From: Neorhizobium petrolearium
GTDB taxonomy: Bacteria; Pseudomonadota; Alphaproteobacteria; Rhizobiales; Rhizobiaceae
NCBI RefSeq assembly: GCF_017873175.1
Contig: NZ_JAGGJW010000001.1
Location: 434,001-498,000, forward strand
Reading direction: 5' to 3'
Length of the DNA: 64,000 bases
Shown: positions 1 to 64,000 of the stretch, in pieces
How the letters are laid out: each line of letters opens with the position of its first letter
Position numbering within the stretch: position 1 is the stretch's first letter
The notes under the pieces: generated by a model
What the model was told of the DNA's origin: nothing
The model's input: the letters and a program-made list of their open reading frames with translations, nothing else
Databases searched by the model: none
Program-made: the position numbers and the translations under genes

Positions 1-3000
1 GTTGAGGCCGACGGAGACGAAATCGAGTTCCATCTCGCCCGCCTCGATCTTGGAAATATCGAGCAGGTCGTTGACGATGTCGAGTACATGCCGGCCCGAG
101 CGGCCGATGTCGTTGGCATATTCGACGTAGCGCGGGTGGCCGATCGGCCCGAAGCGCTCGGTCGCCATCATGTCGGCGAAGCCGATGATCGCGTTGAGCG
201 GCGTACGGATCTCATGGCTTACATGGGCGAGGAACTCGCTCTTGTGGGCATTCGCCGTTTCGGCGGCCCGCTTGGCGGTGCGCAATTCGTCTTCCGTGCG
301 TTTCCACTGGGTGATGTCGCGGATGACGGCGCAGTAGCCGTTGGAGGAGGTGAGCTTGCCGATCGTCATGAAGAGCGGCAGGAACCCGCCCGATGCCTCG
401 CGGCCGATCACTTCCCGGCCGTCGTTCAGCACGCTTGCGACACCGTGGCCCGAAAGCCCGCTGAGGTAATCCAGAATGGCCCGTTGGCTTTCATGTGCGA
501 AGAGCGTGACGAAGGGTTTGCCGTTGATTTCTTCATTGTCGTAGTTGAAGAGCGCGCTCGCCGCCCTGTTCAGGGAACGGATATCGCCTTCCGCACCGAT
601 GATCACGACACCATCGGTCGCCGTTTCCAGGATGGCGCGCAGTTCCTCCACTTCGACCTGGAGCCTTGCCAGTTGGTCGGCGGGTCGCAGGGGCCGAATC
701 GGGATGACCTCGCTCGCTTCGCCGCTCTCGGATATTGTCGAACTTTCGGCGGAGACTGGCATCAGGGCCAGCATAAGTGCGGTTGTGTCGTCAAAGCGGA
801 CGGACTGCAGGCGGGCCGTCACGGGTACGATGACGTCGTCGGCCCGCACGACGACCATGCCGCCAGCCTCCGTCGTCTTGCCTTCCAAATCCTGGCGCTG
901 CAGGAGCGCATCAAGGCCGCCGACCTCCACCAGTGCATCGATAGACGCATAGCCAGTGAGCCGTAGGAATTCCGGATTGCCGTGGATCAGCCGGTCGCCG
1001 CTATGTATCAGAAGCGCCACCGGCATCTGGTCGATAATCTCGGCGGAAAAACTGATCCTTTCCCGCACCGGGATCATCCGGTTCAGGATCTCGCGGTCGG
1101 AAAACTCCGGTTGCAGGGCAGCCGGCTCTTCGGCAGCCGTCTCACTGTCCTCGGCTGGCCCGTCCGGAATATCGGCCAAAGCCTCGTTCGCTGCCTCCGC
1201 GAAAGCCGCCGCCTCGGCGTCGGAAATTTCTTCTTCGAGAGCGGCCCGCTCTTCCGATGCGTCCTGCGCCTCGATCAGGCTTTCCAGCGAAGTATCGTCA
1301 ACCGCTTCGGGAGCTGTAAGGTTGGAGCCTTCGCCCTGCGGCGTTTTGGCTCCCTTCGCAACCGGTTCGATCCGCTCCACGGCGGGCGTTTCCGGTTCAG
1401 CCGGAGTTTTGGACGTTTCCTCGTCGCGTCGGCCGACGAAATCGTCAAGCTGGCGGGCAATCTCGCGAAATGCCGCCTGCTCGCCGGGCGTCAGTCCATC
1501 GCGGCGGTTGGAGCGCCGCTCTTCGAGCTGGATCACCTTGTCGGAATGGCGGCGGCCAGGATTTTCCACGATCTTCAGCGCAGGGCGTTCCCCCTCCGGC
1601 CAGTCGAGTGCAGAGGAAGCCTGCCCGCCAGTCGCGGGCGTTTGAGCCTCCTCCGATGGCCGATCCGAAGAGCGCTCTTCGGCGCCGTTTTCTTCCTCAG
1701 GCTGTAGGGTGATCTCCTCCGCCTGCAATTCAGGCGCTTCCTGCAAAGTCTCAATCGGTTCTGCGGTCGTATCTGTCTCCGGCCCGACGGCATCCTCCGG
1801 TACGGTGCGGGTCAGCGTGAGGCCGATTGCGTTCGGGTCCTCGGTCGCGTCGCCGATCCGAACGATGCCGAAACCCCGGAAACCGTCGAACTCGCGGGTG
1901 CGCGTATAAGTCGGCAAGGCGGCAAGATCGACCGGCACCATGAGCGATGTTCCCTCGACCGGCCACCAGATGGTCTTGCCGGACCAGGTATCGCGCTTGT
2001 TGAGCAGCTCTGCGATCTTTCCGTCCGGATCGAGATGGAAGAGCGCGGCGAGATCGGTAAAGGCCATGCCGTTGATATCAGCCGCATGCGGGCCGACCGC
2101 ATCAGCGAATTCGCTCGAAACCTCGCTGAACCGGCCTTCCGCATCGATCTTCCAGACAAAACGGGTGGCGCGGCCGTCGCGGTGGAAGGCGAAGGCCGAC
2201 GGTTCGGGTGCATGAGTGCGGATCACAGGCGTTCTCGATGCGGACACGGCATCGATTGCCTCTGCGGGTGCAGGCTGTTCGACCGCAACGACCTCTGTAG
2301 TCTCCGTGTCCGGAACGAGTTCCTCCGTCGGTTCCACCATGTCTGCCGTTCCATCGGCGGATGCAGTGGATAAGGTCTCGTCGGTCGTCTCCTGGGCGGC
2401 CTGTATCACGGGCTCCTGATGGGCAGGCGCCGGCTGAGAGGCTTGCAGATCTCCACCGGTTTCCAGCGAGATTTCCTCTTCCGGTTCCTCTGGGTCTTCG
2501 ATCTCGGAAACGGCGGCAATCGCTTCCTCATAGGCATCGATTGGCACTGCCTCAACCGTGAAATCATCGTTCTGCTCGACGGCGACGGAAGGAGCAAGTT
2601 CCTCGGGGGCGGCAGGATCAGTCATGCTTTCCGTAGCTGCATCAACGGCCGGGATAGCCGGTGCCGCCTCTCTCGGCTCATAGCCGGTTTCTGTCGCGGA
2701 TCGGCCATGCGCGGTCTCGACGGTGAAGAGGAGGTGCAGAGCCGGCTTGTCGGAGAGTTTACCGATGGCGGCCGGCAAATAGCCCTTCACGGTGGGGATC
2801 GGCCGCTTGACGAGACGGCCGGGATCGCTGCCTGCCATGATGGTCAGCATCCTTGCTGTCTGGGTTGTGACGCCGAGACCAGCAAACTCGGCGGATGCGG
2901 CAAGGACGTCACCATTCTCGTCGATGACCGCGATATGGGTGTCGGGGTCGTCGAAGCCCTCGATCATGCGGGCGGCGCAGGACAGCGGTGACAGTTGCCC

Positions 3001-3369
3001 CTTTTCCAACGGCGCGCTGAACAAGACCGCCGTTTCGCCCTGGACCTGGATAAGCTCGCAGACGGCCTGTACTGGAACGCGTTGGAAGCCTGAGGGGACA
3101 CGGATGGTGAAATGACGGATATCGCCGACCATGCCAAGCTGCCGCGCCGCCACTTCCGTCTGGCGGAAGGCGATGTCGACGCGGTTCGGGCCTTGGTCGA
3201 GGAAGTCGTAGATGGAGTCGAAGCCGAAAAGATCGGCACCCCGACCATTGGCCCAGAGCGGGCTCTTCATGTCGGGGGAGAACAGCACGATCGCTTCGCC
3301 CGCCGCAAAGCGATCGCGCACGCGTTCATGCACGGCAATATCAATGAACGGGTATTGAACTGCGGACAT
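1..3369 (-). CDS. cbrA: PAS-domain sensor histidine kinase, CbrA/PdhS/PleC/DivJ class (C-terminus off the left edge)
   Basis: 1123 codons are visible from an ATG; the catalytic ATPase domain lies outside the window. The last ~70 visible residues hold the HisKA box with the phospho-acceptor motif HEIRTPLNAIIGFADMM and the following DLLDISKIEAGEME helix, typical of kinases acting on the DivK-CtrA cell-cycle relay. Just before it is a PAS domain (about residues 920-1030), with another PAS-like segment near 780-860. No membrane helix or signal peptide is seen, so it is probably cytoplasmic. Two long Glu/Ala/Pro-rich acidic linkers separate the folded parts. It is divergent from a phasin gene. From memory, S. 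meliloti cbrA and phaP1 are neighbours in this way, which is the reason for the symbol. The kinase assignment is firm; the exact orthologue is an inference. Confidence 0.8.
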   Translation of the reverse strand, partial: MSAVQYPFIDIAVHERVRDRFAAGEAIVLFSPDMKSPLWANGRGADLFGFDSIYDFLDQGPNRVDIAFRQTEVAARQLGMVGDIRHFTIRVPSGFQRVPVQAVCELIQVQGETAVLFSAPLEKGQLSPLSCAARMIEGFDDPDTHIAVIDENGDVLAASAEFAGLGVTTQTARMLTIMAGSDPGRLVKRPIPTVKGYLPAAIGKLSDKPALHLLFTVETAHGRSATETGYEPREAAPAIPAVDAATESMTDPAAPEELAPSVAVEQNDDFTVEAVPIDAYEEAIAAVSEIEDPEEPEEEISLETGGDLQASQPAPAHQEPVIQAAQETTDETLSTASADGTADMVEPTEELVPDTETTEVVAVEQPAPAEAIDAVSASRTPVIRTHAPEPSAFAFHRDGRATRFVWKIDAEGRFSEVSSEFADAVGPHAADINGMAFTDLAALFHLDPDGKIAELLNKRDTWSGKTIWWPVEGTSLMVPVDLAALPTYTRTREFDGFRGFGIVRIGDATEDPNAIGLTLTRTVPEDAVGPETDTTAEPIETLQEAPELQAEEITLQPEEENGAEERSSDRPSEEAQTPATGGQASSALDWPEGERPALKIVENPGRRHSDKVIQLEERRSNRRDGLTPGEQAAFREIARQLDDFVGRRDEETSKTPAEPETPAVERIEPVAKGAKTPQGEGSNLTAPEAVDDTSLESLIEAQDASEERAALEEEISDAEAAAFAEAANEALADIPDGPAEDSETAAEEPAALQPEFSDREILNRMIPVRERISFSAEIIDQMPVALLIHSGDRLIHGNPEFLRLTGYASIDALVEVGGLDALLQRQDLEGKTTEAGGMVVVRADDVIVPVTARLQSVRFDDTTALMLALMPVSAESSTISESGEASEVIPIRPLRPADQLARLQVEVEELRAILETATDGVVIIGAEGDIRSLNRAASALFNYDNEEINGKPFVTLFAHESQRAILDYLSGLSGHGVASVLNDGREVIGREASGGFLPLFMTIGKLTSSNGYCAVIRDITQWKRTEDELRTAKRAAETANAHKSEFLAHVSHEIRTPLNAIIGFADMMATERFGPIGHPRYVEYANDIGRSGRHVLDIVNDLLDISKIEAGEMELDFVSVGLN

Positions 3370-3500
3370 GAGCGAAACCTATAGGGCGTTTGTGACCGTA
3401 TTTCTGCGGAATTTAACAGATTGTTAATAACCCCCCGCCGCATTCGGGTCGAGAGCGGCGATACCCAAACCTGCGATAGGGTTAATTTCGGAAATTGTTA

Positions 3501-3535
3501 ATTGTGCAGCGCACAATGATATTGCAATGCACAAT
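3501..3535 (+). promoter_or_regulatory. Two TGC-N3-GCA boxes (PhaR/AniA-like operator) upstream of the phasin
   Basis: A perfect inverted repeat ATTGTGC-AGC-GCACAAT is followed 6 nt later by TTGCAATGCACAA. Both contain the TGC-N3-GCA core (3505-3513 and 3523-3531). PhaR/AniA repressors of polyhydroxybutyrate genes are known to bind TGC-rich sites at phasin promoters. The second box overlaps the likely -35 element, which fits repression. Confidence 0.6.
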
Positions 3536-3550
3536 GGCATCGGCTATATA
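3522..3550 (+). promoter_or_regulatory. Probable sigma-70 promoter of the phasin gene
   Basis: TTGCAA (3522-3527) and TATATA (3545-3550) are separated by exactly 17 nt, about 55 nt before the phasin start codon. The -35 lies inside the second TGC-N3-GCA box. Confidence 0.55.
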
Positions 3551-3605
3551 AGAGGCATGAGAGCTTCGGTTCTGCCGAAGAAAACGCCAACGAGGACCTG
3601 AAACG

Positions 3606-4052
3606 ATGGCATACAAGACCGACGACATCTTTTCTTTCTCCGCTTTCGATCCGGCTAGGCTGACTGAAGGCTTACGTGAATTTGCTGAAAAGGGCGCCAC
3701 CCAGTCTCGCGAAGCTTATGCTAAGATGAAGACGGCTGCCGAGGAAGCCACCAAAACGGTGGAAACCACATTGCAGTCGGCCCAGGCAGGCTCTGTCGAA
3801 CTTGGCCTCAAGGCCATCGACGTAATGCGCACCAATGCCGACATGTCGCTCTCGCATATGGAAGCGCTGCTTGGCGTGAAGTCCGTTTCCGAATTGATCG
3901 AACTGCAGACAGCTTACATCCGCAAGCAGGCTGAAGTCACCGTCGAGCAGGCCAAGTCCCTGCAGGACGCCACCCGCAAACTCGCCGAAGACGTTGCGAA
4001 GCCGGGCAAGGACGCTGCCGAAAAGGTCATGGCAACCTTCAAGGCTGCTTGA
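3606..4052 (+). CDS. Phasin family protein (PHB granule-associated)
   Basis: 148 residues with the phasin_2 pattern: a short hydrophobic start with FSFSAFDPARLTEG, then long amphipathic helices rich in Ala, Glu, Lys and Gln without Cys or Trp. Phasins coat polyhydroxybutyrate granules and control their size and number. The start is supported by GAGGAC about 9 nt upstream. The gene is alone: a strong terminator follows directly, and the upstream region carries PhaR-like boxes, so derepression when granules sequester the repressor is expected. It is probably phaP1-like, but which rhizobial phasin paralogue it matches cannot be decided here. Confidence 0.88.
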   Translation: MAYKTDDIFSFSAFDPARLTEGLREFAEKGATQSREAYAKMKTAAEEATKTVETTLQSAQAGSVELGLKAIDVMRTNADMSLSHMEALLGVKSVSELIELQTAYIRKQAEVTVEQAKSLQDATRKLAEDVAKPGKDAAEKVMATFKAA

Positions 4053-4073
4053 TGTTCGAATTGGTTTTTCAAG

Positions 4074-4105
4074 AAGAGGCCGGAGCCCACTCCGGCCTCT
4101 TCTAT
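4074..4105 (+). terminator. Rho-independent terminator of the phasin gene
   Basis: A perfect 12-bp stem (AAGAGGCCGGAG paired with CTCCGGCCTCTT, loop CCCA) ends in TTCTATTT, 21 nt after the phasin stop. Confidence 0.85.
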
Positions 4106-4178
4106 TTGCGGAAGGGGGCTTGCAAAAAGAACTCGATGGCCGTATGTGACCCGCAATACCGCTTCGGCGGCTTCTTGT

Positions 4179-4255
4179 GCGGTTGTAGCTCAGTTGGTTA
4201 GAGCGCAGGTTTGTGGCACCTGAGGTCGGTGGTTCAACTCCACCCAACCGTACCA
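4179..4255 (+). tRNA. tRNA-His (anticodon GTG), alphaproteobacterial type without G-1
   Basis: The full cloverleaf can be folded by eye: acceptor GCGGTTG pairs with CAACCGT (G1:U72 wobble), anticodon stem CAGGT/ACCTG, loop TTGTGGC with GTG at 4213-4215, T-arm with GGTTCAACTC, and an encoded CCA. The discriminator base is A73 and the base before position 1 is T. The usual bacterial G-1:C73 pair is therefore absent, as is known for many alphaproteobacteria whose HisRS has changed its identity rules. Confidence 0.95.
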
Positions 4256-4335
4256 TTTTTATCTTTATACCCGTTGTGAATTTGGCGCTTTTTCTCTCGT
4301 CGCCATCTTTTAAGCCAAAATCGAACACATTTTTG

Positions 4336-4365
4336 TGCAGTGCAGTATAAGATCTTGTCAAGATC
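4336..4365 (+). promoter_or_regulatory. TGC-N3-GCA box and adjoining 15-bp palindrome before the small HTH gene
   Basis: TGCAGTGCA (4336-4344) has the same TGC-N3-GCA core as the two boxes before the phasin. TATAAG follows directly as a possible -10. Six nt after the box is the perfect palindrome GATCTTG-T-CAAGATC (4351-4365). The downstream gene starts 122 nt later. Which regulator binds is an inference. Confidence 0.4.
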
Positions 4366-4487
4366 GCCAGCATGCCTATCTATGCGCCAGCGGGTGCCTA
4401 AATTTTTGGACACTTGCGTCTTGGGCAGCCGCCCCCTTCACCTGCCCGGTTTATCCGGCAGGTCTTTCCAGAAGGAGAGTCACCAGC

Positions 4488-4733
4488 ATGACGATTTCTA
4501 TCAATAATTTCGCCTCCGCGAACGGAACCCAGCTTTCTCCTCAGCATATTGCCGCCGCCGTTGCCGAAGCGCGCCGTGCCGTGGGCTACAGTATCGAGGA
4601 ACTCGCCATTACGACCGGTCTCATCGGTGACGAGATCGTCCGCATCGAGAACGGCATGGATGCCGATCCGGCCAAGTTGAGGCGCATCGCGGCAGCCCTG
4701 CAGGTTCCTGTTTCCAAATTTCTGCCTGTCTGA
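4488..4733 (+). CDS. Small Xre-type helix-turn-helix protein
   Basis: 81 residues. Residues ~20-78 form a Cro/C1-type HTH: helix pair with VGYSIEELAITTGL, recognition part GDEIVRIENGMDADP, and a closing AALQVPVSKFL helix. There is no extra sensory domain, so it is a bare DNA-binding module or a partner of another factor. The ATG is preceded by AAGGAGAG at good spacing. An in-frame upstream extension exists but lacks such a site. It stands alone after tRNA-His. Target unknown. Confidence 0.75.
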   Translation: MTISINNFASANGTQLSPQHIAAAVAEARRAVGYSIEELAITTGLIGDEIVRIENGMDADPAKLRRIAAALQVPVSKFLPV

Positions 4734-4832
4734 TTTTCAGGTTTTCCGGCCGCGTCGGCGGCCGGCCCCCTTTTGCCGCAGCGGCTCCCGGTGACGGCGG
4801 GCCTGCCCCATAGGCATTCCTCTGCTTCCCGG

Positions 4833-5714
4833 TCACACGAAAATAGACCTTTCCTTGTCCACCAGTTCCCTCAGAAACGCCACGACGGTGCGCAGCCGCA
4901 TCAAATCGCGCGTCGTTTCGTGGTAGGTGGTCCAGTAGGATCGCCGGATGACGATCTCCGGCAGCACGCGGATCAGTTCCGGATACTGCCGCGCCACGTA
5001 ATCGTGCAGGATGCCGATACCGGCGCCGGAACGCACTGCTTCCGTCTGGCCAATGGCGCTTGATATCTCGAAACCAGCATCCCAGTCGCGCATCACCTCA
5101 CCGGTGAAATTAAGTGAGGGTGAAAAAATCAGATCCTCGACATAGCCGATGCGCGGATGGCCTTTGAGATCCTCGACGTTATGAGGCATGCCTGCCTGGT
5201 CGAGATAGGCGTTTGAGGCGTAGAGCCCGAGCGTGTAGTCGGTAAGTTTGGATGAGACGAGTCGTCCCTGTTCGGGGCGCTCGATGGTGATTGCGATATC
5301 CGCCTCGCGCTGGGAAAGCGAAAAGGACCGTGGCACCGGCACGAGTTGCAGTTTCAGTTCCGGATGCCGGCGCGTAAGCCGCCCCAGCCGTGAAGCGAGG
5401 AAGGAGACGCCGAAACCGTCCGGGGCGCCGATCCTCACCGTCCCGGCAATCGCCGTGTCGATCCGACCGGTCGAAGCCTGGGCGGCCAGCATTTCGGTCT
5501 CCATCCGCTCGGCGGCGCGGAAGAAGATCTCGCCCTCGGCCGTCAATTCGCAGCCGTTCGTGCGGCGGACGAGGAGCCGCGTGCGGAGGTCTTCCTCCAG
5601 TGCAGTCACCCGGCGCCCGAGCGTCGCATGGTTGATGCCGAGCCGGCGCGAGGCGGCCAGAATTTGGCCACTACGCGCTACCGCCAGGAACATACGCACA
5701 TCATCCCAGTTCAA
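4833..5714 (-). CDS. LysR-family transcriptional regulator (TTG start)
   Basis: 293 residues. The N-terminal winged HTH begins NWDDVRMFLAVARSGQ and has the LysR pattern NHATLGRRVTALEEDL; the remainder is a LysR substrate-binding fold. I chose TTG because GGAGG lies 5 nt before it and the homologous start of the family is at this Asn-Trp; an in-frame ATG 60 nt upstream has no ribosome-binding site. Genes with this N-terminus commonly sit divergent to mmsA in rhizobia (recollection). Here mmsA is 1.6 kb away because a two-gene cassette lies between. It probably controls mmsA; not proven. Confidence 0.85.
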   Translation of the reverse strand: MNWDDVRMFLAVARSGQILAASRRLGINHATLGRRVTALEEDLRTRLLVRRTNGCELTAEGEIFFRAAERMETEMLAAQASTGRIDTAIAGTVRIGAPDGFGVSFLASRLGRLTRRHPELKLQLVPVPRSFSLSQREADIAITIERPEQGRLVSSKLTDYTLGLYASNAYLDQAGMPHNVEDLKGHPRIGYVEDLIFSPSLNFTGEVMRDWDAGFEISSAIGQTEAVRSGAGIGILHDYVARQYPELIRVLPEIVIRRSYWTTYHETTRDLMRLRTVVAFLRELVDKERSIFV

Positions 5715-5725
5715 ATCGGCCTCCG

Positions 5726-5745
5726 GATGTCGAATTTTGCACAAC
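5726..5745. repeat. Left copy of a 20-bp direct repeat bounding the Rrf2/FAD-reductase cassette
   Basis: GATGTCGAATTTTGCACAAC here matches 19 of 20 bases of the copy at 7254-7273, in the same orientation. It lies 12 nt upstream of the LysR start, while the other copy lies before mmsA. It may be an insertion duplication or a duplicated LysR operator. Confidence 0.7.
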
Positions 5746-5780
5746 TGTTTTAGCAGCAGCCGGAAGGAGGGCAAGCTGGA

Positions 5781-6215
5781 TCAGCGTGCGAGAGCCGCCA
5801 CCTTTGTCTCGAAGTCGTCGGCGATCTGTGAGAGCCTGATGGTTGCAAAGCGGCTGAGAAGCAGTTCCTCCGCCTCGCGGCGGGTCTTGTCCAGGGCGTC
5901 GTTGACGGCGATCTCCACCAGGCACTCGGCATGGTCCGAGGAGGGCACGAGGCAGAACAATTCCGGCCGGTCGAGCGCCTCGTAGACGTCAAGCAGGGTA
6001 ATCTTGTCCAAGGGGCGGGCGAGCGTCCAGCCGCCGCCATGGCCCTTTTCGGACTGCACGTAGCCCCGTTCACGCAAGCCCGCCATCGTCCGGCGCACCA
6101 CGACCGGATTGGTGTTCAGCATGCGGCCGATCATTTCGGATGTCATCGGGCCGCCACCCCGTTCCAGATGAATCAGCACGTGCAGCATGCGCGATAATCG
6201 GCTGTCGCCTCTCAT
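5781..6215 (-). CDS. Rrf2-family transcriptional regulator
   Basis: 144 residues. The winged HTH contains MTSEMIGRMLNTNPVVVRR and the wing EKGHGGGWTLARP, diagnostic of Rrf2. Cys residues occur only in the LFCLVP and ECLVEI segments, so the three-Cys iron-sulfur set of IscR/RirA is not complete. It is closer to Rrf2 proteins that respond to other redox or electrophile signals. It is divergently transcribed from the FAD oxidoreductase gene with a 128-nt shared region, so it most likely controls that gene and itself. It lies inside the interval bounded by the two 20-bp direct repeats. Confidence 0.85.
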   Translation of the reverse strand: MRGDSRLSRMLHVLIHLERGGGPMTSEMIGRMLNTNPVVVRRTMAGLRERGYVQSEKGHGGGWTLARPLDKITLLDVYEALDRPELFCLVPSSDHAECLVEIAVNDALDKTRREAEELLLSRFATIRLSQIADDFETKVAALAR

Positions 6216-6343
6216 TTTCCGTCCTTTCGAGCGTCGCCTGCTTTTCTACGTGAATATCGATCTCGCAACAAGTTTTGTTACATGTCTTGCGTCAATGGAA
6301 GAATCGTAACATAAAAAGATACATGAAATCGAAAGGGACCGTC

Positions 6344-7240
6344 ATGGATTTTGATGTGATTGTTATCGGCGGCAGTTTTGCCGGCCTGTCGGCTGCCATG
6401 CAACTCGTGCGTGCTCGCCGCAGGATGCTTTTGATCGACGCGGGCAAGCCGCGAAACCGTTTCGCCGAGGCCTCGCATGGTTTTCTCGGGCAGGACGGGG
6501 CTCCACCAGCGGCAATCCGGCAGACCGCGCTCATGCAATTGCGACGGTATCCGGCCTTTAGCGAGATTACCGGCGTGGCAAGGGCAGCGGAGCGGAGTAC
6601 CGGCGGCTTCCGGGTGACGCTGGAAGACGGCCGGACATATCGCGCTCGCCGCCTGATCCTTGCCATCGGCGTTGAGGATATCCTGCCGGAAGTTGACGGT
6701 CTCACCTCGCTCTGGGGCAGGTATGTCTTGCATTGCCCCTATTGCCATGGCTACGAGATCGGCGGCGGGCCGATTGGCCTCCTGGCATCCTCGGTGCTCG
6801 CCCAGCATCAGGCGATGCTGCTTCCCGACTGGGGCGAGACGACCGTATTCGTCGAGCCGGGCGTGGAGTTTTCCGCCGATGATCTCCGGGCGATCGAAGG
6901 TCGAGGAGCGAAACTGGAGCACTCGAAACTGGTTCGGCTCGTCTCCGAAGGCGGGGCGCTGAAAGCTGCCGAGCTTGCCGATGGCCGCTCTGTTCCGGTC
7001 AAGGCGCTGTTCGTGCAGACCCGAGTGACGCCTGCCTCGCCGCTCGCCGAGATGCTCGGGGCGGCGATGGAGGAGGGGCCGCAGGGGCCATATATCCGCA
7101 CCGACGAATGGGGTGCGACCAGCATCGACGGATTGTTTGCGGCGGGGGATGCCGCAAGCCCGATGCACAACGGGACGCTGGCCAGCGCAGCGGGTGTCCG
7201 GGCCGGCGTCAATGCGCATCGGTCGCTGGTTGTGGAGTGA
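6344..7240 (+). CDS. FAD/NAD(P) thioredoxin-reductase-like oxidoreductase
   Basis: 298 residues. The N-terminal FAD Rossmann motif is VIGGSFAGLSAA; the redox pair lies in HCPYCHGYE; the second nucleotide-binding segment begins GGGPIGLLASS, and the C-terminal FAD contact is GLFAAGDAAS. This is the thioredoxin-reductase fold, but the family includes many stand-alone reductases without a thioredoxin partner. The ATG is preceded by AAAGGGA; two further in-frame ATGs upstream are less well placed. It is divergent from the Rrf2 gene. The substrate cannot be deduced. Confidence 0.85.
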   Translation: MDFDVIVIGGSFAGLSAAMQLVRARRRMLLIDAGKPRNRFAEASHGFLGQDGAPPAAIRQTALMQLRRYPAFSEITGVARAAERSTGGFRVTLEDGRTYRARRLILAIGVEDILPEVDGLTSLWGRYVLHCPYCHGYEIGGGPIGLLASSVLAQHQAMLLPDWGETTVFVEPGVEFSADDLRAIEGRGAKLEHSKLVRLVSEGGALKAAELADGRSVPVKALFVQTRVTPASPLAEMLGAAMEEGPQGPYIRTDEWGATSIDGLFAAGDAASPMHNGTLASAAGVRAGVNAHRSLVVE

Positions 7241-7253
7241 AACTGACCGCCAT

Positions 7254-7273
7254 GATGTCGAAATTTGCACAAC
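7254..7273. repeat. Right copy of the 20-bp direct repeat
   Basis: GATGTCGAAATTTGCACAAC matches the copy at 5726-5745 with one mismatch and lies 78 nt before mmsA. Removing one copy plus the intervening 1.5 kb would leave a single divergent LysR/mmsA intergenic region. Confidence 0.7.
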
Positions 7274-7350
7274 GGATGCGTGAACTACGGCGTTGCCTTG
7301 TGTAATTCCGGGGGTATCCTCCAAGGTCAGAACAGATCGGAGGAACCACC

Positions 7351-8847
<1,497 letters not shown>

Positions 8848-8877
8848 GCGAGGCGGGTATTGCAGTTTCCTCCTATG

Positions 8878-8900
8878 CGGGCTCCTTCGGGAGCCCGTTT
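8878..8900 (+). terminator. Terminator after mmsA
   Basis: CGGGCTCC pairs with GGAGCCCG around a TTCG loop, followed by TTT. Confidence 0.7.
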
Positions 8901-8965
8901 GCGTTCCACCGTTGACGTTTAATTTCTCTGTCCTAATTTAGCGTTCGGCTGGGACGGGGAGTGCC

Positions 8966-9091
8966 ATGGTTTACGAGTGGGATGAGAAGCGCGCCCGGCG
9001 CGCCTACTGGATCAGAAAAGGTTTTGGTTTCCTGATCCTTGCATGCGTCACCGCAATTCCGGTGTGGGTAGCGGCCACGCTGATCCGGTAA
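8966..9091 (+). CDS. Small single-pass membrane protein, 41 aa
   Basis: Begins MVYEWDEKRARRAYWIRKG and continues into one hydrophobic helix (GFLILACVTAIPVWVAATLI). The basic N-terminus predicts an N-in topology. The ATG follows GGGGAG at suitable distance. It sits between the mmsA terminator and the terminator of the convergent iron-binding-protein gene. Function unknown. The coding call rests on the membrane pattern and the ribosome-binding site only. Confidence 0.55.
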   Translation: MVYEWDEKRARRAYWIRKGFGFLILACVTAIPVWVAATLIR

Positions 9092-9125
9092 ATATGCAGT
9101 TACTCCAAACCGGCGTCACGCTACG

Positions 9126-9153
9126 AAAAAGCCGGCGCTGTGATAGCGCCGGC
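9126..9153 (-). terminator. Terminator of the iron-binding-protein gene
   Basis: On the minus strand GCCGGCGCT and AGCGCCGGC form a 9-bp stem with a 5-nt loop, followed by TTTTT. Confidence 0.85.
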
Positions 9154-9207
9154 CGTAAGGTTCACGGTAAATCGGCCACCCGACGGCTTCCGGGTGCGAG
9201 GCGTTCC

Positions 9208-10254
9208 TCAGGTTTCCGGACCTTCATTGAAGCCGACCTTGTCGACCAGTTCCGAAGCCTTCTTGCGGTTGCCGGCGATGTCGGAGAGCGGCAGCGTGTC
9301 GGGCTTGATCGGCCCCCAGGCTTTGACGACATCGGAAGGCTCTGCGTCCGGCATGACCGGATATTCGTAGACCTGCTCGGCATAGATCTTCTGCGCGTCG
9401 CCGGAAGCCAGGAATTCCATCAGCTTGAGCGCATTGTCCTTGTTCGGCGCATTCTTGGCGAGTGCCATGCCGGAAATGTTTACATGGGTTCCGCGATCGG
9501 CAGCATTGGGAAAGAGGATCTTGATAGCAGCAGCCCAATCCTTCTGCTCCGGTTCCTTCTCGTTGGTCTGCATCAGGCCGACATAGTAGGTGTTGCCGAG
9601 TGCAATGTCGCATTCGCCCGCCAGGATGGCTTTGGCCTGGTCACGGTCACCGCCGCTTGGCTTGTGAGCGAGGTTGTTCTTGAGATCGGTCAGCCACTTC
9701 TCGGTATAATCCTCGCCATGAGCGGCGATCATCGAGGCAAAGAGGCCGATATTGTAGGAATGCTGGCCGTCGCGGATGCAGATCTTGCCCTTCCACTTCG
9801 GATCGGCAAGCTCTTCATAGGTGATGGCATCCTCCGAAACACGTTCCTTGGAGGCGTAGACGACGCGGCCACGGGTTGTCAGGCCAAACCATTCGCCCTG
9901 TGGATCGCGGAAGTTCGCCGGCACGTCCTTGTTGATGGTGTCGTTGTTCGTCACCGGCTGGGTGACGCCGCCGTCCTTCGCTTCCATGAGTCGCGCGATA
10001 TCGACCGTCATGATCACGTCGGCCGGAGAATTGGCGCCTTCCGCCTGAACGCGTTCGACAAGGCCCTTGTCGAGGAAGAGAACATTGGTCTTGATTCCGG
10101 TCTCTTTGGTGAAGGCGTCCAGTACCGGTTTGATCAGGTCCGGCTGCCGGTAGGAATAGATGTTGACTTCACCGTCAGCCAATGCGGTCGTCGCTGCTGC
10201 CAGCGAAGACATACCTAAGAGTGCAGAAAGCCGAATGATCGGAAAAATGGACAT
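9208..10254 (-). CDS. Periplasmic ferric-iron-binding protein of an ABC transporter (FbpA/FutA type)
   Basis: 348 residues. A signal peptide ends near AAATTALA-DG; the mature part starts EVNIYSYRQPDLI and contains SPADVIMTVDIARL, the CIRDGQHSYN segment and the iron-ligand region NTYYVGLM, all typical of Fe(3+) solute receptors. The start with AAGGAGG 8 nt upstream is preferred over an ATG 45 nt further out. No permease or ATPase gene is adjacent, so the receptor is an orphan here. It is divergent from rirA, with a TGA-N9-TCA box in the shared region, so iron repression through RirA is expected. Confidence 0.92.
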   Translation of the reverse strand: MSIFPIIRLSALLGMSSLAAATTALADGEVNIYSYRQPDLIKPVLDAFTKETGIKTNVLFLDKGLVERVQAEGANSPADVIMTVDIARLMEAKDGGVTQPVTNNDTINKDVPANFRDPQGEWFGLTTRGRVVYASKERVSEDAITYEELADPKWKGKICIRDGQHSYNIGLFASMIAAHGEDYTEKWLTDLKNNLAHKPSGGDRDQAKAILAGECDIALGNTYYVGLMQTNEKEPEQKDWAAAIKILFPNAADRGTHVNISGMALAKNAPNKDNALKLMEFLASGDAQKIYAEQVYEYPVMPDAEPSDVVKAWGPIKPDTLPLSDIAGNRKKASELVDKVGFNEGPET

Positions 10255-10283
10255 CGAAAATCCTCCTTGGGTTGCTTTTATGT

Positions 10284-10298
10284 TGATGGACAAATTCA
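10284..10298 (-). promoter_or_regulatory. Candidate iron-responsive operator (IRO box) for RirA
   Basis: TGA-N9-TCA (TGATGGACAAATTCA) matches the IRO consensus known for RirA targets. It lies 30-44 nt upstream of the start codon of the iron-binding-protein gene. Confidence 0.55.
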
Positions 10299-10371
10299 TG
10301 ATTTGAATTCGGCGTCAATGGTCACGCCCTCAGGAAGGCGGAAAACTTGATCACAAATTTCTATTTTGGAA

Positions 10372-10400
10372 TTGTTCAAAACTAGCTAAGCCTCTATATA
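10372..10400 (+). promoter_or_regulatory. Probable promoter of rirA
   Basis: TTGTTC and TATATA are separated by 17 nt, with the -10 about 28 nt before the start codon. A near-match to the IRO box (TGATCACAAATTTCT) lies just upstream. Confidence 0.45.
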
Positions 10401-10428
10401 GGGTTGGTACGACACTCGGGAGACCAGC

Positions 10429-10899
10429 ATGCGTTTGACCAAACAGACTAATTACGCAGTGCGGATGCTGATGTATTGCGCTGCCAATGAAGGCCATCTG
10501 AGCCGCATTCCCGAGATTGCCAGGGCCTATGGAGTTTCGGAACTGTTCCTCTTCAAGATCCTCCAGCCACTCACCAAGGCCGGTCTGGTGGAGACTGTAC
10601 GGGGCCGCAACGGCGGCGTGAGGCTTGGCCGCAGCGCTGATCGCATAACGCTTTTCGATGTCGTGAAGGTCACGGAAGATAGTTTCGCGATGGCGGAATG
10701 CTTCGAGGATGGCGTCGCGGAATGCCCGCTTGTCGATAGCTGCGGACTGAATTCGGCTCTCCGAAAGGCGCTCAACGCTTTCTTCGACGTGCTTGCGGAA
10801 TACACGATCGATGATCTCGTCAAGGCGCGTCCGCAGATCAATTTCCTGCTCGGTCTTGACAATCTGCACATGCCAAAGCTGGCCGCACCGGCCGCCTGA
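10429..10899 (+). CDS. rirA: Iron-responsive Rrf2-family repressor RirA
   Basis: 156 residues. The N-terminus MRLTKQTNYAVRMLMYCAAN and wing RGRNGGVRLGR are RirA-typical. The three iron-sulfur ligands fall exactly at C91, C99 and C105 as in R. leguminosarum RirA. The protein holds a [4Fe-4S] cluster when iron is sufficient and represses uptake genes; cluster loss relieves repression. It is divergent from a ferric-binding-protein gene, which fits direct control. A terminator follows. Confidence 0.96.
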   Translation: MRLTKQTNYAVRMLMYCAANEGHLSRIPEIARAYGVSELFLFKILQPLTKAGLVETVRGRNGGVRLGRSADRITLFDVVKVTEDSFAMAECFEDGVAECPLVDSCGLNSALRKALNAFFDVLAEYTIDDLVKARPQINFLLGLDNLHMPKLAAPAA

Positions 10900-10920
10900 T
10901 CCAGGCAAGATCAATTCTTG

Positions 10921-10949
10921 AGGCGCCGTCTCCTAGAGCGGCGCCTTTT
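10921..10949 (+). terminator. Terminator of rirA
   Basis: AGGCGCCG and CGGCGCCT pair around a 10-nt loop, followed by TTT, 21 nt after the stop codon. Confidence 0.8.
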
Positions 10950-11054
10950 GATTTGGGCTCTCCCGAGGTTGACCTTCTTCGCAATTGCAATAGAAGAAGC
11001 GAGGCGTTTGACCCTCTTTGCCTTCTTTCCTGTGGCGCCTTCAGGATTTTCGGA

Positions 11055-12086
11055 ATGTCGTTTTCGGAACTGCGCGCATCTGCGCTGACTGCGCTGATCG
11101 GAACCGCCGGCGCATTGGTCGCGATTGCCGTCGCCTTTCCGGCTCCCTATCTGATCGGGCCTGCTGTCGCCATCACCGTTGCCGGACTTGCCGGTTTGCG
11201 GCTGACGGTACCGGCTGAGGTCCGCAATGTCTGTTTTGTCATTATCGGCGTGTCGATGGGCGCCAGCGTGACACCCGAGGTGATTGTCGCGGCCCGCACC
11301 TGGCCGGCGAGTTTCGTCATGGTCCCGGTTGCGGTCGTCATCCTGCTTTACGTCAGTAGCTGGATGCTGCAGAGATTCTTCCGCTATGATCGAGTTACAG
11401 CGCTTCTGGCGTCCTCTCCGGGTCATCTGAGCTATGTGCTGAGCCTCGCGGCCGAAACCCATTGCGACCTGCGGACTGTCAGCATTGCTCAGAGCGTACG
11501 GGTGTTGGCGTTGACGATCACTACCCCACTGATTGTGGAAATCTTCGGTCTTGTCGGCGCCGAGCCTGCCCTGCCGCCCCATGTCATGAGTGTGCCCGTC
11601 CTCATTGCGACGCTTGCGGTGTCGGCTCTTCTCGGAATGCTTTTCCTGCGCTGGAGATTGCCGGCGGCGCTGCTTCTCGGTGGCGTGGCGGTTTCGATCA
11701 GTACGCATATAACGGGGTTTGTCAGTGGCGGTGTACCGAACTGGCTGTTGATTCCTACCTATGTCATCCTCGGTTCGGTCATCGGCACGCGCTTCTGTGG
11801 CGTGTCGGTCGGCGAGCTGCGCGTTGCGTTCGTGGCCGGCGGTGTCGTGACGGTCGTGGTGACCGTGCTGGCCGCGGCAATCGCCGGTGGCGTTTCCTAT
11901 CTCACCGGCGTGCCGCTAGATGCTGCCTTGATCGCTTTCGCACCTGGCGGGCTGGAAACCATGGCGGCCATGGCGGTAATGCTGCACGCGGACCCGACCT
12001 ATGTCGGTGCTCACCATGTCCTGCGGTTGATGTTCCTCTCGGTGCTGATGCCTCTGGTACTCGGCAAGGAGGCCCGGCAGCGCTGA
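11055..12086 (+). CDS. AbrB-family (PF05145-type) integral membrane protein
   Basis: 343 residues from the ATG at MSFSELRAS; about ten hydrophobic segments in two similar halves, with glycine-rich loops such as VSMGASVTPEV and VIGTRFCGVSVGELR. This matches the duplicated AbrB membrane family (annotated as AbrB regulator or ammonia-monooxygenase-related, though it is a transporter-like protein). An in-frame ATG 102 nt upstream is inside the rirA terminator region and was rejected. It stands alone between rirA and gntK. Substrate unknown. Confidence 0.8.
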   Translation: MSFSELRASALTALIGTAGALVAIAVAFPAPYLIGPAVAITVAGLAGLRLTVPAEVRNVCFVIIGVSMGASVTPEVIVAARTWPASFVMVPVAVVILLYVSSWMLQRFFRYDRVTALLASSPGHLSYVLSLAAETHCDLRTVSIAQSVRVLALTITTPLIVEIFGLVGAEPALPPHVMSVPVLIATLAVSALLGMLFLRWRLPAALLLGGVAVSISTHITGFVSGGVPNWLLIPTYVILGSVIGTRFCGVSVGELRVAFVAGGVVTVVVTVLAAAIAGGVSYLTGVPLDAALIAFAPGGLETMAAMAVMLHADPTYVGAHHVLRLMFLSVLMPLVLGKEARQR

Positions 12087-12179
12087 GAGTGCGGAATTCG
12101 CACGCCAGGGGCTTGTGACGTATCGGCAAAGCCGGATATCCGTTATTGATCCTGAAATATGAGAAGAGTGCATCAATCC

Positions 12180-12698
12180 ATGAGCTTGAAAGAACCGACA
12201 GCCATCGTGGTCATGGGCGTCAGCGGATCGGGAAAGACTTCGGTCGGCGAACTGCTCGCCAAGCGGCTTGATTGCACCTTCGTGGAGGGGGATCGGCTGC
12301 ATCCCGCAGCGAACGTCGCGAAAATGGCTGAGGGCATTCCGCTCACCGATGATGACCGGTGGCCCTGGCTCGATCTGGTCGGCAAGGAACTTGCCGAAGC
12401 ACGAAGCCGCAGTGAAAGTGTCGTGGCCACATGTTCGTCGCTGAAGAGGGCCTATCGGGACCGGTTGAGGCAGGCGAGTGGCGGCTCTCTCTGTTTCGTT
12501 TTCCTCACTGGCGATCCGAAGGTGCTCGAAGAGCGGATGGGCGCCCGCACGGGCCATTTCATGCCTGCGTCGCTGCTTCAGAGCCAGCTTGCGACTTTGG
12601 AAAGCCCGAAAGGGGAGCCGGGAGTGGTGACGGTTGATATCGATGCAAGTCTGGACGCCATCGTCGACAAGGCTTTGGACCAACTCGCAAAGATATGA
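12180..12698 (+). CDS. gntK: Gluconokinase
   Basis: 172 residues, normal for the GntK/IdnK family. P-loop GVSGSGKTS at the N-terminus, the substrate segment FVEGDRLHPAANVAKM, then DDDRWPWL and CSSLKRAYRDRLR. It phosphorylates D-gluconate to 6-phosphogluconate, which feeds the Entner-Doudoroff and pentose phosphate routes. A second in-frame ATG 21 nt upstream is possible; neither has a clear ribosome-binding site. No gluconate transporter is adjacent. Confidence 0.92.
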   Translation: MSLKEPTAIVVMGVSGSGKTSVGELLAKRLDCTFVEGDRLHPAANVAKMAEGIPLTDDDRWPWLDLVGKELAEARSRSESVVATCSSLKRAYRDRLRQASGGSLCFVFLTGDPKVLEERMGARTGHFMPASLLQSQLATLESPKGEPGVVTVDIDASLDAIVDKALDQLAKI

Positions 12699-12917
12699 TG
12701 CGCGTCAATAATGCGATTCATGATCACATTTTCTCGACTCCATGTCTTGGGCGTCAGCAGGGAAGTATTCTTAAAAAAATTTAGTGGCTTATGATCCGAA
12801 GCTCTTCGGCCGCCGTATGAAGAAACACTTTTTGTGTCTATGCAATTTCATGAGGACCGCGGAAAATTGCCGGGGTCTCCGTGAACGCATCGAGTGGCAG
12901 GTGTTTGAGGAGACGGT

Positions 12918-13580
12918 TTGCGGATGCCAGATTCGACGCAAGGGCCGAGGCGGGGCTCCCTTCGCCGGATACCGAAGCAGGAAAGAAGTCGTGAGCGTAT
13001 AGATGAAATATTGAAGGTATCCATGGAACTGATCGGCCGGAAAGGCATCGATTCAGTGACCATGAAGGAAATCGCCGCTCTTTCCGGCGGGCCGATCGCG
13101 TCGGTCTATCAATATTTTCCGAACAAATCCGCCATCATTGTGATGCTCTACGAGCGTTATGTCGAGGAAGTGCGTTCGTTCGCGGTTGAGCAGATCGAAA
13201 AGATCGCCACGGCGGAAGACGCCTTGGATGCGACGGAGAGCCTCTTCGATCTCTATTACTATAAGATCCGTCGAGAACCGTCGACCCAGGACCTTCTGAA
13301 CGCCATCCAGGCGGACAAGGCTCTTGGCAATCCGGATATAACGGAAACACGCCTTCAGGTGGAAGCCTTCTACAAGGCGACGGAGCAATTCGTGAGCGAA
13401 GCTCTTCGGGAGAACTATTCGCGCGCGCTGCTCGTGATGTTCCACATGGCCGGTGCGACGCTCCGTCTGGCTCTCTCGGTGCCGGACGGCGAGGCAAGGC
13501 AGATCATGACGCAGTTCAAGTCCATCATTCGCACCCAAACGACCTACTATTTCACCGGGAGCTTTCCCGCCACCGCCTGA
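12918..13580 (+). CDS. TetR-family transcriptional regulator (probable TTG start)
   Basis: 220 residues. HTH with RIDEILKVSMELIGRKG and SVYQYFPNKSAIIVMLY near residues 28-75, followed by an all-helical ligand domain. TTG is chosen because AGGAG lies 5 nt before it, while the ATG two codons later is 11 nt away. It converges with the dadA-like/puuA-like/puuB-like operon with only a 9-nt gap, so it may regulate that operon. The ligand is unknown. Confidence 0.82.
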   Translation: MRMPDSTQGPRRGSLRRIPKQERSRERIDEILKVSMELIGRKGIDSVTMKEIAALSGGPIASVYQYFPNKSAIIVMLYERYVEEVRSFAVEQIEKIATAEDALDATESLFDLYYYKIRREPSTQDLLNAIQADKALGNPDITETRLQVEAFYKATEQFVSEALRENYSRALLVMFHMAGATLRLALSVPDGEARQIMTQFKSIIRTQTTYYFTGSFPATA

Positions 13581-13589
13581 TCTTTCCGA

Positions 13590-14888
13590 TTAAAAACCAA
13601 ACCGGTCACGAAGCCCGTACCACCATGCGCCGAGCACGGTAAGCGGCACGCGGAACGTCCGGCCGCCGGGGAAGGGCAGGTTGGGCAGCGATGCCCATAT
13701 ATCGAAACGTTCCGCATGCCCTGCAACCGCCTCGCCGAGGATTTTGCCCAGGAGATGCGTGGTCGTGACGCCATGGCCGCTATCGCCGTGCGAGAAGTAA
13801 ATCTTGTCGGAAAGCCGGCCCATATGTGGGATACGCGTTAGCGTCAGGGCGAAATTGCCGCTCCAGGCATAGTCGATCTTTACGTCCGCCAACTGCGGGA
13901 AGGTCTTCAGCATGTTGGGACGGATGACGCCGGTCAGGTCCTTCGGGTCATGGCCGCCGTAGCCGATGCCGCCGCCATACAGCAGCCTGTTGTCCGAGGT
14001 CCGGCGGTAGTAATCGAGAATATAATTTGCGTCTTCGACACAGTAGTTGGCCGGCAGCAGGCGCTCGATCAGCGTCGGTTCGAGCGGCTCGGTCGCCATG
14101 ACCTGGCTGGAGACCGGCATCATCCGGCCACTGATTTCCGGAAACTGGGGTGCCAGATAGGCATTGCCGCAGACGAGCACGTAGGACGCCCTGACCGAGC
14201 CCCTGTCAGTTCGAACTATCGGCTTTTCGCCCGTGTCGACGCCGGTCACCCGCGAGCCTTCGAAAATGCGCCCGTGAAGGGATTCGACCGCCGCCGCCTC
14301 GCCGAGCACGAGGTTGAGCGGATGGATATGGCCGCCGAACCTGTCGATCATGCCGCCGGCATAACGCTCGGTCTTCACGTATTTGCCGACATCTGCCTTC
14401 GAGACCATTTCGAGCCCGGTATGGCCGTGCTCTTCCCAATGCGCCTTGTGGGCTTCCATTTCCCGGATCTGTTTTTCCGTGAAGGCGGCAAAAAAGCCGC
14501 CATGCACGAGATCGCAGTCGATACCGTATGTGGTGACGCGTCCGCGTATGATCTCGCCGCCTTCAAGCGACATCTCGCCAAGCTTCACGGCTTTGTCGCG
14601 GCCGTAGCGTGCGGCGATGGTTTCGAGGTCGCGGCTGTAGCCGTTGACGATCTGACCGCCATTGCGTCCGGAGGCGCCGAAGCCGATGCGTTCGGCCTCC
14701 AGGACAACCACGGAATATCCGCGTTCGGCAAGTTCGAGTGCCGCCGAGATGCCGGTGAAGCCGGCGCCAATCACGCAGACGTCAGCCTCCACCTCGCCTT
14801 CGAGGGGAGGGCGGATGCGCCTGTCTTTCGCGGATGCGGCATACCAGGAATCCGTGTGCCGAGGGTTGTCGCTCGTCTTGAAGGTCAT
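13590..14888 (-). CDS. FAD-dependent amine/amino-acid oxidoreductase (PuuB/OrdL-like)
   Basis: 432 residues. FAD motif GAGFTGISAALELAERG near residue 40, GFGASGRNGGQIVNGYSRD after it, and C-terminal FSHGDSGHGVTTTHLLGK closing the flavin site. This is the DAO fold of gamma-glutamylputrescine oxidases. The start codon follows the stop of the glutamine-synthetase-like gene by one base, so the two are translationally coupled. Together they suggest oxidation of a gamma-glutamylated amine such as putrescine. An ORF extension to 15146 exists only because the frame is open and overlaps the upstream gene. Confidence 0.85.
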   Translation of the reverse strand: MTFKTSDNPRHTDSWYAASAKDRRIRPPLEGEVEADVCVIGAGFTGISAALELAERGYSVVVLEAERIGFGASGRNGGQIVNGYSRDLETIAARYGRDKAVKLGEMSLEGGEIIRGRVTTYGIDCDLVHGGFFAAFTEKQIREMEAHKAHWEEHGHTGLEMVSKADVGKYVKTERYAGGMIDRFGGHIHPLNLVLGEAAAVESLHGRIFEGSRVTGVDTGEKPIVRTDRGSVRASYVLVCGNAYLAPQFPEISGRMMPVSSQVMATEPLEPTLIERLLPANYCVEDANYILDYYRRTSDNRLLYGGGIGYGGHDPKDLTGVIRPNMLKTFPQLADVKIDYAWSGNFALTLTRIPHMGRLSDKIYFSHGDSGHGVTTTHLLGKILGEAVAGHAERFDIWASLPNLPFPGGRTFRVPLTVLGAWWYGLRDRFGF

Positions 14889-14889
14889 C

Positions 14890-16248
14890 TCACACCGTCC
14901 GGATATAGGCGTCGTATTCCACGTCGGTAACGCGCAGCGCAAATTCCGAAATTTCTTGTTGCTTGCAGGCTGTGTAGAGCGCTCGGTATTTCGGCCCGAG
15001 CGTTGCATAGGCGAAAGTCGAGCGGGAGAATTGCTGGAGCGCATAGTCCCAATTGGTCGGCAGCGGCTCGTGGCTGATCGCATGCTTGTCGCCGGTAATC
15101 GCGCCGCCGGGATTGCGCTTTTCCTTGATGCCGGAAAGCGCTGCATTGAGGATCATCGCCAGCACCAGATAGGGGTTCGTATCCGCTCCCGCGACGCGAT
15201 GTTCGATGCGGGTTGCGGGCTTCGAGGCGGTGATGACGCGCACCGCCGCCGATCGGTTGTCGAAACCCCAGGAGGCGTAGGTCGGCGCGTGCTCGCTTGG
15301 CCTGAGCCTGCGATAGGAATTGGCATGCGGGGCGAAGATCGCCATGCTCTCGCCCATGTTCTCCAACAGCCCCCCGACGGAATGGAGCAGCATTTCCGAT
15401 GGCCCGTCCTCATCGACATAGACGTTGCGGCCTGTTTCGTCGATCAGCGAAAAATGCACGTGCATGCCGCTGCCCGCCTGGGTGCCGTAGGGCTTGGCCA
15501 TGAAGGTGGCATCGAGATCGTTCGCACGCGCCACGCCCTTGACGATACGCTTCAGCAGAACGGCGTAATCGGCGGCTTTCAGCGCATCCGGCACGTGGTT
15601 GAGGTTGATCTCGTATTGGCCGGGACCGTTTTCACGCAGTGTAGTATCGGCGGGGATGCCTTGCGCGCGGGCAGCGCCTGCAATTCCGTGGAAGACCTCT
15701 TCGAAATCCTGCAGTTCGGAGATCGAGAGAACTTGTGTCTGCCCCGTGTGCCAGCGGCCTTCGCGCGAATTGGGCGGGCGCACCGGATCGAGCGCCGAGC
15801 GTACCGGGTCGATCAGATAGAATTCGAGTTCGGTTGCAACGACCGGCGTCAGCCCAAGCCTGGAAAATCCCGTGAGCACATTGGCCAATACCTGGCGTGG
15901 GTCGCCGTAAAATCCGCTGCCATCCGACTCCCGCATGCCGAGCAGCACCTGTGCCGTCGGTCGCTGGAGCCAGGTGACACGCGAAAGTGTCCCGGGGGTT
16001 GGAAAGCAGATGCCGTCCGGATCGCCCGTACCTTCGGCTAGTCCGGCGGCGTTCACGTCGCGGCCCCAGACATCGAGCGCATAGACCGAGCGCGGCATCG
16101 CCATGCCCTTGGCCAGCACATCCAGCGCGCGCTCGCGCGGAATCCACTTTCCGCGCGGCACGCCATTCACGTCGACGACGAAGGCCTCGAGAACCTCGAT
16201 GTCCGGATTGCTCTCGAAAAAGATCTGGGCGGTGCTGATATCATCCAT
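14890..16248 (-). CDS. Glutamine-synthetase-family ligase (gamma-glutamylputrescine synthetase-like)
   Basis: 452 residues. GS motifs are clear: VVATELEFYLID, NLNHVPDALKAADYAVLLK, FMAKPYGTQAGSGMHVHFSL, and AGADTNPYLVLAMILNA. This is the PuuA-type class, not the nitrogen-assimilating GlnA: there is no adenylylation-site tyrosine segment that I recognise, and its neighbours are amine oxidoreductases. It probably couples glutamate to an amine for catabolism. It lies 33 nt after a DadA-like gene and 1 nt before the PuuB-like gene, forming an operon. Confidence 0.88.
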   Translation of the reverse strand: MDDISTAQIFFESNPDIEVLEAFVVDVNGVPRGKWIPRERALDVLAKGMAMPRSVYALDVWGRDVNAAGLAEGTGDPDGICFPTPGTLSRVTWLQRPTAQVLLGMRESDGSGFYGDPRQVLANVLTGFSRLGLTPVVATELEFYLIDPVRSALDPVRPPNSREGRWHTGQTQVLSISELQDFEEVFHGIAGAARAQGIPADTTLRENGPGQYEINLNHVPDALKAADYAVLLKRIVKGVARANDLDATFMAKPYGTQAGSGMHVHFSLIDETGRNVYVDEDGPSEMLLHSVGGLLENMGESMAIFAPHANSYRRLRPSEHAPTYASWGFDNRSAAVRVITASKPATRIEHRVAGADTNPYLVLAMILNAALSGIKEKRNPGGAITGDKHAISHEPLPTNWDYALQQFSRSTFAYATLGPKYRALYTACKQQEISEFALRVTDVEYDAYIRTV

Positions 16249-16281
16249 ACGATATCAGATAGCCCACTCTCTTGAGCAGGG

Positions 16282-17529
16282 CTAGGCGTTGAAACGCTCC
16301 GGGCGATAGGCTGAAATGTCGATCAGCGTCTTCTCGCCTGTAATTGCTTCGGCGATGACCCGCCCCGTCACCGGCCCGAGAGTGAGGCCGTGATGTGCGT
16401 GTCCGAAGGCGAACCATAGGCCCTCGTGTCGCGGCGCCTTGCCGATCACCGGCATCATGTCCGGCGTGCAGGGGCGGGCGCCCATCCACGGTTCCTTGTC
16501 GAGGCGCTCGCCAAGCGGGAAGACAGTGCGGGCGACCGCTTCGGCACGTTCCACCTGGACCGGCGTTTTCGGTGCGTCGCGTCGAGCAAATTCCGCTCCC
16601 GTCGTCAGCCTTATGCCCTGGTTCATGGGAGCCAGGAAATAGCCGCGCTCGGCATCCATGGTCCAGCCGTTGAGCTTGGCATTGCCCTTTGTGCCATAGT
16701 GCATGTGATAGCCGCGCTTGACGCCCACCAGGAAATTGTAGCCGAGCGGCTTGGTGACGGTGTCCGACCAAGGCCCGAGCGCCACGACAACGTCCTTCGC
16801 TTCAACGGTTCCGTCTCCGGCAACGACGCGCCAGCCGGTCGCTGTCTTCGACAGGCTCTTCGCGTCACCCTTCAGCACCCGTCCGCCGAGCTTTTCGAAG
16901 AGCGCCACATAGGCGCGCGTCAGCGCAAGCGGATCTCTGACCGACCAGGGATCTTCCCATTTCAGCCCGCCGACGAAATCGTTCGAAAGGTTGGGTTCTT
17001 GGGCCGCGATCTCGGAAGGCGACAGCTCACTGAATGCCACGCCGTATTCGGCCTTAAGCCGTTCTGCTTCCCTGATCTCCCCATCATGTTTCGCGCGGGT
17101 TCGGAAAACTTCCGTCCAGCCGTTCTTGGCGATCAGGTCCTGTGCCCCCGCTTCCTCGATCAATTCGTTATGGGTCGAGATCGAATGTTCGATCAGGGGC
17201 GCATAAGCCCGCGCAATGAGCTGATGCCGCGTCAGGTTGGAGTGCCACCAGTATTTTGCCAGGAAGGACGAGACGGACGGCAGCGCGCTCCAGTGGTAAT
17301 GCGCATCGATGCGATTGTTCAATGCATAGCGCAGGATCAGGCCGAACTGCTGCGGGAAGCCGTAAGGCACGACACCCTCGCGCTGGATGAGACCGGCATT
17401 GCCGTAAGAGGTTTCCAGGCCCGGTTCCTTCCGGTCGACGAGCACCACCGATTTACCGCGCCGCGCCAATTGCAATGCCGTTGAAACGCCGATGATGCCG
17501 GCCCCCAGCACGATCGCATCCGCTGTCAT
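16282..17529 (-). CDS. D-amino-acid dehydrogenase-like FAD oxidoreductase (DadA family)
   Basis: 415 residues. Starts MTADAIVLGAGIIGVSTAL with the FAD-binding Gly cluster; VDRKEPGLETSYGNAGLIQ and a C-terminal FGHAHHGLTLGP-containing FAD contact are DadA-typical. The family oxidatively deaminates D-amino acids to 2-oxo acids with electrons passed to the respiratory chain. It is the first gene of the three-gene operon with the PuuA- and PuuB-like proteins, so its real substrate may be an amine-derived amino acid. A perfect inverted repeat lies 30-46 nt before the start. Confidence 0.88.
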   Translation of the reverse strand: MTADAIVLGAGIIGVSTALQLARRGKSVVLVDRKEPGLETSYGNAGLIQREGVVPYGFPQQFGLILRYALNNRIDAHYHWSALPSVSSFLAKYWWHSNLTRHQLIARAYAPLIEHSISTHNELIEEAGAQDLIAKNGWTEVFRTRAKHDGEIREAERLKAEYGVAFSELSPSEIAAQEPNLSNDFVGGLKWEDPWSVRDPLALTRAYVALFEKLGGRVLKGDAKSLSKTATGWRVVAGDGTVEAKDVVVALGPWSDTVTKPLGYNFLVGVKRGYHMHYGTKGNAKLNGWTMDAERGYFLAPMNQGIRLTTGAEFARRDAPKTPVQVERAEAVARTVFPLGERLDKEPWMGARPCTPDMMPVIGKAPRHEGLWFAFGHAHHGLTLGPVTGRVIAEAITGEKTLIDISAYRPERFNA

Positions 17530-17911
17530 GATCTGATTTCCATTCCCATTCTTTTATAGTTCGAAGATTTCGAACATGCCGCCCTCGATGTTGCAGCGCA
17601 AATGAAAAATCAACAAGGCTCCTATGAGGTAAAATTCCTATAGGATTTTTATTTCTTTCCCCTGCCGGCGCTCTCGAACCTATATGCGATCGCGCCGCAT
17701 ATTGTCGTAGGTGTCATCGTTCAAGAACATGTCCGGGTCGAAAAGCGCGAGGCGCCGTTTTCCGGTCTCGCCTACGGCTCCGAACCCGGATGGTGTCAAC
17801 CACGTGTGTTCGCGCTCAGTTTGGCGCTTGACGAGGCTCTCCCATAAACTGAAATGGTTGTGGCCACTTGAGGGAGGGCCGCCGCTTTCCCGGACGGGAG
17901 ACAGGTAGTAG
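17530..17911. other. Intergenic region between the dadA-like operon and kdpD
   Basis: 382 bp that hold a perfect operator-like inverted repeat (17559-17575), a second 10-bp palindrome TCCTATAGGA (17636-17645) flanked by A/T runs, and a short minus-strand open frame ending at 17680 without a convincing start. There is no trace of kdpFABC upstream of kdpD. Confidence 0.6.
17559..17575. promoter_or_regulatory. Perfect inverted repeat, candidate operator of the dadA-like operon
   Basis: GTTCGAA-GAT-TTCGAAC, two 7-bp arms with a 3-nt spacer, 30 nt upstream of the dadA-like start. The convergent TetR protein or an unlinked factor may bind it. Confidence 0.5.
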
Positions 17912-20617
17912 ATGCCCGACGTCAGTCGTGAGATCGAGAACAGGCCATCGCCGGATGCACTTTTGGAGCATGCCGAGCGCGAGGGGCGTGGGCGTCTGAA
18001 GATATTTCTCGGCGCGGCGCCCGGCGTCGGCAAGACCTATGAAATGCTGATGTCCGGCCGCGCCCGCAAGGCCGATGGCGTCGATGTGGTGATCGGGGTC
18101 GTCGAAACCCATGGCCGGCAGGAGACCGAGGCGCTGGTCGAGGGGTTCGAGACCACACCTCGAAAGCGGATCGACTATCGCGGCCAGTCCCTTGAGGAAA
18201 TGGATATCGACGCCATTCTGGCGAGGCGCCCGGAACTGGTCCTCGTCGACGAGCTGGCGCATACGAATGTCGCCGGCAGCCGACATCCGAAGCGCTATAT
18301 GGATGTGCAGGAGATTCTCGCCCGGGGGATCGACGTCTATTCGACACTCAATATCCAGCATGTTGAAAGCCTGAACGATGTCGTGGCGCAGATCACCCGC
18401 ATTCGGGTTCGTGAAACCGTTCCCGACTCGATCATCGACCGGGCGGACGATGTCGAGATCATCGATCTTACGCCCGACGACCTCATCAAGCGGCTGAAGG
18501 ACGGCAAGGTCTATGTGCCGACGACTGCTCGGCGGGCGATCGAGAACTATTTTTCACCCGGCAACCTGACGGCGCTCCGCGAGCTTGCACTCCGCCGTAC
18601 GGCCCAGCGGGTCGATGAGCAGTTGCTCAACCACATGCAGGCGCATGCGATTTCCGGTCCCTGGGCGGCGGGCGACCGGGTGCTGGTCTGCCTGGATCAC
18701 AGCCGTGGTGGCGCAAGCCTCGTCCGCTATGCCCGCCGTCAGGCCGATCGCCTGCGGGCGCCCTGGATGACACTGCATCTTGAAACGCCGCAATCGCTCA
18801 ACCTCTCGGATGAGGACAAGGACAGGCTTGCCGCCAATATGCGGCTTGCCCAGCAGCTCGGCGCCGAGACGGTGACACTGCCGGCGCTCCATCGCTCGCG
18901 CGAGATCATTGCCTATGCGAATGCCAACAATTTCACGCATATCATCGTCGGCCGGCCGAGCAAGTCGCGCTGGCGGCAGTTCTGGCAGGGCTCCGTCACC
19001 CATGACCTGATCCGCTACGCCGGCGATATCAGCGTCCATGTGATTTCCGGCGATGCGAAGGAGAGCGAGCCGCAGCGCGGGGTGAAGACCGCTCAGCCGC
19101 TCAAAGCCTTCCGCATCAAGCCCTACCTTCACAGCACCGTTTTCATAGGGCTGGCGATCATTGCCGGCATCGCCCTCGACCAGACGCTCGACGTCCGCAA
19201 TCTGGCTCTGGTTTTCCTGATGGCCGTGCTGGCCGCCGCAGTGCGTGGCGGCTTGGGGCCGGGGCTGTACGCCTCTCTGCTCGGTGCCCTTTCCTTCAAC
19301 TTCTTCTTCCTGGAGCCGCGCTACACCTTGACCGTGCGCGACCCGGAAAGCCTGGTCGCCTTGTTCTTCTATCTTGGTGTCGCCCTTGTCGCGTCGAACC
19401 TCACGGCGGCCGTGCAGCGGCAGGCCGCGGCCGCCCGGCAAAGGGCGCGAACCACCGAAGACCTCTATCTCTTCTCGAAGAAACTGGCGGGAACGGGCAC
19501 GCTTGACGATGTACTCTGGGCGACGGCCTTCCAGATTGCCTCGATGCTGAAGGTCCGTGTCGTAATCCTGCTGCCGGAAAATGGCTCCATCGCCGTGAAG
19601 GCCGGTTATCCCCCGGACGACACGCTGGTGGATGCGGATATCGCCGCCGCCAAATGGGCCTGGGAGCACAATCGTCCTGCCGGCCGCGCCGCCGATACGC
19701 TGCCCGGCGCCAAGCGTCTCTACCTGCCGATGCGGACCGGCCGCGAGCCGGTTGGGGTCATCGGCCTCGACAACGACAAGCAGGGCCCCCTCCTGACACC
19801 CGAGCAGCAGCGGCTCTTCGATGCATTGGCGGATCAGGCGGCGTTGGCGATCGAGCGCGTCCAGCTTGTCTCGGATGTCGACAAGGCCAAGCTCGCGGCC
19901 GAGACCGACCGGCTGCGCACCGCGCTTCTGACGTCGATCTCGCATGATCTGAAGACCCCGCTTGCGGCGATCATGGGCTCCGCCGGCATGCTCAAGGATT
20001 TCGGAGCCGATATCCCGGAAGAGGCGCGGGCCGAATTGTTGACGAGCATCGTGGACGAGTCGGAACGGCTCAACCGCTTCATCTCCAATCTGCTCGACAT
20101 GACCCGCATCGGCTCGGGCGCCATGGAGCCGAACTACGCTTTCCATTTCCTGGGCGACATCGTCGGCACGGCGCTCAGCCGGGCGGCGAAGATCGCCGCC
20201 CGGCACAGGGTGAAGGTGAACATTCCTGCCGACCTGCCGATGCTGAAGATCGATCCGGTTCTGTTTGAGCAGGTCCTCTTCAATCTCATCGACAACGCTG
20301 CCAAATATGCGCCCGATGAGACCGTGATCGATATCCGCGGCTTTCGGGATGGAGATGCAGTCCTGCTGTCCGTCATGGACGAAGGGCCCGGCATCCCGGC
20401 CAACGACGTGGAGCGTATCTTCGACAGCTTTTATCGTGTCCGGAAGGGGGATCACGTCCGGGCCGGCACCGGGCTCGGTCTTTCCATCTGCCGTGGCTTT
20501 ATCGAGGCCATGGGCGGCACCATCAGGGCGGCCAATCGGTCCGACCGTTCGGGGGCGGTCTTCACGATCCGCATGCCGGTGCCTGCCGAGATGCCCCTTC
20601 TGGGAGAAGACGAATGA
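17912..20617 (+). CDS. kdpD: Osmosensitive potassium-response sensor histidine kinase KdpD
   Basis: 901 residues with the full KdpD architecture. The N-terminal KdpD domain has Walker A GAAPGVGKT (34-42) and LVLVDELAHTNVAGSRHPK. A Usp-like domain follows (about 250-370, FTHIIVGRPSKSRWRQFW), then four membrane helices (DUF4118, about 400-500), a GAF segment, HisKA with H678 in SISHDLKTPLAAI, and the ATPase with DNAAKYAP and GTGLGLSICRG. It senses low K+/turgor and phosphorylates KdpE. The stop overlaps the kdpE start by 4 nt. The expected kdpFABC genes are not next to it. Confidence 0.96.
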   Translation: MPDVSREIENRPSPDALLEHAEREGRGRLKIFLGAAPGVGKTYEMLMSGRARKADGVDVVIGVVETHGRQETEALVEGFETTPRKRIDYRGQSLEEMDIDAILARRPELVLVDELAHTNVAGSRHPKRYMDVQEILARGIDVYSTLNIQHVESLNDVVAQITRIRVRETVPDSIIDRADDVEIIDLTPDDLIKRLKDGKVYVPTTARRAIENYFSPGNLTALRELALRRTAQRVDEQLLNHMQAHAISGPWAAGDRVLVCLDHSRGGASLVRYARRQADRLRAPWMTLHLETPQSLNLSDEDKDRLAANMRLAQQLGAETVTLPALHRSREIIAYANANNFTHIIVGRPSKSRWRQFWQGSVTHDLIRYAGDISVHVISGDAKESEPQRGVKTAQPLKAFRIKPYLHSTVFIGLAIIAGIALDQTLDVRNLALVFLMAVLAAAVRGGLGPGLYASLLGALSFNFFFLEPRYTLTVRDPESLVALFFYLGVALVASNLTAAVQRQAAAARQRARTTEDLYLFSKKLAGTGTLDDVLWATAFQIASMLKVRVVILLPENGSIAVKAGYPPDDTLVDADIAAAKWAWEHNRPAGRAADTLPGAKRLYLPMRTGREPVGVIGLDNDKQGPLLTPEQQRLFDALADQAALAIERVQLVSDVDKAKLAAETDRLRTALLTSISHDLKTPLAAIMGSAGMLKDFGADIPEEARAELLTSIVDESERLNRFISNLLDMTRIGSGAMEPNYAFHFLGDIVGTALSRAAKIAARHRVKVNIPADLPMLKIDPVLFEQVLFNLIDNAAKYAPDETVIDIRGFRDGDAVLLSVMDEGPGIPANDVERIFDSFYRVRKGDHVRAGTGLGLSICRGFIEAMGGTIRAANRSDRSGAVFTIRMPVPAEMPLLGEDE

Positions 20618-21306
20618 CCAATACCGCTGTGCATATACTCATCGTCGAGGATGAGCCGCCGATCCGCAAGCTGCTTCGCGTCGGACTTTCCACACAGGGA
20701 TATTCCGTCAGCGAGGCGATGAATGCCAAGGTTGCGATGGAGCTTGTCAGGACCGAAAAGCCCGATCTGGTCATCCTCGATCTCGGCCTGCCGGACATAC
20801 CCGGCCATGATCTGCTCGCCAGGTGGCGGGGGGAGGGGCTCGACCTGCCGATCGTCATCCTCTCGAGCCGCACGGATGAGGGCGGCATCGTCAAGGCGCT
20901 CGAACTCGGCGCGGACGACTACATCACCAAGCCTTTCGGCATGAACGAGCTCGTCGCGCGCATCCGCGTGGCGCTCCGCCACCGCCTGCAGAGCCAGGGC
21001 GAGAAGCCTGTTTTCAAGACCGGCGATCTTTCCGTCGATCTCGTCAAGCGCATCGTCAAGGTGGCCGGCAAGGAAGTCAAGCTCTCGCCGAAGGAGTATG
21101 ACATCCTCCGCATCCTGGTGCAGCATGCCGGCAAGGTGCTGACCCACCGTTTCCTGCTGGAACATGTCTGGGACGGGCTGACGGACGTGCAGTATCTGCG
21201 TGTCTATGTGCGCCAGCTTCGTCAGAAGATCGAAAAGACGCCCGACCAGCCACAGTATATCCTCACCGAGACCGGGGTCGGCTATCGGCTGCAGGAAGGT
21301 CAATAG
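20614..21306 (+). CDS. kdpE: Response regulator KdpE
   Basis: 230 residues. Receiver domain with the acidic pocket ED near residue 12, phospho-acceptor D56 in VILDLGLPD, and a C-terminal OmpR/PhoB winged helix ending TETGVGYRLQEGQ. It activates kdpFABC in other bacteria; those genes must be elsewhere in this genome, or the regulon differs. It overlaps kdpD by an ATGA junction and is followed 16 nt later by an EIIA gene. Confidence 0.95.
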   Translation: MTNTAVHILIVEDEPPIRKLLRVGLSTQGYSVSEAMNAKVAMELVRTEKPDLVILDLGLPDIPGHDLLARWRGEGLDLPIVILSSRTDEGGIVKALELGADDYITKPFGMNELVARIRVALRHRLQSQGEKPVFKTGDLSVDLVKRIVKVAGKEVKLSPKEYDILRILVQHAGKVLTHRFLLEHVWDGLTDVQYLRVYVRQLRQKIEKTPDQPQYILTETGVGYRLQEGQ

Positions 21307-21322
21307 GCGTCTGCCTCAATCG

Positions 21323-21784
21323 ATGGACACTGCCATGAAACTCCGTGATTATCTCCTGCCGGGGAATATCGTGCTCGACCTTGGGGCGCCGTCCAAGGGC
21401 ATGCTGATCAAGCAGCTTTCCGAACTCGCTGCCGGAAGGCTTTCGCTTGACGCAAGCGAGATCTCCGAAGTGTTGATCAATCGGGAAAACCTTGGTTCGA
21501 CGGGCATCGGCGCCGGTGTTGCCATTCCGCATGCGGTTGTCAAAGGCATCGACCGGCATTTCTGCCTCTTCGCGCGGCTGGTGAGGCCGGTAGACTTCGA
21601 GGCGGTGGACGATCAGCCCGTCGATCTCGTCTTCCTGCTTCTGAATCCCGAAAGCCGTCCGGAGCACCTGAACATCCTCTCCTGCATCGCCCGGCGCATG
21701 CGCGAGGAGGAGACCGTTGCGGCAATCCGCCGGGCGGCAAGTCCGGAAGAAGTCTATGTCAGGCTCTGCCCGCCGGAGGCATGA
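21323..21784 (+). CDS. PTS EIIA (Fru/Ntr-type) protein linked to kdpDE
   Basis: 153 residues of the PTS_EIIA_2 fold. The phosphorylatable histidine is in STGIGAGVAIPHAVV, and LVFLLLNPESRPEHLNILS matches the PtsN family. EIIA(Ntr) is known to control KdpD activity in E. coli and potassium uptake in rhizobia. Its position directly after kdpE suggests a dedicated partner of this KdpD. There is no EIIB/EIIC or HPr gene nearby, so sugar transport is unlikely. A second ATG 12 nt downstream is an alternative start. Confidence 0.88.
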   Translation: MDTAMKLRDYLLPGNIVLDLGAPSKGMLIKQLSELAAGRLSLDASEISEVLINRENLGSTGIGAGVAIPHAVVKGIDRHFCLFARLVRPVDFEAVDDQPVDLVFLLLNPESRPEHLNILSCIARRMREEETVAAIRRAASPEEVYVRLCPPEA

Positions 21785-21824
21785 CCGTGACAGCGCACGG
21801 CTACTGCGTTTCCGGCGCGGCGCT

Positions 21825-21844
21825 GATTTGACAAGTGTCAAATC
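21825..21844. promoter_or_regulatory. Perfect 20-bp palindromic operator candidate upstream of the MFS pump gene
   Basis: GATTTGACA-AG-TGTCAAATC: two 9-bp arms with a 2-nt spacer. It contains TTGACA, which may serve as a -35. It lies 120 nt before the MFS start and 40 nt after the EIIA stop. The size fits a TetR or MarR-type dimer; no such regulator is adjacent. Confidence 0.6.
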
Positions 21845-21963
21845 TTGCCTCTTGACGCGGCTCGCCATGGGGATACTTAAAACCATCCCGCACCGACGGC
21901 CATCCGACCGCCGAACGTCCATTCCCATCGTGTTCGCCGAGCAGCGTTCTCAGGTAAGACATC

Positions 21964-23430
21964 ATGACTCACCCAGGCTCGAATCGGGCGCTTGTCATCG
22001 CGGCCGTGATGGCAAGCATGGCGATGATCGCCATCGAGGCGACGATCGTTTCAACGGCCATGCCGCAGATCGCTGCCCAGCTTGGCCAGTTGAATCTCTA
22101 TAGCTGGGTTTTCTCGTCCTTCCTGCTGGCGCAGACTGCGACAACGGTGATCTTCGGCAAGCTCTCCGACATCTACGGCCGGAAGCCGATCATCCTGCTC
22201 GGCATCGCGATCTTTCTCGCCGCCTCGGTCCTTGCGGGCTTCGCCTGGTCCATGCCTTCGATGATCGCCTTCCGGCTGCTGCAGGGCATTGGCGCCGGCG
22301 CTATTCAACCGGTCACGATGACGGTCGTGGGGGATCTTTTTCCCGGGGCTGAACGCGGCAAAGTCCAGGGTTATCTCGCCAGCGTCTGGGCGCTTTCGGC
22401 GGTGGTTGGGCCTCTGCTGGGCAGCGTCATCGTCCACAATCTGCCCTGGGCCTGGATATTCTGGATCAATGTCCCGATCGGACTTGCAGCGGCTCTCGGG
22501 TTTGTCGTTTTCCTTCATGAGGAGAAACGATCTCGCGGCGCTTCGGTGGACATCCTTGGTGCGGGTCTTTTTGCCGTTTCCATCGCGGCCCTGATGATCG
22601 CTTTGACGGAAGCCGAGGGAGCCACAGCGGCACATACAATGCTCGCTGTCGCGATCTTCGTCGTCAGTCTTATGCTTTTCCTGAGGCAGGAGCGTCGTGC
22701 CGAAGCGCCGATGGTTTCACTCGACCTCTGGCGGCAGAGGCCGATAGCTGCCGCCAATGTGGCAACCTTTCTCGCCAGCATGGCGATCATGGGACTTACG
22801 ACCTTCCTGCCTATGTATGTGCAGACGGTATTGAACCGGTCGGCGGTCGTGGCAGGCTTCGCGCTGACCATGCTCCTGATAGGATGGCCGGCGGCGGCAA
22901 CGCTCGCCTCCCGCTTGTTCCCGCGTTTCGGCTTGCGCCGGATCATGATCTTCGGCAGCGTCTGTATTCCCTTAGGCGCCTTTCTGCTGGTCCTGTTGAT
23001 GCCCGGCAGCTCGCCCATTCAAGCCGGCGCCGGCTCGCTCGTCATGGGCTTCGGCATGGGCCTCATCAGCATCTGCTCGCTGGTCATCATCCAGGAAAGT
23101 GTCGGCTGGTCGGGGCGCGGAAGTGCTACGGCATCGAACATCTTTGCGCGCAATCTCGGCAGTACGCTTGGAGCTGCGGTCCTTGGCGCGGTGCTGAGCT
23201 ACGGTCTTGCCAATTCCGGCGGAGCCGATGCCGTCACGCCGGATCAGTTGCGCGGCCTTCTGGACGGCACGGGGACGGCGCTTGCCGCTCAATCGTCGAT
23301 CCGGCTGGTGCTGCAGAACGCCCTTCACCTGACCTTTGTCGTCATGTTCCTTATTGCAGCCCTGATCATCCTCGCCTGCCTTTACGTGCCGGGCGTCATA
23401 CGGCGGGCTGAAGCCGTGCGGGAAGGTTGA
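21964..23430 (+). CDS. MFS multidrug efflux transporter (DHA2/EmrB-QacA-like)
   Basis: 488 residues with about 14 membrane helices. Motif A is GKLSDIYGRKPIILLGIAIF; motif C appears as ALSAVVGPLLGSVI. These define a drug:H+ antiporter of the 14-TM class. No membrane-fusion partner gene is adjacent, so export is probably only across the inner membrane. The start is preceded by AGGTAAG. A perfect palindrome upstream suggests substrate-induced derepression. Confidence 0.9.
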   Translation: MTHPGSNRALVIAAVMASMAMIAIEATIVSTAMPQIAAQLGQLNLYSWVFSSFLLAQTATTVIFGKLSDIYGRKPIILLGIAIFLAASVLAGFAWSMPSMIAFRLLQGIGAGAIQPVTMTVVGDLFPGAERGKVQGYLASVWALSAVVGPLLGSVIVHNLPWAWIFWINVPIGLAAALGFVVFLHEEKRSRGASVDILGAGLFAVSIAALMIALTEAEGATAAHTMLAVAIFVVSLMLFLRQERRAEAPMVSLDLWRQRPIAAANVATFLASMAIMGLTTFLPMYVQTVLNRSAVVAGFALTMLLIGWPAAATLASRLFPRFGLRRIMIFGSVCIPLGAFLLVLLMPGSSPIQAGAGSLVMGFGMGLISICSLVIIQESVGWSGRGSATASNIFARNLGSTLGAAVLGAVLSYGLANSGGADAVTPDQLRGLLDGTGTALAAQSSIRLVLQNALHLTFVVMFLIAALIILACLYVPGVIRRAEAVREG

Positions 23431-23524
23431 GCTTCAAGGAGCGGTTTCTTTCAAGGTGGCCCGATGAGTTGCGGGCGATGAAAAGTCGATTGGCAAATTG
23501 GACCCGGAAAGGGAGATGGAAATC

Positions 23525-24388
23525 ATGTCTGATTTAAATGCGGCCACGTCCGGCACGTTCAGGATTGGCGGGGAGCTTGAGATCAACCGGCTCGGCTTCG
23601 GCGCTATGCGCATTACCGGCAGGGGTATCTGGGGGGAACCCGCCGATCGCAATGAGGCGATCCGCACGCTGAAGCGCGTGCCGGAACTCGGCATAAATTT
23701 CATCGACACGGCGGATTCCTACGGCCCCGACGTCTCGGAAGAACTGATCCGGGAGGCGCTCCATCCGTATGGCAAGATCGTTGTCGCCACCAAGGGCGGC
23801 CTGACCCGCATCGGCCCCGATCGCTGGATTCCGCTCGGCCGTCCAGAATACCTGATCCAGCAGGCTTACAAAAGCCTGCGCCGGCTCGGTGTCGAGCAGA
23901 TCGATCTCTGGCAGCTTCACCGCATTGATCCGAAGGTTCCCGCGGCTGAACAGTTCGACGCGGTCAAATCGCTGATCGATGCGAAAGTGATCCGTCACGC
24001 GGGGCTCAGCGAAGTCTCGGTCGCCCAGATCGAGGAGGCCTCGAAATATTTCAAGGTCGCGACCGTCCAGAACCAGTACAACCTCGTCGACCGCAAGAGC
24101 GAGGCCGTGCTGGAATACAGCGAAAAACACGGCATCGGCTTCATTCCATGGCATCCTCTGGCGGCCGGCAATCTCGCCAGGCCCGGCTCGGTTCTCGGCA
24201 CGCTCGCGAAGAAGCATAATGCTGCGCCAAGTCAGATCGCGCTTGCCTGGGTGCTCAAGCGCAGCCCGGTCATGTTGCCGATTCCCGGCACGTCAAAGGT
24301 GAAGCATCTGGAGGAAAACCTCGCTGCGGTGAACATCGTGCTGTCCGACGAGGATTTCGCCGTCCTCGACGCCCAGGGAAGCGCATGA
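23525..24388 (+). CDS. Aldo/keto reductase
   Basis: 287 residues. The catalytic Asp and Tyr are in [17 protein letters not shown], Lys in IVVATKGG, and the His equivalent in [24 protein letters not shown] binds NADPH phosphate. It is a YdhF/Tas-like AKR, reducing carbonyls with NADPH; the substrate is unknown. A GGGAG lies about 10 nt upstream; an ATG 9 nt before this start is too close to that site. The stop overlaps the Nudix start in ATGA, so the two are co-translated. Confidence 0.9.
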
Positions 24389-24795
24389 GGATCATCCGGA
24401 TCTCCGCCGCTCTGATCGTCCGTGCCGACGGAAAGATACTTCTCGTTCGCAAGCGCGGTACGACTGCCTTCATGCAGCCCGGCGGCAAGATGGAGCCGGA
24501 CGAAAGCCCGGCCGCCGCGCTGGCCCGTGAACTTGAAGAGGAAATCGGTTTGCTGGCCTCCCCGGAACAGTTCCGGTTGCTCGGACGGTTTGAAGCGACG
24601 GCCGCCAACGAGCCGGATCATCTCGTATCGGCGGATGTGTTTGTCGTCGAAAGCGGCGACAGGATGGTTGCCCCAGCCGCTGAGATCGAGGAAATCCGCT
24701 GGATATCGCCGCTCGATCCAGCCGACATTGTCCTGGCGGAGCTCACCGAACACCACATCCTGCCAGCTTGGCGGCAGACGCTTCTGGGCACTTAA
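24385..24795 (+). CDS. Nudix hydrolase (MutT-like)
   Basis: 136 residues. A complete Nudix box is present: G-x5-E-x7-RELEEEIGL, starting at GKMEPDESP near residue 36. The family hydrolyses nucleoside diphosphates linked to another moiety, for example oxidised nucleotides. Coupled to an aldo-keto reductase by a 4-nt overlap and convergent with msrA (sharing the bases of both stop codons), which suggests a damage-repair role. Confidence 0.9.
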
Positions 24796-25505
24796 TTCGC
24801 GACACCTGCTTCCGCGACCAAAATAGGATCGGCGCGATAATCCTTCGGGAACAGTTTCCGGAGGTTGGAAAGCTTCGGCAGATCGTTGAAGACGATATAG
24901 GGATAGGTCGGGTTGTTGGCCAGAAAATCCTGGTGATAGTCTTCGGCTGGATAGAAGGCCTTGTCCGGTTCGATTGTCGTTGCGATTGTCGTATCGTAGA
25001 GTTTTGCCTTGTCGAGCTGGTCGATATAGGCCTTGGCAATGCGCGCCTGTTCGTCATTTACCGGGAAGATGGCCGAGCGATATTGCGGGCCGACATCCGG
25101 TCCCTGCCGGTCGATCTGGGTCGGGTCGTGCGCCACCGAGAAATAGATCTGCAGGAGATGTCCGTAGCTTACTCTCTTCGGATCGAAGGTCACCTTGACG
25201 GATTCCGCATGACCCGTCCTGCCATATCCGACCATCTCGTAATGGGCCGTCTCCTTGGTGCCTCCGGCATAGCCGGAAACGGCATTCGTGACGCCTTCGA
25301 CATGCTGGAACACGCCCTGAACGCCCCAGAAGCAGCCGCCGGCAAAGATCGCCGTTTCCATGTCGGTTGTGTTTGGCGCATGGTCGATCGCCGGCGCAGG
25401 GATGGCAATTCCTTCCTGCGCGAAGGCACTGCCTATACCAAACGCCAGAACCACCAGAACGGATGCTGCACCGGCAAGCCTCGGCATTTTTGATCTGCGT
25501 TGCAT
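24792..25505 (-). CDS. msrA: Peptide-methionine (S)-S-oxide reductase MsrA, exported
   Basis: 237 residues. Residues 1-29 form a signal peptide (basic MQRRSKMPR, hydrophobic core, cleavage near SAFA-QE). The catalytic segment is AIFAGGCFWGVQGVFQ, followed by GYAGGTKETAHYEMVGYGRTGHAE. It repairs oxidised methionine in periplasmic proteins with thiol electrons. The start with GAGGAG 6 nt upstream is preferred to an ATG 66 nt further out. Confidence 0.93.
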   Translation of the reverse strand: MQRRSKMPRLAGAASVLVVLAFGIGSAFAQEGIAIPAPAIDHAPNTTDMETAIFAGGCFWGVQGVFQHVEGVTNAVSGYAGGTKETAHYEMVGYGRTGHAESVKVTFDPKRVSYGHLLQIYFSVAHDPTQIDRQGPDVGPQYRSAIFPVNDEQARIAKAYIDQLDKAKLYDTTIATTIEPDKAFYPAEDYHQDFLANNPTYPYIVFNDLPKLSNLRKLFPKDYRADPILVAEAGVAN

Positions 25506-25751
25506 GACGGTCTCCTCAACCGAAACGGATGCGTGGGCTGATCCGAACAGGCGCATGGCCTCGGATGCCAAGCTCTGCTTTCCTGTACATTTACGGAAGC
25601 GGGATGCGATTGGTTACACACATCCTCGCGACACACCGAAATGTGATGTCACACGCGTTTTTCACGATCATAGGCAGATAAAGATCGGGATTAGATCGGA
25701 AGCTAGATTATCAAATAATTGCAAAGGCTTAGCTATAAACTGACATCTGGG

Positions 25752-26465
25752 TTATAATGACGCCTTCCCGATCGATGCTCCACCGTCGACATGAAGGGAC
25801 TGCCCGGTGATGAATGCAGCATCGTCGGATAGGAGGAAGGCAATGGCGGCGGCGATCTCCTCGGGCTTGCCGAACCGCCGCATCGGAACACCGGCAAGAT
25901 AACGCGCCTCACCGGCGCTGCCGGGGGCGTTGTTTGTCCGGAACAGCTCGGTTTCCGTCGGCCCCGGCGAGACGGCGTTGACTGTGATGCCGGTCGCGGC
26001 AAGCTCGAGCGCCCAGCTTCTGGTGAAGCTAACGAGAGCAGCCTTGGCAGCCGCATAGCTCGTTCGCTCGACGCTACCAAGCACCGTAAGGCTGGAGATA
26101 TTGACGATCCGGCCCCATCCCCGCGAGCGCATGCCCGGAAGTGCCGCCTGCGTAGCGCACAACGCCGGGTGGAGGTTGACACGCATGACTTCCTCAAGCG
26201 TCGCGACCGCGATGTTGCCGAGGGGCGCCGCACGAACGAGGCCGACATTGTTAACGACGCCGTCGACCCTGGCTTCCCGGACGATTGCCGCGAGCCTGTC
26301 GCCGGACGCCGCATCGGCAAGATCGAGAGGATGGAACTCGCCTGGGAAACCCTCGGACGCATGGCGCGCGATACCAATAACGGCGTCTCCGTGATCCGCG
26401 AGGCACTTTGATAGGGCAAGGCCGATGCCTTTGCTGGCCCCGGTGATCAGAAACGTTCTTTTCAT
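25752..26465 (-). CDS. SDR-family oxidoreductase
   Basis: 237 residues of classical SDR type: TGASKGIGLALS cofactor motif, NNVG, catalytic Ser in VNISSLTVLGS and Y-x3-K in TSYAAAKAAL, then VSPGPTETELF. It reduces a carbonyl or oxidises an alcohol with NAD(P). Last gene of a minus-strand group after GST, the crotonase-like hydrolase and the peroxiredoxin-like gene; the 58-nt gap to the preceding gene allows co-transcription. Confidence 0.88.
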   Translation of the reverse strand: MKRTFLITGASKGIGLALSKCLADHGDAVIGIARHASEGFPGEFHPLDLADAASGDRLAAIVREARVDGVVNNVGLVRAAPLGNIAVATLEEVMRVNLHPALCATQAALPGMRSRGWGRIVNISSLTVLGSVERTSYAAAKAALVSFTRSWALELAATGITVNAVSPGPTETELFRTNNAPGSAGEARYLAGVPMRRFGKPEEIAAAIAFLLSDDAAFITGQSLHVDGGASIGKASL

Positions 26466-26523
26466 GGGATGTCCTTTCGGCCTCGCCGCTTGCCGCAGCG
26501 AGGCCTTGTTGAATGGATGTCGA

Positions 26524-27198
26524 TCAGGCGGAGAGCGAAGCGGCGCGCCGGAGCGCCGGCAGCATGTCTTCAGGTTCCGGACGGCGGGTGTAGTCCGGGT
26601 TGACCTCGGCGTAGAGGATTACTCCGTTCTGGCCGACGACGTAGCGGGCCGGCATCGGCAGGGTCCAGCTCGGATCGCCGTTGAAGGCGGGCAGGTCGTT
26701 CTTCAGCGACTTGTAGAGCTCGATCAGATAATCCTGCATCTCGAAGCGCAGGCCAAAGGCGGCTGCAACATCGTTGTGCGGGTCCGACAAGATCGGGAAC
26801 GCGAGGTTGTTCTGCCGGACGGACTTGCGGCTGTTGACCGGATTCTGTGGCGAGATCGCGACCAGGCTTGCGCCGAGTTCCTGGAACTGCGGCAGCGCCT
26901 CCTGCAGCGCTTGCAGTTCCATGTTGCAATAGGGGCACCAGACACCGCGGTAAAAGCTGATGACCAGCGGTCCCTTCGACAGGAGATCGTCGGACGAGAC
27001 CGTGTTGCCCTCCGGGTCTGAGAGCGTGAAGGCCGGTAGCTTGTCGCCGGCCTTCAGCGCACGCTGGGCCGCACCCGAGGCGATCAGTTCTGCGGTGGCG
27101 CGGCGCATGGTTTCGATAACGGAGTAAGGCACGTTATAGGGCGGTTTGCCGGCTTCGAAATCGGCCTTGAAGGCATCGAGCCTGGATTGCAGGGTCAT
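26524..27198 (-). CDS. Peroxiredoxin-like (AhpC/TSA-family) protein
   Basis: 224 residues. Thioredoxin-fold with the motif SFYRGVWCPYCNMELQALQ; the active Cys pair is CPYC rather than the PxxxTxxC of classical 2-Cys peroxiredoxins. LVAISPQNPVNSRKSV and YVVGQNGVILYAEVNPDY fit the peroxiredoxin-like family. It likely reduces peroxides or a disulfide partner. It is positioned between a crotonase-like hydrolase and an SDR in one strand. Confidence 0.87.
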   Translation of the reverse strand: MTLQSRLDAFKADFEAGKPPYNVPYSVIETMRRATAELIASGAAQRALKAGDKLPAFTLSDPEGNTVSSDDLLSKGPLVISFYRGVWCPYCNMELQALQEALPQFQELGASLVAISPQNPVNSRKSVRQNNLAFPILSDPHNDVAAAFGLRFEMQDYLIELYKSLKNDLPAFNGDPSWTLPMPARYVVGQNGVILYAEVNPDYTRRPEPEDMLPALRRAASLSA

Positions 27199-27251
27199 GA
27201 TGGAATCTCCTTGATAATCTTGGTTTGGATGAATGACGGACGCGGGAATGG

Positions 27252-28022
27252 TCAGCCGTTGTCCGCCAGAGAGCGGGCGACTTCGGCGGCGCTGATGCCT
27301 TCGAGCGCGAGGCCATAACCGGCACCTTCGTCGATGATCCGGCGCAGCTTCTGGGTCAGCGCGATGCGGGTGTAGCGGCTGGTCAGCGGCGGCAGGGCTG
27401 CAAGCCCCTCGGCGATCTCATGGGCGCGGGCGAGCAGCCTGTCGGCCGGCACGATCTCGTTGACGGCGCCCCAGTCCTTGGCGGTCTGCGCATCGAGGAT
27501 CTGCCGGGTGAGAATGAAATGCCGACCGCGGACGCTTCCGACCACTTCCGGCCAGAGCAGGTTCACGCCGTCGCCGGGCACGATGCCGAAGTCGAAATGC
27601 GGCTTGTCCTGGAAGACGGTTTCGGGCGTTGCGAGAATGATGTCCGTCAACAGGGCATATTCCGAATGCAGCAGGACCGGTCCGTTCAGCGCCGTGATCA
27701 TCGGCACCTCGATGTCGAGGATGTTCATGAGGACCTTCCTGCCCTCCCGGAAGATCTTGTCGTAACCGCGCGGCGAGAAGAAATCGAAGCCCTCGGGGCT
27801 GATCGCGTCCATGAAGGCGTCGCCGGAACCCGTCAGGATGACGACGCGGTTATCAGGATCGGAGCCGATCTGATGAAAGAGGTCGACGAACTGCTCGTGG
27901 GTGTGGCCGTTGAAGACGAGCTTGCCGCCGTCGGTGTGCAGCACGACCTCGAGGATGCCGTTTGCGGAGCGGGTCAAACGAGCATTCGGGAAGGCGTATC
28001 TGTAGTTATCGAAGTTCGACAT
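27252..28022 (-). CDS. Crotonase-superfamily hydrolase resembling 6-oxocamphor hydrolase
   Basis: 256 residues. The core (NGPVLLHSEYALLTDIILA, then FQDKPHFDFGIVPGDG) resembles the retro-Claisenase 6-oxocamphor hydrolase rather than enoyl-CoA hydratase. H119, H142, D151 and E241 align with OCH catalytic residues H122, H145, D154 and E244 at a constant offset of three, going by my memory of that enzyme. It may therefore cleave a beta-diketone C-C bond instead of hydrating a CoA thioester. Start chosen by GGAG 8 nt upstream; it overlaps the end of the GST gene region, indicating an operon. Confidence 0.8.
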   Translation of the reverse strand: MSNFDNYRYAFPNARLTRSANGILEVVLHTDGGKLVFNGHTHEQFVDLFHQIGSDPDNRVVILTGSGDAFMDAISPEGFDFFSPRGYDKIFREGRKVLMNILDIEVPMITALNGPVLLHSEYALLTDIILATPETVFQDKPHFDFGIVPGDGVNLLWPEVVGSVRGRHFILTRQILDAQTAKDWGAVNEIVPADRLLARAHEIAEGLAALPPLTSRYTRIALTQKLRRIIDEGAGYGLALEGISAAEVARSLADNG

Positions 28023-28024
28023 GG

Positions 28025-28681
28025 TCATTCTCCTATTTGATGGGATGAGGATGCGGCAGGGACAAGAGCCTCGATGCGGGAGAGGGCACGCTGGACGGCG
28101 GGACGGGATGCGACCGTGTCGTACCAGCGGGACAGGTTGGGCAGGCCGTCGAGCACCAGGCCGGGAAACTGGCGACGCCAGAGCCAGCCAAAATGGGCGA
28201 TGTCGGCGATGGTGAAGCTGTTGGTCGCGACGAAAGGCTGGCCAGAGAGCTTCTCCTCAAGCAGCGCGAGGATACGTTCGGCCTCGCCGGTGAAGCGGGC
28301 TTCCGCGATAGGCTGCGGCTCCGGCGACGAGCGCTTGAAGAATCCGGCATTGCCGAAGGAGGGGCTCAGGCCCGAGGCGTGGAAGAAGAGTTGCTCGAAG
28401 ACTCGAGCACGGCCTGTTGCATCCGTCGGCAGCAGCTTGCCCGTCGTTTCCGCGAGATGGACGAGGATCGCGGCACTTTCCGTCAGGACGAGGCGTTCGC
28501 CGTCGGCGTCATCGACCAGGACGGGCACCTTGCCGTTCGGATTGAGGGCGAGGAACGCCGCTTGCCTCTGCTCGCCCTTGCGGACGTTGACCGGCTTCAG
28601 ATCGTATTCAAGACCCATCTCCTCCAGAGCAATCGGCACCTTGACGCTGTTGGGTGTCGCGAAGGCATGCACTTCGATCAT
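28025..28681 (-). CDS. Glutathione S-transferase
   Basis: 218 residues. N-terminal thioredoxin fold with the GSH-binding NPNGKVPVLVDD and LTESAAILVHLAE, then an all-helical C-terminal domain with SFTIADIAHFGWLW. It conjugates glutathione to electrophiles. First gene of the minus-strand operon; divergent from a LysR regulator 106 nt away. Start preferred at MIEVHAF because GGAG lies 6 nt before; an ATG four codons upstream is possible. Confidence 0.92.
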   Translation of the reverse strand: MIEVHAFATPNSVKVPIALEEMGLEYDLKPVNVRKGEQRQAAFLALNPNGKVPVLVDDADGERLVLTESAAILVHLAETTGKLLPTDATGRARVFEQLFFHASGLSPSFGNAGFFKRSSPEPQPIAEARFTGEAERILALLEEKLSGQPFVATNSFTIADIAHFGWLWRRQFPGLVLDGLPNLSRWYDTVASRPAVQRALSRIEALVPAASSSHQIGE

Positions 28682-28787
28682 GTTCATCTCCATCGGCTGT
28701 GTTGTCGTTGGAGGGAGTTATGACCATTCCCAATCTATTGCGGCAGCGGTGTCGAGGCGATAATGCTTATTCCAAAGGGGAATAGGT

Positions 28788-29681
28788 ATGGACAGGCTAC
28801 AGGCGATGACCGCGTTTGTGCGGGTTGTGGAAACGGGCTCGTTTTCGAGCGCGGCGAGGCAGATCGGCGTCGGCCAGCCCGCGATCTCGAAGACGATCGC
28901 CCAGTTGGAGGATCGGCTTCAGGTCCGCCTTCTCCTCCGCTCCACCCACGGCTTGACGCCGACGGATGCCGGGGTTCGCTTCTACGAACGCGCAAAGACG
29001 GCGCTCCAGGAGGCCGACGAGGCCGAACTGGAGGCCAGAGGCGCCGGTGCCGGCCTCTCGGGACGCCTTCGAGTCTGCGCGGCAACGACCTTTGCCAGGC
29101 TGATGGTGCTGCCGCACCTGCCGAAGTTCATGGCAGCGCATCCAGGACTTGAAGTGGACGTGATCCTCGACGACCGCGTCATCGATCTCATCTCGGAAGG
29201 CATCGACGTCGCGCTGCGTATGGGCGACCTTGCAGATTCCTCCGCGGTCGCCCGGCGACTCACCTCCGGGCGCCGTTCTGTCATCGCGACGCCGGCCTAT
29301 CTCGAACGACATGGCGTGCCTGCTACACCTGCGGATCTCGCTGGGCATCAGGCGGTCGTCTACACCCAGCTCGGCAATGACTGGACCTTCCGGAAGCAGG
29401 GGACTGAGGCATCCGTCGTGGTGAGCGGTCGGGCCCGCTTCAGCGCCGCAGAAGGAATACGGACCGCCGTTCTGGCTGACATGGGACTTGCGGTCGCCTC
29501 CGACTGGATGTTTTGGCCCGAGCTTGATACGGGAGCGGTTCGTCGTGTGCTGGAGGATTGGGAGCTTCCGGATGTCGGCTTATGGGCCGTATTTCCCACG
29601 GGAAGGCTTGCGAGTGCGAAGGCACGGGCATTCGCGGACTTCGTTGAGAATGTCGTCAATCGCGGTGATGGAAATCGATGA
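28788..29681 (+). CDS. LysR-family transcriptional regulator
   Basis: 297 residues. N-terminal HTH MDRLQAMTAFVRVVETGSF with SSAARQIGVGQPAISKTIAQ, followed by a periplasmic-binding-like ligand domain. Divergent from the GST/hydrolase/peroxiredoxin/SDR group, so it is the likely regulator of that group. Its 3' end overlaps the convergent AraC gene by 26 bp. Confidence 0.92.
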   Translation: MDRLQAMTAFVRVVETGSFSSAARQIGVGQPAISKTIAQLEDRLQVRLLLRSTHGLTPTDAGVRFYERAKTALQEADEAELEARGAGAGLSGRLRVCAATTFARLMVLPHLPKFMAAHPGLEVDVILDDRVIDLISEGIDVALRMGDLADSSAVARRLTSGRRSVIATPAYLERHGVPATPADLAGHQAVVYTQLGNDWTFRKQGTEASVVVSGRARFSAAEGIRTAVLADMGLAVASDWMFWPELDTGAVRRVLEDWELPDVGLWAVFPTGRLASAKARAFADFVENVVNRGDGNR

Positions 29682-30570
29682 TCGGACCCGCAATATTTCT
29701 CTCGCGCAGTCTCGCCGCGTCTCTCGACGGCGGCAGGCCGAACTGCCGGGCGTACTCGCGGCTGAACTGCGTCGGGCTTTCGTAACCCACACCGAACGCG
29801 ATAGATGTGGCGTTGCCTTCGCCCGCGATGAGGAGGGATCGCGCGTGCAGCAACCGCACGTGCTTCTGGTACTGGAGCGGACTGAGCGCGGTCACGGCCT
29901 TGAAGTGACGGTGAAAGGCGGAAACACTCAGCGCCGCCATCTCCGCCAGGGTCTCGACGCGCAACGGCTTGGCGAAGTTCTCCCTGATCCATCGGATGGC
30001 AATGCCGATCTGCGAAAGAGCGGTGTCGGGCGTCGCGATATCCCGCAGCATCCATCCCTGCGACCCCTGCAGCACCCGGAAGAGGATTTCCCGCTCATAG
30101 GCGGGAGCAAGAGCGGCGATCTCGTTCGGACGCTCCATCAGGCGCAGCATCCGCAGCCAGGCGTCGAGCAGTTCCGGCGTCACAGGCGCGACGGAGAAGC
30201 CGGGGCTGTAGAGCTCACCTCCGGCAGGTTTGGGCAGCTCCGCCAGCAGGTTCGCGATGATCGCAGGCTCGAGCGTCAGGCTAATGGCAAGATAGGGATC
30301 TCCATCATCCGACGGGTGCACGGAGCCGACCGCCGGCAGATCGACCGACATCACGAAATACGTCGCGGGATCGTAGCGAAACGTGCGGTCGCCGACCGTC
30401 ATGGTCTTCGATCCCGTCAGGATCAGATTGACCATGGGATCGTAGACCGCGGCTAGCTTATGTTCGGGGATTTCTCCCTGCACCATGGCGACGCGCGGAA
30501 TGCCTGTCTCGGTGCGGCGGTTCTCCGCCCGGGATGCCAATTTTTTCAGTTCCTGAAGTCGTATGTCCAT
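29656..30570 (-). CDS. AraC-family transcriptional regulator
   Basis: 304 residues. N-terminal AraC_N-type cupin (about 20-190) and C-terminal double HTH (about 205-300) with LAEMAALSVSAFHRHFKAV and SIAFGVGYESPTQFSREYAR. Proteins of this layout usually respond to small electrophiles or alcohols. Divergent from the SDR/VOC/SnoaL operon (131 nt gap) and most likely its activator. A GTG start six codons upstream is possible. Confidence 0.9.
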   Translation of the reverse strand: MDIRLQELKKLASRAENRRTETGIPRVAMVQGEIPEHKLAAVYDPMVNLILTGSKTMTVGDRTFRYDPATYFVMSVDLPAVGSVHPSDDGDPYLAISLTLEPAIIANLLAELPKPAGGELYSPGFSVAPVTPELLDAWLRMLRLMERPNEIAALAPAYEREILFRVLQGSQGWMLRDIATPDTALSQIGIAIRWIRENFAKPLRVETLAEMAALSVSAFHRHFKAVTALSPLQYQKHVRLLHARSLLIAGEGNATSIAFGVGYESPTQFSREYARQFGLPPSRDAARLRERNIAGPIIDFHHRD

Positions 30571-30701
30571 GGGTTTGTTGTTCCACACGGGCGGCTCGCA
30601 TTCAACGGCAAAGCAGAAATAGGCAAGATTCGAAGAGGATCGTGCGAGCGCTCACGAGGGCAGACGGCTATCACTCAGCTATCCGATCGAAGGAGCACCA
30701 A

Positions 30702-31445
30702 ATGAGCATTGTCATCGTCACTGGTGGAAGCCGCGGCCTTGGAGCCAGCATCGCGATCCAGTGCGCCAAGCGCGGCATGGGCGTCATCCTCACTTACAAT
30801 AGCAACAGGACAGCCGCCGAGAAGGTTGTCAGCATGATCGAAGTAGACGGCGGCAAGGCCCTCGCTCTTGATCTGGACGTCAGCAACAGCGCGACCTTCT
30901 CCGGGTTTCGCGACGCAGTGGGCGAAGCGCTGGCAAAGACATGGAAAGCCCAGACCTTCGACTTTCTCGTCAACAATGCGGGATACGGGCTCTACAACCC
31001 GATCGCGACGGTGACGGAAGAAGAGTTCGACGGGCTGTTCCGCGTGCATCTCAAGGGGCCGTTCTTCCTCACGCAGGCACTGCTTTCCCTTATGGCCGAT
31101 GGCGGTCACATCGTGAACGTGACGAGCGCGACCAGCCGTGTGGCCACCGCCGGCGTTGCGCCCTATGCCTCGTTCAAGGGCGGCCTCGAAGTGCTGACCC
31201 GCTACATGGCCAAGGAGTTCGGCGAGCGCCGCATCCGCGCCAACTCCGTTGCGCCGGGACCGATCCGCACCGAACTCGGCGGAGGCCTCAGCCAAGAATT
31301 CGAGGCACTGCTCGCCGGGCAGACCGCGCTCGGTCGCGTCGGTGAACCGGACGATGTCGGTTGCATGGTCGCGAGCCTCTTGTCGGACGAGAACCGCTGG
31401 ATCAATGCCCAGAACATCGAAATCGGCGGCGGCTACATCATCTGA
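30702..31445 (+). CDS. SDR-family oxidoreductase
   Basis: 247 residues: TGGSRGLGASIAIQCAKRG cofactor motif, NNAGYGLYNPIA, catalytic Ser in NVTSATSR, Y-x3-K in APYASFKGG and VAPGPIRTELGGG. AGGAG lies 6 nt before the ATG. It is the first gene of a tight operon with VOC and SnoaL-like genes and is divergent from the AraC regulator. Substrate unknown. Confidence 0.9.
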   Translation: MSIVIVTGGSRGLGASIAIQCAKRGMGVILTYNSNRTAAEKVVSMIEVDGGKALALDLDVSNSATFSGFRDAVGEALAKTWKAQTFDFLVNNAGYGLYNPIATVTEEEFDGLFRVHLKGPFFLTQALLSLMADGGHIVNVTSATSRVATAGVAPYASFKGGLEVLTRYMAKEFGERRIRANSVAPGPIRTELGGGLSQEFEALLAGQTALGRVGEPDDVGCMVASLLSDENRWINAQNIEIGGGYII

Positions 31446-31455
31446 GGAGGCTCTC

Positions 31456-31857
31456 ATGCTCGATCATATCTTCCTCACGGTCAGCGATATCGGGCGCTCG
31501 GTCGTCTTTTACGAGAGAGTGCTCCCGATCCTCGGTTTCACCACTCGCCACGACTATGACGGCAGCCAAGGCCCGGCGGGGCATCCCGACCTCAAGGGCT
31601 TCGGTGCCAGAGGCAGAATGTTCTTCTGGCTGAGAGAGGGCACGGTTGCGCCCAGCGCCGCGCATGTCGGCTTTATCGCGGGTTCCGAGACAATCGTGAA
31701 TGCCGCGCATGCCGAGGCTTTGGCGGCCGGGGCGGCCGAAATCCACCTACCGGGGCCGCAGCTTCACTACGATCCCCGCTACTATGCGGCGCAGGTCAGG
31801 GACCCGGACGGTTACAGCCTCGAATTCGTTTTCAAGAGCTGGCAGCAGGGGGGCTGA
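31456..31857 (+). CDS. VOC (glyoxalase/bleomycin-resistance fold) protein
   Basis: 133 residues with paired beta-alpha-beta modules. MLDHIFLTVSDIGRSVVFYE begins the fold; likely metal ligands are His4 and the Glu in DPDGYSLEFVF. It belongs to the small VOC group that isomerises or binds reactive carbonyls or antibiotics. GAGGAGG precedes the start. It lies 10 nt after the SDR gene and 4 nt before the SnoaL-like gene. Confidence 0.88.
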   Translation: MLDHIFLTVSDIGRSVVFYERVLPILGFTTRHDYDGSQGPAGHPDLKGFGARGRMFFWLREGTVAPSAAHVGFIAGSETIVNAAHAEALAAGAAEIHLPGPQLHYDPRYYAAQVRDPDGYSLEFVFKSWQQGG

Positions 31858-31861
31858 TGCG

Positions 31862-32203
31862 ATGACCGCAGATACACTGCGCGAGACGGCAGATGCGCTG
31901 ATCGCCGCTACCAACGCCTTCGATCCCGACGCGGCATTGACCCTGTTCACCCCGGAAGCGGTGATCGACGACCCGTCGACCGGCCACCGTTTTGACGGCC
32001 ACCCAGGCATCCACGACTACATCACGCGATACTTCATCGGTTATCACACGGTCACCCGCTTCCTCTCGATCGAGAGTATCAGCGAGACCCAAGCCCGCGT
32101 GCGGGTCGATTTCACCGGAGACTTCGGTCACGAGATCGGTCTCCTCGACATCTCGGTCAATGCAGATGGGCTCATCACGCGCATCGACGCTGATCTCGAA
32201 TAA
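31862..32203 (+). CDS. SnoaL-like / NTF2-fold protein
   Basis: 113 residues. ALIAATNAFDPDAALTLFTP, the hydrophilic pocket segment GHPGIHDYITRYF and the closing strands RVRVDFTGDFGHEIGLL fit the SnoaL/NTF2-like fold (ketosteroid-isomerase type). It probably binds or isomerises a small carbonyl compound as part of the AraC-linked SDR-VOC operon. Confidence 0.8.
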   Translation: MTADTLRETADALIAATNAFDPDAALTLFTPEAVIDDPSTGHRFDGHPGIHDYITRYFIGYHTVTRFLSIESISETQARVRVDFTGDFGHEIGLLDISVNADGLITRIDADLE

Positions 32204-32453
32204 TCACAGGAGAAGAAATATTATCTGGTTCGTGCCCTCGACAGGCATGCTTTTCAGCCCAAGACGTCTGGCGTGGCCGTGCTCGGCCCGCAGAATGCCC
32301 AGGTCGGCAGAAATCTTTCCCGGAATACCGGGAACGTAACCAATCGCGAAAAGAAACGCGACGAGAAGGACTCGCGACTTCTTGTATGCTAGTTTGAGGA
32401 TGATCGATGATGCAAATGCCGTCCTGGCTGCTGCCATCCTTCAAGGGGATTGG

Positions 32454-32645
32454 ATGGCAGACCTAACAGTGCGGTATGCCGTTCGTGAAGAAATAGATCG
32501 TAGTTGGACCGTCTATGATGTCTTCACAGGCCTGCCTGCAAAACCCTCGACGTGGTTTCTTGTGGACCTGTCCGAAAAGCAGGCTGAAATGTACTGCACC
32601 ATTGTCAATGCAAAAGATGCCGCGCGCCGCGGAGAGCATGACTGA
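32454..32645 (+). CDS. Hypothetical small protein, 63 aa
   Basis: MADLTVRYAVREEIDRSWTV, then a mixed alpha-beta segment ending in a Glu/Lys-rich helix. I recognise no domain. Start chosen because AAGGGG lies 6 nt before the ATG; the frame stays open upstream to 32382 but those starts lack a good site. First of a run of small genes of unknown function that reaches to 37.4 kb. Confidence 0.55.
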   Translation: MADLTVRYAVREEIDRSWTVYDVFTGLPAKPSTWFLVDLSEKQAEMYCTIVNAKDAARRGEHD

Positions 32646-32794
32646 TTGAGCTTCATTTGTCGGGACGAAGTTTCTCCATGGCCATGAGTTGCCGGGGATA
32701 TCTGCTTTTGCCTGCAGGCCTGCCAAGCTGTGTTAGCTTCGCTAAGGCGACCAGGACACCTCTTTGACGGCTGGAGCTTGAGCTTTTAGCTTCC

Positions 32795-32829
32795 GTGTCG
32801 GGCGCTATCCGTTGCTTTTGCCCGGACAC
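32795..32829 (+). other. Hairpin in the leader region of the 85-aa gene
   Basis: GTGTCGGGC and GCCCGGACAC pair with a single bulged G and a 16-nt loop. No T-run follows, so it is not an obvious terminator. It lies 20 nt upstream of the conserved leader element. Confidence 0.45.
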
Positions 32830-32848
32830 AAGCGCATGCTCCGAACTT

Positions 32849-32917
32849 CAGCAGCCGTTTAAAGGGCGCTGCTGCTTCAGGGCATCCATACCCTGGCCCC
32901 AATGAAAGGAGGAGGCC
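32849..32917 (+). promoter_or_regulatory. Conserved two-hairpin leader element, copy 1 of 3
   Basis: Stem 1: CAGCAGC (32849-32855) with GCTGCTG (32868-32874), loop ending GGGC. Stem 2: CAGGG with CCCTG. Then GGCCCCAA and AGGAGG directly before ATGTC. The same order and spacing recur at 34533-34603 and 36931-37000 (minus strand), with compensating base changes in stem 1. Confidence 0.6.
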
Positions 32918-33175
32918 ATGTCTTCCATCCTTCATCCTAAGAACATCGCGCGTAATCTGGTTCGGGTTGGTGGATCGGGATACCGCGAGAATATCGAACT
33001 CAAGGAAGCCGGTGAGCGCGCTCGACATGCGGAAGTTGCCATCAGCGGCTTTCAGGCGGGCGTCACCGGAGCAGGCATAACGCTGTCCCGCTTAGCCGAT
33101 TTTGGCAAGGCGCGATCCGTGGGCATTGTTGCCTATCTGGGCGAGCGCAGGGATACAGCACGACCTCTGCTATAA
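32918..33175 (+). CDS. Hypothetical protein, 85 aa, with conserved leader
   Basis: MSSILHPKNIARNLVRVGGSG, then a Glu/Lys/Arg-rich segment and a glycine-containing AGVTGAGITLSRLADFGKA. No domain recognised; no membrane helix is clear. AAAGGAGGAGG lies just upstream. The first codons (ATGTCTTCC) resemble those of the two other genes with the same leader. It is followed by an 8-bp inverted repeat. Confidence 0.6.
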   Translation: MSSILHPKNIARNLVRVGGSGYRENIELKEAGERARHAEVAISGFQAGVTGAGITLSRLADFGKARSVGIVAYLGERRDTARPLL

Positions 33176-33179
33176 CGAG

Positions 33180-33199
33180 GCCTCGATCGATATCGAGGC
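33180..33199. other. Inverted repeat after the 85-aa gene
   Basis: GCCTCGAT-CGAT-ATCGAGGC, perfect 8-bp arms, 5 nt after the stop. No T-run, so it may be a weak terminator or mRNA 3' stabiliser. Confidence 0.4.
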
Positions 33200-33258
33200 G
33201 ACAGATGCATCGTCGCGAACTGAAACAATCCTATACCACCGGCACAGGAGAGGCTAAA

Positions 33259-33399
33259 ATGGCCAAGGGTCAAATACGCAGCAATCGGGAAGCTCGAAAA
33301 CCGAAGAAGGATAAGAGCGCAACTCCAGTGGCTGCGGCCCAAGGGGCACAAGTCAAGCTTGCTCAGAGCGGTCTTGGCTTGGGGAAGAAATCCAAATGA
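33259..33399 (+). CDS. Small basic protein, 46 aa
   Basis: Starts MAKGQIRSNREARKPKKDK; the first half is strongly basic and the second Ala/Gln/Gly-rich, so the protein is probably disordered and may bind nucleic acid. CAGGAGAGG precedes the ATG. Proteins with this N-terminus are frequent in rhizobial annotations (recollection), without known function. It ends before a shared terminator. Confidence 0.6.
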   Translation: MAKGQIRSNREARKPKKDKSATPVAAAQGAQVKLAQSGLGLGKKSK

Positions 33400-33404
33400 A
33401 TTCG

Positions 33405-33430
33405 GTGGAGGCACCGTAGGGCGCCTCCAC
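33405..33430. terminator. Terminator hairpin between convergent small gene and repeat-protein gene
   Basis: GTGGAGGC and GCCTCCAC pair around a 10-nt loop. It lies 5 nt after the plus-strand stop and 6 nt after the minus-strand stop, so it may serve both. Confidence 0.55.
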
Positions 33431-33436
33431 TGTTCT

Positions 33437-34210
33437 TCAATCCATGACGCAGACACCGCCGCGCAGCCGATAGGGACGACTACAGTCCCAGCCATTGCCG
33501 GTCGAGTTGAGATGCGCGTTCTCAGGAAGCTCGATCCGTAAGCATTCATCGGCCCTCATTTCGAAGCCTCGGTCGCATTTCCATTTCTGCCCATAGGATG
33601 CGTCGACGAAAATAGCGTTCTCCGGAACCCGGACGGCGACACACGCCTGCTCCTTCTTCTCAAAGCCTCTATCACACCTCCACTCGTCTCCGCCGGTTGT
33701 CAGATAGGCGTGGGCGGGGACTTCGAGCCTGATGCATGCCTGTTGGGTTGTCCGATAACCCCTCTCGCATTCCCAACCGGATCCCTGGGTCGTGTCCGAC
33801 AAGAATGCGTTCTCCGGAACTTTAATAAGGTCGCAGCCCATGTCGCTTTGACGGTAACCACGCAGGCATCTCCAGCGATCGCCGGAATACGGGTCGAGGT
33901 AGGCATTCTCCGGAACCTGAACGGCGAGGCATTGATCACCCTTTTCGAGAAAGCCGTAGTGGCAATCCCAGCCTTTGCCGTAAGAGGTGTTCGTCAGAAA
34001 GGCGTTGTCCGGAAGCTTCACCTCAGAACAGGCATCATCCTGCCTTCGAAAGCCACGATTGCAGTCCCAGCCGGAGCCGTAGCGGCTCGCCTGAGCATTT
34101 TCAGGCATCGGCTTCGCGGACTGGCCAAACGCTTGGGAACCGAGCATCGATGCAAAAAGCAGGAGGATAGCTATGGTCAGGGCCAGTGCCCTGTAAGATG
34201 GTTGGCGCAT
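33437..34210 (-). CDS. Secreted protein of seven tandem PENA/W-C-x10-C repeats
   Basis: 257 residues. A signal peptide covers about 1-30 (SYRALALTIAILLLFASMLG, cleavage near QAFG-QS). The rest is seven repeats of 31-33 residues starting at positions 36, 68, 100, 132, 165, 196 and 229. Each follows the pattern P-E-N-A, then G-x-x-W-x-C-x10-C. The Cys pairs are 50/61, 83/94, 115/126, 148/159, 179/190, 212/223 and 243/254; each pair probably makes one disulfide outside the cytoplasm. I know no function for the repeat; a binding or envelope role is inferred from secretion. The gene is alone, within the small-gene island. Confidence 0.85.
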   Translation of the reverse strand: MRQPSYRALALTIAILLLFASMLGSQAFGQSAKPMPENAQASRYGSGWDCNRGFRRQDDACSEVKLPDNAFLTNTSYGKGWDCHYGFLEKGDQCLAVQVPENAYLDPYSGDRWRCLRGYRQSDMGCDLIKVPENAFLSDTTQGSGWECERGYRTTQQACIRLEVPAHAYLTTGGDEWRCDRGFEKKEQACVAVRVPENAIFVDASYGQKWKCDRGFEMRADECLRIELPENAHLNSTGNGWDCSRPYRLRGGVCVMD

Positions 34211-34304
34211 GAGTTTGTCTCCAATAGGCCGTATCCGCCTATCTCAGACCGAAGGTCCGAGAAGCGACGCGGACGGGCGGGAAATAGCCAAGGGCATTGC
34301 GGGG

Positions 34305-34532
34305 CTACCGAAGCTTCGGCTTTTTCTCCGGAGTTTCCAGGGCAGCGGCAGGCCTGGGCGATATCATCGGACCGACGAGCGGCGGGCCCTGAAGGTGCCG
34401 CCTCCTGCGAGCCGCGGCAGAGACTATCCCAACTTTACGGTTTCCTGGATTTCGCCCGCTTTCGCAGTCTGCGTTCAGGAGCATTTTCTGAAAATAAAGC
34501 AGGAAGTTGGCATGCGAGGATCGGGACGACAT
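34305..34532 (-). CDS. Doubtful small ORF behind a conserved leader (75 aa; possibly decayed)
   Basis: The ATG is preceded by AGGAGGAC and by copy 2 of the leader element. The first residues, MSSRSSH, resemble MSSRSRH and MSSILH of the other two leader genes. After that, the Arg/Pro-rich translation looks non-protein-like, so a frameshifted or decayed paralogue is possible. Confidence 0.35.
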   Translation of the reverse strand: MSSRSSHANFLLYFQKMLLNADCESGRNPGNRKVGIVSAAARRRRHLQGPPLVGPMISPRPAAALETPEKKPKLR

Positions 34533-34603
34533 CGCGTCCTCCTCTTGTCGGGGCTAGGGCACATCCGTCCCTCAGGCGGCAGCGCCCTGACCAGTTGCAG
34601 CCG
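34533..34603 (-). promoter_or_regulatory. Conserved two-hairpin leader element, copy 2 of 3
   Basis: Minus strand: CGGCTGC (complement of 34597-34603) with GCTGCCG (34577-34583), one T-T mismatch, loop ending GGGC; then AGGG...CCCT, AGCCCC and AGGAGG before ATGTC. Same 70-nt layout as the other copies. Confidence 0.6.
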
Positions 34604-34855
34604 ACAAAATACCTTGAGCTTCATTTCTGCCTTTGGCAAGCAAGGCTTTGACCCTTCGTGCAGCATCTTGAAAGCGACGCACTGCAACACTATATAAAAG
34701 GTACGTTTTCAGCCTTGCGGCTACCTGATCCTCCCGGCTGCGCCGGTTGCTTGGCAAACCCTGATTTTGCGAACGTTGCGAACTCTGGCCCCCCGGCTGG
34801 AGGAGAGGTTTGTGCCGGACGCCCTCGTCTGGCAGCCATACTGAGGATGCCAATC

Positions 34856-35053
34856 ATGATCAAGACAACCCGCCATGCCGCCGAAGGCCTGTTCAAGCGT
34901 CCAGATCCCGCAGAGGGATCCGATGCCGCGAAGCTGCAGGATTTTCGCAGCAGACAAATTCTCCGGAAGCGGGAAACGAAACTCGCCGAGATGAAGCAGC
35001 GTCTCCAAAAACGCGCCACGGACACCGTCGGGCTGACCTCGTTCTTCCGTTGA
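34856..35053 (+). CDS. Small basic helical protein, 65 aa
   Basis: Starts MIKTTRHAAEGLFKRPDPAE; the rest is an amphipathic, charged helix rich in Arg, Lys, Gln and Leu. GAGG lies 9 nt upstream. An ATG three codons earlier is also in frame. No family recognised; it could be a nucleic-acid-associated small protein. Confidence 0.5.
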   Translation: MIKTTRHAAEGLFKRPDPAEGSDAAKLQDFRSRQILRKRETKLAEMKQRLQKRATDTVGLTSFFR

Positions 35054-35127
35054 TGCCGCAGGAGCGGTGAAGCCCGATTGCCCTCGACAAAATCTCCATC
35101 TCCCTCCGATCGCAAGGAACAGGACTT

Positions 35128-35373
35128 ATGGCGGCTTTCGACTACAATGCAGGTGCGGGGCTCTACCCGTGCAAGACCATCAACAGAAGGAGTCGCCTCC
35201 GCTACAAAAGGTTCGATTCCGCCGCCGAAGCTCTTCGCTTTGCGATCGAGGATATGCCGGCCTCTCTTCTTCGAGGGTCCGTGCTGGAAATCGATGAAGC
35301 GCGTTTCGATGGCATGCAGATGCGCAAGCTCTACGAGGCCGAAGCATATCCGCTGGCGCGACGGAAATCGTGA
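35128..35373 (+). CDS. Hypothetical protein, 81 aa
   Basis: MAAFDYNAGAGLYPCKTINR, then YKRFDSAAEALRFAIEDMP and EIDEARFDGMQMRKLYEAEAYPL. The composition is protein-like, and I recall similar sequences in other rhizobia without function. The RFDSAAEALRFAIE stretch resembles a small alpha-beta domain. AAGGAAC lies near the start. Confidence 0.6.
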   Translation: MAAFDYNAGAGLYPCKTINRRSRLRYKRFDSAAEALRFAIEDMPASLLRGSVLEIDEARFDGMQMRKLYEAEAYPLARRKS

Positions 35374-35490
35374 GGCGCGGTGCTGATGCGATTTGCCCGA
35401 CCGCTATGTCCGCATAATTCTCCGAGCGCAGGCAGAGGGACCATAGGCGACTATTTTCAAAGATCTTTCTATCCACGCAAGGACTGAACA

Positions 35491-35784
35491 GTGAATACGA
35501 TCACGCTTACACCCGCCCAGATCAGGGGCCTGAAACTCGCCAAGGAAGGGGACCTGTTTCCGCGGGAGGGCGATCGATGGACGCACCTTGATGCCTCCGT
35601 CACCTATGCAAAGAACGACCGGTTTCGGGAGCGACCGCAAAAGATCAAGTTTCTCACATCGTCGACATTGGCCACGTTGCGGGAGTTTGGACTTCTGCGC
35701 AGTCTCGATCCCGACGGGAAGACGCAAGAGGCCGCCCATGGGATTACCCTGGCTGGCAAGATGTGGCTTCTGAAGAACAAGTAA
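35491..35784 (+). CDS. Hypothetical protein, 97 aa (GTG start)
   Basis: Starts MNTITLTPAQIRGLKLAKEG from GTG with AAGGA about 8 nt upstream. The central KFLTSSTLATLREFGLLRSLD followed by GITLAGKMWLLKNK suggests a small winged-helix-like fold with a C-terminal lysine tail. Family not recognised. Confidence 0.6.
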   Translation: MNTITLTPAQIRGLKLAKEGDLFPREGDRWTHLDASVTYAKNDRFRERPQKIKFLTSSTLATLREFGLLRSLDPDGKTQEAAHGITLAGKMWLLKNK

Positions 35785-35839
35785 TCCATCGAGAGCGCCG
35801 GTCTTTCGGCGTTCCCTATTTCTTGAAGCGGAGCCCGTC

Positions 35840-36100
35840 ATGACCCTTCTATTTCCGAACAGGAGCCGCAGCTTCGACGATGTGCGCAAGGTGGTGCGCT
35901 TTCTCGGCTATGATGGCATGTTCGAGGTTCGGTTCTTTGTGGAGGCGGCCGCGCTTGCAAAGACGTCGGCCGGAATGTCGGAGACTGACTATCTCAGGGC
36001 CTTCGATGCGGCCCGTCCCGACATTCAGGAAGCCGCGACGAGACTTTATCACCCCAAGCGCGGAACGACCTATACGCTCACAGCTGCGGATCTGGGCTAG
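35840..36100 (+). CDS. DUF1488 family protein
   Basis: 86 residues. MTLLFPNRSRSFDDVRKVVR, FLGYDGMFEVRFFVEAAAL, YLRAFDAARPDIQEAATRLY and the C-terminal YTLTAADLG correspond to the DUF1488 pattern. Function unknown. One of several DUF genes in this island (with DUF982 and DUF6481). Confidence 0.75.
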   Translation: MTLLFPNRSRSFDDVRKVVRFLGYDGMFEVRFFVEAAALAKTSAGMSETDYLRAFDAARPDIQEAATRLYHPKRGTTYTLTAADLG

Positions 36101-36195
36101 CTCTTGCGGTCTCCGGGAGCCGCCCTGCGAGGGTCCAAGACTACCCGAAATGCAAAGCGCGCACGCACCCGGCGAATTCAAGTGTTACGCTACGG

Positions 36196-36543
36196 CTATC
36201 TCAGGCGAAAATCCGCCTGCGCGCATGCGGCGATGAAGTCGTCGCGCATTTCTTCAGGCGTGATCAAGCCTTTCAACGCATCGTAACAACGATGGCGCGC
36301 TCTCCAATAAGGAAACCCTGTCTGGATGGCCCTATTGTCGGTCAGATATTGAAGGGCATCTTGAGGGCCACTGACCTTTCGGGTCGGCTCATCTCCGATG
36401 GCAACATAAACCGGCACTTTCCAGCGGGTTCCAAATTCAATTCGTATGACGTCCGATTCCACGGGTTCTCCATAACTGATCGCTGATATGGTGCCGTCGC
36501 CAATATGACGGGTCGCGGAGCTGCCCGTCTTTGAAATGTTCAA
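36196..36543 (-). CDS. DUF982 family protein (TTG start, coupled)
   Basis: 115 residues. The C-terminal two thirds have the DUF982 pattern: GDEPTRKVSGPQDALQYLTD, WRARHRCYDALKGLITPEEM and FIAACAQADFRL. The likely TTG start overlaps the TGA of the preceding gene in TTGA, indicating translational coupling. The second of two tandem DUF982 genes. Function unknown. Confidence 0.72.
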   Translation of the reverse strand: MNISKTGSSATRHIGDGTISAISYGEPVESDVIRIEFGTRWKVPVYVAIGDEPTRKVSGPQDALQYLTDNRAIQTGFPYWRARHRCYDALKGLITPEEMRDDFIAACAQADFRLR

Positions 36544-36779
36544 ATGGTATGCGTCTTATTCAGGCAGGCTTCCCTTACAGCCCCATCAAAGGAGACGCGG
36601 GCTTCCTGGGGCGTCTGGCGTCCGTCCAGGGCTGCCAGTATCGCCATATGCGCCAGCGCAAACTGCGCCCCTTTTACATGGGGCCAGGATTTCATCATGA
36701 AATGATGAGCCTCCAACGGGCCGATGATCGAAGCATTTCCGATTTTCACCGGCGGCATCCATCGTGCTGTCAGCAGCAT
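36540..36779 (-). CDS. DUF982 family protein, short
   Basis: 79 residues. PPVKIGNASIIGPLEAHHFM, WPHVKGAQFALAHMAILAAL and ARVSFDGAVREACL match the DUF982 core. GGGAGGA lies 6 nt before the ATG; the frame is open for 25 codons further upstream but without a start signal. First of the tandem pair, 31 nt after the 39-aa membrane-peptide gene. Confidence 0.72.
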   Translation of the reverse strand: MLLTARWMPPVKIGNASIIGPLEAHHFMMKSWPHVKGAQFALAHMAILAALDGRQTPQEARVSFDGAVREACLNKTHTI

Positions 36780-36810
36780 GGTTTTCCTCCCGGCCGGCTG
36801 GTTTGAACTC

Positions 36811-36930
36811 TCACCATAGCCATCCCTCGGATAACATGAAGATGATGAGGGCAAAACTCAGGCCTGCCACCGCTCTGGGAGCCACCATGTCATATGAGTT
36901 GTGCAGAAAATGTCGGGATCTGGAAGACAT
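36811..36930 (-). CDS. 39-aa single-pass membrane peptide with conserved leader
   Basis: MSSRSRHFLHNSYDMVAPRA followed by one hydrophobic helix VAGLSFALIIFMLSEGWLW. AAGGAGGAC lies directly before the ATG, and copy 3 of the leader element lies upstream. It is probably co-transcribed with the two DUF982 genes. Function unknown. Confidence 0.6.
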   Translation of the reverse strand: MSSRSRHFLHNSYDMVAPRAVAGLSFALIIFMLSEGWLW

Positions 36931-37000
36931 GTCGTCCTCCTTGATTGGGGCTAGGGCACTTTGGCCGCCCTTACGACAACGCCCGTATCAGTTGTTGCCG
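36931..37000 (-). promoter_or_regulatory. Conserved two-hairpin leader element, copy 3 of 3
   Basis: Minus strand: CGGCAAC (complement of 36994-37000) with GTTGTCG (36974-36980), one G-U pair, loop ending GGGC; then AGGGC...GCCCT, AGCCCCAA and AGGAGG before ATGTC. Stem 1 differs from copy 1 at several paired positions while keeping pairing. Confidence 0.6.
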
Positions 37001-37205
37001 ACTGCCGATGATGAAGCGTAATTAAGTCTTAACAAAGGCCGGGGCGGCCGTTTGTCTGGCAAATGTCGCGCCAATGCGAAGTTTCCCCGGATTATCGCCG
37101 TGATAGCGCCAGGGAATACGGCTTCGACGGATCGGGCAGATCCGCCGATAAAGAAGCCCGCCATTTCTGGCGGGCTCATCTTCCGATCGGTGACGGGGAA
37201 GCCGG

Positions 37206-37376
37206 TCAGTTCTTGCCGGTATTTCTGCGGCCCTTGTCCTGCTTGCCTTTCGCCGACGATGTCTTGGCATCATAACCTTGGCCGAAATTCGTGCCGCCGA
37301 GATGCCCGCCTCCGCTGGTATTCGCCACCTGGCGTTCGGCTCTCTTCGATTGCTGTTGCGCGTCTGTCTTTTTCAT
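37206..37376 (-). CDS. Small basic Gly/Lys/Gln-rich protein, 56 aa
   Basis: Starts MKKTDAQQQSKRAERQVANT and ends KGKQDKGRRNTGKN, with a glycine-rich middle (SGGGHLGGTNFGQGYDAK). Highly charged and probably disordered. It lies 111 nt downstream of a cold-shock gene, after that gene's terminator. No clear ribosome-binding site. Function unknown. Confidence 0.55.
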   Translation of the reverse strand: MKKTDAQQQSKRAERQVANTSGGGHLGGTNFGQGYDAKTSSAKGKQDKGRRNTGKN

Positions 37377-37406
37377 AAAAATCGCTTTCGTGAAAGAAAA
37401 ACAAAA

Positions 37407-37426
37407 GGCCGGGTGAGAACCCGGCC
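37407..37426 (-). terminator. Terminator of the cold-shock gene at 37.5 kb
   Basis: Minus strand GGCCGGGT and ACCCGGCC form a perfect 8-bp stem with a 4-nt loop, followed by TTTTGTTTTT. Confidence 0.85.
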
Positions 37427-37487
37427 TCCCAAGGCTTCGACGATCTGTGCCGGTACATCCATGGTCAAAGACCGGAAGCTTGGTGGG

Positions 37488-37697
37488 TTAGGCAGTTTGA
37501 AGGTTTTCGGCCGCGCTTTTGCCCGAGCGCTTGTCCGTCACGAGGTCATAGCTGACCTTCTGGCCTTCACTGAGGTAGGTCATGCCCGAGCGTTCGACGG
37601 CGGAGATGTGAACGAACACATCCTTTGAGCCATCGGAGGGCTGAATGAAGCCGAAGCCTTTTGCCGTGTTGAAGAATTTCACGATACCATCGTTCAT
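37488..37697 (-). CDS. Cold-shock protein (CspA family)
   Basis: 69 residues, one cold-shock domain. RNP1 is KGFGFIQP and RNP2 [10 protein letters not shown]. It binds single-stranded nucleic acids and melts RNA structure. The 181-nt upstream gap may hold a structured leader. Similar in layout to the second csp gene 2 kb away; both end in ENLQTA/GQLQTA. Confidence 0.95.
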
Positions 37698-37878
37698 GCC
37701 GACTTCCTTTCAATCACAAGTGTTCGCAATCGGCCGATCGCCGAATGCGGTCATAATCGAGTTTGAGAGGGAAGATCAGCTCGGGCACCTGCGGTGCAGA
37801 AACGTAGCTCAACAAGCAAAGTCGATGAGATACGTATAGGCTTCAACTGTGGTGAGAACAAGATGTGGCGGCAATTAA

Positions 37879-38949
37879 TTAAGGTTGTGTTCGGGGATTG
37901 AGGCCGCAACCTGACGGCCTGGCCACCTTGGCGGCATCCCGGAACGAAACCAGCTTGCCGCTCCTTTCGTCCCAGAGCACGAGCCTGACGCATTGCAGGC
38001 TCTGCCACAGGGTTATGCGGCCGATATCCCCCAGTTCCGGATGGTCGCGCAATACCTCCGGCAGCCTGTAATAGGGAATCCTGCTCGACAGGTGATGGAC
38101 GTGGTGAACGCCGATATTTCCGGTCATCCAGCGGAGCACCGGCGGCAGGTCGTAATGGGAGGCGCCATGAAGCGCAGCCTCGGGAAACTGCCATTCGGCT
38201 GTCTTCGACCAGTGCGTCTCCTCGAACTGGTGCTGGACGTAGAAAAGCCACACGCCGGCTGCTCCCGCGATAAGCACGACCGGCAGATGGATCAGCAGGA
38301 ACGGAATGAGCCCGACGACCCATATCATAAGGACGGTCAGAATTGCGACCGCCAGGTTCGTTGCCATGGTGGACATCCATGGCATGACCCCGGAGCTCAT
38401 CATGCCGAAGGGCAGGCGCTGCTTGAGGAGAAAAAGCCATGCAGGTCCGACGCCGAACATCACGAGCGGGTGTCGATAGAGCCGATAGGCAAGACGTCTC
38501 GACCGGGAAAGAGAATAATATTCGGCGACAGTCAGCGTGGTGATGTCGCCGACACCCCGTTCATCGAGGTTTCCTGCCGTGGCATGGTGGCCGGCATGCG
38601 CCCGCCGCCAGTAGTCATAGGGCGTCAGGGTCAGCACGCCGATGATACGGCCGGTCCAGGTATCGAGACGCCGGCGGCCAAAAAACGAGCCATGTCCGCA
38701 ATCATGCTGGATCATGAAGAGGCGCAGCAAAAAGGCGGCAGCCGGCAGGACAAGGATCAGACCCGGCCAGAACCCCTGGAAGACGGAGATATAGGCCCCG
38801 GCCCAGAAGGCTGCAAAAGGGAAAACCGTCACGAGGAGCTCGAAAACGCTCCGCCCGGAATGCGGCTGCCGGTATTTCGAAAGGATCTTCAGCCAGATAC
38901 CGGCATCGTCTCCGGAAGCCGCGTCAATTGCATGGGCATTGGCGTTCAT
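37879..38949 (-). CDS. Membrane acyl-lipid fatty-acid desaturase
   Basis: 356 residues. Three histidine boxes of the di-iron centre are present: HDCGHG, HAGHH and HVHHL, plus several membrane helices (for example LILVLPAAAFLLRLFMI and MIWVVGLIPFLLIHLPVVLI). This is the DesA/omega-6 desaturase type, which introduces double bonds in membrane lipids. Its position between two csp genes points to cold adaptation. The start at MNANAHAID is preferred over an open extension of 25 codons. Confidence 0.9.
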   Translation of the reverse strand: MNANAHAIDAASGDDAGIWLKILSKYRQPHSGRSVFELLVTVFPFAAFWAGAYISVFQGFWPGLILVLPAAAFLLRLFMIQHDCGHGSFFGRRRLDTWTGRIIGVLTLTPYDYWRRAHAGHHATAGNLDERGVGDITTLTVAEYYSLSRSRRLAYRLYRHPLVMFGVGPAWLFLLKQRLPFGMMSSGVMPWMSTMATNLAVAILTVLMIWVVGLIPFLLIHLPVVLIAGAAGVWLFYVQHQFEETHWSKTAEWQFPEAALHGASHYDLPPVLRWMTGNIGVHHVHHLSSRIPYYRLPEVLRDHPELGDIGRITLWQSLQCVRLVLWDERSGKLVSFRDAAKVARPSGCGLNPRTQP

Positions 38950-39034
38950 GGAATTCCATTCGCTTTTCTTGGTCTCGGCGTGAGCGCCATCGAAGTGGGG
39001 TTTACCTGCCCGCTCCCGGCACATCCTTCATCTG

Positions 39035-39415
39035 TCAGCGTTGACGGGCCTTACGTGCCGCGTAGCGGCGATCGCGTTCCGCCTTGCGGGCGGCTTCATC
39101 GGCGACGACGCGAGAAATGCGATCGTTGATTTCCGCCTGCCGGGCTTCCGCCTCGGCCTTCTCATGGGCTTCTGCGGCTGCCGTCAAGGCCGTCGCTTCC
39201 ATCAGAATGCGTTCGCTCTCCGCCGCCTTCAGGGCATCGCGTTCGGCACGGCGTGCCTCCCGGGCTGCGACAACGGCTTCACGCGCGGCGCGCCGTTCCT
39301 GCATCACGGGATCGCTCGGTTTCGGAGCGGACGCGAATTTCGCCAAAAGCTCCCGCCTGGCATCCGCCGCGGTTTTGCGGCGTTCCGCAAAGCTGTTGTC
39401 GTTCGGGTGTCTCAA
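39035..39415 (-). CDS. DUF6481 family protein (probable TTG start)
   Basis: 126 residues, almost entirely charged helix: RHPNDNSFAERRKTAADARR at the N-terminus, then an Ala/Glu/Arg-rich coiled-coil-like body ending RYAARKARQR. TTG is chosen because GAGGA lies 8 nt upstream and the family begins near this RxPxDNSF. Small proteins of this type are commonly found next to csp genes in rhizobia. Possibly RNA-binding; unproven. Confidence 0.7.
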   Translation of the reverse strand: MRHPNDNSFAERRKTAADARRELLAKFASAPKPSDPVMQERRAAREAVVAAREARRAERDALKAAESERILMEATALTAAAEAHEKAEAEARQAEINDRISRVVADEAARKAERDRRYAARKARQR

Positions 39416-39506
39416 TCTTGTCTTCCTCGTCAACAGGCCGTCAAAGGCCGGTATACAGACCGGCCGGGAGTCACGCGGATATCCGCGCCGGCCATGCCGT
39501 TAACAG

Positions 39507-39530
39507 AAAAGGCCAGACAATAGCCTGGCC
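39507..39530 (-). terminator. Terminator of the cold-shock gene at 39.6 kb
   Basis: Minus strand GGCCAG pairs with CTGGCC around an 8-nt loop, followed by TTTT. Confidence 0.7.
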
Positions 39531-39585
39531 CTCGCAAACTTTTGCCGCCATGCCGGTACATCCGCGGTCATGACGAACCAAAACT

Positions 39586-39795
39586 CTAAGCGGTCTGTAG
39601 CTGGCCGGCGGACATCTTGCCCGACTTGTGATCGCGTTCCAGTTCGAAGCTGAGCTTCTGGCCTTCGACGATAGAACGCATGCCGGCGCGCTCGACGGCA
39701 GAGATGTGAACGAAGACGTCGGCACTGCCGTCGTCAGGCTGGATGAAGCCGAAGCCTTTGGTGGCGTTGAACCATTTAACTGTGCCAGTGGTCAT
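39586..39795 (-). CDS. Cold-shock protein (CspA family)
   Basis: 69 residues. [20 protein letters not shown] with RNP1 KGFGFIQP and RNP2 [16 protein letters not shown] lies before the start. A 680-nt region without genes lies upstream and may contain a long cold-regulated leader. The DUF6481 and desaturase genes lie downstream on the same strand, separated by a terminator. Confidence 0.95.
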
Positions 39796-40478
39796 GACGA
39801 ACCCTTTCATAGCAACATTGTTCCTACCGCCGGGCGACGCACGACGGTTGTTTCGACTTTTGAGATGGAAAGTTCGTCAAGAAGCGCGAGGCGCAGCAAA
39901 AACAAAATATCGGCAAACAAAGCATCGATAAGTGTTGCTTACAGTATCGACGATCATGTGTCAAATTTTTGCTTTAGGGCAAGATAGTTTTGCAATTATA
40001 GGTAGCATTGGAGTGAGGCGCATCTATGCCGTTGTCGCCGTTGTGTCTATCCACAGTCGGCAATTCCTCGGTGCTTATATCGAGGCATTTTAATATGGAA
40101 GGCCCAAACGCGGTTGAGCGCCACATCTGTGGCGTCCCGCTCGGTCACCATCAGGATGCAGCAGACATGGTTGCGAAGCACTAGCTCGGTTGGTTGTGCA
40201 TGGTCAGGCTCCTTTGTTGAAGAAGCTCGTCATGCTCTGCCCTTGCTGGGCAACGTTCAATCCGGGCGAAAACTCGAGCCCGACTCCTCTACATCAGCCG
40301 CAGACGCCCTCCCGCGCAGCGGGTTCGTTCCTCGGCCCAGAAGCGGTCATTCGACCGCCGCAAAGGTTGGCCACTTGGGCCGACTTTTGCGAGCCGGTTT
40401 GTCAAGGATATTTCCCGTATAAACCAATGGCGAAATCTATCACAAATTCTAAGGTTTCCGCGGCAATGTTGCCCGATA
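39796..40478. other. 683-bp region without a convincing gene
   Basis: The first ~150 bases are A/T-rich and probably contain the promoter and leader of the csp gene. The rest has only short, non-protein-like frames. Around 40340-40400 are short degenerate motifs (AGAAGCGGTCATT, GACTTTTGCGA) that partly recur near 41350-41440, possibly remnants of an intergenic repeat. I see no RNA gene. Confidence 0.5.
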
Positions 40479-40877
40479 TTAACGGAACCGGGCGGCGAAG
40501 ACTTCCTTGGCTGCAAACAGCCCGTTGAGCGCCGCAGGAAAGCCGGCATAAACCGCCATCTGTATGATGACTTCGGTGATTTCGTCCCTGGTCAACCCTA
40601 CATTCAGACCCGCCTCAATATGAACTTTCAATTGTGGGGTCGCTGTTCCCATCGCCGTCAGTGCCGCGATGGTCGCAATCTCACGGGCGCGCAGATCAAG
40701 GCCGGGGCGGCTGTAAATGTCGCCAAACGAAAACTCGAACACGTAGTTTGCGAAGTCGGGGGCGATGTCAGCCAGAGCGGCAATTACATTGTGGCCGGCG
40801 TCGCCATCGATTTCAGCGAGTGCCCGCTTGCCGCGTTCCAGCCGGCTTTCGCCGACGTTCGTGGATTGGTGCGTCAT
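40479..40877 (-). CDS. Carboxymuconolactone-decarboxylase-family protein
   Basis: 132 residues. Core helix pair REIATIAALTAMGTATPQLK and VHIEAGLNVGLTRDEITEVI, then QMAVYAGFPAALNGLFAAKE, the CMD/AhpD-like fold. No CxxC is present, so it is not an AhpD peroxidase; a decarboxylase-like or binding role is possible. Its start lies 65 bp inside the MerR gene, indicating one operon under the MerR-type promoter. Confidence 0.88.
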   Translation of the reverse strand: MTHQSTNVGESRLERGKRALAEIDGDAGHNVIAALADIAPDFANYVFEFSFGDIYSRPGLDLRAREIATIAALTAMGTATPQLKVHIEAGLNVGLTRDEITEVIIQMAVYAGFPAALNGLFAAKEVFAARFR

Positions 40878-41241
40878 TGTCTTTCATCCTTTGTTCCTTG
40901 CCGGCATATCCGGCAATCTTGGTGTCGAGGACTTCAAGGCAGGCTTTTAGTTTGGCCACGTGCGCACGTACACGCTCGCGGTGCTGTTCGAGCAACACGC
41001 CGCGCTCCGCTTCCGTATCGACGCCGCGCTCCCGCAAGGCCGCGTAACGCAGCATTTCCCTAATAGGCATTCCGGTCGTTTTGAGACGATCGATAAATTC
41101 CATCCAGGTCAGGATTGATGCGTCATAGTCACGTTGGCCCGATTGGTCTCTGTCGGCATGGGGGAGCAGACCGATCCGTTCATAGTAACGAATGGTGTAG
41201 GCCGACAATCCCGAACGCTTTGCCAGTTCGCCAATCTTCAT
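40813..41241 (-). CDS. MerR-family transcriptional regulator
   Basis: 142 residues. MKIGELAKRSGLSAYTIRYYERIGLLP is the MerR HTH, followed by the dimerisation coiled coil (EQHRERVRAHVAKLKACLEV). Only one Cys lies in that helix, so this is not a metal-type MerR with the usual ligand set; it resembles aldehyde/electrophile sensors of the AdhR/NmlR kind. It probably controls its own operon with the CMD gene from a 19-bp-spaced promoter just upstream. Confidence 0.9.
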   Translation of the reverse strand: MKIGELAKRSGLSAYTIRYYERIGLLPHADRDQSGQRDYDASILTWMEFIDRLKTTGMPIREMLRYAALRERGVDTEAERGVLLEQHRERVRAHVAKLKACLEVLDTKIAGYAGKEQRMKDNDAPIHERRRKPAGTRQAGTR

Positions 41242-41271
41242 AAACGCACTTCTTTCGTCACGACGCATGGT

Positions 41272-41302
41272 AAGCTACCGGTTAGAGCGCACTCTAAGTC
41301 AA
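41272..41302 (-). promoter_or_regulatory. MerR-type promoter with 19-bp spacer
   Basis: Minus strand TTGACT, 19-nt spacer, TAGCTT. The spacer contains the inverted repeat TTAGAG-TGCG-CTCTAA. Overlong spacers with a central palindrome are the hallmark of promoters activated by MerR proteins through DNA twisting. Confidence 0.7.
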
Positions 41303-41881
41303 CCCGCTAAAAACGGATTCGCAAAATTCGCGAAACCGGCGTTGTTTCCCGACTTTTGCGACGGTCGCAAAGTCCGCTTCTGGCGCGAAAGGAATGGCAT
41401 AGGATGCGACCATCGGCCGGAAGCGGCCATCAGGCCTGGTCAGCCATCTGAACGATGTAGCTCGGTCATGTAACTACCGTCGGCGAAAGCATCCCAAACC
41501 GCTATTGGTCGCACGTCGGCTAGACCGAAATGAGACAGTGGCACCAATACTACGTCAGGGATGTTCTCGGCTCTCGATATCTCGCCAATCCATGAAATCC
41601 AGACTTTCGGGGCCAAAACTCCCGTCCACGTGCCAGCCATCATCGCCGGGAGCTTCTGTTGATGGGAAACGGATCGGAACGGTTCCTAGGCCGTTAAGGG
41701 CCGAGCAAGTTGCCGGAGGCGCTGACGTCCGTACCGAACCTGGAGGGCCGCCGTTTGAATACGATGGATGAATTCGACGCTACAATTTTGGAGATGATCC
41801 GGAGAAATGATGCGGAGGACTGTTCCGGTTCCTGTAAGGCGTGAGCCTTTAAGCATTTGAAAAATAACGAAGAAATTAAAT
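41303..41881. other. 579-bp region with no convincing gene between the MerR promoter and tRNA-Gln
   Basis: Short open frames exist on both strands, but none has a recognisable domain together with a ribosome-binding site. The segment 41340-41440 shares short motifs with 40340-40400. Confidence 0.45.
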
Positions 41882-41955
41882 TGGCTGGGGAACCTGGATT
41901 CGAACCAAGATCGACGGAGTCAGAGTCCGCTGTTCTACCATTGAACTATTCCCCA
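41882..41955 (-). tRNA. tRNA-Gln (anticodon CTG)
   Basis: Minus strand: acceptor TGGGGAA with TTCCCCA, D-arm AGTTCAATGGTAGAAC, anticodon loop CTCTGAC in the stem GCGGA/TCCGT, T-arm GGTTCGAATCC, discriminator G and encoded CCA. Anticodon CTG reads CAG. Confidence 0.95.
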
Positions 41956-42235
41956 GCAGAAGCGGCCGATGAAGCGGCTCGGCTGGTGTGCGGCGCTTAT
42001 AAACAAAAGCGGCCGGATTGCAAATACCGATTTCGAAAAAATTGAGCGCCAGAACGGGCTTTCGAAGCCCGACTTCGCCGGGCACCAAAAAGACGAGGAT
42101 CGAAGGCTATGCGACAGCCAGCAAAAAGCCGTTGGCGAAAGCGCATCATGCTGTTATCTTTGCGCCAACGAAACAATCAGACGCCAGCGGCATACCTTTT
42201 TGAGGCTTTGCGCGGCAAGATGGACTTAAACAGTG

Positions 42236-43792
42236 ATGGACCCCGATAGCGGCGCAAAGCCGCCGGAAGGCGGGGCGTCGGCGGCAGCGCATGGAGAGGG
42301 GCGATCCTCCCGGCGCAAGAAGGCGAAGCGGGGCGGCAAACGCCGTAACGCGGCGTCGCTCGGTCATTTGGACTCGGTCGATTCGGCCGCGTCTGCCGGA
42401 CGTCCCCATACTCAGGAAACAGGCCCGCCAGCGCGCAAGCGCAAGCGTCGGCGCGCAAAATCCGGTGGCTCTCAGGAGGCGTCGCATGCCTCCGGATTTC
42501 CGGTATCGGGAGAGCGTGCCCACGGCCAAAGCGAAGCCCACCCGCCTTCAGGCAAATCCCGCAACCGGCGCAAGAAGAATCGTGGTGGTCGTGGCCCGCA
42601 AGGGCGCCCGCTTGCTCCCACCAAGGCGGTGTCGAATGCCGTAAGGGCGTCGGCGCCTGCTGCAGCGGCGCCGACACAAGCCAGGGATATGCGAGGCAGA
42701 GCAGGGGGCGAGGCCTCCGCTCCGGATACGCAGGGCGACAGGCCTATCTATGTCAATGATCTCTATGCTGCACTGGATCTCGGCACCAACAATTGCCGCC
42801 TTCTGATCGCCCAGCCGACACGGCCCGGCCAGTTCCGGGTGGTGGATGCCTTTTCGCGCATCGTTCGCTTAGGCGAGGGGCTTGCAGCGAGCCGCAGGCT
42901 GTCGCTGGAGGCCATGGATCGGGCAGTCGAGGCCTTGCGCATCTGCGCTGCCAAGCTTGCCAACAAACCGGTCCGTCGGATGCGGCTGATCGCCACCGAG
43001 GCTTGCCGCTCTGCCGTGAATGGCGAGGAGTTTCTCGCCCGGGTGACGGTGGAAACAGGGCTGGAGCTGGAAATCATCGATCGGGAAACGGAGGCCCGGC
43101 TTGCGGTTTCCGGCTGCTCGTCGCTGGTCGGCCGCGAAGCGCGCTCGGTCGTGCTCTTCGATATCGGCGGCGGCTCGTCGGAGATCGCCGTCATCCGCAT
43201 CGGCAACAATCGTTCGAGCCGGCTCGCCAACCACATCACCCATTGGACATCCCTGCCGGTGGGTGTTGTTACCCTGTCGGAACGTCACGGCGGGCGGGAT
43301 GTGACGCCGGAAGTCTTTTCGGCCATGGTGGCGGAAGTCGAAGGCATGCTGGCGAATTTCGATTGCCCGTCGCTCGGTCCGGTGTACCGTCCGGGCGCTG
43401 AAGATTTCCACCTGATCGGTACGTCAGGCACGGTGACCACACTCGCAGGCGTGCATCTCGATCTGCCGCGCTATGACCGCCGCAAGGTCGACGGATTGTG
43501 GCTGACCGATGCGGAAGTGACCGCAATGCAGGCAAAGCTTCTTTCCTGGGATTTCGCCGGCCGTGCGGCCAATCCTTGCATCGGACCGGATCGCGCCGAT
43601 CTGGTGCTCGCCGGTTGTGCCATCCTCGAGGCGATCCGGCGCCGCTGGCCAAGCCCGCGCATGCGGGTGGCCGACCGCGGCCTGCGCGAGGGACTGTTGA
43701 CGGATATGATGGCGGATGACGGCGTCTGGCGTCGCGTGCGGCCGCGCAGGCCGGGTACCGGCGGACATGAGGAAGCGGGGGCGAGGCGATGA
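42236..43792 (+). CDS. Ppx/GppA-family phosphatase with long basic N-terminal extension
   Basis: 518 residues. Residues ~1-165 are low-complexity and very basic ([33 protein letters not shown]). The ASKHA fold begins at [16 protein letters not shown], with [20 protein letters not shown] and [15 protein letters not shown]. The family hydrolyses polyphosphate and/or pppGpp. The tail may bind polyphosphate or RNA. A GTG one codon upstream is an alternative start. It overlaps rlmE by 4 nt in ATGA, a coupling known in rhizobia. Confidence 0.9.
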
Positions 43793-44526
43793 CGAAACCA
43801 CCCTCCAAATCTCCCGGCGCCGGCAACCGCACCGGCCGCAAACTCGGCCAGAAGGTCAAAAAGGGCAAGCTCAAGGCCTCTTCCCGCCGCTGGATCGAGC
43901 GACATATCAACGATCCTTACGTGCAGCGGGCCAAGCTGGAAGGTTATCGCGCCCGCGCGGCTTTCAAGCTGCTGGAAATCGACGAGAAGCATCACATCCT
44001 GAAGGGCGCGCGCCGGATCATCGATCTTGGAGCCGCTCCCGGAAGCTGGTCGCAGATCGCGGCAAACGTCACCAGTTCGACGGACGAGGATATCCGCGTT
44101 GCGGCGATCGATTTCCTGGAAATGGCGCCTTTGCCGGGTGTGAAGGTCCTGCAGCTCGACTTCCTCGATCCCGAGGCTCCGCGGCTTCTGATGGAAGCAA
44201 TCGGCGGCATGCCGGACCTCGTCATCTCCGATATGGCAGCGCCCACGACCGGCCACCAGAAGACGGATCATCTTCGCACCATGTATCTCTGTGAAGTGGC
44301 TGCGCATTTTGCGGTCGAGGTGCTGGGCGAGGGCGGCCACTTCCTGGCAAAAACCTTTCAGGGTGGCACGGAGCGCGAACTGCTCGACATGCTGAAGCGG
44401 AATTTCAGGCAGGTCATCCATGTGAAGCCCGCCGCCTCGCGCGCTGAATCGGTGGAAATGTTCCTGCTCGCCAAGCATTTCAAAGGTCGCAAAGCGGAAA
44501 ACGCCGGCGCCGACGAGCAAGCCTGA
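43789..44526 (+). CDS. rlmE: 23S rRNA (uridine2552-2'-O)-methyltransferase RlmE (FtsJ/RrmJ)
   Basis: 245 residues. An N-terminal basic arm ([20 protein letters not shown]) precedes [20 protein letters not shown] and the SAM-binding [15 protein letters not shown]. Tetrad residues are visible as Lys in AAFKLLE, Asp in VISDMAAP, Lys in FLAKTFQGG and Glu in AESVEMFLL. It modifies U2552 in the large-subunit A loop. Translationally coupled to the Ppx/GppA gene. Confidence 0.95.
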
Positions 44527-44527
44527 T

Positions 44528-45931
44528 CTATTCGCCCGCTTCCGGTTGCATCCTTCCGGAGCGATGGCCGGAAACGGCCGCACCCGTCATCGGGTCGAGT
44601 CTCAGCAGCGGTCCGATCGAAAGAAGCGAAAGGGCTGCCACCAGGAAGAAGGCGAGGTGGAAATCAGCAAGCTGGAGGTGCGATCCGGAAACGGCCGACG
44701 ATGCTTCGAGGATGAAGGCCGCGAAGGCGACGCCGAGCGCGAGGCTGATCTGCTGCAGTACCGAGGCGATCGACGTCGCCTGGCTTGCCTGCTCGTCGCT
44801 GATTTCCGAATAGCTGAGTGCGTTGGAGCCGGTAAAGAAGAAGGAACGGCAGAGGCCGGACATCAGCAGGAAGGCGACGATGAGCGCGTGCGACGTTTCC
44901 GGTGTGAAGAAGCCGTTGGCGGCGGTCGTGGCGGCGCCGAGAATGCCCGAAACAATCAACGTCACCTTGAAGCCCGTGAGTGCGAACACGCGGCGAGCGA
45001 CGAATTTCACCATCAGCGCTCCGAGAGCCCCGGCGAAGGTGATGAGGCCGGATTGGAAGGGGTTGAGGCCGAAGCCGAGCTGCAGCATCAGCGGCATCAG
45101 GAAAGGAATGGCGCCTGTCGAGATGCGGAACAGGGTGCCGCTGGTGCTTGCGGCCCGGAAGGCTTCATTCTGGAAGAGCCTGAAGTTGAGGATCGGTGCC
45201 GGATGGTTTCGCGCGTGAGCAAAATAGGCGATGCCGGCGGCGAGCCCGATGGCTGTGGCCGAGATGCCGACAGCCGGAGGCAGTGCCGGCAGGCTGATGA
45301 CGGAGAGCCCGAAGACGGTACCCGCCGCGGTGATCGAGGTAAGCAGAAAGCCCCACCAGTCGATCGACGGCGGATTGGTGGCCTCCACCTCCGGCAGGAA
45401 GATGGTGGAGAGGTATATGCCGAGAAGGCCGACGGGCACGTTGATCAGGAAGATCCAGTGCCAGGTGAAATAGGTGGTGATGAAGCCGCCGATCGGCGGG
45501 CCGGTGAGTGGTCCGATGAGCGCGGGAATGGTCAGCAATGCCATGGCAGAGACGAGTTCGCTGCGCTTGGTCGTGCGCAGCAGCACGAGCCGGCCGACCG
45601 GCGTCATCATCGCGCCGCCCATGCCCTGCAGGAAGCGCGACAGCACGAATTCGATCAGCGAGGATGAAACCGCGCAGAAGATCGAGCCTATGACGAAGAC
45701 GAGGATCGCCAGCCGGAAAATCTTTTTTGCACCGAAGCGGTCGGCCATCCAGCCGCTGATCGGAATGAACATGGCGAGTGCGACCATATAGGAGGTCAGG
45801 GCCAGTTTGAGCGTGATCGGTCCGACATTGAGGTCGGCGGCGATTGCTGGAAGCGCCGTCGCGATGACGGTCGAGTCCATCTGCTCCATGAAGAGGGCGA
45901 CAGCAAGGATAAGCGGGATGATACGGTTCAT
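44528..45931 (-). CDS. MFS drug:H+ antiporter (DHA2 family, MdtD-like)
   Basis: 467 residues, about 14 helices. Helix 1 carries MEQMDSTVIATALPAIA (motif D1), motif A is GWMADRFGAKKIFRLAI, motif C-like IGPLTGPPIGGFI. An inner-membrane exporter of unknown substrate. It converges with rlmE with one base between the stops. Last residues HRSGRMQPEAGE are hydrophilic. Confidence 0.9.
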   Translation of the reverse strand: MNRIIPLILAVALFMEQMDSTVIATALPAIAADLNVGPITLKLALTSYMVALAMFIPISGWMADRFGAKKIFRLAILVFVIGSIFCAVSSSLIEFVLSRFLQGMGGAMMTPVGRLVLLRTTKRSELVSAMALLTIPALIGPLTGPPIGGFITTYFTWHWIFLINVPVGLLGIYLSTIFLPEVEATNPPSIDWWGFLLTSITAAGTVFGLSVISLPALPPAVGISATAIGLAAGIAYFAHARNHPAPILNFRLFQNEAFRAASTSGTLFRISTGAIPFLMPLMLQLGFGLNPFQSGLITFAGALGALMVKFVARRVFALTGFKVTLIVSGILGAATTAANGFFTPETSHALIVAFLLMSGLCRSFFFTGSNALSYSEISDEQASQATSIASVLQQISLALGVAFAAFILEASSAVSGSHLQLADFHLAFFLVAALSLLSIGPLLRLDPMTGAAVSGHRSGRMQPEAGE

Positions 45932-46126
45932 GAGGGGGCCAGCGGTCAGCGCAACGGCCTCCCTGTAAACCTGTTGATCCCCTCTGCCAATTGCAGAATC
46001 TCACCTTTTGCCATTTTGTGTCACGTCTGCGTGAGATCGGATTTCCCTGTCGCAGACGGCGGTTATGTTCTTCCCCATCCGCGGATTCGGGGCGGGTTCT
46101 GCGATGGCACAAGAGGGAACAAGATC

Positions 46127-47116
46127 ATGACGTCTTTTGAAATCGGCAGGCGTGCGCTGCTTGGCACCGCCGGCCTGGGAATTATCGCCTCCCCCGCGAT
46201 CATCAGGAGCCCTGTTTTCGCGCAGGAGAACAAGCCGCTGGAGATCGATCGCGTAACGCCACCAGATATTCACCAGTTCAAGGTCGGCGGCTTTCAGGTT
46301 CTGGTGGTCAAGGATGGCGCCCGTCCCTCCGGCAATCCGGGCGAAACCTTCGGGACCGACCAGTCGCCGGAAACTGTGGGCGAACTGCTTACGCAGAACT
46401 TCCTGCCGAAGGACCAGTTCGTGAACAGCTTCTCCCCGACGCTGATCGATACCGGCAGCGATGTCATCCTTTTCGACACCGGTCTCGGCAAGGCGGCGCG
46501 AGCTCAGGGTGGCGGACGCCTGGTAGAGGGGCTTGCGGCCGCCGGCTATATGCCGGAGGACATCTCGATCATCGTCATCACCCATATGCATGGCGACCAT
46601 ATCGGCGGCATCATGGAAGACGGCAAGCCGGCCTTTCCGAAGGCACGCTATGTTACCGGTCAGGCGGAATACGATTTCTGGACCGACACGGCCCGCGCCG
46701 GCACGCCCGCTGAGGGCAATCACAAGGCGGTACTTTCCAATGTGAAGCCTCATGCGGACAAGATGACCTTCCTTCAGGACGGTAGGGAAGTCGTCTCCGG
46801 AATTACGGCCTTGCTGGCGCCCGGGCACACGCCCGGTCATCTGATCTTCAACATCGAGTCGGAAGGCAGGCGATTGGTTCTGACGGCCGATACCGCTAAT
46901 CATTACATTCTGTCGCTCGAACGTCCCGATTGGGAGGTGCGTTTCGATATGGACAAGGCAGAGGCGGCTGCTTCTCGAAAGAAGGTCTTCGATATGATCG
47001 CCACCGACAAGGTTGCCTTCCTCGGCTATCACATGCCGTTCCCTGCGGTGGGCTTCGTCGAGAAGCGGGAGACCGGCTACCGTTTCGTACCGAAGAGCTA
47101 TCAGTTCGATATTTGA
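46127..47116 (+). CDS. Exported metallo-beta-lactamase-fold hydrolase
   Basis: 329 residues. A Tat-like signal (GRRALLGTAGLGIIASPAII) is followed by the MBL fold with THMHGDHIGG (H-x-H-x-D-H), further metal ligands in APGHTPGH and TADTANHYIL, and the late His in LGYHMPFP. It is in the class of lactonase/alkylsulfatase-like MBL proteins. Periplasmic hydrolysis of an ester or lactone is likely; substrate unknown. The frame is open upstream to 45974 but that part is non-coding in look. Confidence 0.87.
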   Translation: MTSFEIGRRALLGTAGLGIIASPAIIRSPVFAQENKPLEIDRVTPPDIHQFKVGGFQVLVVKDGARPSGNPGETFGTDQSPETVGELLTQNFLPKDQFVNSFSPTLIDTGSDVILFDTGLGKAARAQGGGRLVEGLAAAGYMPEDISIIVITHMHGDHIGGIMEDGKPAFPKARYVTGQAEYDFWTDTARAGTPAEGNHKAVLSNVKPHADKMTFLQDGREVVSGITALLAPGHTPGHLIFNIESEGRRLVLTADTANHYILSLERPDWEVRFDMDKAEAAASRKKVFDMIATDKVAFLGYHMPFPAVGFVEKRETGYRFVPKSYQFDI

Positions 47117-47146
47117 CCCAGGAATTCTGCTATGGATGATCTTTCT

Positions 47147-47165
47147 CCCACATCTGTCGTGTGGG
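47147..47165 (+). terminator. Hairpin terminator after the MBL gene
   Basis: CCCACA pairs with TGTGGG around a 7-nt loop; followed by GGAATATTTT, so the T-run is weak. Confidence 0.45.
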
Positions 47166-47282
47166 GGAATATTTTGTTGAGAAATCGTAGGATTATTAGA
47201 TTTTTGTAATGTTGATTTAGGTCAAGCGGAAGTTTTTGTACTCACGGCAGTCTCTCCTCGTCAACTCAGGAGAAATACTGTC

Positions 47283-47777
47283 ATGCAATACATTCCCGCC
47301 ATTGTCGCAAGCCTTGCCCTGGCAATCGCTTCACCCGGCCCCACGCTCGCGGCTGCGACGCTGGACAAGGCCGCTTCGCAGGCTCTGATCCGCGCACTCT
47401 CCGACGAATATCATGCGGAGGCATTTTATGAGGCGGTCATGGCCAGGTTCGGAAGCGTCCGGCCGTTTTCCAACATCGTTGAATCGGAAAGGACGCATTC
47501 GGCGATGCTTTCCGACCTGATGCGCATTTACGGCCTGGATGTGCCGCGAAACGATCAATTGAACTCCGCTGCCGTGAAGATTCAGGTCCCGGCCACACTG
47601 GCGGAAGCCTGTCGCATGGGCGTGGAGGCGGAGATCGCCAATCGCGATCTCTATCGGAAAGAGCTTCTGCCGGCGGTTTCGTCCCACGCCGATATCGCAG
47701 CCGTGTTCGAGCGTCTGAGCGCTGCTTCGCAGAACAACCACCTTCATGCTTTTGAGCGTTGCGCTTCGCGCAAATGA
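47283..47777 (+). CDS. Exported ferritin-like (DUF2202) protein
   Basis: 164 residues. Signal peptide about 1-23 (VASLALAIASPGPTLA-A). The body is a four-helix bundle with ALSDEYHAEAFYEAVMARFG, NIVESERTHSAML, VEAEIANRDLYRKEL and SQNNHLHAFERC, where Glu and His residues are placed for a di-iron site. It may bind or oxidise metal in the periplasm. AGGAGAAA precedes the start. Confidence 0.85.
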   Translation: MQYIPAIVASLALAIASPGPTLAAATLDKAASQALIRALSDEYHAEAFYEAVMARFGSVRPFSNIVESERTHSAMLSDLMRIYGLDVPRNDQLNSAAVKIQVPATLAEACRMGVEAEIANRDLYRKELLPAVSSHADIAAVFERLSAASQNNHLHAFERCASRK

Positions 47778-47951
47778 CATCTGCCCCTTGGTGACGAATG
47801 ACGAGGCGATGAAATTATGCCGGTGTCGGCATTTTTGCCCTCGCAGGCTGTTCCCATCGCCACCAAGACGTGGTACGAGCCCTCGCCAACTTCCCATCCG
47901 TGAGGATCGCTTCCGGCCACTCCCCCGCCGGGACGATTTTCTATTAACTGA

Positions 47952-49469
<1,518 letters not shown>

Positions 49470-49496
49470 AACTCCGGCCGAAGGGGCTGAAGACGG

Positions 49497-49527
49497 ATGG
49501 CGCCCAACTGGCGCCATTCTCATTTCG
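49497..49527 (+). terminator. Terminator of guaB
   Basis: ATGGCGCC and GGCGCCAT form a perfect 8-bp stem with a 5-nt loop, followed by TCTCATTT. Confidence 0.75.
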
Positions 49528-49589
49528 AGGGGGCGTTGTGTCTCCTGCAGACGAACTGTATTGCTTCTCCCGGATGATCCGGAGGACTG

Positions 49590-50009
49590 ATGCTTTCCAC
49601 CAATGCCACCCTTTGGCCGATGATCGCGCATGCCGCGCTGGTATTCTTCCTTTATTGGCTCTTGTCGAGGAAACGCGCCGAAGCGGTAAAGGCAGGCAGC
49701 GCCGAGGCAGGGCAGTTTCGGGAGAACCGCCAGGAACCGCCTGAAAGTCTGCTGGTTCATAACAACCTCAAGAACCAGTTCGAGCTGCCGGTCCTGTTTC
49801 ACGGCGCCTGCCTCGCTCTCTACGCCTCGACCGCGGACAATTGGGGCACCGTCGCTCTCTCCTGGATTTTTGTTCTTTCCCGCTATGTCCATACCTATGT
49901 GCATCTCACCAGCAACCGGCTGCGTTATCGCCGTCCGCTGTTTATCGCCGGTTTCTTCTCGTTGCTGGCGATGTGGATTTGGCTCGCCGTCTGGCTGGCG
50001 CTGAACTGA
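49590..50009 (+). CDS. MAPEG-family membrane protein
   Basis: 139 residues with four predicted helices. VHNNLKNQFELPVLFHGACL carries the MAPEG signature N-x-x-E-x-P, and RYVHTYVHLTSNRLRYRRP follows in the next loop. The eukaryotic family members act on glutathione and eicosanoids; bacterial roles are mostly unknown. CCGGAGGA lies before the start. Confidence 0.88.
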   Translation: MLSTNATLWPMIAHAALVFFLYWLLSRKRAEAVKAGSAEAGQFRENRQEPPESLLVHNNLKNQFELPVLFHGACLALYASTADNWGTVALSWIFVLSRYVHTYVHLTSNRLRYRRPLFIAGFFSLLAMWIWLAVWLALN

Positions 50010-50116
50010 CAGAGCGGAAGAAGGTCAGTTGCGATCAACTTGTACTCACGAACTAGTGTAGCCCATCCTGCGAAAATCACAGGTTTTTTTATCTGAAAGC
50101 CAGTCGACCGGCGTTA

Positions 50117-50148
50117 GCTTTCCTCCGAGCGATCGCTAGGAGGAAAGC
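50117..50148 (+). promoter_or_regulatory. Perfect hairpin enclosing the ribosome-binding site of the dienelactone hydrolase gene
   Basis: GCTTTCCTCC (50117-50126) pairs fully with GGAGGAAAGC (50139-50148), which contains the Shine-Dalgarno. The loop can add AGC/GCT across a G-A mismatch. The start codon follows 3 nt after the stem. In mRNA this would block translation unless opened; in DNA it could be an operator. Confidence 0.6.
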
Positions 50149-50151
50149 GCC

Positions 50152-51036
50152 ATGGACAATGAAGTTCCGAAGATCACCCAGGCGATGATCAACGCCTATG
50201 ATGAGTATACTCATCTCACCCTCGACCGTCGCCGCTTCATGGAGAAGCTGACACAGCTTGCCGGTTCAGGTGCGGCCGCGGCGGCGGTTGCGCCGATGCT
50301 TGCCGCCAACAGCGCCAGGGCGGATATTATTCCTGCCGATGACGAGCGGTTGACGGCCGAGGAGGTTACCTATCCGGGCGCCGGCGGCGCGACGATGAAG
50401 GCCTATCTCGTGCGCCCGAAGAATGCCTCCGGACCATTGGGCGGAGTGATTGTCATTCACGAGAACCGCGGCCTCAACAACCATATCAGGGATGTCGCAC
50501 GCCGCATGGCGCTTGAGGGTTTCAACGCGCTGGCCGTCGATTTCCTGTCGCCACAGGGCGGTACGCCGGCCGACGAGGATCAGGCGCGTCAGATGTTCTC
50601 GTCGCTTGACGCCGACGGGGTTGCGGCCAATGGCGAGGCAAGCCGCGTCTATCTCGCCGGCATCAGCGGCGCGAACGGCAAGGTCGGTGCCGTCGGCTTC
50701 TGCTGGGGTGGTGGAGCCGTCAATAATCTTGCCGTGAAGTCGCCGAGCCTCAACGCCGGTGTTGCGTACTACGGATCGCAGCCGAAAGCAGAAGACGTGC
50801 CGGCCATCAAGGCGCCGCTCATGCTGCACTATGGTGGGCTCGACGAACGCATCAACGCAGGCATCCCCGCCTTCCGGGAGGCGTTGGAGAAGGGCGGAAA
50901 AACCTTCGAGATCTTCGTATATGAGGGCGCCAACCATGCCTTCAACAACGACACGTCATCGGCCCGCTATGACAAGGCGGCCGCGGACCTCGCCTGGAGC
51001 CGCACGGTGGATTTCTTCAAGAAATACCTGGCTTGA
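50152..51036 (+). CDS. Dienelactone hydrolase family protein with Tat-like signal
   Basis: 294 residues. An internal twin-arginine-like signal (LDRRRFMEKLTQLAGSG, then an Ala-rich core ending ANSARA) follows a 25-residue N-terminal stretch. The alpha/beta-hydrolase core has the Cys nucleophile in VGFCWGGGAV, Asp in YGGLDERI and His in EGANHAF. This is the YghX/DLH type with a Cys nucleophile. Substrate unknown. The 3' end overlaps convergent oxyR by 20 bp. Confidence 0.88.
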   Translation: MDNEVPKITQAMINAYDEYTHLTLDRRRFMEKLTQLAGSGAAAAAVAPMLAANSARADIIPADDERLTAEEVTYPGAGGATMKAYLVRPKNASGPLGGVIVIHENRGLNNHIRDVARRMALEGFNALAVDFLSPQGGTPADEDQARQMFSSLDADGVAANGEASRVYLAGISGANGKVGAVGFCWGGGAVNNLAVKSPSLNAGVAYYGSQPKAEDVPAIKAPLMLHYGGLDERINAGIPAFREALEKGGKTFEIFVYEGANHAFNNDTSSARYDKAAADLAWSRTVDFFKKYLA

Positions 51037-51931
51037 CACCCCCTGCGGGAGCGCAGAGCGTTACCGCCTGTCCCAGGGCGGCCATGTCCTCGGCACGGCC
51101 GCTCGACTTCCGCCATATGAGCCCGATCTCGCGCGAAGGAGCCGGGTCGGCGAATGGTACGATCCTGAGATCGTTGCGTGTTGTCTCCGTGGGGATCGCC
51201 ATTTCCGGGATCAGCGTCATTCCCATGTCGTGCGATACCATCTGAAGCAGCGTTGCCATGGAGGTTGCACCGAAATTGACAAGGCTGCGTTTTCCCGCCG
51301 TCCCGCAGACCGCGAGCGCCTGGTCGCGCAGGCAATGACCCTCCTCCAACAGCAGAAGCCTTTCCGTATCCACCTGGCTTTCGGTGAGCGACGACATCAG
51401 GACTTCGCGGTCATTGTTCGTCATGGCCATGAAGAAGCGGTCGGAGAACAGCGCCTTTGTTTCGACATTCTCGGCGTCGATCGGCAAGGCCGCAATGACC
51501 GCATCCAGCCGTCCATCGATGAGATCGGCAACCAGGCGATCGGTGATCGCCTCCTTGAGTTCGATCTCGATGCCCGGATAGCTTTCCCTGAGATAAGGCA
51601 CCAGTCGAGGCACGAGATAGGGCGCAACCGTAGGGATGATGCCGATCCGCACCAGCCCGTCGAGAGTGCCGCCGCTGTCGCGTGCCGCTTCCTCCAGTCG
51701 CTCCACCTCCGTCAATATCATGCGAATGCGTTGGAGCACCTCCATCCCCTTGCGAGTGAGGAGTACGCCCGAGCGGCTGCGCTCGACGAGCTTGCTGCCG
51801 AGATGCTCCTCCATTTCCATGATCTGCGTGGAAAGAGCCGGCTGGCTCACATGCACTTGCGCCGCTGCCCTGCCGAAATGCCGGGTGGAGGCGAGCGCAT
51901 CGAAATAGCGCATCTGGCGCAGAGTCAGCAC
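51017..51931 (-). CDS. oxyR: Hydrogen-peroxide-sensing LysR regulator OxyR (GTG start)
   Basis: 304 residues. LysR HTH with VHVSQPALSTQIMEMEEHLG, and the redox Cys pair C200 and C209 in EEGHCLRDQALAVCG, equivalent to C199/C208 of E. coli OxyR. Disulfide formation switches it to an activator of peroxide defence. The start codon is GTG; the next in-frame ATG is six codons later. The usual katG neighbour is absent; instead a 19-codon ORF and terminator lie divergently. Confidence 0.94.
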   Translation of the reverse strand: MLTLRQMRYFDALASTRHFGRAAAQVHVSQPALSTQIMEMEEHLGSKLVERSRSGVLLTRKGMEVLQRIRMILTEVERLEEAARDSGGTLDGLVRIGIIPTVAPYLVPRLVPYLRESYPGIEIELKEAITDRLVADLIDGRLDAVIAALPIDAENVETKALFSDRFFMAMTNNDREVLMSSLTESQVDTERLLLLEEGHCLRDQALAVCGTAGKRSLVNFGATSMATLLQMVSHDMGMTLIPEMAIPTETTRNDLRIVPFADPAPSREIGLIWRKSSGRAEDMAALGQAVTLCAPAGGVKPGIS

Positions 51932-51970
51932 GATAACTTTTCCCGATCGTTTTTTTTGAAGGGCGCGATC

Positions 51971-52030
51971 ATGAGTTATCGATATCGGATGAAAGATTCA
52001 ACCGTGGAGTTCGAGAACGTTGGACAGTGA
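51971..52030 (+). CDS. Possible 19-aa micro-ORF divergent from oxyR
   Basis: ATG to TGA encodes MSYRYRMKDSTVEFENVGQ, with GAAGGG about 8 nt upstream, and ends 17 nt before a strong terminator. It shares the control region of oxyR. Too short for coding statistics; it may instead be a small RNA transcript. Confidence 0.3.
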   Translation: MSYRYRMKDSTVEFENVGQ

Positions 52031-52046
52031 GCAGTCCGGACCAACG

Positions 52047-52071
52047 AAAAGCCGGGGCGGTCCCGGCTTTT
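52047..52071. terminator. Bidirectional terminator between the micro-ORF and ribH2
   Basis: AAAAGCCGGG and CCCGGCTTTT form a perfect 10-bp stem with a 5-nt loop, with T-runs on both strands. Confidence 0.85.
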
Positions 52072-52086
52072 CGGTATAGGCCGATG

Positions 52087-52521
52087 TCAGGCTGCGATCC
52101 GTTGGCGCGTTTTCACGATCATCATCGCGGCATGCGCGGCTTCGCGCCCCTTTTCCAGGAAATGAGCGGTGAATACAGCCCTGTGGTGTTCGGTTTCATG
52201 AAAATGGTGCGGCGTCAGCGATACCGACAAGATGGGAATGTCGGTGTCGAGGCTGGCGCGCATCAACCCATCGACGACCGCGGCTGCGACGAAATCATGC
52301 CGGTAGATGCCGCCGTCGATGACCAGCGCGGCAGCGATCACGGCGGCATATCTGCCTGTAGCCGCGAGATCGCGTGTGGCGAGAGGTAGTTCGAAGGCTC
52401 CTGGCACATCGAAGATGTCGACCTCTTCGCGAGGGATGAGTTCGAGAAAGCCCTCAAGTGCCTTCTCCACGATTTCCGAATGCCAGTTTGCTTTGACGAA
52501 AGCGAAGCGGGTGTGTGTCAT
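52087..52521 (-). CDS. ribH2: 6,7-dimethyl-8-ribityllumazine synthase, RibH2 type
   Basis: 144 residues. RFAFVKANWHSEIVEKALEG binds substrate at the N-terminus with Trp at the position where RibH1 has Phe; DVPGAFELPLATRDL and the LTPHHFHETEHH segment complete the site. It forms the lumazine precursor of riboflavin. The sequence type matches the decameric RibH2 of Brucella/Mesorhizobium. AAGGAG precedes the ATG, and an FMN riboswitch lies upstream, so it is separately controlled by flavin. Confidence 0.93.
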   Translation of the reverse strand: MTHTRFAFVKANWHSEIVEKALEGFLELIPREEVDIFDVPGAFELPLATRDLAATGRYAAVIAAALVIDGGIYRHDFVAAAVVDGLMRASLDTDIPILSVSLTPHHFHETEHHRAVFTAHFLEKGREAAHAAMMIVKTRQRIAA

Positions 52522-52600
52522 GTGATCTCCTTTGGCTCGACACGTCACCCAAGGCGATCACGCACGTCATCAGCCCCCGCGATGGCGGGTGCTGTACGTC

Positions 52601-52737
52601 CGTTCTCTTCCATCCGGACTATGACCGTCGGCTCAGGCATCGCACCTGATCTGCTGACCCTTCCGTTGGAAGGCGCTCGCGGGCTCACGACTTGCGCCGC
52701 ATACCGCCGGTGGGGAATTCCGCCCCGCCCTGAGAAC
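52601..52737 (-). promoter_or_regulatory. FMN riboswitch (RFN element) of ribH2
   Basis: Minus strand shows the conserved RFN blocks in order: TTCTCAGGGCGGGG, AATTCCCCACCGGCGGTA, AGCCCGCGAGCGCC, GGTCAGCAGATC, GATGCCTGAGCCGACGGT, ATAGTCCGGATG and GAAGAGAACG. Downstream a CCCGC/GCGGG hairpin and then the ribosome-binding site follow, so control of translation or termination is possible. Confidence 0.95.
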
Positions 52738-52790
52738 ACCTGTGATCTAGCTTGAAGCCTGTCAGGAAAGCAAGGCCGGATTGCTGCCAG

Positions 52791-53741
52791 TTACCACCCG
52801 GTCATGGCTTGACCCGCTCTTGCACGGGCGAGGCGGGGGAAGGTCTTCACCTCGCCGTCGAGGTCATCGGGGATGACTGCGGGCGAGATGTTGTCGAGGC
52901 AGGCGGTGATATGGTCGGTGATGGCGTTCATCAGCGAGGGAGAGAGGCCCGGCCGCTTCATGAGGCCGATCTGCACTGGCGGCAGCGGGGGGAAGCCGTC
53001 GGCGGCAGTCAGCACCTTCATGCCGGGACGCAGCGCCGATTCCGGCAGCACCGAAACGGCCATGCCGGCAAGTACCGCAGCGGCGACCACCGTCGAGGAC
53101 CAGCTTGTGAATAGAACCTGGTATTCACGGCCGTCCGCATCGAGGGCCGAGCAGGCAAGCTGCCGCCAGAGACAGTCGCGTCGCCCGACGGCAAGCGGCA
53201 CCGGCGCATCGTCCTTCAAGGGATGGTTGGCCGACCCCACCCAGCAGAGCGGCTCGGTCCGCACCACGTCGGAAATCCGCTGGCGCGGGTTGTGCGTCAC
53301 AAGCGCGATGTCGAGTTCGCCACGTGCCATCTTCTCAGCCAGGCTGACCGAGGGCTCGCAGACGATATAGAGTTCGACATTTGGATGTGTCTTGGCGAAA
53401 CGGCCGATGATTTCCGGCATGTAGCGGTCGGCATAGTCGTCCGGCGTGCCGATGCGCAGCGTGCCTTCCAGGCGATTGTCGTCGAAGGCGGCGATCGCCT
53501 CGTTGTTGAGCCGGATGATGCGCCGCGCATAGTTCAAAAGCTTCTCGCCCTCGGCGGTCAGCCGGTTGCCGCGCCCGTCCTTGGCGAAGAGCTGCTTTCC
53601 GATCCGTTCCTCCAGCCGGCGCATCTGCATCGAAACGGCCGACTGGGTCTTGAACACCCGGTCCGCCGCTTTGGTGAAACTGCCGGTATCCACAATAGCA
53701 ATGAATGTATGCAACTGGTCGATATCAAGCGGAGCGGACAT
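52791..53741 (-). CDS. LysR-family transcriptional regulator
   Basis: 316 residues. HTH LDIDQLHTFIAIVDTGSFTK with FKTQSAVSMQMRRLEERIG, then a type-2 periplasmic-binding domain beginning LRIGTPDDYADRYMPEIIG. It resembles the LrhA/HexA group in the HTH. The start at MSAPLD is chosen from the family start; no strong ribosome-binding site. Target unknown; the DUF1127 gene is divergent 200 nt away. Confidence 0.9.
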   Translation of the reverse strand: MSAPLDIDQLHTFIAIVDTGSFTKAADRVFKTQSAVSMQMRRLEERIGKQLFAKDGRGNRLTAEGEKLLNYARRIIRLNNEAIAAFDDNRLEGTLRIGTPDDYADRYMPEIIGRFAKTHPNVELYIVCEPSVSLAEKMARGELDIALVTHNPRQRISDVVRTEPLCWVGSANHPLKDDAPVPLAVGRRDCLWRQLACSALDADGREYQVLFTSWSSTVVAAAVLAGMAVSVLPESALRPGMKVLTAADGFPPLPPVQIGLMKRPGLSPSLMNAITDHITACLDNISPAVIPDDLDGEVKTFPRLARARAGQAMTGW

Positions 53742-53941
53742 GGTGGGGTATCCATCAGAGTGTTTGATGCTAATCATTAGAAACATTCGTTGGACTGATC
53801 AATAGGTTTTCAGCGATAACAAGATCGCAAATCAACGATCGATACGGCGCCTTCTCCCTGGGGCGCTCTCCCAAGGCTGCCTTTCCGTCGGACCTCCGCG
53901 GAAGGGCCGGCCAAACTCGTGCCTGATGAAAGGAAAGTCCG

Positions 53942-54241
53942 ATGAGCACGACCAAATACGGAACCGAACTCGACCTCGTCCGCGAACGGCGTATCCCCGA
54001 AGGCCGCCTGGCCCTTGCGATGCTGCGAGTGCAATCCGTATGGCGTGCCTTTCGCAATCGTCTGGCGTCCAATTGCCTCCATGATCTCGACGACCGCCAG
54101 CTCAACGATATCGGCCTCACACGGCATGATGTGGTGATGGCGCTCGACCGGTCCGGCGCTCTTGAGGATCCGTCGCTCCTTCTGACGCGCGCGGCCCGGG
54201 AACGGGCACGCACCCGCTTTGCGAGGTCCGCCAGCCGCTGA
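53942..54241 (+). CDS. DUF1127 family protein
   Basis: 99 residues. The core is a DUF1127 motif: WRAFRNRLASNCLHDLDDRQ followed by LNDIGLTRHDVVMAL. The N-terminus is charged; the C-terminus is Arg-rich (ARERARTRFARSASR). Small DUF1127 proteins in alphaproteobacteria affect phosphate, RNA turnover or stress traits. Translation signal near GAAAGG. A terminator follows. Confidence 0.85.
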   Translation: MSTTKYGTELDLVRERRIPEGRLALAMLRVQSVWRAFRNRLASNCLHDLDDRQLNDIGLTRHDVVMALDRSGALEDPSLLLTRAARERARTRFARSASR

Positions 54242-54286
54242 TCTCACACTTTCCCCGCAGGGTGATAGCCAATAGCCCTGCCTCTT

Positions 54287-54318
54287 GCCCGGCCGGTCGA
54301 TCCGCGCCGGGCTTTTTT
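54287..54318 (+). terminator. Terminator of the DUF1127 gene
   Basis: GCCCGGC pairs with GCCGGGC around a 12-nt loop, then TTTTTT. Confidence 0.8.
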
Positions 54319-54380
54319 GTACGCATGCCGCCCGACAGCGGTTGCCGGTTTCGGGGCAACGGCATGCGGGAACAGGCGCG

Positions 54381-55271
54381 CTACTTTCCAGGCGTGGTCT
54401 CGGCAGGCGCCGGCTTGTCATTGGCCCCATTGCGGAGCGTCGCGAAGATCGCCTCCATGTTCTTCTGATAGGTCTTCTGCACTTCAAGCCCGCTGTCGAA
54501 CATGTTGTTCAGAACATCGCGATAGGGATTAGCCTCGGGCGCCGGCTTTTCTTTCGGCTTTTCGGGTGCAGACGCGGCCGGAGCCGGGGACGGGAAAGCG
54601 CCGGCCATCATATCCTGGAACGCCTTGGCGAACGGGTTGTCGGCGAACGGATTGCCGCTGCTTGGAGGTTGCGGCTGTTCCGGCTTGTCCAGCCCCCACA
54701 TCGAACGCATGGCCTGCGTGAAGGGATTGTCGAAAGGATTGATGGCCGCCTGAGGCTTGGTCTTCGGCTGCAGCCCCATGCTTTCGAGCCATTGCTGCGT
54801 CATCTGGCCGATCGGCGAGGCGGCAAAGGCCTCGTTGGCGGCGGGCATCTGACCTGTCATCTGCTTGAACAGCCCGCCCATCAGCGTATCGGCCATGACC
54901 GGCATCATCCTCTTGAACGTGTCCTGCGCAATGCCGGTGAACTGCTCCGCCTGCGCGGCGATGGCGCGGGAAACCTCCTTCGAGCCGAAGATTTTTTCGA
55001 GAACCGCATTGCCGTCCGCGACGCCCTGGGGCGTGAAGGCCTTCGTCATGTCCTCGAAATATTTGGTATAGGAGCCCGAGAACATACTGCTCATCAGCGC
55101 GGTGAGATCATAGGGGTTGGTCGCGCTGCGCTTGAGACCGGAAGAGAAGGCGGGCATCAGCGCGGCCATGGCCTGGGTCGCCTGCTCCTGCGCCAGATTG
55201 AATTGTTTGGCGATTGCCTCCATGCCTTCGCCGTTCTGAGCCCTGAGCATCATATCGAACAGTGGCAGCAT
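54381..55271 (-). CDS. DUF937 family protein
   Basis: 296 residues. MLPLFDMMLRAQNGEGMEAI, the DUF937 body (LMPAFSSGLKRSATNP, VLEKIFGSKEVSRAIAAQAE, MMPVMADTLMGGLFKQM), then a Pro/Ala/Lys-rich linker with NPFADNPFAKAFQDMM-type repeats. Function unknown. AAAGGA precedes the start. It lies upstream-adjacent to gshA on the same strand direction but after it, with an 86-nt gap. Confidence 0.82.
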   Translation of the reverse strand: MLPLFDMMLRAQNGEGMEAIAKQFNLAQEQATQAMAALMPAFSSGLKRSATNPYDLTALMSSMFSGSYTKYFEDMTKAFTPQGVADGNAVLEKIFGSKEVSRAIAAQAEQFTGIAQDTFKRMMPVMADTLMGGLFKQMTGQMPAANEAFAASPIGQMTQQWLESMGLQPKTKPQAAINPFDNPFTQAMRSMWGLDKPEQPQPPSSGNPFADNPFAKAFQDMMAGAFPSPAPAASAPEKPKEKPAPEANPYRDVLNNMFDSGLEVQKTYQKNMEAIFATLRNGANDKPAPAETTPGK

Positions 55272-55357
55272 GAAGAATCCTTTCCGCTTGCGTGTAACGA
55301 ACACTATAGCCGGAAAAGTGTAAGCGGAAACCGGTTTTTAGAACCGGTCTCAGTTGC

Positions 55358-56731
55358 TCAATACTGATATTCCTCGAAAACAGGATCCACGGAGCCGTTC
55401 CAGCGACCGTGATAGAGTGCCAGCATGTCTTCAGCCATCGTCGCCTTCTTAGCGAGCACTTCCTCGATCGGCTGCAGAAATATGCTTTCGTCCTGGCCTT
55501 CGCCGTTCAGCCGGTTGCGCGCCTTCAGGCCGGCCTTGGAAATGGCGACGACCTCGCGCGCGACGTCCAGAATAGGTCTGCCCTTGATCTCGGCCTTGAG
55601 CGCCTTCGCTGGCACCGTATCACGCATGGCGGTGACGTCCTCGACGGTCCAGTCTTGCGTCAGAACTTCGGCATCGGCAAGCGCGGTGTCGTCGTAAAGC
55701 AGGCCGACCCAGAAGGCCGGCAGCGCGCAGATGCGCCGCCAAGGACCGCCATCGGCACCGCGCATTTCGAGGAAGCGCTTCAGCCGCACCTCCGGGAAAA
55801 GAGTGGAGAGATGGTTGGTCCAGTCGCCCATCGTGGGCTCCCAGTCCCTGATTTCGCCTTTCAGGGCGCCGTTCATGAACTGGCGGAAGGTGACATGCGT
55901 GCAGTCGTGATATCTGCCGTCCCGGACGACGAAATACATCGGCACGTCGAGCGCCCATTCGACATAGTCAGCGAAACCGAAATCCGGCTTGAAGACGAAA
56001 GGCAATATGCCGGCACGCCGATTGTCGGTGTCACGCCAGATGTCGCCGCGCCAGGAAAGCAGGCCGTTCGGCTTTCCTTCGGTAAAGGGGGAGGAGGCGA
56101 AAAGCGCGGTCGCGATCGACTGGAGCTTCATCGAAACCCGCATCTTCCGGGCCATGTCCTCTTCGGAGGAGAAGTCGAGGTTCACCTGGATCGTGCAGGT
56201 GCGGTACATCATGTCGAGGCCTTGCGAGCCGACCTTCGGCATGTAGCGCGTCATGATCCCGTAGCGAGATTTCGGCATGCGCGGCGTTTCCGCAAACGAC
56301 CATTTCGGGCTGCCGCCCATGCCGAGGAAGCGGATGCCCATCGGTTCGGCGATCTCCTTGAGGAGGGCCAGATGCTGGTTTGATTCGCGACAGGTCTGGT
56401 GGATGGTCTCGAGCGGTGCGCCCGAAAGCTCGAACTGGCCGCCCGGTTCGATCGAGATGGCACCCATGCCTGAATGCTCGCCGAGCCCGATGATGTTCTC
56501 GCCATCCATGATCGGCTCCCAGCCGAGCTTCGCCTCCATGCCCTTCAGGAGTGCGGAGATGCTGGCATCGCCAAAATAGGGAACAGGGCGGTGATCCGCC
56601 TGGAAAAAGGCGAATTTCTCGTGCTCCGTACCGATGCGGAAGTCTTCCTTCGCCCGCGGTCCCTTGGCCAGGTAGGCGGAAAGCTCGGACACCGAGGAGA
56701 GCGGTGTCTGGTCGGTGGTGTCACGCGCCAT
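55358..56731 (-). CDS. gshA: Glutamate-cysteine ligase, plant/alphaproteobacterial type
   Basis: 457 residues. IGTEHEKFAFF near the N-terminus, MGAISIEPGGQFELSGAPL, TCTIQVNLDFSSEEDMARKM and TFRQFMNGALKG are typical of the class-3 enzyme found in plants and alphaproteobacteria. It makes gamma-glutamylcysteine, the first step to glutathione, which the GST in this window would use. An in-frame ATG 39 nt upstream is less likely. Confidence 0.95.
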   Translation of the reverse strand: MARDTTDQTPLSSVSELSAYLAKGPRAKEDFRIGTEHEKFAFFQADHRPVPYFGDASISALLKGMEAKLGWEPIMDGENIIGLGEHSGMGAISIEPGGQFELSGAPLETIHQTCRESNQHLALLKEIAEPMGIRFLGMGGSPKWSFAETPRMPKSRYGIMTRYMPKVGSQGLDMMYRTCTIQVNLDFSSEEDMARKMRVSMKLQSIATALFASSPFTEGKPNGLLSWRGDIWRDTDNRRAGILPFVFKPDFGFADYVEWALDVPMYFVVRDGRYHDCTHVTFRQFMNGALKGEIRDWEPTMGDWTNHLSTLFPEVRLKRFLEMRGADGGPWRRICALPAFWVGLLYDDTALADAEVLTQDWTVEDVTAMRDTVPAKALKAEIKGRPILDVAREVVAISKAGLKARNRLNGEGQDESIFLQPIEEVLAKKATMAEDMLALYHGRWNGSVDPVFEEYQY

Positions 56732-56870
56732 GAAAATTACCTTGTTCGGAATGCCGGATCTGGACGCCAAAATCGTACGAATGCCGGCTGCTTGGACCGG
56801 ATTGATGTGCGGTGCAAGTGAATTTCTTTCAAGATAGATTCAGAATTTCAAAGCCACTGTGTCAAGCGGG

Positions 56871-57608
56871 TCACCGCCAGTCGCCGATCACCGCCTGGAT
56901 GACCGCAAGCGCGGCCACCGCTGCGGTATCCGCGCGTAAAATCCGCGGCCCGAGCGGGATGGCCGTGACGAAGGGCAAGGACCGCAGCGCTGTCCTTTCC
57001 TCCTCGGAAAATCCGCCTTCCGGGCCGACCAGCAACGCCAGTTTCGCCTCCTTGACGGTGGAAAGAATCGGCAGCGGGTTCTGTCCTTCGTCGCCCTCGT
57101 CGCAGAAGATGATGCGGCGGTCCGCCGGCCATTTTTCCAGAAGGTCCCCGAGCTTCTTCGGCGGTGTCACGTCGGGGATCGACAATATGCCGCACTGTTC
57201 CGCCGCCTCGATCACATTTGCCTGAAGCCGGTCCAGACTGTTGATCTTGCCCTGCACGTGCTGGGTCATGACGGGTTGCAGGAGCCCCGCGCCCATCTCC
57301 ACCGCTTTCTGGACGATATAGTCCAGCCGGCCGACCTTCAGCGGCGCGAACAGGTAATACAGGTCAGGCGCAGGCGGCTGCGGCCGGGTCTGTTCGAGCG
57401 CTTCCAGCATGATCCTCTTGCGCGTCGGAAAGGTGAGCTTCGCCTTCCATTCGCCGTCACGGCCGTTGAAGACGAGAATTTCCGCCCCTTCGGCCATTCT
57501 GAGCACGTTGGCGAGATAGTTGAACTGCTCGGCCGATACTTCATGCCGGACGCCAGTCCCGAGCGGCGCGTCGATGAACAGCCTTTGCATGCGGAAGTTG
57601 GCGCGCAT
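56871..57608 (-). CDS. rsmE: 16S rRNA (uracil1498-N3)-methyltransferase RsmE
   Basis: 245 residues. An N-terminal PUA-like part ([20 protein letters not shown]) precedes a SPOUT domain with [33 protein letters not shown] and the knot motif [20 protein letters not shown]. It methylates U1498 of 16S rRNA. An extension to 57704 overlaps the pit gene and is not needed. Probably co-transcribed after pit (20-nt gap). Confidence 0.95.
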
Positions 57609-57628
57609 GGATATTCCGTCCGTCCTGG

Positions 57629-59134
57629 TCAGATAAACAGCGCGAACATAGCCGTCGCGAGCATTGCCGCAAGGGTGGCTGCGGCAGGAAGCGTGATCAC
57701 CCATGCGGCGACGATGGTCAGCAGATGCGAGCGCCGCACCAGAAAACGCCGTTTCAACTCTTCGTCATTGCGTTCGAAGGGCTCGGTCATGTCGAGCTCC
57801 TTGCCGGAGCGCATCCGTATATAGTCGAGACGACGGCGGGAATAGCGCGTATACCACTCGCGGAAGAAGCCGACGCCGAACACAGCGCCCACGGCAATAT
57901 GCGTCGAAGATACCGGCAGTCCGACCCACGAGGCGATGATCACCGTCAGCGCGGTCGAGAGCGACACGCAATAGGCGCGCATCGGATTGAGTCTAGTGAT
58001 CTCTGTGCCGACCAGCCTGACCAGTTTCGGTCCGAACAGCAGCAGCCCGAGAGAGATCCCGAGCCCGCCGATCACCAGCTCCCAGAGCGGGACGTGGACG
58101 CTTCCGGTGACGCCGCGTTGCGCCGCCGCGACAATGGCCGCAAGCGGCCCGATCGCGTTGGAGACGTCATTGGCGCCGTGCGCAAAAGACATGAGCGCAG
58201 CGGAAAAGACGAGGGGGACGCGGAAAAGTTTCCTGAGTGATTGATTACGGTTTTCTAGCCCTTCGGCCTGCCGGGCAATCACCGGGATCAGGAGCTGCCA
58301 TGCAGCCAGGCCGGTCGCCACCGCAATCAGTGTTGCGACCGGAACCGATACATGCACGAGCTGGCCCAATCCGATCAGCGAGAGGAAACCTGCGAAAGCC
58401 CCCGTCATGAGGCCGATCAGCACCGGCACCCATTTCTTGGCTGAGGCTATCTTGTCCTCCTGGTAGATGATGGTTTCCTTTATGAGGAAGAGCAGGGCTG
58501 CGGCGACGACCGCCCCGAGGATTGGTAAGAAAACCCAGCTGGCGGTGATGCCGGCGATTGTTCCCCAGTTGATCGCCGAAAGGCCGGCGGCCGCTATTCC
58601 CGCGCCCATGACGCCACCGACGATGGAATGCGTGGTGGAGACCGGAGCGCCGAACCAGGTTGCGACATTGATAAGGATGGCTGCGGAGAGCAGAGCCGCC
58701 ATCATGGCCCAGATCAGGATTTCCGGGCTGGCTATCATGCTGCCTTGCATGATGTTGTTGGCGACCGTGTTGGCGACACCCCGGCCCGCGATCACCGCCC
58801 CAGCCACCTCGAAGACGGCGGCAAGGCCAAGGCCGAAGGCCATGCTCATCGCACGTGCGCCGACCGCGGCGCCGATATTGTTCGTCACATCGTTGGCGCC
58901 GATATTCATCGCCATGTAGGCGGCAATTCCGGATGCGGCGATGACGACCACGGCACCGGGCTTGCCCGTCACGTAGGATGCGGCAAAGATTGCGACGAGG
59001 ACGATGAAAAGCAGTGCCGTACCCGGTGCGGCAAGCCGGCGCGACGTCTGCCGCGCGGCTTCCTCCACCGAGGATAACTTTTCCAGATCCTTGTCGAGCG
59101 TCGGCTTCGCCAGACGCGGCCGCCTTTGGCCCAT
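57629..59134 (-). CDS. pit: Low-affinity inorganic phosphate transporter, Pit family
   Basis: 501 residues. Two repeated halves with the Pit signature: [20 protein letters not shown] in the first and [20 protein letters not shown] in the second; about 11 helices, with a central hydrophilic loop and a C-terminal cytoplasmic segment. It imports phosphate as a metal complex with H+. AGGGA lies 8 nt before the ATG. rsmE follows 20 nt downstream. Confidence 0.94.
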
Positions 59135-59260
59135 TTAATCATCCCTGGGTGATACGTGAGGTTTAAAACGGTGGCCCGGCCATTCTCCACCTCGCGAAGC
59201 AATCGTAGCCCATCGCCTAATGGCAATGGCTCATGAAGGCAATATTGGAAAGTGCGGAGC

Positions 59261-59758
59261 TTAGCTCGCCGCCTTGGTCGGCAGCGGCGGAATGCGCGGC
59301 TGCATTTTTTCGGCGAACTGCAGGAAGAGAATCTTCAGTTCCGGCTCGTTGACGCGATTGGCGGCTTCCTCGCAGGAAACCCATTCCAGGGTTCGCGAAC
59401 CCTTTTCGGGAAAGCTCTTGAGGCATTCGGTCACTTCCAGCGCATGGACTTGTACCTGGACAGGTACCTTCAGACCGTTGGTGAGCGTCTTTCGATAGGT
59501 ATAGTAGCCGAGTGGTTCCTTCCCTATCTTGCCCTTGACGCCGACCTCTTCGAAGGCTTCGCGTTCGGCAACCTGATAGGCTTTCTTGCCTGTCATCGGC
59601 CAGCCCTTGGGGATGACCCAGCGGCCGGTATCGCGGCTTGTGGCAACGAGGACTTCAAGCTGTCCCTGCTTCTTCTTCATCCGGTAGCACAGCGCGGCAT
59701 ACTGCTGCCGCGGCGGCCGCTGCAGCATCAACCGAAGATTGCCGGTAACCTGATTCAT
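59261..59758 (-). CDS. Nudix hydrolase (DIPP-like)
   Basis: 165 residues. The Nudix box is GWPMTGKKAYQ followed by REAFEEVGV: the metal-binding REx2EE part is intact, but the usual first Glu of the G-x5-E is Lys. WVIPKGWP is as in diadenosine/diphosphoinositol-type Nudix proteins. Likely hydrolyses a dinucleoside polyphosphate or related compound. Start uncertain by three codons. Downstream of it a gap separates it from pit. Confidence 0.87.
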   Translation of the reverse strand: MNQVTGNLRLMLQRPPRQQYAALCYRMKKKQGQLEVLVATSRDTGRWVIPKGWPMTGKKAYQVAEREAFEEVGVKGKIGKEPLGYYTYRKTLTNGLKVPVQVQVHALEVTECLKSFPEKGSRTLEWVSCEEAANRVNEPELKILFLQFAEKMQPRIPPLPTKAAS

Positions 59759-60072
59759 AAAGCCCAATTTCTGCGATACCTCCGAGTGAACGACATTTTA
59801 CTAATATAGGGATTGCCCGGAGCTTAACGAGCTGAGCACAACCGTTTTGAACAAGAATCATGGCGGAAGGTTCGCTAATATGAAGATTATTTTCAGGCCC
59901 GCCTTGTTTAAGGTCAACTGATAAATTGCACACCTGTTCACTTTATAACGGCATCGTGGATCTGCATGGCGTGATTGCGACAAATACGACGAAGAAAGTT
60001 GAAGCAGCGGCCTGATCGTGAAATAGGATGGGAGAAAAGAACAGGCGGCTTGAATTGCAAAGGGAGGTTTCC
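59759..60072. other. 314-bp intergenic region upstream of glcD
   Basis: Divergent control region of the Nudix gene and the glcDEF operon; A/T-rich near 59800-59930. I see no clear regulator site, RNA gene or small gene in it. Confidence 0.5.
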
Positions 60073-61512
60073 GTGTCCGAAGCTATTCGCTTTCTGCCGC
60101 CACGTCCGGCGGTCCTTTCGCGGCGGGCGGCCATTATCGCCGATCTCACCGATCTCCTGCCGGCAGACTGTCTCGTGCATGAGCCGCGCGAGTTGGTTCC
60201 GTTTGAGACCGATGCCTTCATCTCTTATCGGCGTCTGCCCCTGGCGGTGGTCCTGCCGAGGACAACGGCGCAAGTGGCCGCCGTCATGAGATATTGTCAT
60301 CGTTATGGCATTCCGGTCGTGCCGCGCGGTGCGGGCACCTCGCTTTCGGGCGGGGCAATCCCGCAGGAGGATGCCGTCGTGCTCGGCTTGTCCAGGATGT
60401 CGCGCATCCTGGAAGTGGACTATGCCAACCGCACTGCCATTGTGCAGGCGGGTGTCACGAATTTGAGCATTTCCGAGACCGTCGGCGTCGACGGCTTCTT
60501 TTATGCGCCGGACCCGAGCTCGCAGCTCGCCTGCACAATCGGCGGCAATATAGGCATGAACTCCGGCGGCGCGCACTGTCTGAAATACGGTGTCACGACC
60601 AATAACCTGCTCGGCGTCAAGATGGTACTGGTCGATGGCACGGTGATCGAGCTCGGCGGCAAGCATCTGGACGCGGCGGGCTACGATCTGCTCGGTCTCG
60701 TCTGCGGTTCGGAAGGCCAGCTCGGTATCGTTACGGAAGCCGCGGTGAGGTTGATCGCCAAGCCGGAAGGTGCGCGGCCTGTGCTCTTCGGTTTCGAGAC
60801 TTCGGAGGCGGCGGGTGCTTGCGTGGCGGACATCATCGGCGCGGGCATCATTCCGGTTGCGATCGAATTCATGGACAAGCCGGCGATCGAGATCTGCGAG
60901 GCATTCGCCCAGGCGGGTTACCCGCTTGATGTTGGGGCGCTCCTGATCGTCGAAGTCGAGGGCTCTGAAGCCGAGATGGATACGATGCTGGCAGGCATCG
61001 TCGAGATTGCCCGCCGCCATGATGTGAAAACCGTGCGCGAGTGCCAGTCGGCGATGGAAGCGGCACTCATTTGGAAAGGCCGCAAATCGGCCTTCGGTGC
61101 GACCGGCCGTATCGCCGACTATATCTGCATGGATGGCACCGTGCCGCTTGGGAAACTCTCCTACGTGCTCAACAAGACGTCCGAGATCATTGAGCGGTTC
61201 GGGCTGAGGGTCGCCAACGTCTTCCATGCCGGCGACGGCAACATGCATCCGCTGATCCTGTTCAACGCCAACGATCCGGAGGATGCGGCAAGAGCTGAAG
61301 AAGCCGGCAACGAAATCCTTAAGCTCTGCGTCGACGCCGGCGGTTGCCTGACCGGCGAACACGGCGTTGGCATCGAGAAGCGCGACCTGATGCGGCATCA
61401 ATACTCGGATGCCGAGCTTGCCCAGCAGATGGCGGTGCGCTCTGCCTTTGATGAAGACTGGATCCTCAATCCGTCGAAAGTCTTTCCGCTGGAAGGGCGG
61501 CCCGTCGCATGA
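60073..61512 (+). CDS. glcD: Glycolate oxidase FAD-linked subunit GlcD (GTG start)
   Basis: 479 residues. PCMH-type FAD domain: VVPRGAGTSLSGGAIPQED, APDPSSQLACTIGGNIGMNS and GSEGQLGIVTEA, then the C-terminal substrate domain with HAGDGNMHPLILFN and GEHGVGIEKRD. It oxidises glycolate to glyoxylate with GlcE and GlcF. GTG is chosen because AGGGAGG lies 5 nt upstream and the length then matches the family; an ATG 45 nt upstream has no such site. It overlaps glcE by 4 nt. Confidence 0.96.
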   Translation: MSEAIRFLPPRPAVLSRRAAIIADLTDLLPADCLVHEPRELVPFETDAFISYRRLPLAVVLPRTTAQVAAVMRYCHRYGIPVVPRGAGTSLSGGAIPQEDAVVLGLSRMSRILEVDYANRTAIVQAGVTNLSISETVGVDGFFYAPDPSSQLACTIGGNIGMNSGGAHCLKYGVTTNNLLGVKMVLVDGTVIELGGKHLDAAGYDLLGLVCGSEGQLGIVTEAAVRLIAKPEGARPVLFGFETSEAAGACVADIIGAGIIPVAIEFMDKPAIEICEAFAQAGYPLDVGALLIVEVEGSEAEMDTMLAGIVEIARRHDVKTVRECQSAMEAALIWKGRKSAFGATGRIADYICMDGTVPLGKLSYVLNKTSEIIERFGLRVANVFHAGDGNMHPLILFNANDPEDAARAEEAGNEILKLCVDAGGCLTGEHGVGIEKRDLMRHQYSDAELAQQMAVRSAFDEDWILNPSKVFPLEGRPVA

Positions 61513-62708
61513 CACTGATACCGCATAACGAAACGGACGCGGTCTATGTTGTCCGCAATGCCGCGGCTCAGGGCACCAGGCTCGCGCTCTGCGGAGGCAA
61601 TACCCGGAGCGGATTCGGCAACCCCGTTTCGAGCGATGAGATGCTGAGCGCCCGGGGACTGTCCGGTATCGTCGATTACGAGCCTGCGGAAATGGTCATG
61701 ACGGCGAAAGCCGGCACGTCTGTCGCAGAAATCGAGGCGGTGCTCGCGGCAAACAGGCAGATGATGGCCTTTGAGCCGATGGATCATCGCGGCATCATGG
61801 GCACGACCGGCGAGCCGACAATTGGCGGCGTCTTTGCTGCCAACGTCTCCGGGCCGCGTCGCTTCGTAGCGGGAGCGGCACGCGACAGCCTGCTCGGCAT
61901 CCGTTTCATCAACGGCAAGGGAGAAGCGATCCGCGCCGGCGGTCGGGTGATGAAGAACGTCACCGGCCTCGATCTGGTGAAGCTGCTCGCCGGCTCGCAC
62001 GGCACGCTGGGTTTTCTGACCGAGGTGACCTTCCGGGTCCTGCCGGTGCCGCAGGCGGTGGAGACGATCGTCATTTCCGGACTGGACGATGCGGCAGCCG
62101 CGAAGGCCATGGCCGCGGCCATGGCGCTGCCGGTCGAGGTTTCGGGTGCGGCGCATCTGCCGCAAACCGTCCGGGATCGATTCATCGGCGGCGCGCTGCC
62201 GGAAGGGGAAGCGACCGTGCTGCGCCTCGAAGGGCTTTTGGCTTCCGTTTCCGTGCGTGCGGAAAAGCTCGCCGCCGTCATGGAGGCCTTAGGCCCGATT
62301 ACGCGGCTCGGCATGGAGGAAAGTCAAAAGCTCTGGCACGAAATTCGCGACGTCCACCCCTATGCCGACGGTACGCAAAAGCCGCTCTGGCACGTTTCGG
62401 TCGCGCCATCAGCGGGTCATCAGCTTGTCGCGGCACTCCGGCTGGAAGCCGGCGTCGATGCCTTCTACGACTGGCAGGGAGGGTTGATCTGGATGCGCAT
62501 GGAGGCCGATCCGGAGGCAGAGTTATTGCGTCGTTATATCCGCGCACTTGGCGGCGGCCATGCGACGCTCATGCGCGCTTCCGATGCGGTGCGGGCCGAG
62601 ACACCGGCCTTCGAGCCGCTGCCGGACGCGGTGGCGGCGCTTTCGGCTCGCGTAAAGCAGAAACTCGATCCGGCCGGTATTTTTAGTGCGGGCAAGATGG
62701 GGTGGTGA
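61509..62708 (+). CDS. glcE: Glycolate oxidase FAD-binding subunit GlcE
   Basis: 399 residues. A shortened PCMH FAD domain: LALCGGNTRSGFG, MAFEPMDHRGIMGTTGEPTI, GGVFAANVSGPRRFVAGAAR and LAGSHGTLGFLTEVTF; the substrate domain is reduced as in known GlcE. It partners GlcD in the membrane-associated complex. Coupled by ATGA to glcD and 59 nt before glcF. Confidence 0.95.
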   Translation: MTLIPHNETDAVYVVRNAAAQGTRLALCGGNTRSGFGNPVSSDEMLSARGLSGIVDYEPAEMVMTAKAGTSVAEIEAVLAANRQMMAFEPMDHRGIMGTTGEPTIGGVFAANVSGPRRFVAGAARDSLLGIRFINGKGEAIRAGGRVMKNVTGLDLVKLLAGSHGTLGFLTEVTFRVLPVPQAVETIVISGLDDAAAAKAMAAAMALPVEVSGAAHLPQTVRDRFIGGALPEGEATVLRLEGLLASVSVRAEKLAAVMEALGPITRLGMEESQKLWHEIRDVHPYADGTQKPLWHVSVAPSAGHQLVAALRLEAGVDAFYDWQGGLIWMRMEADPEAELLRRYIRALGGGHATLMRASDAVRAETPAFEPLPDAVAALSARVKQKLDPAGIFSAGKMGW

Positions 62709-62767
62709 GATAGAATGATAACTGTGCCTGTTTACCCCTCTCTGGCCTGCCGGGAAGGTGTTTTCTA

Positions 62768-64000
62768 ATGCAAACCTCCTTCACGCCCGAACAGCTTGCC
62801 GATCCGCATGTGGCCGAATCTGAAAAGATCCTGCGCCGCTGCGTGCATTGCGGCTTCTGCACCGCCACCTGTCCCACCTATGTGACGCTTGGCAACGAAC
62901 TCGACAGCCCGCGCGGGCGCATCTACCTCATCAAGGACATGCTGGAAAACGGCCGGCCCGCCGATCAGGAAGTCGTTACCCATATCGATCGCTGTCTTTC
63001 CTGTCTTGCCTGCGTGACCACCTGTCCCTCGGGCGTCGATTACATGCATCTAGTCGATCATGCCCGCATCCACATCGAGAATACCTACAGGCGTCCGTTG
63101 ATTGATCGGCTGATCCGCAACCTTCTTGCGGCCGTTCTGCCTTATCCGCAGCGTTTTCGCGCGGCCCTCATCCTCGCGAAGCTCGGTCGCCCGCTTGCGC
63201 CGATGCTGAAGCGCGTATCGGCCCTGAAGCCGCTCGGCGCCATGCTGGATCTTGCACCGAAGGCTGCTGCGAAGGCTTCCGACGCGACAAGGCGAGGGAC
63301 GCATCCGGCGCAAGCGGAGAAACGCGGCCGTGTCGCGATCCTATCCGGCTGCGCCCAGCCGGTGCTCGATCCCGGCATCAATGATGCGACGCTGCGGCTG
63401 CTGGCCCGGCTTGGCATCGACGTCGTAGTGCCGGAGGGAGAAGGCTGCTGCGGCGCACTGGTGCATCATATGGGCCGGGAAAATGAGGCGCTCGATTTCG
63501 CCCGCCGCAATGTCGATGTCTGGACCCGCGAGATCGATAGGGGTGGACTCGACGCCATCATCATCACCGCATCGGGCTGCGGCACGACGATCAAGGACTA
63601 CGGTCATATGCTGCGCCTCGATCCGGCCTACGCCGAAAAGGCGGCAAGGGTGTCGGCGCTTGCCAAGGACATCACCGAATATCTTGCGACACTCGATCTG
63701 CCGAAGCTGGAGCCGAAGCGGCTCAACGTTGCCTATCATTCGGCCTGTTCGATGCAGCACGGCCAGAAGATCACGGCTCTTCCGAAGAACCTCCTGAAGG
63801 TGGCCGGCTTCACTGTTCGTGATCCGGCGGAAGGGCATCTTTGCTGCGGTTCTGCCGGCACGTATAACATCCTGCAGTCGGAGATATCGGCGCAGTTGAA
63901 GGCGCGCAAGGTGAGAAACATCGAGGCCACCAAACCCGATGTTATCGCCACCGGCAATATCGGCTGCATCACCCAGATCGCCACCGGCACGGAAATCCCG
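62768..64000 (+). CDS. glcF: Glycolate oxidase iron-sulfur subunit GlcF (3' end off the right edge)
   Basis: 411 codons visible. Two 4Fe-4S binding sets: CVHCGFCTATCP (C25-C35) and CLSCLACVTTCP (C76-C86). Two CCG-type domains follow, with LSGCAQPVLD, GCCGALVHHMG, TASGCGTTIKDYG, YHSACSMQHGQ and LCCGSAGTYN. It passes electrons from the flavin subunits to the respiratory chain. Third gene of glcDEF. Confidence 0.95.
   Translation, partial: MQTSFTPEQLADPHVAESEKILRRCVHCGFCTATCPTYVTLGNELDSPRGRIYLIKDMLENGRPADQEVVTHIDRCLSCLACVTTCPSGVDYMHLVDHARIHIENTYRRPLIDRLIRNLLAAVLPYPQRFRAALILAKLGRPLAPMLKRVSALKPLGAMLDLAPKAAAKASDATRRGTHPAQAEKRGRVAILSGCAQPVLDPGINDATLRLLARLGIDVVVPEGEGCCGALVHHMGRENEALDFARRNVDVWTREIDRGGLDAIIITASGCGTTIKDYGHMLRLDPAYAEKAARVSALAKDITEYLATLDLPKLEPKRLNVAYHSACSMQHGQKITALPKNLLKVAGFTVRDPAEGHLCCGSAGTYNILQSEISAQLKARKVRNIEATKPDVIATGNIGCITQIATGTEIP

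Follow-up and report, generated by a model that had tools for sequence, protein, structure and literature searches.

Pseudoknotted leaders of an apparently undescribed RNA family precede many small and regulatory genes in alphaproteobacteria

Three short leaders located in front of small genes in Neorhizobium petrolearium are members of a large family of folded RNAs, apparently undescribed so far, which extends across alphaproteobacteria and precedes many small and regulatory genes. The element is best read as a new family of translational switches acting in cis. With a probability of roughly two in three, it serves a gene set as 5' UTR and switches its translation in cis, a reading made without expression, probing or start-site data. 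The initial annotation of this DNA had suggested a cis-acting regulatory RNA, which is now supported by further matches before small genes as well as by strong covariation.

The window, that is, the whole stretch of 64,000 nucleotides analyzed in this study, carries the three copies within about 4 kb, adjoining a cold-shock gene. All three leaders and the arms of their first stem (P1) were found where the initial annotation had placed them, including a T-T mismatch in copy 2 and one G-U pair in copy 3, and the ATGTC starts at 32918, 34532 and 36930 are correct. The features are given below in window coordinates; the promoter-like pairs follow a motif derived from 162 leaders and were placed by eye, and the genes are open reading frames.

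32812..32838, plus strand: copy 1, promoter-like -35/-10 pair TTGCTTT-N11-AAGCGCATG
32849..32855, plus strand: copy 1, P1 5' arm CAGCAGC (sequence and covariation)
32864..32867, plus strand: copy 1, pseudoknot 5' strand GGGC (covariation alignments)
32868..32874, plus strand: copy 1, P1 3' arm GCTGCTG (sequence and covariation)
32878..32895, plus strand: copy 1, hairpin P2, CAGGG...CCCTG (covariation alignments)
32896..32899, plus strand: copy 1, pseudoknot 3' strand GCCC (covariation alignments)
32908..32926, plus strand: copy 1, SD/start hairpin GGAGGA...ATG TCT TCC (codon choice and SD-codon hairpin comparison)
32918..33175, plus strand: copy 1, gene for an 85-aa protein, MSSILHPKNIARNLVRV...
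34613..34639, minus strand: copy 2, promoter-like pair TTGCCAA-N11-AAGCTCAAG
34550..34603, minus strand: copy 2, P1, pseudoknot (34587-34584 with 34554-34551) and P2 (model match and covariation)
34603-34597 and 34583-34577, minus strand: copy 2, P1 arms CGGCTGC and GCTGCCG, with the T-T mismatch
34305..34532, minus strand: copy 2, gene for a 75-aa protein, MSSRSSHANFLLYFQKML...
37009..37035, minus strand: copy 3, promoter-like pair TTGTTAA-N11-GCTTCATCA
36947..37000, minus strand: copy 3, P1, pseudoknot (36984-36981 with 36951-36948) and P2 (model match and covariation)
37000-36994 and 36980-36974, minus strand: copy 3, P1 arms CGGCAAC and GTTGTCG, with the G-U pair
36811..36930, minus strand: copy 3, gene for a 39-aa small membrane-type protein (...LSEGWLW)

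For the combined P1, pseudoknot and P2 features of copies 2 and 3, a check that tested 19 of 80 listed loci is also cited. The proteins of copies 1 and 2 have no Pfam or NCBIfam match, and that of copy 3 has no NCBIfam match (Pfam was not run on it). When a covariance model built from the three copies (R1) was searched against the window, its seeds scored 88-97 bits and the next-best match only 18.8 bits; the three copies are not a chance resemblance.

The leader had been described as two hairpins. Both stems are present, but the GGGC in the loop of P1 finds its partner in the GCCC that follows stem 2 (P2), so the element is a pseudoknot rather than merely two hairpins. It is of the H type, in which the P1 loop ends with GGC and this GGC pairs with GCC just 3' of the embedded hairpin P2. 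The model of two hairpins without a pseudoknot was replaced, as GGC is present in the loop of 141 of the 146 pattern copies with a P1 arm and the fourth pseudoknot pair covaries. In an alignment of 103 sequences, both-side changes were found at all seven P1 pairs and all five P2 pairs, and none of 500 shuffles was equally high on any of five measures. This alignment was fitted to P1 and P2 and not to the pseudoknot, and the P1 and P2 counts are thus favoured. For the pseudoknot, 98.7% of the cells were paired, with two both-side changes, both at the fourth pair. A model-free MAFFT alignment of 23 sequences gave both-side changes at 5/7 pairs of P1, 4/5 of P2 and 0/4 of the pseudoknot. With a sequence pattern that omits the P1 5' arm, a pairing arm was present in 146 of 170 copies versus 40.6 (at most 46) once the upstream sequence had been shuffled. 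Of 141 pattern copies, 97 form the fourth pseudoknot pair versus 71.2 expected; the fifth (92 of 141 versus 83.5) is not clearly beyond expectation, and the core GGC:GCC is nearly invariant and hence shows no covariation of its own. The RCU junction that links P1 to P2 and the bases on either side of P2 are conserved. The covariation of stem positions noticed in the initial annotation is strong in fitted, unfitted and pattern-based comparisons alike, and a conserved, covarying structured domain is present in what, judging from the promoter-like motif, is the 5' UTR. Folded singly, copy 3 is more stable than its shuffles (z -2.5), copies 1 and 2 reach z of only -0.7 and -0.8, and a fourth genomic copy favours a different hairpin. 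Since only copy 3 clearly beats shuffles, the structural support comes from comparison and not from folding energy.

A covariance model from the three copies and a search of rhizobial genomes had been proposed as a check, and this search returned many further matches before small genes. At E<=0.1, R1 matched 29 of 36 genomes of the genus, 26 of them below 1e-3, and 30 of 60 relatives, 29 of the 30 being within the genus. Four repeats from overlapping loci and L067, which did not match the pseudoknot rule, were dropped from 76 matches, and the 71 left were reduced to 55 non-redundant ones and, after manual removal of L012, L050 (two hits), L053, L072 and L032, to 49. The 23 copies among these 49 with a 3-nt P1-P2 junction went into model R2, and 103 matches (E<=2e-5) from 94 manually picked loci into model R3. 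At family level the retrained models found matches in 58 of 151 genomes, and at order level in 37 of 297. In a Bradyrhizobium-like genus, a sequence pattern detected as many as 14 copies in a single genome, and its reversed control gave zero copies.

Searches against Rfam 15 returned three matches for the whole window (an FMN riboswitch and two tRNAs), three for 32700-37200 at E<=5, and three for 20 loci at order level, Bradyrhizobium-like ones included, at E<=1, none of which lies on the element. A known Rfam family, SAM-II, preQ1-II, fluoride, ROSE and cspA among them, is therefore ruled out for the window and the order-level loci. No title or abstract describing the motif was found in the literature, full texts being outside the scope of the search. 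As far as the parts of Corbino 2005 and Weinberg 2010 available to us indicate, the motifs reported there are likewise alphaproteobacterial cis elements from comparative genomics; the present element differs in matching no Rfam family.

Among the genes behind the leaders are those for small proteins, Crp-like regulators, GAF/PAS proteins, response regulators and DUF6894 proteins. The window proteins, which had been called unrelated, are indeed so locally among the three, but each resembles, by eye, a small-protein type recurring behind leaders in other genomes.

The element is probably the entire 5' UTR, because a promoter-like motif lies directly upstream, although no transcription start has been measured. 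In 134 of 162 copies, 8-12 nt separate the end of the second block of this motif from P1, which places the inferred start at the edge of the element and not inside it. A simple form of the motif precedes P1 in 75 of the 162 copies versus 1.3 (at most 5) after shuffling. A general stress (EcfG) promoter was rejected, as GGAAC-N15-18-CGTT, the EcfG consensus as taken partly from PMC4167512, occurs in none of the 162 upstream stretches.

Two arrangements that would sequester the SD were found, namely pairing with the P2 3' strand in many non-MSS copies and pairing with codons 2-3 in the MSS type. For the first, many copies have an SD complementary to the 3' strand of P2, and this strand changes along with the SD. 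Among 81 non-MSS copies, collapsed from 103 unique ones, the mean complementarity is 4.70 nt versus 4.19 (sd 0.10) in permutations, 0/500 of which were as high. Permutation within sets, with copies collapsed from 54 to 46 and from 50 to 38, gave 5.42 versus 4.99 in the order-level set (0/500 as high) and 4.11 versus 3.86 in the Rhizobiaceae set (15/500), the latter a weak result and weaker than the pooled one. The effect is moderate, with at least six exact complementary bases in only 24 of the 81 copies, and the permutations leave shared ancestry in place, so that related copies are counted more than once. In the Bradyrhizobium-type set (start identified in 155 of 176 copies), the complementarity is mostly common to all copies (own -13.66 versus permuted -13.34, sd 0.10); only 35 of the 155 have GGGAGC, 27 of which add one further paired base.

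The window copies are of the MSS type, which lacks this complementarity and instead shows an SD-codon hairpin (-9.62 versus -5.66, sd 0.22, with codons shuffled), the reverse of the pattern in non-MSS copies. This comparison used the 98 of 103 rows with a start, and rows starting with VMSS or MMSS (at least L015, L116 and L117) were placed in the non-MSS group, which weakens the contrast. Because the MSS type has no alternative pairing, a single mechanism cannot cover all copies. Codon 2 is TCT in 88 and codon 3 TCC in 89 of 96 MSS-like copies, versus 14% and 18% among 568 downstream serine codons; the 96 were preselected by a start pattern that requires TCN or CCN as the second codon and TCN as the third, other codons being excluded, and include a few non-MSS proteins. 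This serine codon choice rules out a purely coding reason for MSS, and the pairing of the SD with codons 2-3 explains the near-invariant ATGTCTTCC. The proteins had been taken to share only MSS(I/R), with the RNA conserved rather than the coding sequence; the RNA is conserved, but ATGTCTTCC forms a third hairpin with the SD and is not mere coding sequence.

In the switch that we favour, transcription would start at or just upstream of P1, as inferred from the promoter-like motif, and the leader would fold, as the covariation indicates, into P1, the embedded P2 and the GGC:GCC pseudoknot a few bases 5' of the SD. In many non-MSS copies the P2 3' strand, being complementary, may pair with the SD instead; the SD would then be accessible in the pseudoknot fold (ON) and blocked in the P2-3'/SD duplex (OFF), both states being inferred. 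In the MSS type the SD may be held by the hairpin with codons 2-3, for which complementarity is evident and the effect inferred, with the AUG exposed in or near the loop. Given the many copies per genome before sensors, regulators and small proteins, we infer that the cue is global, related to stress or signalling, and not a single metabolite. Less probable than not is the further reading that the element represents a large riboswitch-like class of alphaproteobacteria, undescribed so far and with copy numbers reaching at least 14 in a genome. One global signal, such as a second messenger or stress metabolite, would then be sensed and would set how sensors, Crp-like and response regulators, DUF6894 and small proteins are translated as a regulon, and the expression platform would have been swapped in evolution between the P2-3'/SD duplex and the SD/codon hairpin; ligand binding is hypothetical here.

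It is possible, if doubtful, that the leaders are RNA thermometers, in which heat simply melts whatever holds the SD, be it the hairpin or the P2-3'/SD duplex, and the pseudoknot domain merely has an insulating or stabilizing role. The SD hairpins average -9.9 kcal/mol in the 96 MSS-like copies, a moderate stability not found in the other types, and the cold-shock gene beside the window cluster has a parallel in R. etli p42f, where five copies lie within 12 kb among htpG, DUF982 and cold-shock genes. The promoter spacing is compatible with both RpoH and sigma-70, and agrees with RpoH-type promoters reported for R. etli in PMC4167512, which also names ROSE. However, a simple thermometer has no need of a conserved pseudoknot or of conserved junction bases, and temperature data are absent. 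ROSE and other RNA thermometers occur in rhizobial 5' UTRs, with the SD in a hairpin and stress genes nearby, and the element is alike in all three respects. It differs in its covarying pseudoknot and in an SD that pairs with codons 2-3 or the P2 3' strand; moreover, ROSE models are contained in Rfam, no family of which matches the element at E<=5.

Recognition of the element by an RNA-binding protein or sRNA acting in trans to coordinate the gene set is unlikely, even though it would suit both the many copies per genome before unrelated genes and the conserved unpaired bases of the P1-P2 junction (C in 55/59, U in 52/59). Rather improbable is a passive 5' UTR module, an mRNA stabilizer or ribosome stand-by site copied with its promoter before new genes without any switching: the promoter-like motif and leader do form one unit and the downstream genes are diverse, but sequestering the SD by two unrelated means would be superfluous for a passive enhancer. 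The mobile leader-like element that the initial annotation also considered, reaching genes by insertion of its leader-like end, can practically be set aside, since, despite the clustering of copies here and in R. etli, the listed copies mostly lie at a similar distance before an SD and a start codon and have the promoter-like motif in common, two patterns match only 15 and 13 stretches in 2.9 million viral contigs (genes there unexamined), and no boundaries, target duplications or transposition genes were noticed on reading the sequence, which was not systematically searched for them.

The preferred translational switch resembles preQ1-II and SAM-II riboswitches, which are short leaders with an H-type pseudoknot near the SD and control translation via SD access, as proposed here. 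The element differs from them in having no Rfam match, in its many copies per genome and in preceding signalling and small-protein genes instead of a metabolic pathway. In the fluoride (crcB) riboswitch a hairpin loop also pairs beyond a second hairpin, but its conserved bases differ from those of the element, which has no Rfam match and no transporter genes in the examples examined.

To our knowledge, widely repeated structured leaders preceding signalling genes are rare; c-di-GMP riboswitches are a known case and exposed whole regulatory networks. The element marks a previously unseen gene set in rhizobia, Bradyrhizobium, Methylobacterium and relatives, many of whose members are functionally uncharacterized small proteins; the prediction is that the marked genes are jointly controlled at translation. 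It would also provide a natural example of one sensing-like domain coupled to either of two distinct means by which the ribosome-binding site is hidden.

The initial annotation had described three copies of a two-hairpin leader in front of unrelated small genes, and the positions, stem arms and start codons were all as it gave them when the window sequence was re-read:
32918 (+), start codon behind the first leader
34532 (-), start codon behind the second leader
36930 (-), start codon behind the third leader

The genes encode proteins of 85, 75 and 39 aa, with no NCBIfam match for any of the three and, for the 85 and 75 aa proteins, no Pfam match. Each leader consists of a stem (P1) whose loop contains GGC, an embedded hairpin (P2), an H-type pseudoknot between the loop GGC and a GCC immediately 3' of P2, and the SD. 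As the initial annotation had proposed, a covariance model was built from the three copies (R1) and run on relatives. R1 scored its own window copies at 88-97 bits (next-best window match, 18.8 bits) and matched 30 of 60 genomes at E ≤ 0.1. Within the genus, 29 of 36 genomes were matched, each carrying 1-7 copies, and in 26 of the 29 the best match had E < 1e-3; the thirtieth positive genome belongs to another family (E 0.011). A plain sequence pattern turned up a fourth copy in the genome that holds the window, and a later model (R3, trained on 103 copies) detected six copies there at E ≤ 0.001, namely the three window copies and C2:118996, C6:318283 and C18:127576 (contig:position). The leader neighbourhood matches Rhizobium plasmids at ~80% identity, on which basis the genome was treated as rhizobial.

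In the 103-sequence alignment, which was fitted to P1 and P2, both-side changes occur at 7/7 P1 pairs and 5/5 P2 pairs, and 94.9% of the cells in the whole structure are paired, versus 39.9-56.0% with the structure slid by 1-3 columns; none of 500 shuffles was as high on any of five structure measures. Non-pairing cells amount to 3.4% in P1 and 10.2% in P2. When 23 copies were aligned with MAFFT alone, both-side changes appeared at 5/7 P1 and 4/5 P2 pairs. The pseudoknot is mostly GGGC:GCCC and 98.7% paired, its fourth pair being replaced once by C-G and once by U-A (n = 103). Copies collected by a pattern that did not include the P1 5' arm carry a pairing arm in 146 of 170 cases, versus 40.6 (at most 46) after shuffling. 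In these pattern copies the fourth pseudoknot pair (A-U 53, G-U 26, C-G 14) is formed in 97/141 versus 71.2 expected, and the fifth, in 92/141 versus 83.5, is not clearly higher. Unpaired C (55/59) and U (52/59) are conserved at the P1-P2 junction of order-level copies. Shared ancestry was not removed from any of these counts. The leaders are nearly certain to represent a real structured leader family.

The family was found at 58 of 151 genomes at the family level with R2 (trained on 23 copies; E ≤ 0.01) and 37 of 297 at the order level with R3 (E ≤ 0.001). Around a Bradyrhizobium-like genome, R3 matched 16 of 31 genomes (E ≤ 0.01), all 16 from one Bradyrhizobium-like genus (g143), in which the consensus is tighter. 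Of 41 genomes, 23 carry the pattern GGTGRCTGAGAG-N3-28-GCTCCCGCC, every one of them among the 25 of g143 and with up to 14 copies in a genome; the reversed control pattern occurs in 0/41. Copy numbers are lower bounds because the genome searches score only some candidates. A pattern scan of named genomes returned at least 120 stretches; among the 80 matches listed, Bradyrhizobium predominates, with Methylobacterium, Microvirga, Nitrobacter, Afipia, Tardiphaga, Sphingobium, Sphingosinicella, Phenylobacterium, Roseomonas, Skermanella and Rubellimicrobium also present, as are two metagenome bins labelled Armatimonadetes and Acidobacteriaceae, which may be mis-binned. When 19 loci were hand-chosen from these matches, R3 matched 15 at the pattern site (E ≤ 0.05) and gave no match at that threshold at the other four (L243, L248, L276 and L290). 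Viral-contig records hold 28 stretches with one of two leader patterns (loci L391-L418), which may belong to phage genes or to host flanks. A looser pattern was present in 1/289 class genomes and 6/299 phylum genomes, all six from g143. R3 matched 14 of 150 phylum-level genomes; the only one beyond the class (G879, E 3e-4, 52 bases spanned) is probably a chance match, and weak matches around E 1e-3 in the genome searches may include chance ones. As far as tested, the family is alphaproteobacterial, with a patchy distribution that is densest in Rhizobiaceae and in the Bradyrhizobium-like genus.

Genes behind the leaders elsewhere encode small proteins of helical appearance (LxxLxxVLxxAG...), small membrane-type proteins often with a GWLW end, cyclic-nucleotide-binding (Crp-like), GAF and PAS proteins, response regulators, DUF6894 proteins and small zinc-ribbon-like proteins. 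Six of ten example proteins match Pfam at E ≤ 0.01, five above the curated cut-off and the zinc-ribbon one under it; four have no match at that threshold.

Clustering seems to be a habit of the family. Plasmid p42f of R. etli CFN 42 has five copies inside 12 kb, in a stretch also holding a Crp/Fnr regulator, a response regulator, DUF982 genes, htpG and a cold-shock gene; S. meliloti 1021 has two copies on pSymA and a weak one on pSymB (E 7e-4), and none was found on R. johnstonii pRL12. At window 36196-39024, a DUF982 gene, a cold-shock gene and a fatty-acid-desaturase-like ORF adjoin the leaders, an arrangement resembled by the DUF982, cold-shock and desaturase genes and htpG around the p42f copies. 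Several leaders can lie within a few kb, at times divergently (locus L249 at 1654, 2963 and 4096; genome G884 at C1:2233781 and 2233945). Low R2 scores with a damaged pseudoknot or stems were seen at L050 1515-1581 (-), L050 900-971 (+) and L053 1498-1564 (+), which may be decaying leaders. The window also encodes a 257 aa protein (33437-34210, -) with repeated cysteine-rich units (W-x-C-x-R-G-Y/F ... P-E-N-A); its one Pfam match, an EGF-like MSP1 domain (E 1e-9), bears a name unexpected in rhizobia and is probably a mere resemblance of cysteine pattern.

Rfam 15 has no family that matches the element, either in the window or at 20 loci compared from the order level, Bradyrhizobium-like and others; elsewhere in the window Rfam identifies an FMN riboswitch (52598-52741, -; 110 bits). 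The literature searches yielded no description of the motif, including the portions consulted of two structured-RNA surveys (PMC2864571, PMC8632094), supplements and full texts not being covered, and a term search of a third (PMC11109978) gave no occurrence. The motif may already have been described under a different name; the leaders apparently form a large, undescribed cis-regulatory family.

An expectation-maximisation search of the sequence preceding 162 copies found a TTG(C/T)-type 7-nt block, followed after 10-11 nt by a block with (G/C)(C/T)A(T/C); in 134 of the 162, this second block has its end 8-12 nt ahead of P1. A simple form lies near P1 in 75/162 copies versus 1.3 (at most 5) after shuffling, and by eye the motif fits all three window copies. 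Since this promoter-like motif stands just before P1, the element is inferred to begin, probably, at the 5' end of the mRNA. The spacing fits either sigma-70 or RpoH, promoters that are closely alike in rhizobia according to the excerpted accounts (PMC4842269, PMC4167512, PMC3616915); the GGAAC/CGTT promoter pair was absent from all 162 upstream stretches.

Two independent signs, both read from sequence alone, point to translation as the controlled step. In leaders before proteins starting MSS, window copies included, the SD GGAGGAC pairs with GTCTTCC, formed by the last base of the start codon and codons 2-3. Among 96 MSS-like copies, codon 2 is TCT in 88 and codon 3 TCC in 89, compared with 14% and 18%, respectively, of 568 serines further inside the same genes; with random serine codons the hairpin reaches only -5.2 instead of -9.9 kcal/mol, and in 93/96 copies the native hairpin is stronger than the control made from that copy. 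In the other types, the 3' strand of P2 is complementary to the SD and partly co-varies with it (GCUUUC/GAAAGC, GCUUCC/GGAAGC, GCUCUU/AAGAGC, GUGCUCCC/GGGAGCAC). Across 81 copies, own pairing length is 4.70 versus 4.19 (sd 0.10) when re-paired (0/500 as high) and own duplex strength -9.23 versus -8.47 (sd 0.22; 0/100 as strong); at least six exact bases occur in 24/81, with ~11% expected. The difference persists when permuted inside the order-level set (0/500) and is weaker inside the Rhizobiaceae set (15/500). In 155 Bradyrhizobium-type copies, 35 of them with GGGAGC, the duplex reaches -13.66 versus -9.36 with shuffled SD regions, with only a small gain over other copies' SD regions (-13.34).

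The two arrangements go with different leader types: 51 MSS copies lack the P2-SD complementarity (-6.14 versus -6.70 shuffled), and the codon hairpin is lacking in non-MSS copies (-4.77 versus -4.31 shuffled, sd 0.26) and in the Bradyrhizobium type (-4.15 versus -4.42). Because the 3' strand of P2 cannot occupy P2 and the SD together, a switch is the natural reading; the pseudoknot fold would be the ON state, with an unknown trigger and, in the window copies, an unknown link between pseudoknot and SD hairpin. The leader is most likely a translational switch responding to an unknown signal, at a probability of about two in three, and, judged from these comparisons, the function conserved across the family seems to be the hiding of the SD, the means of hiding having been exchanged.
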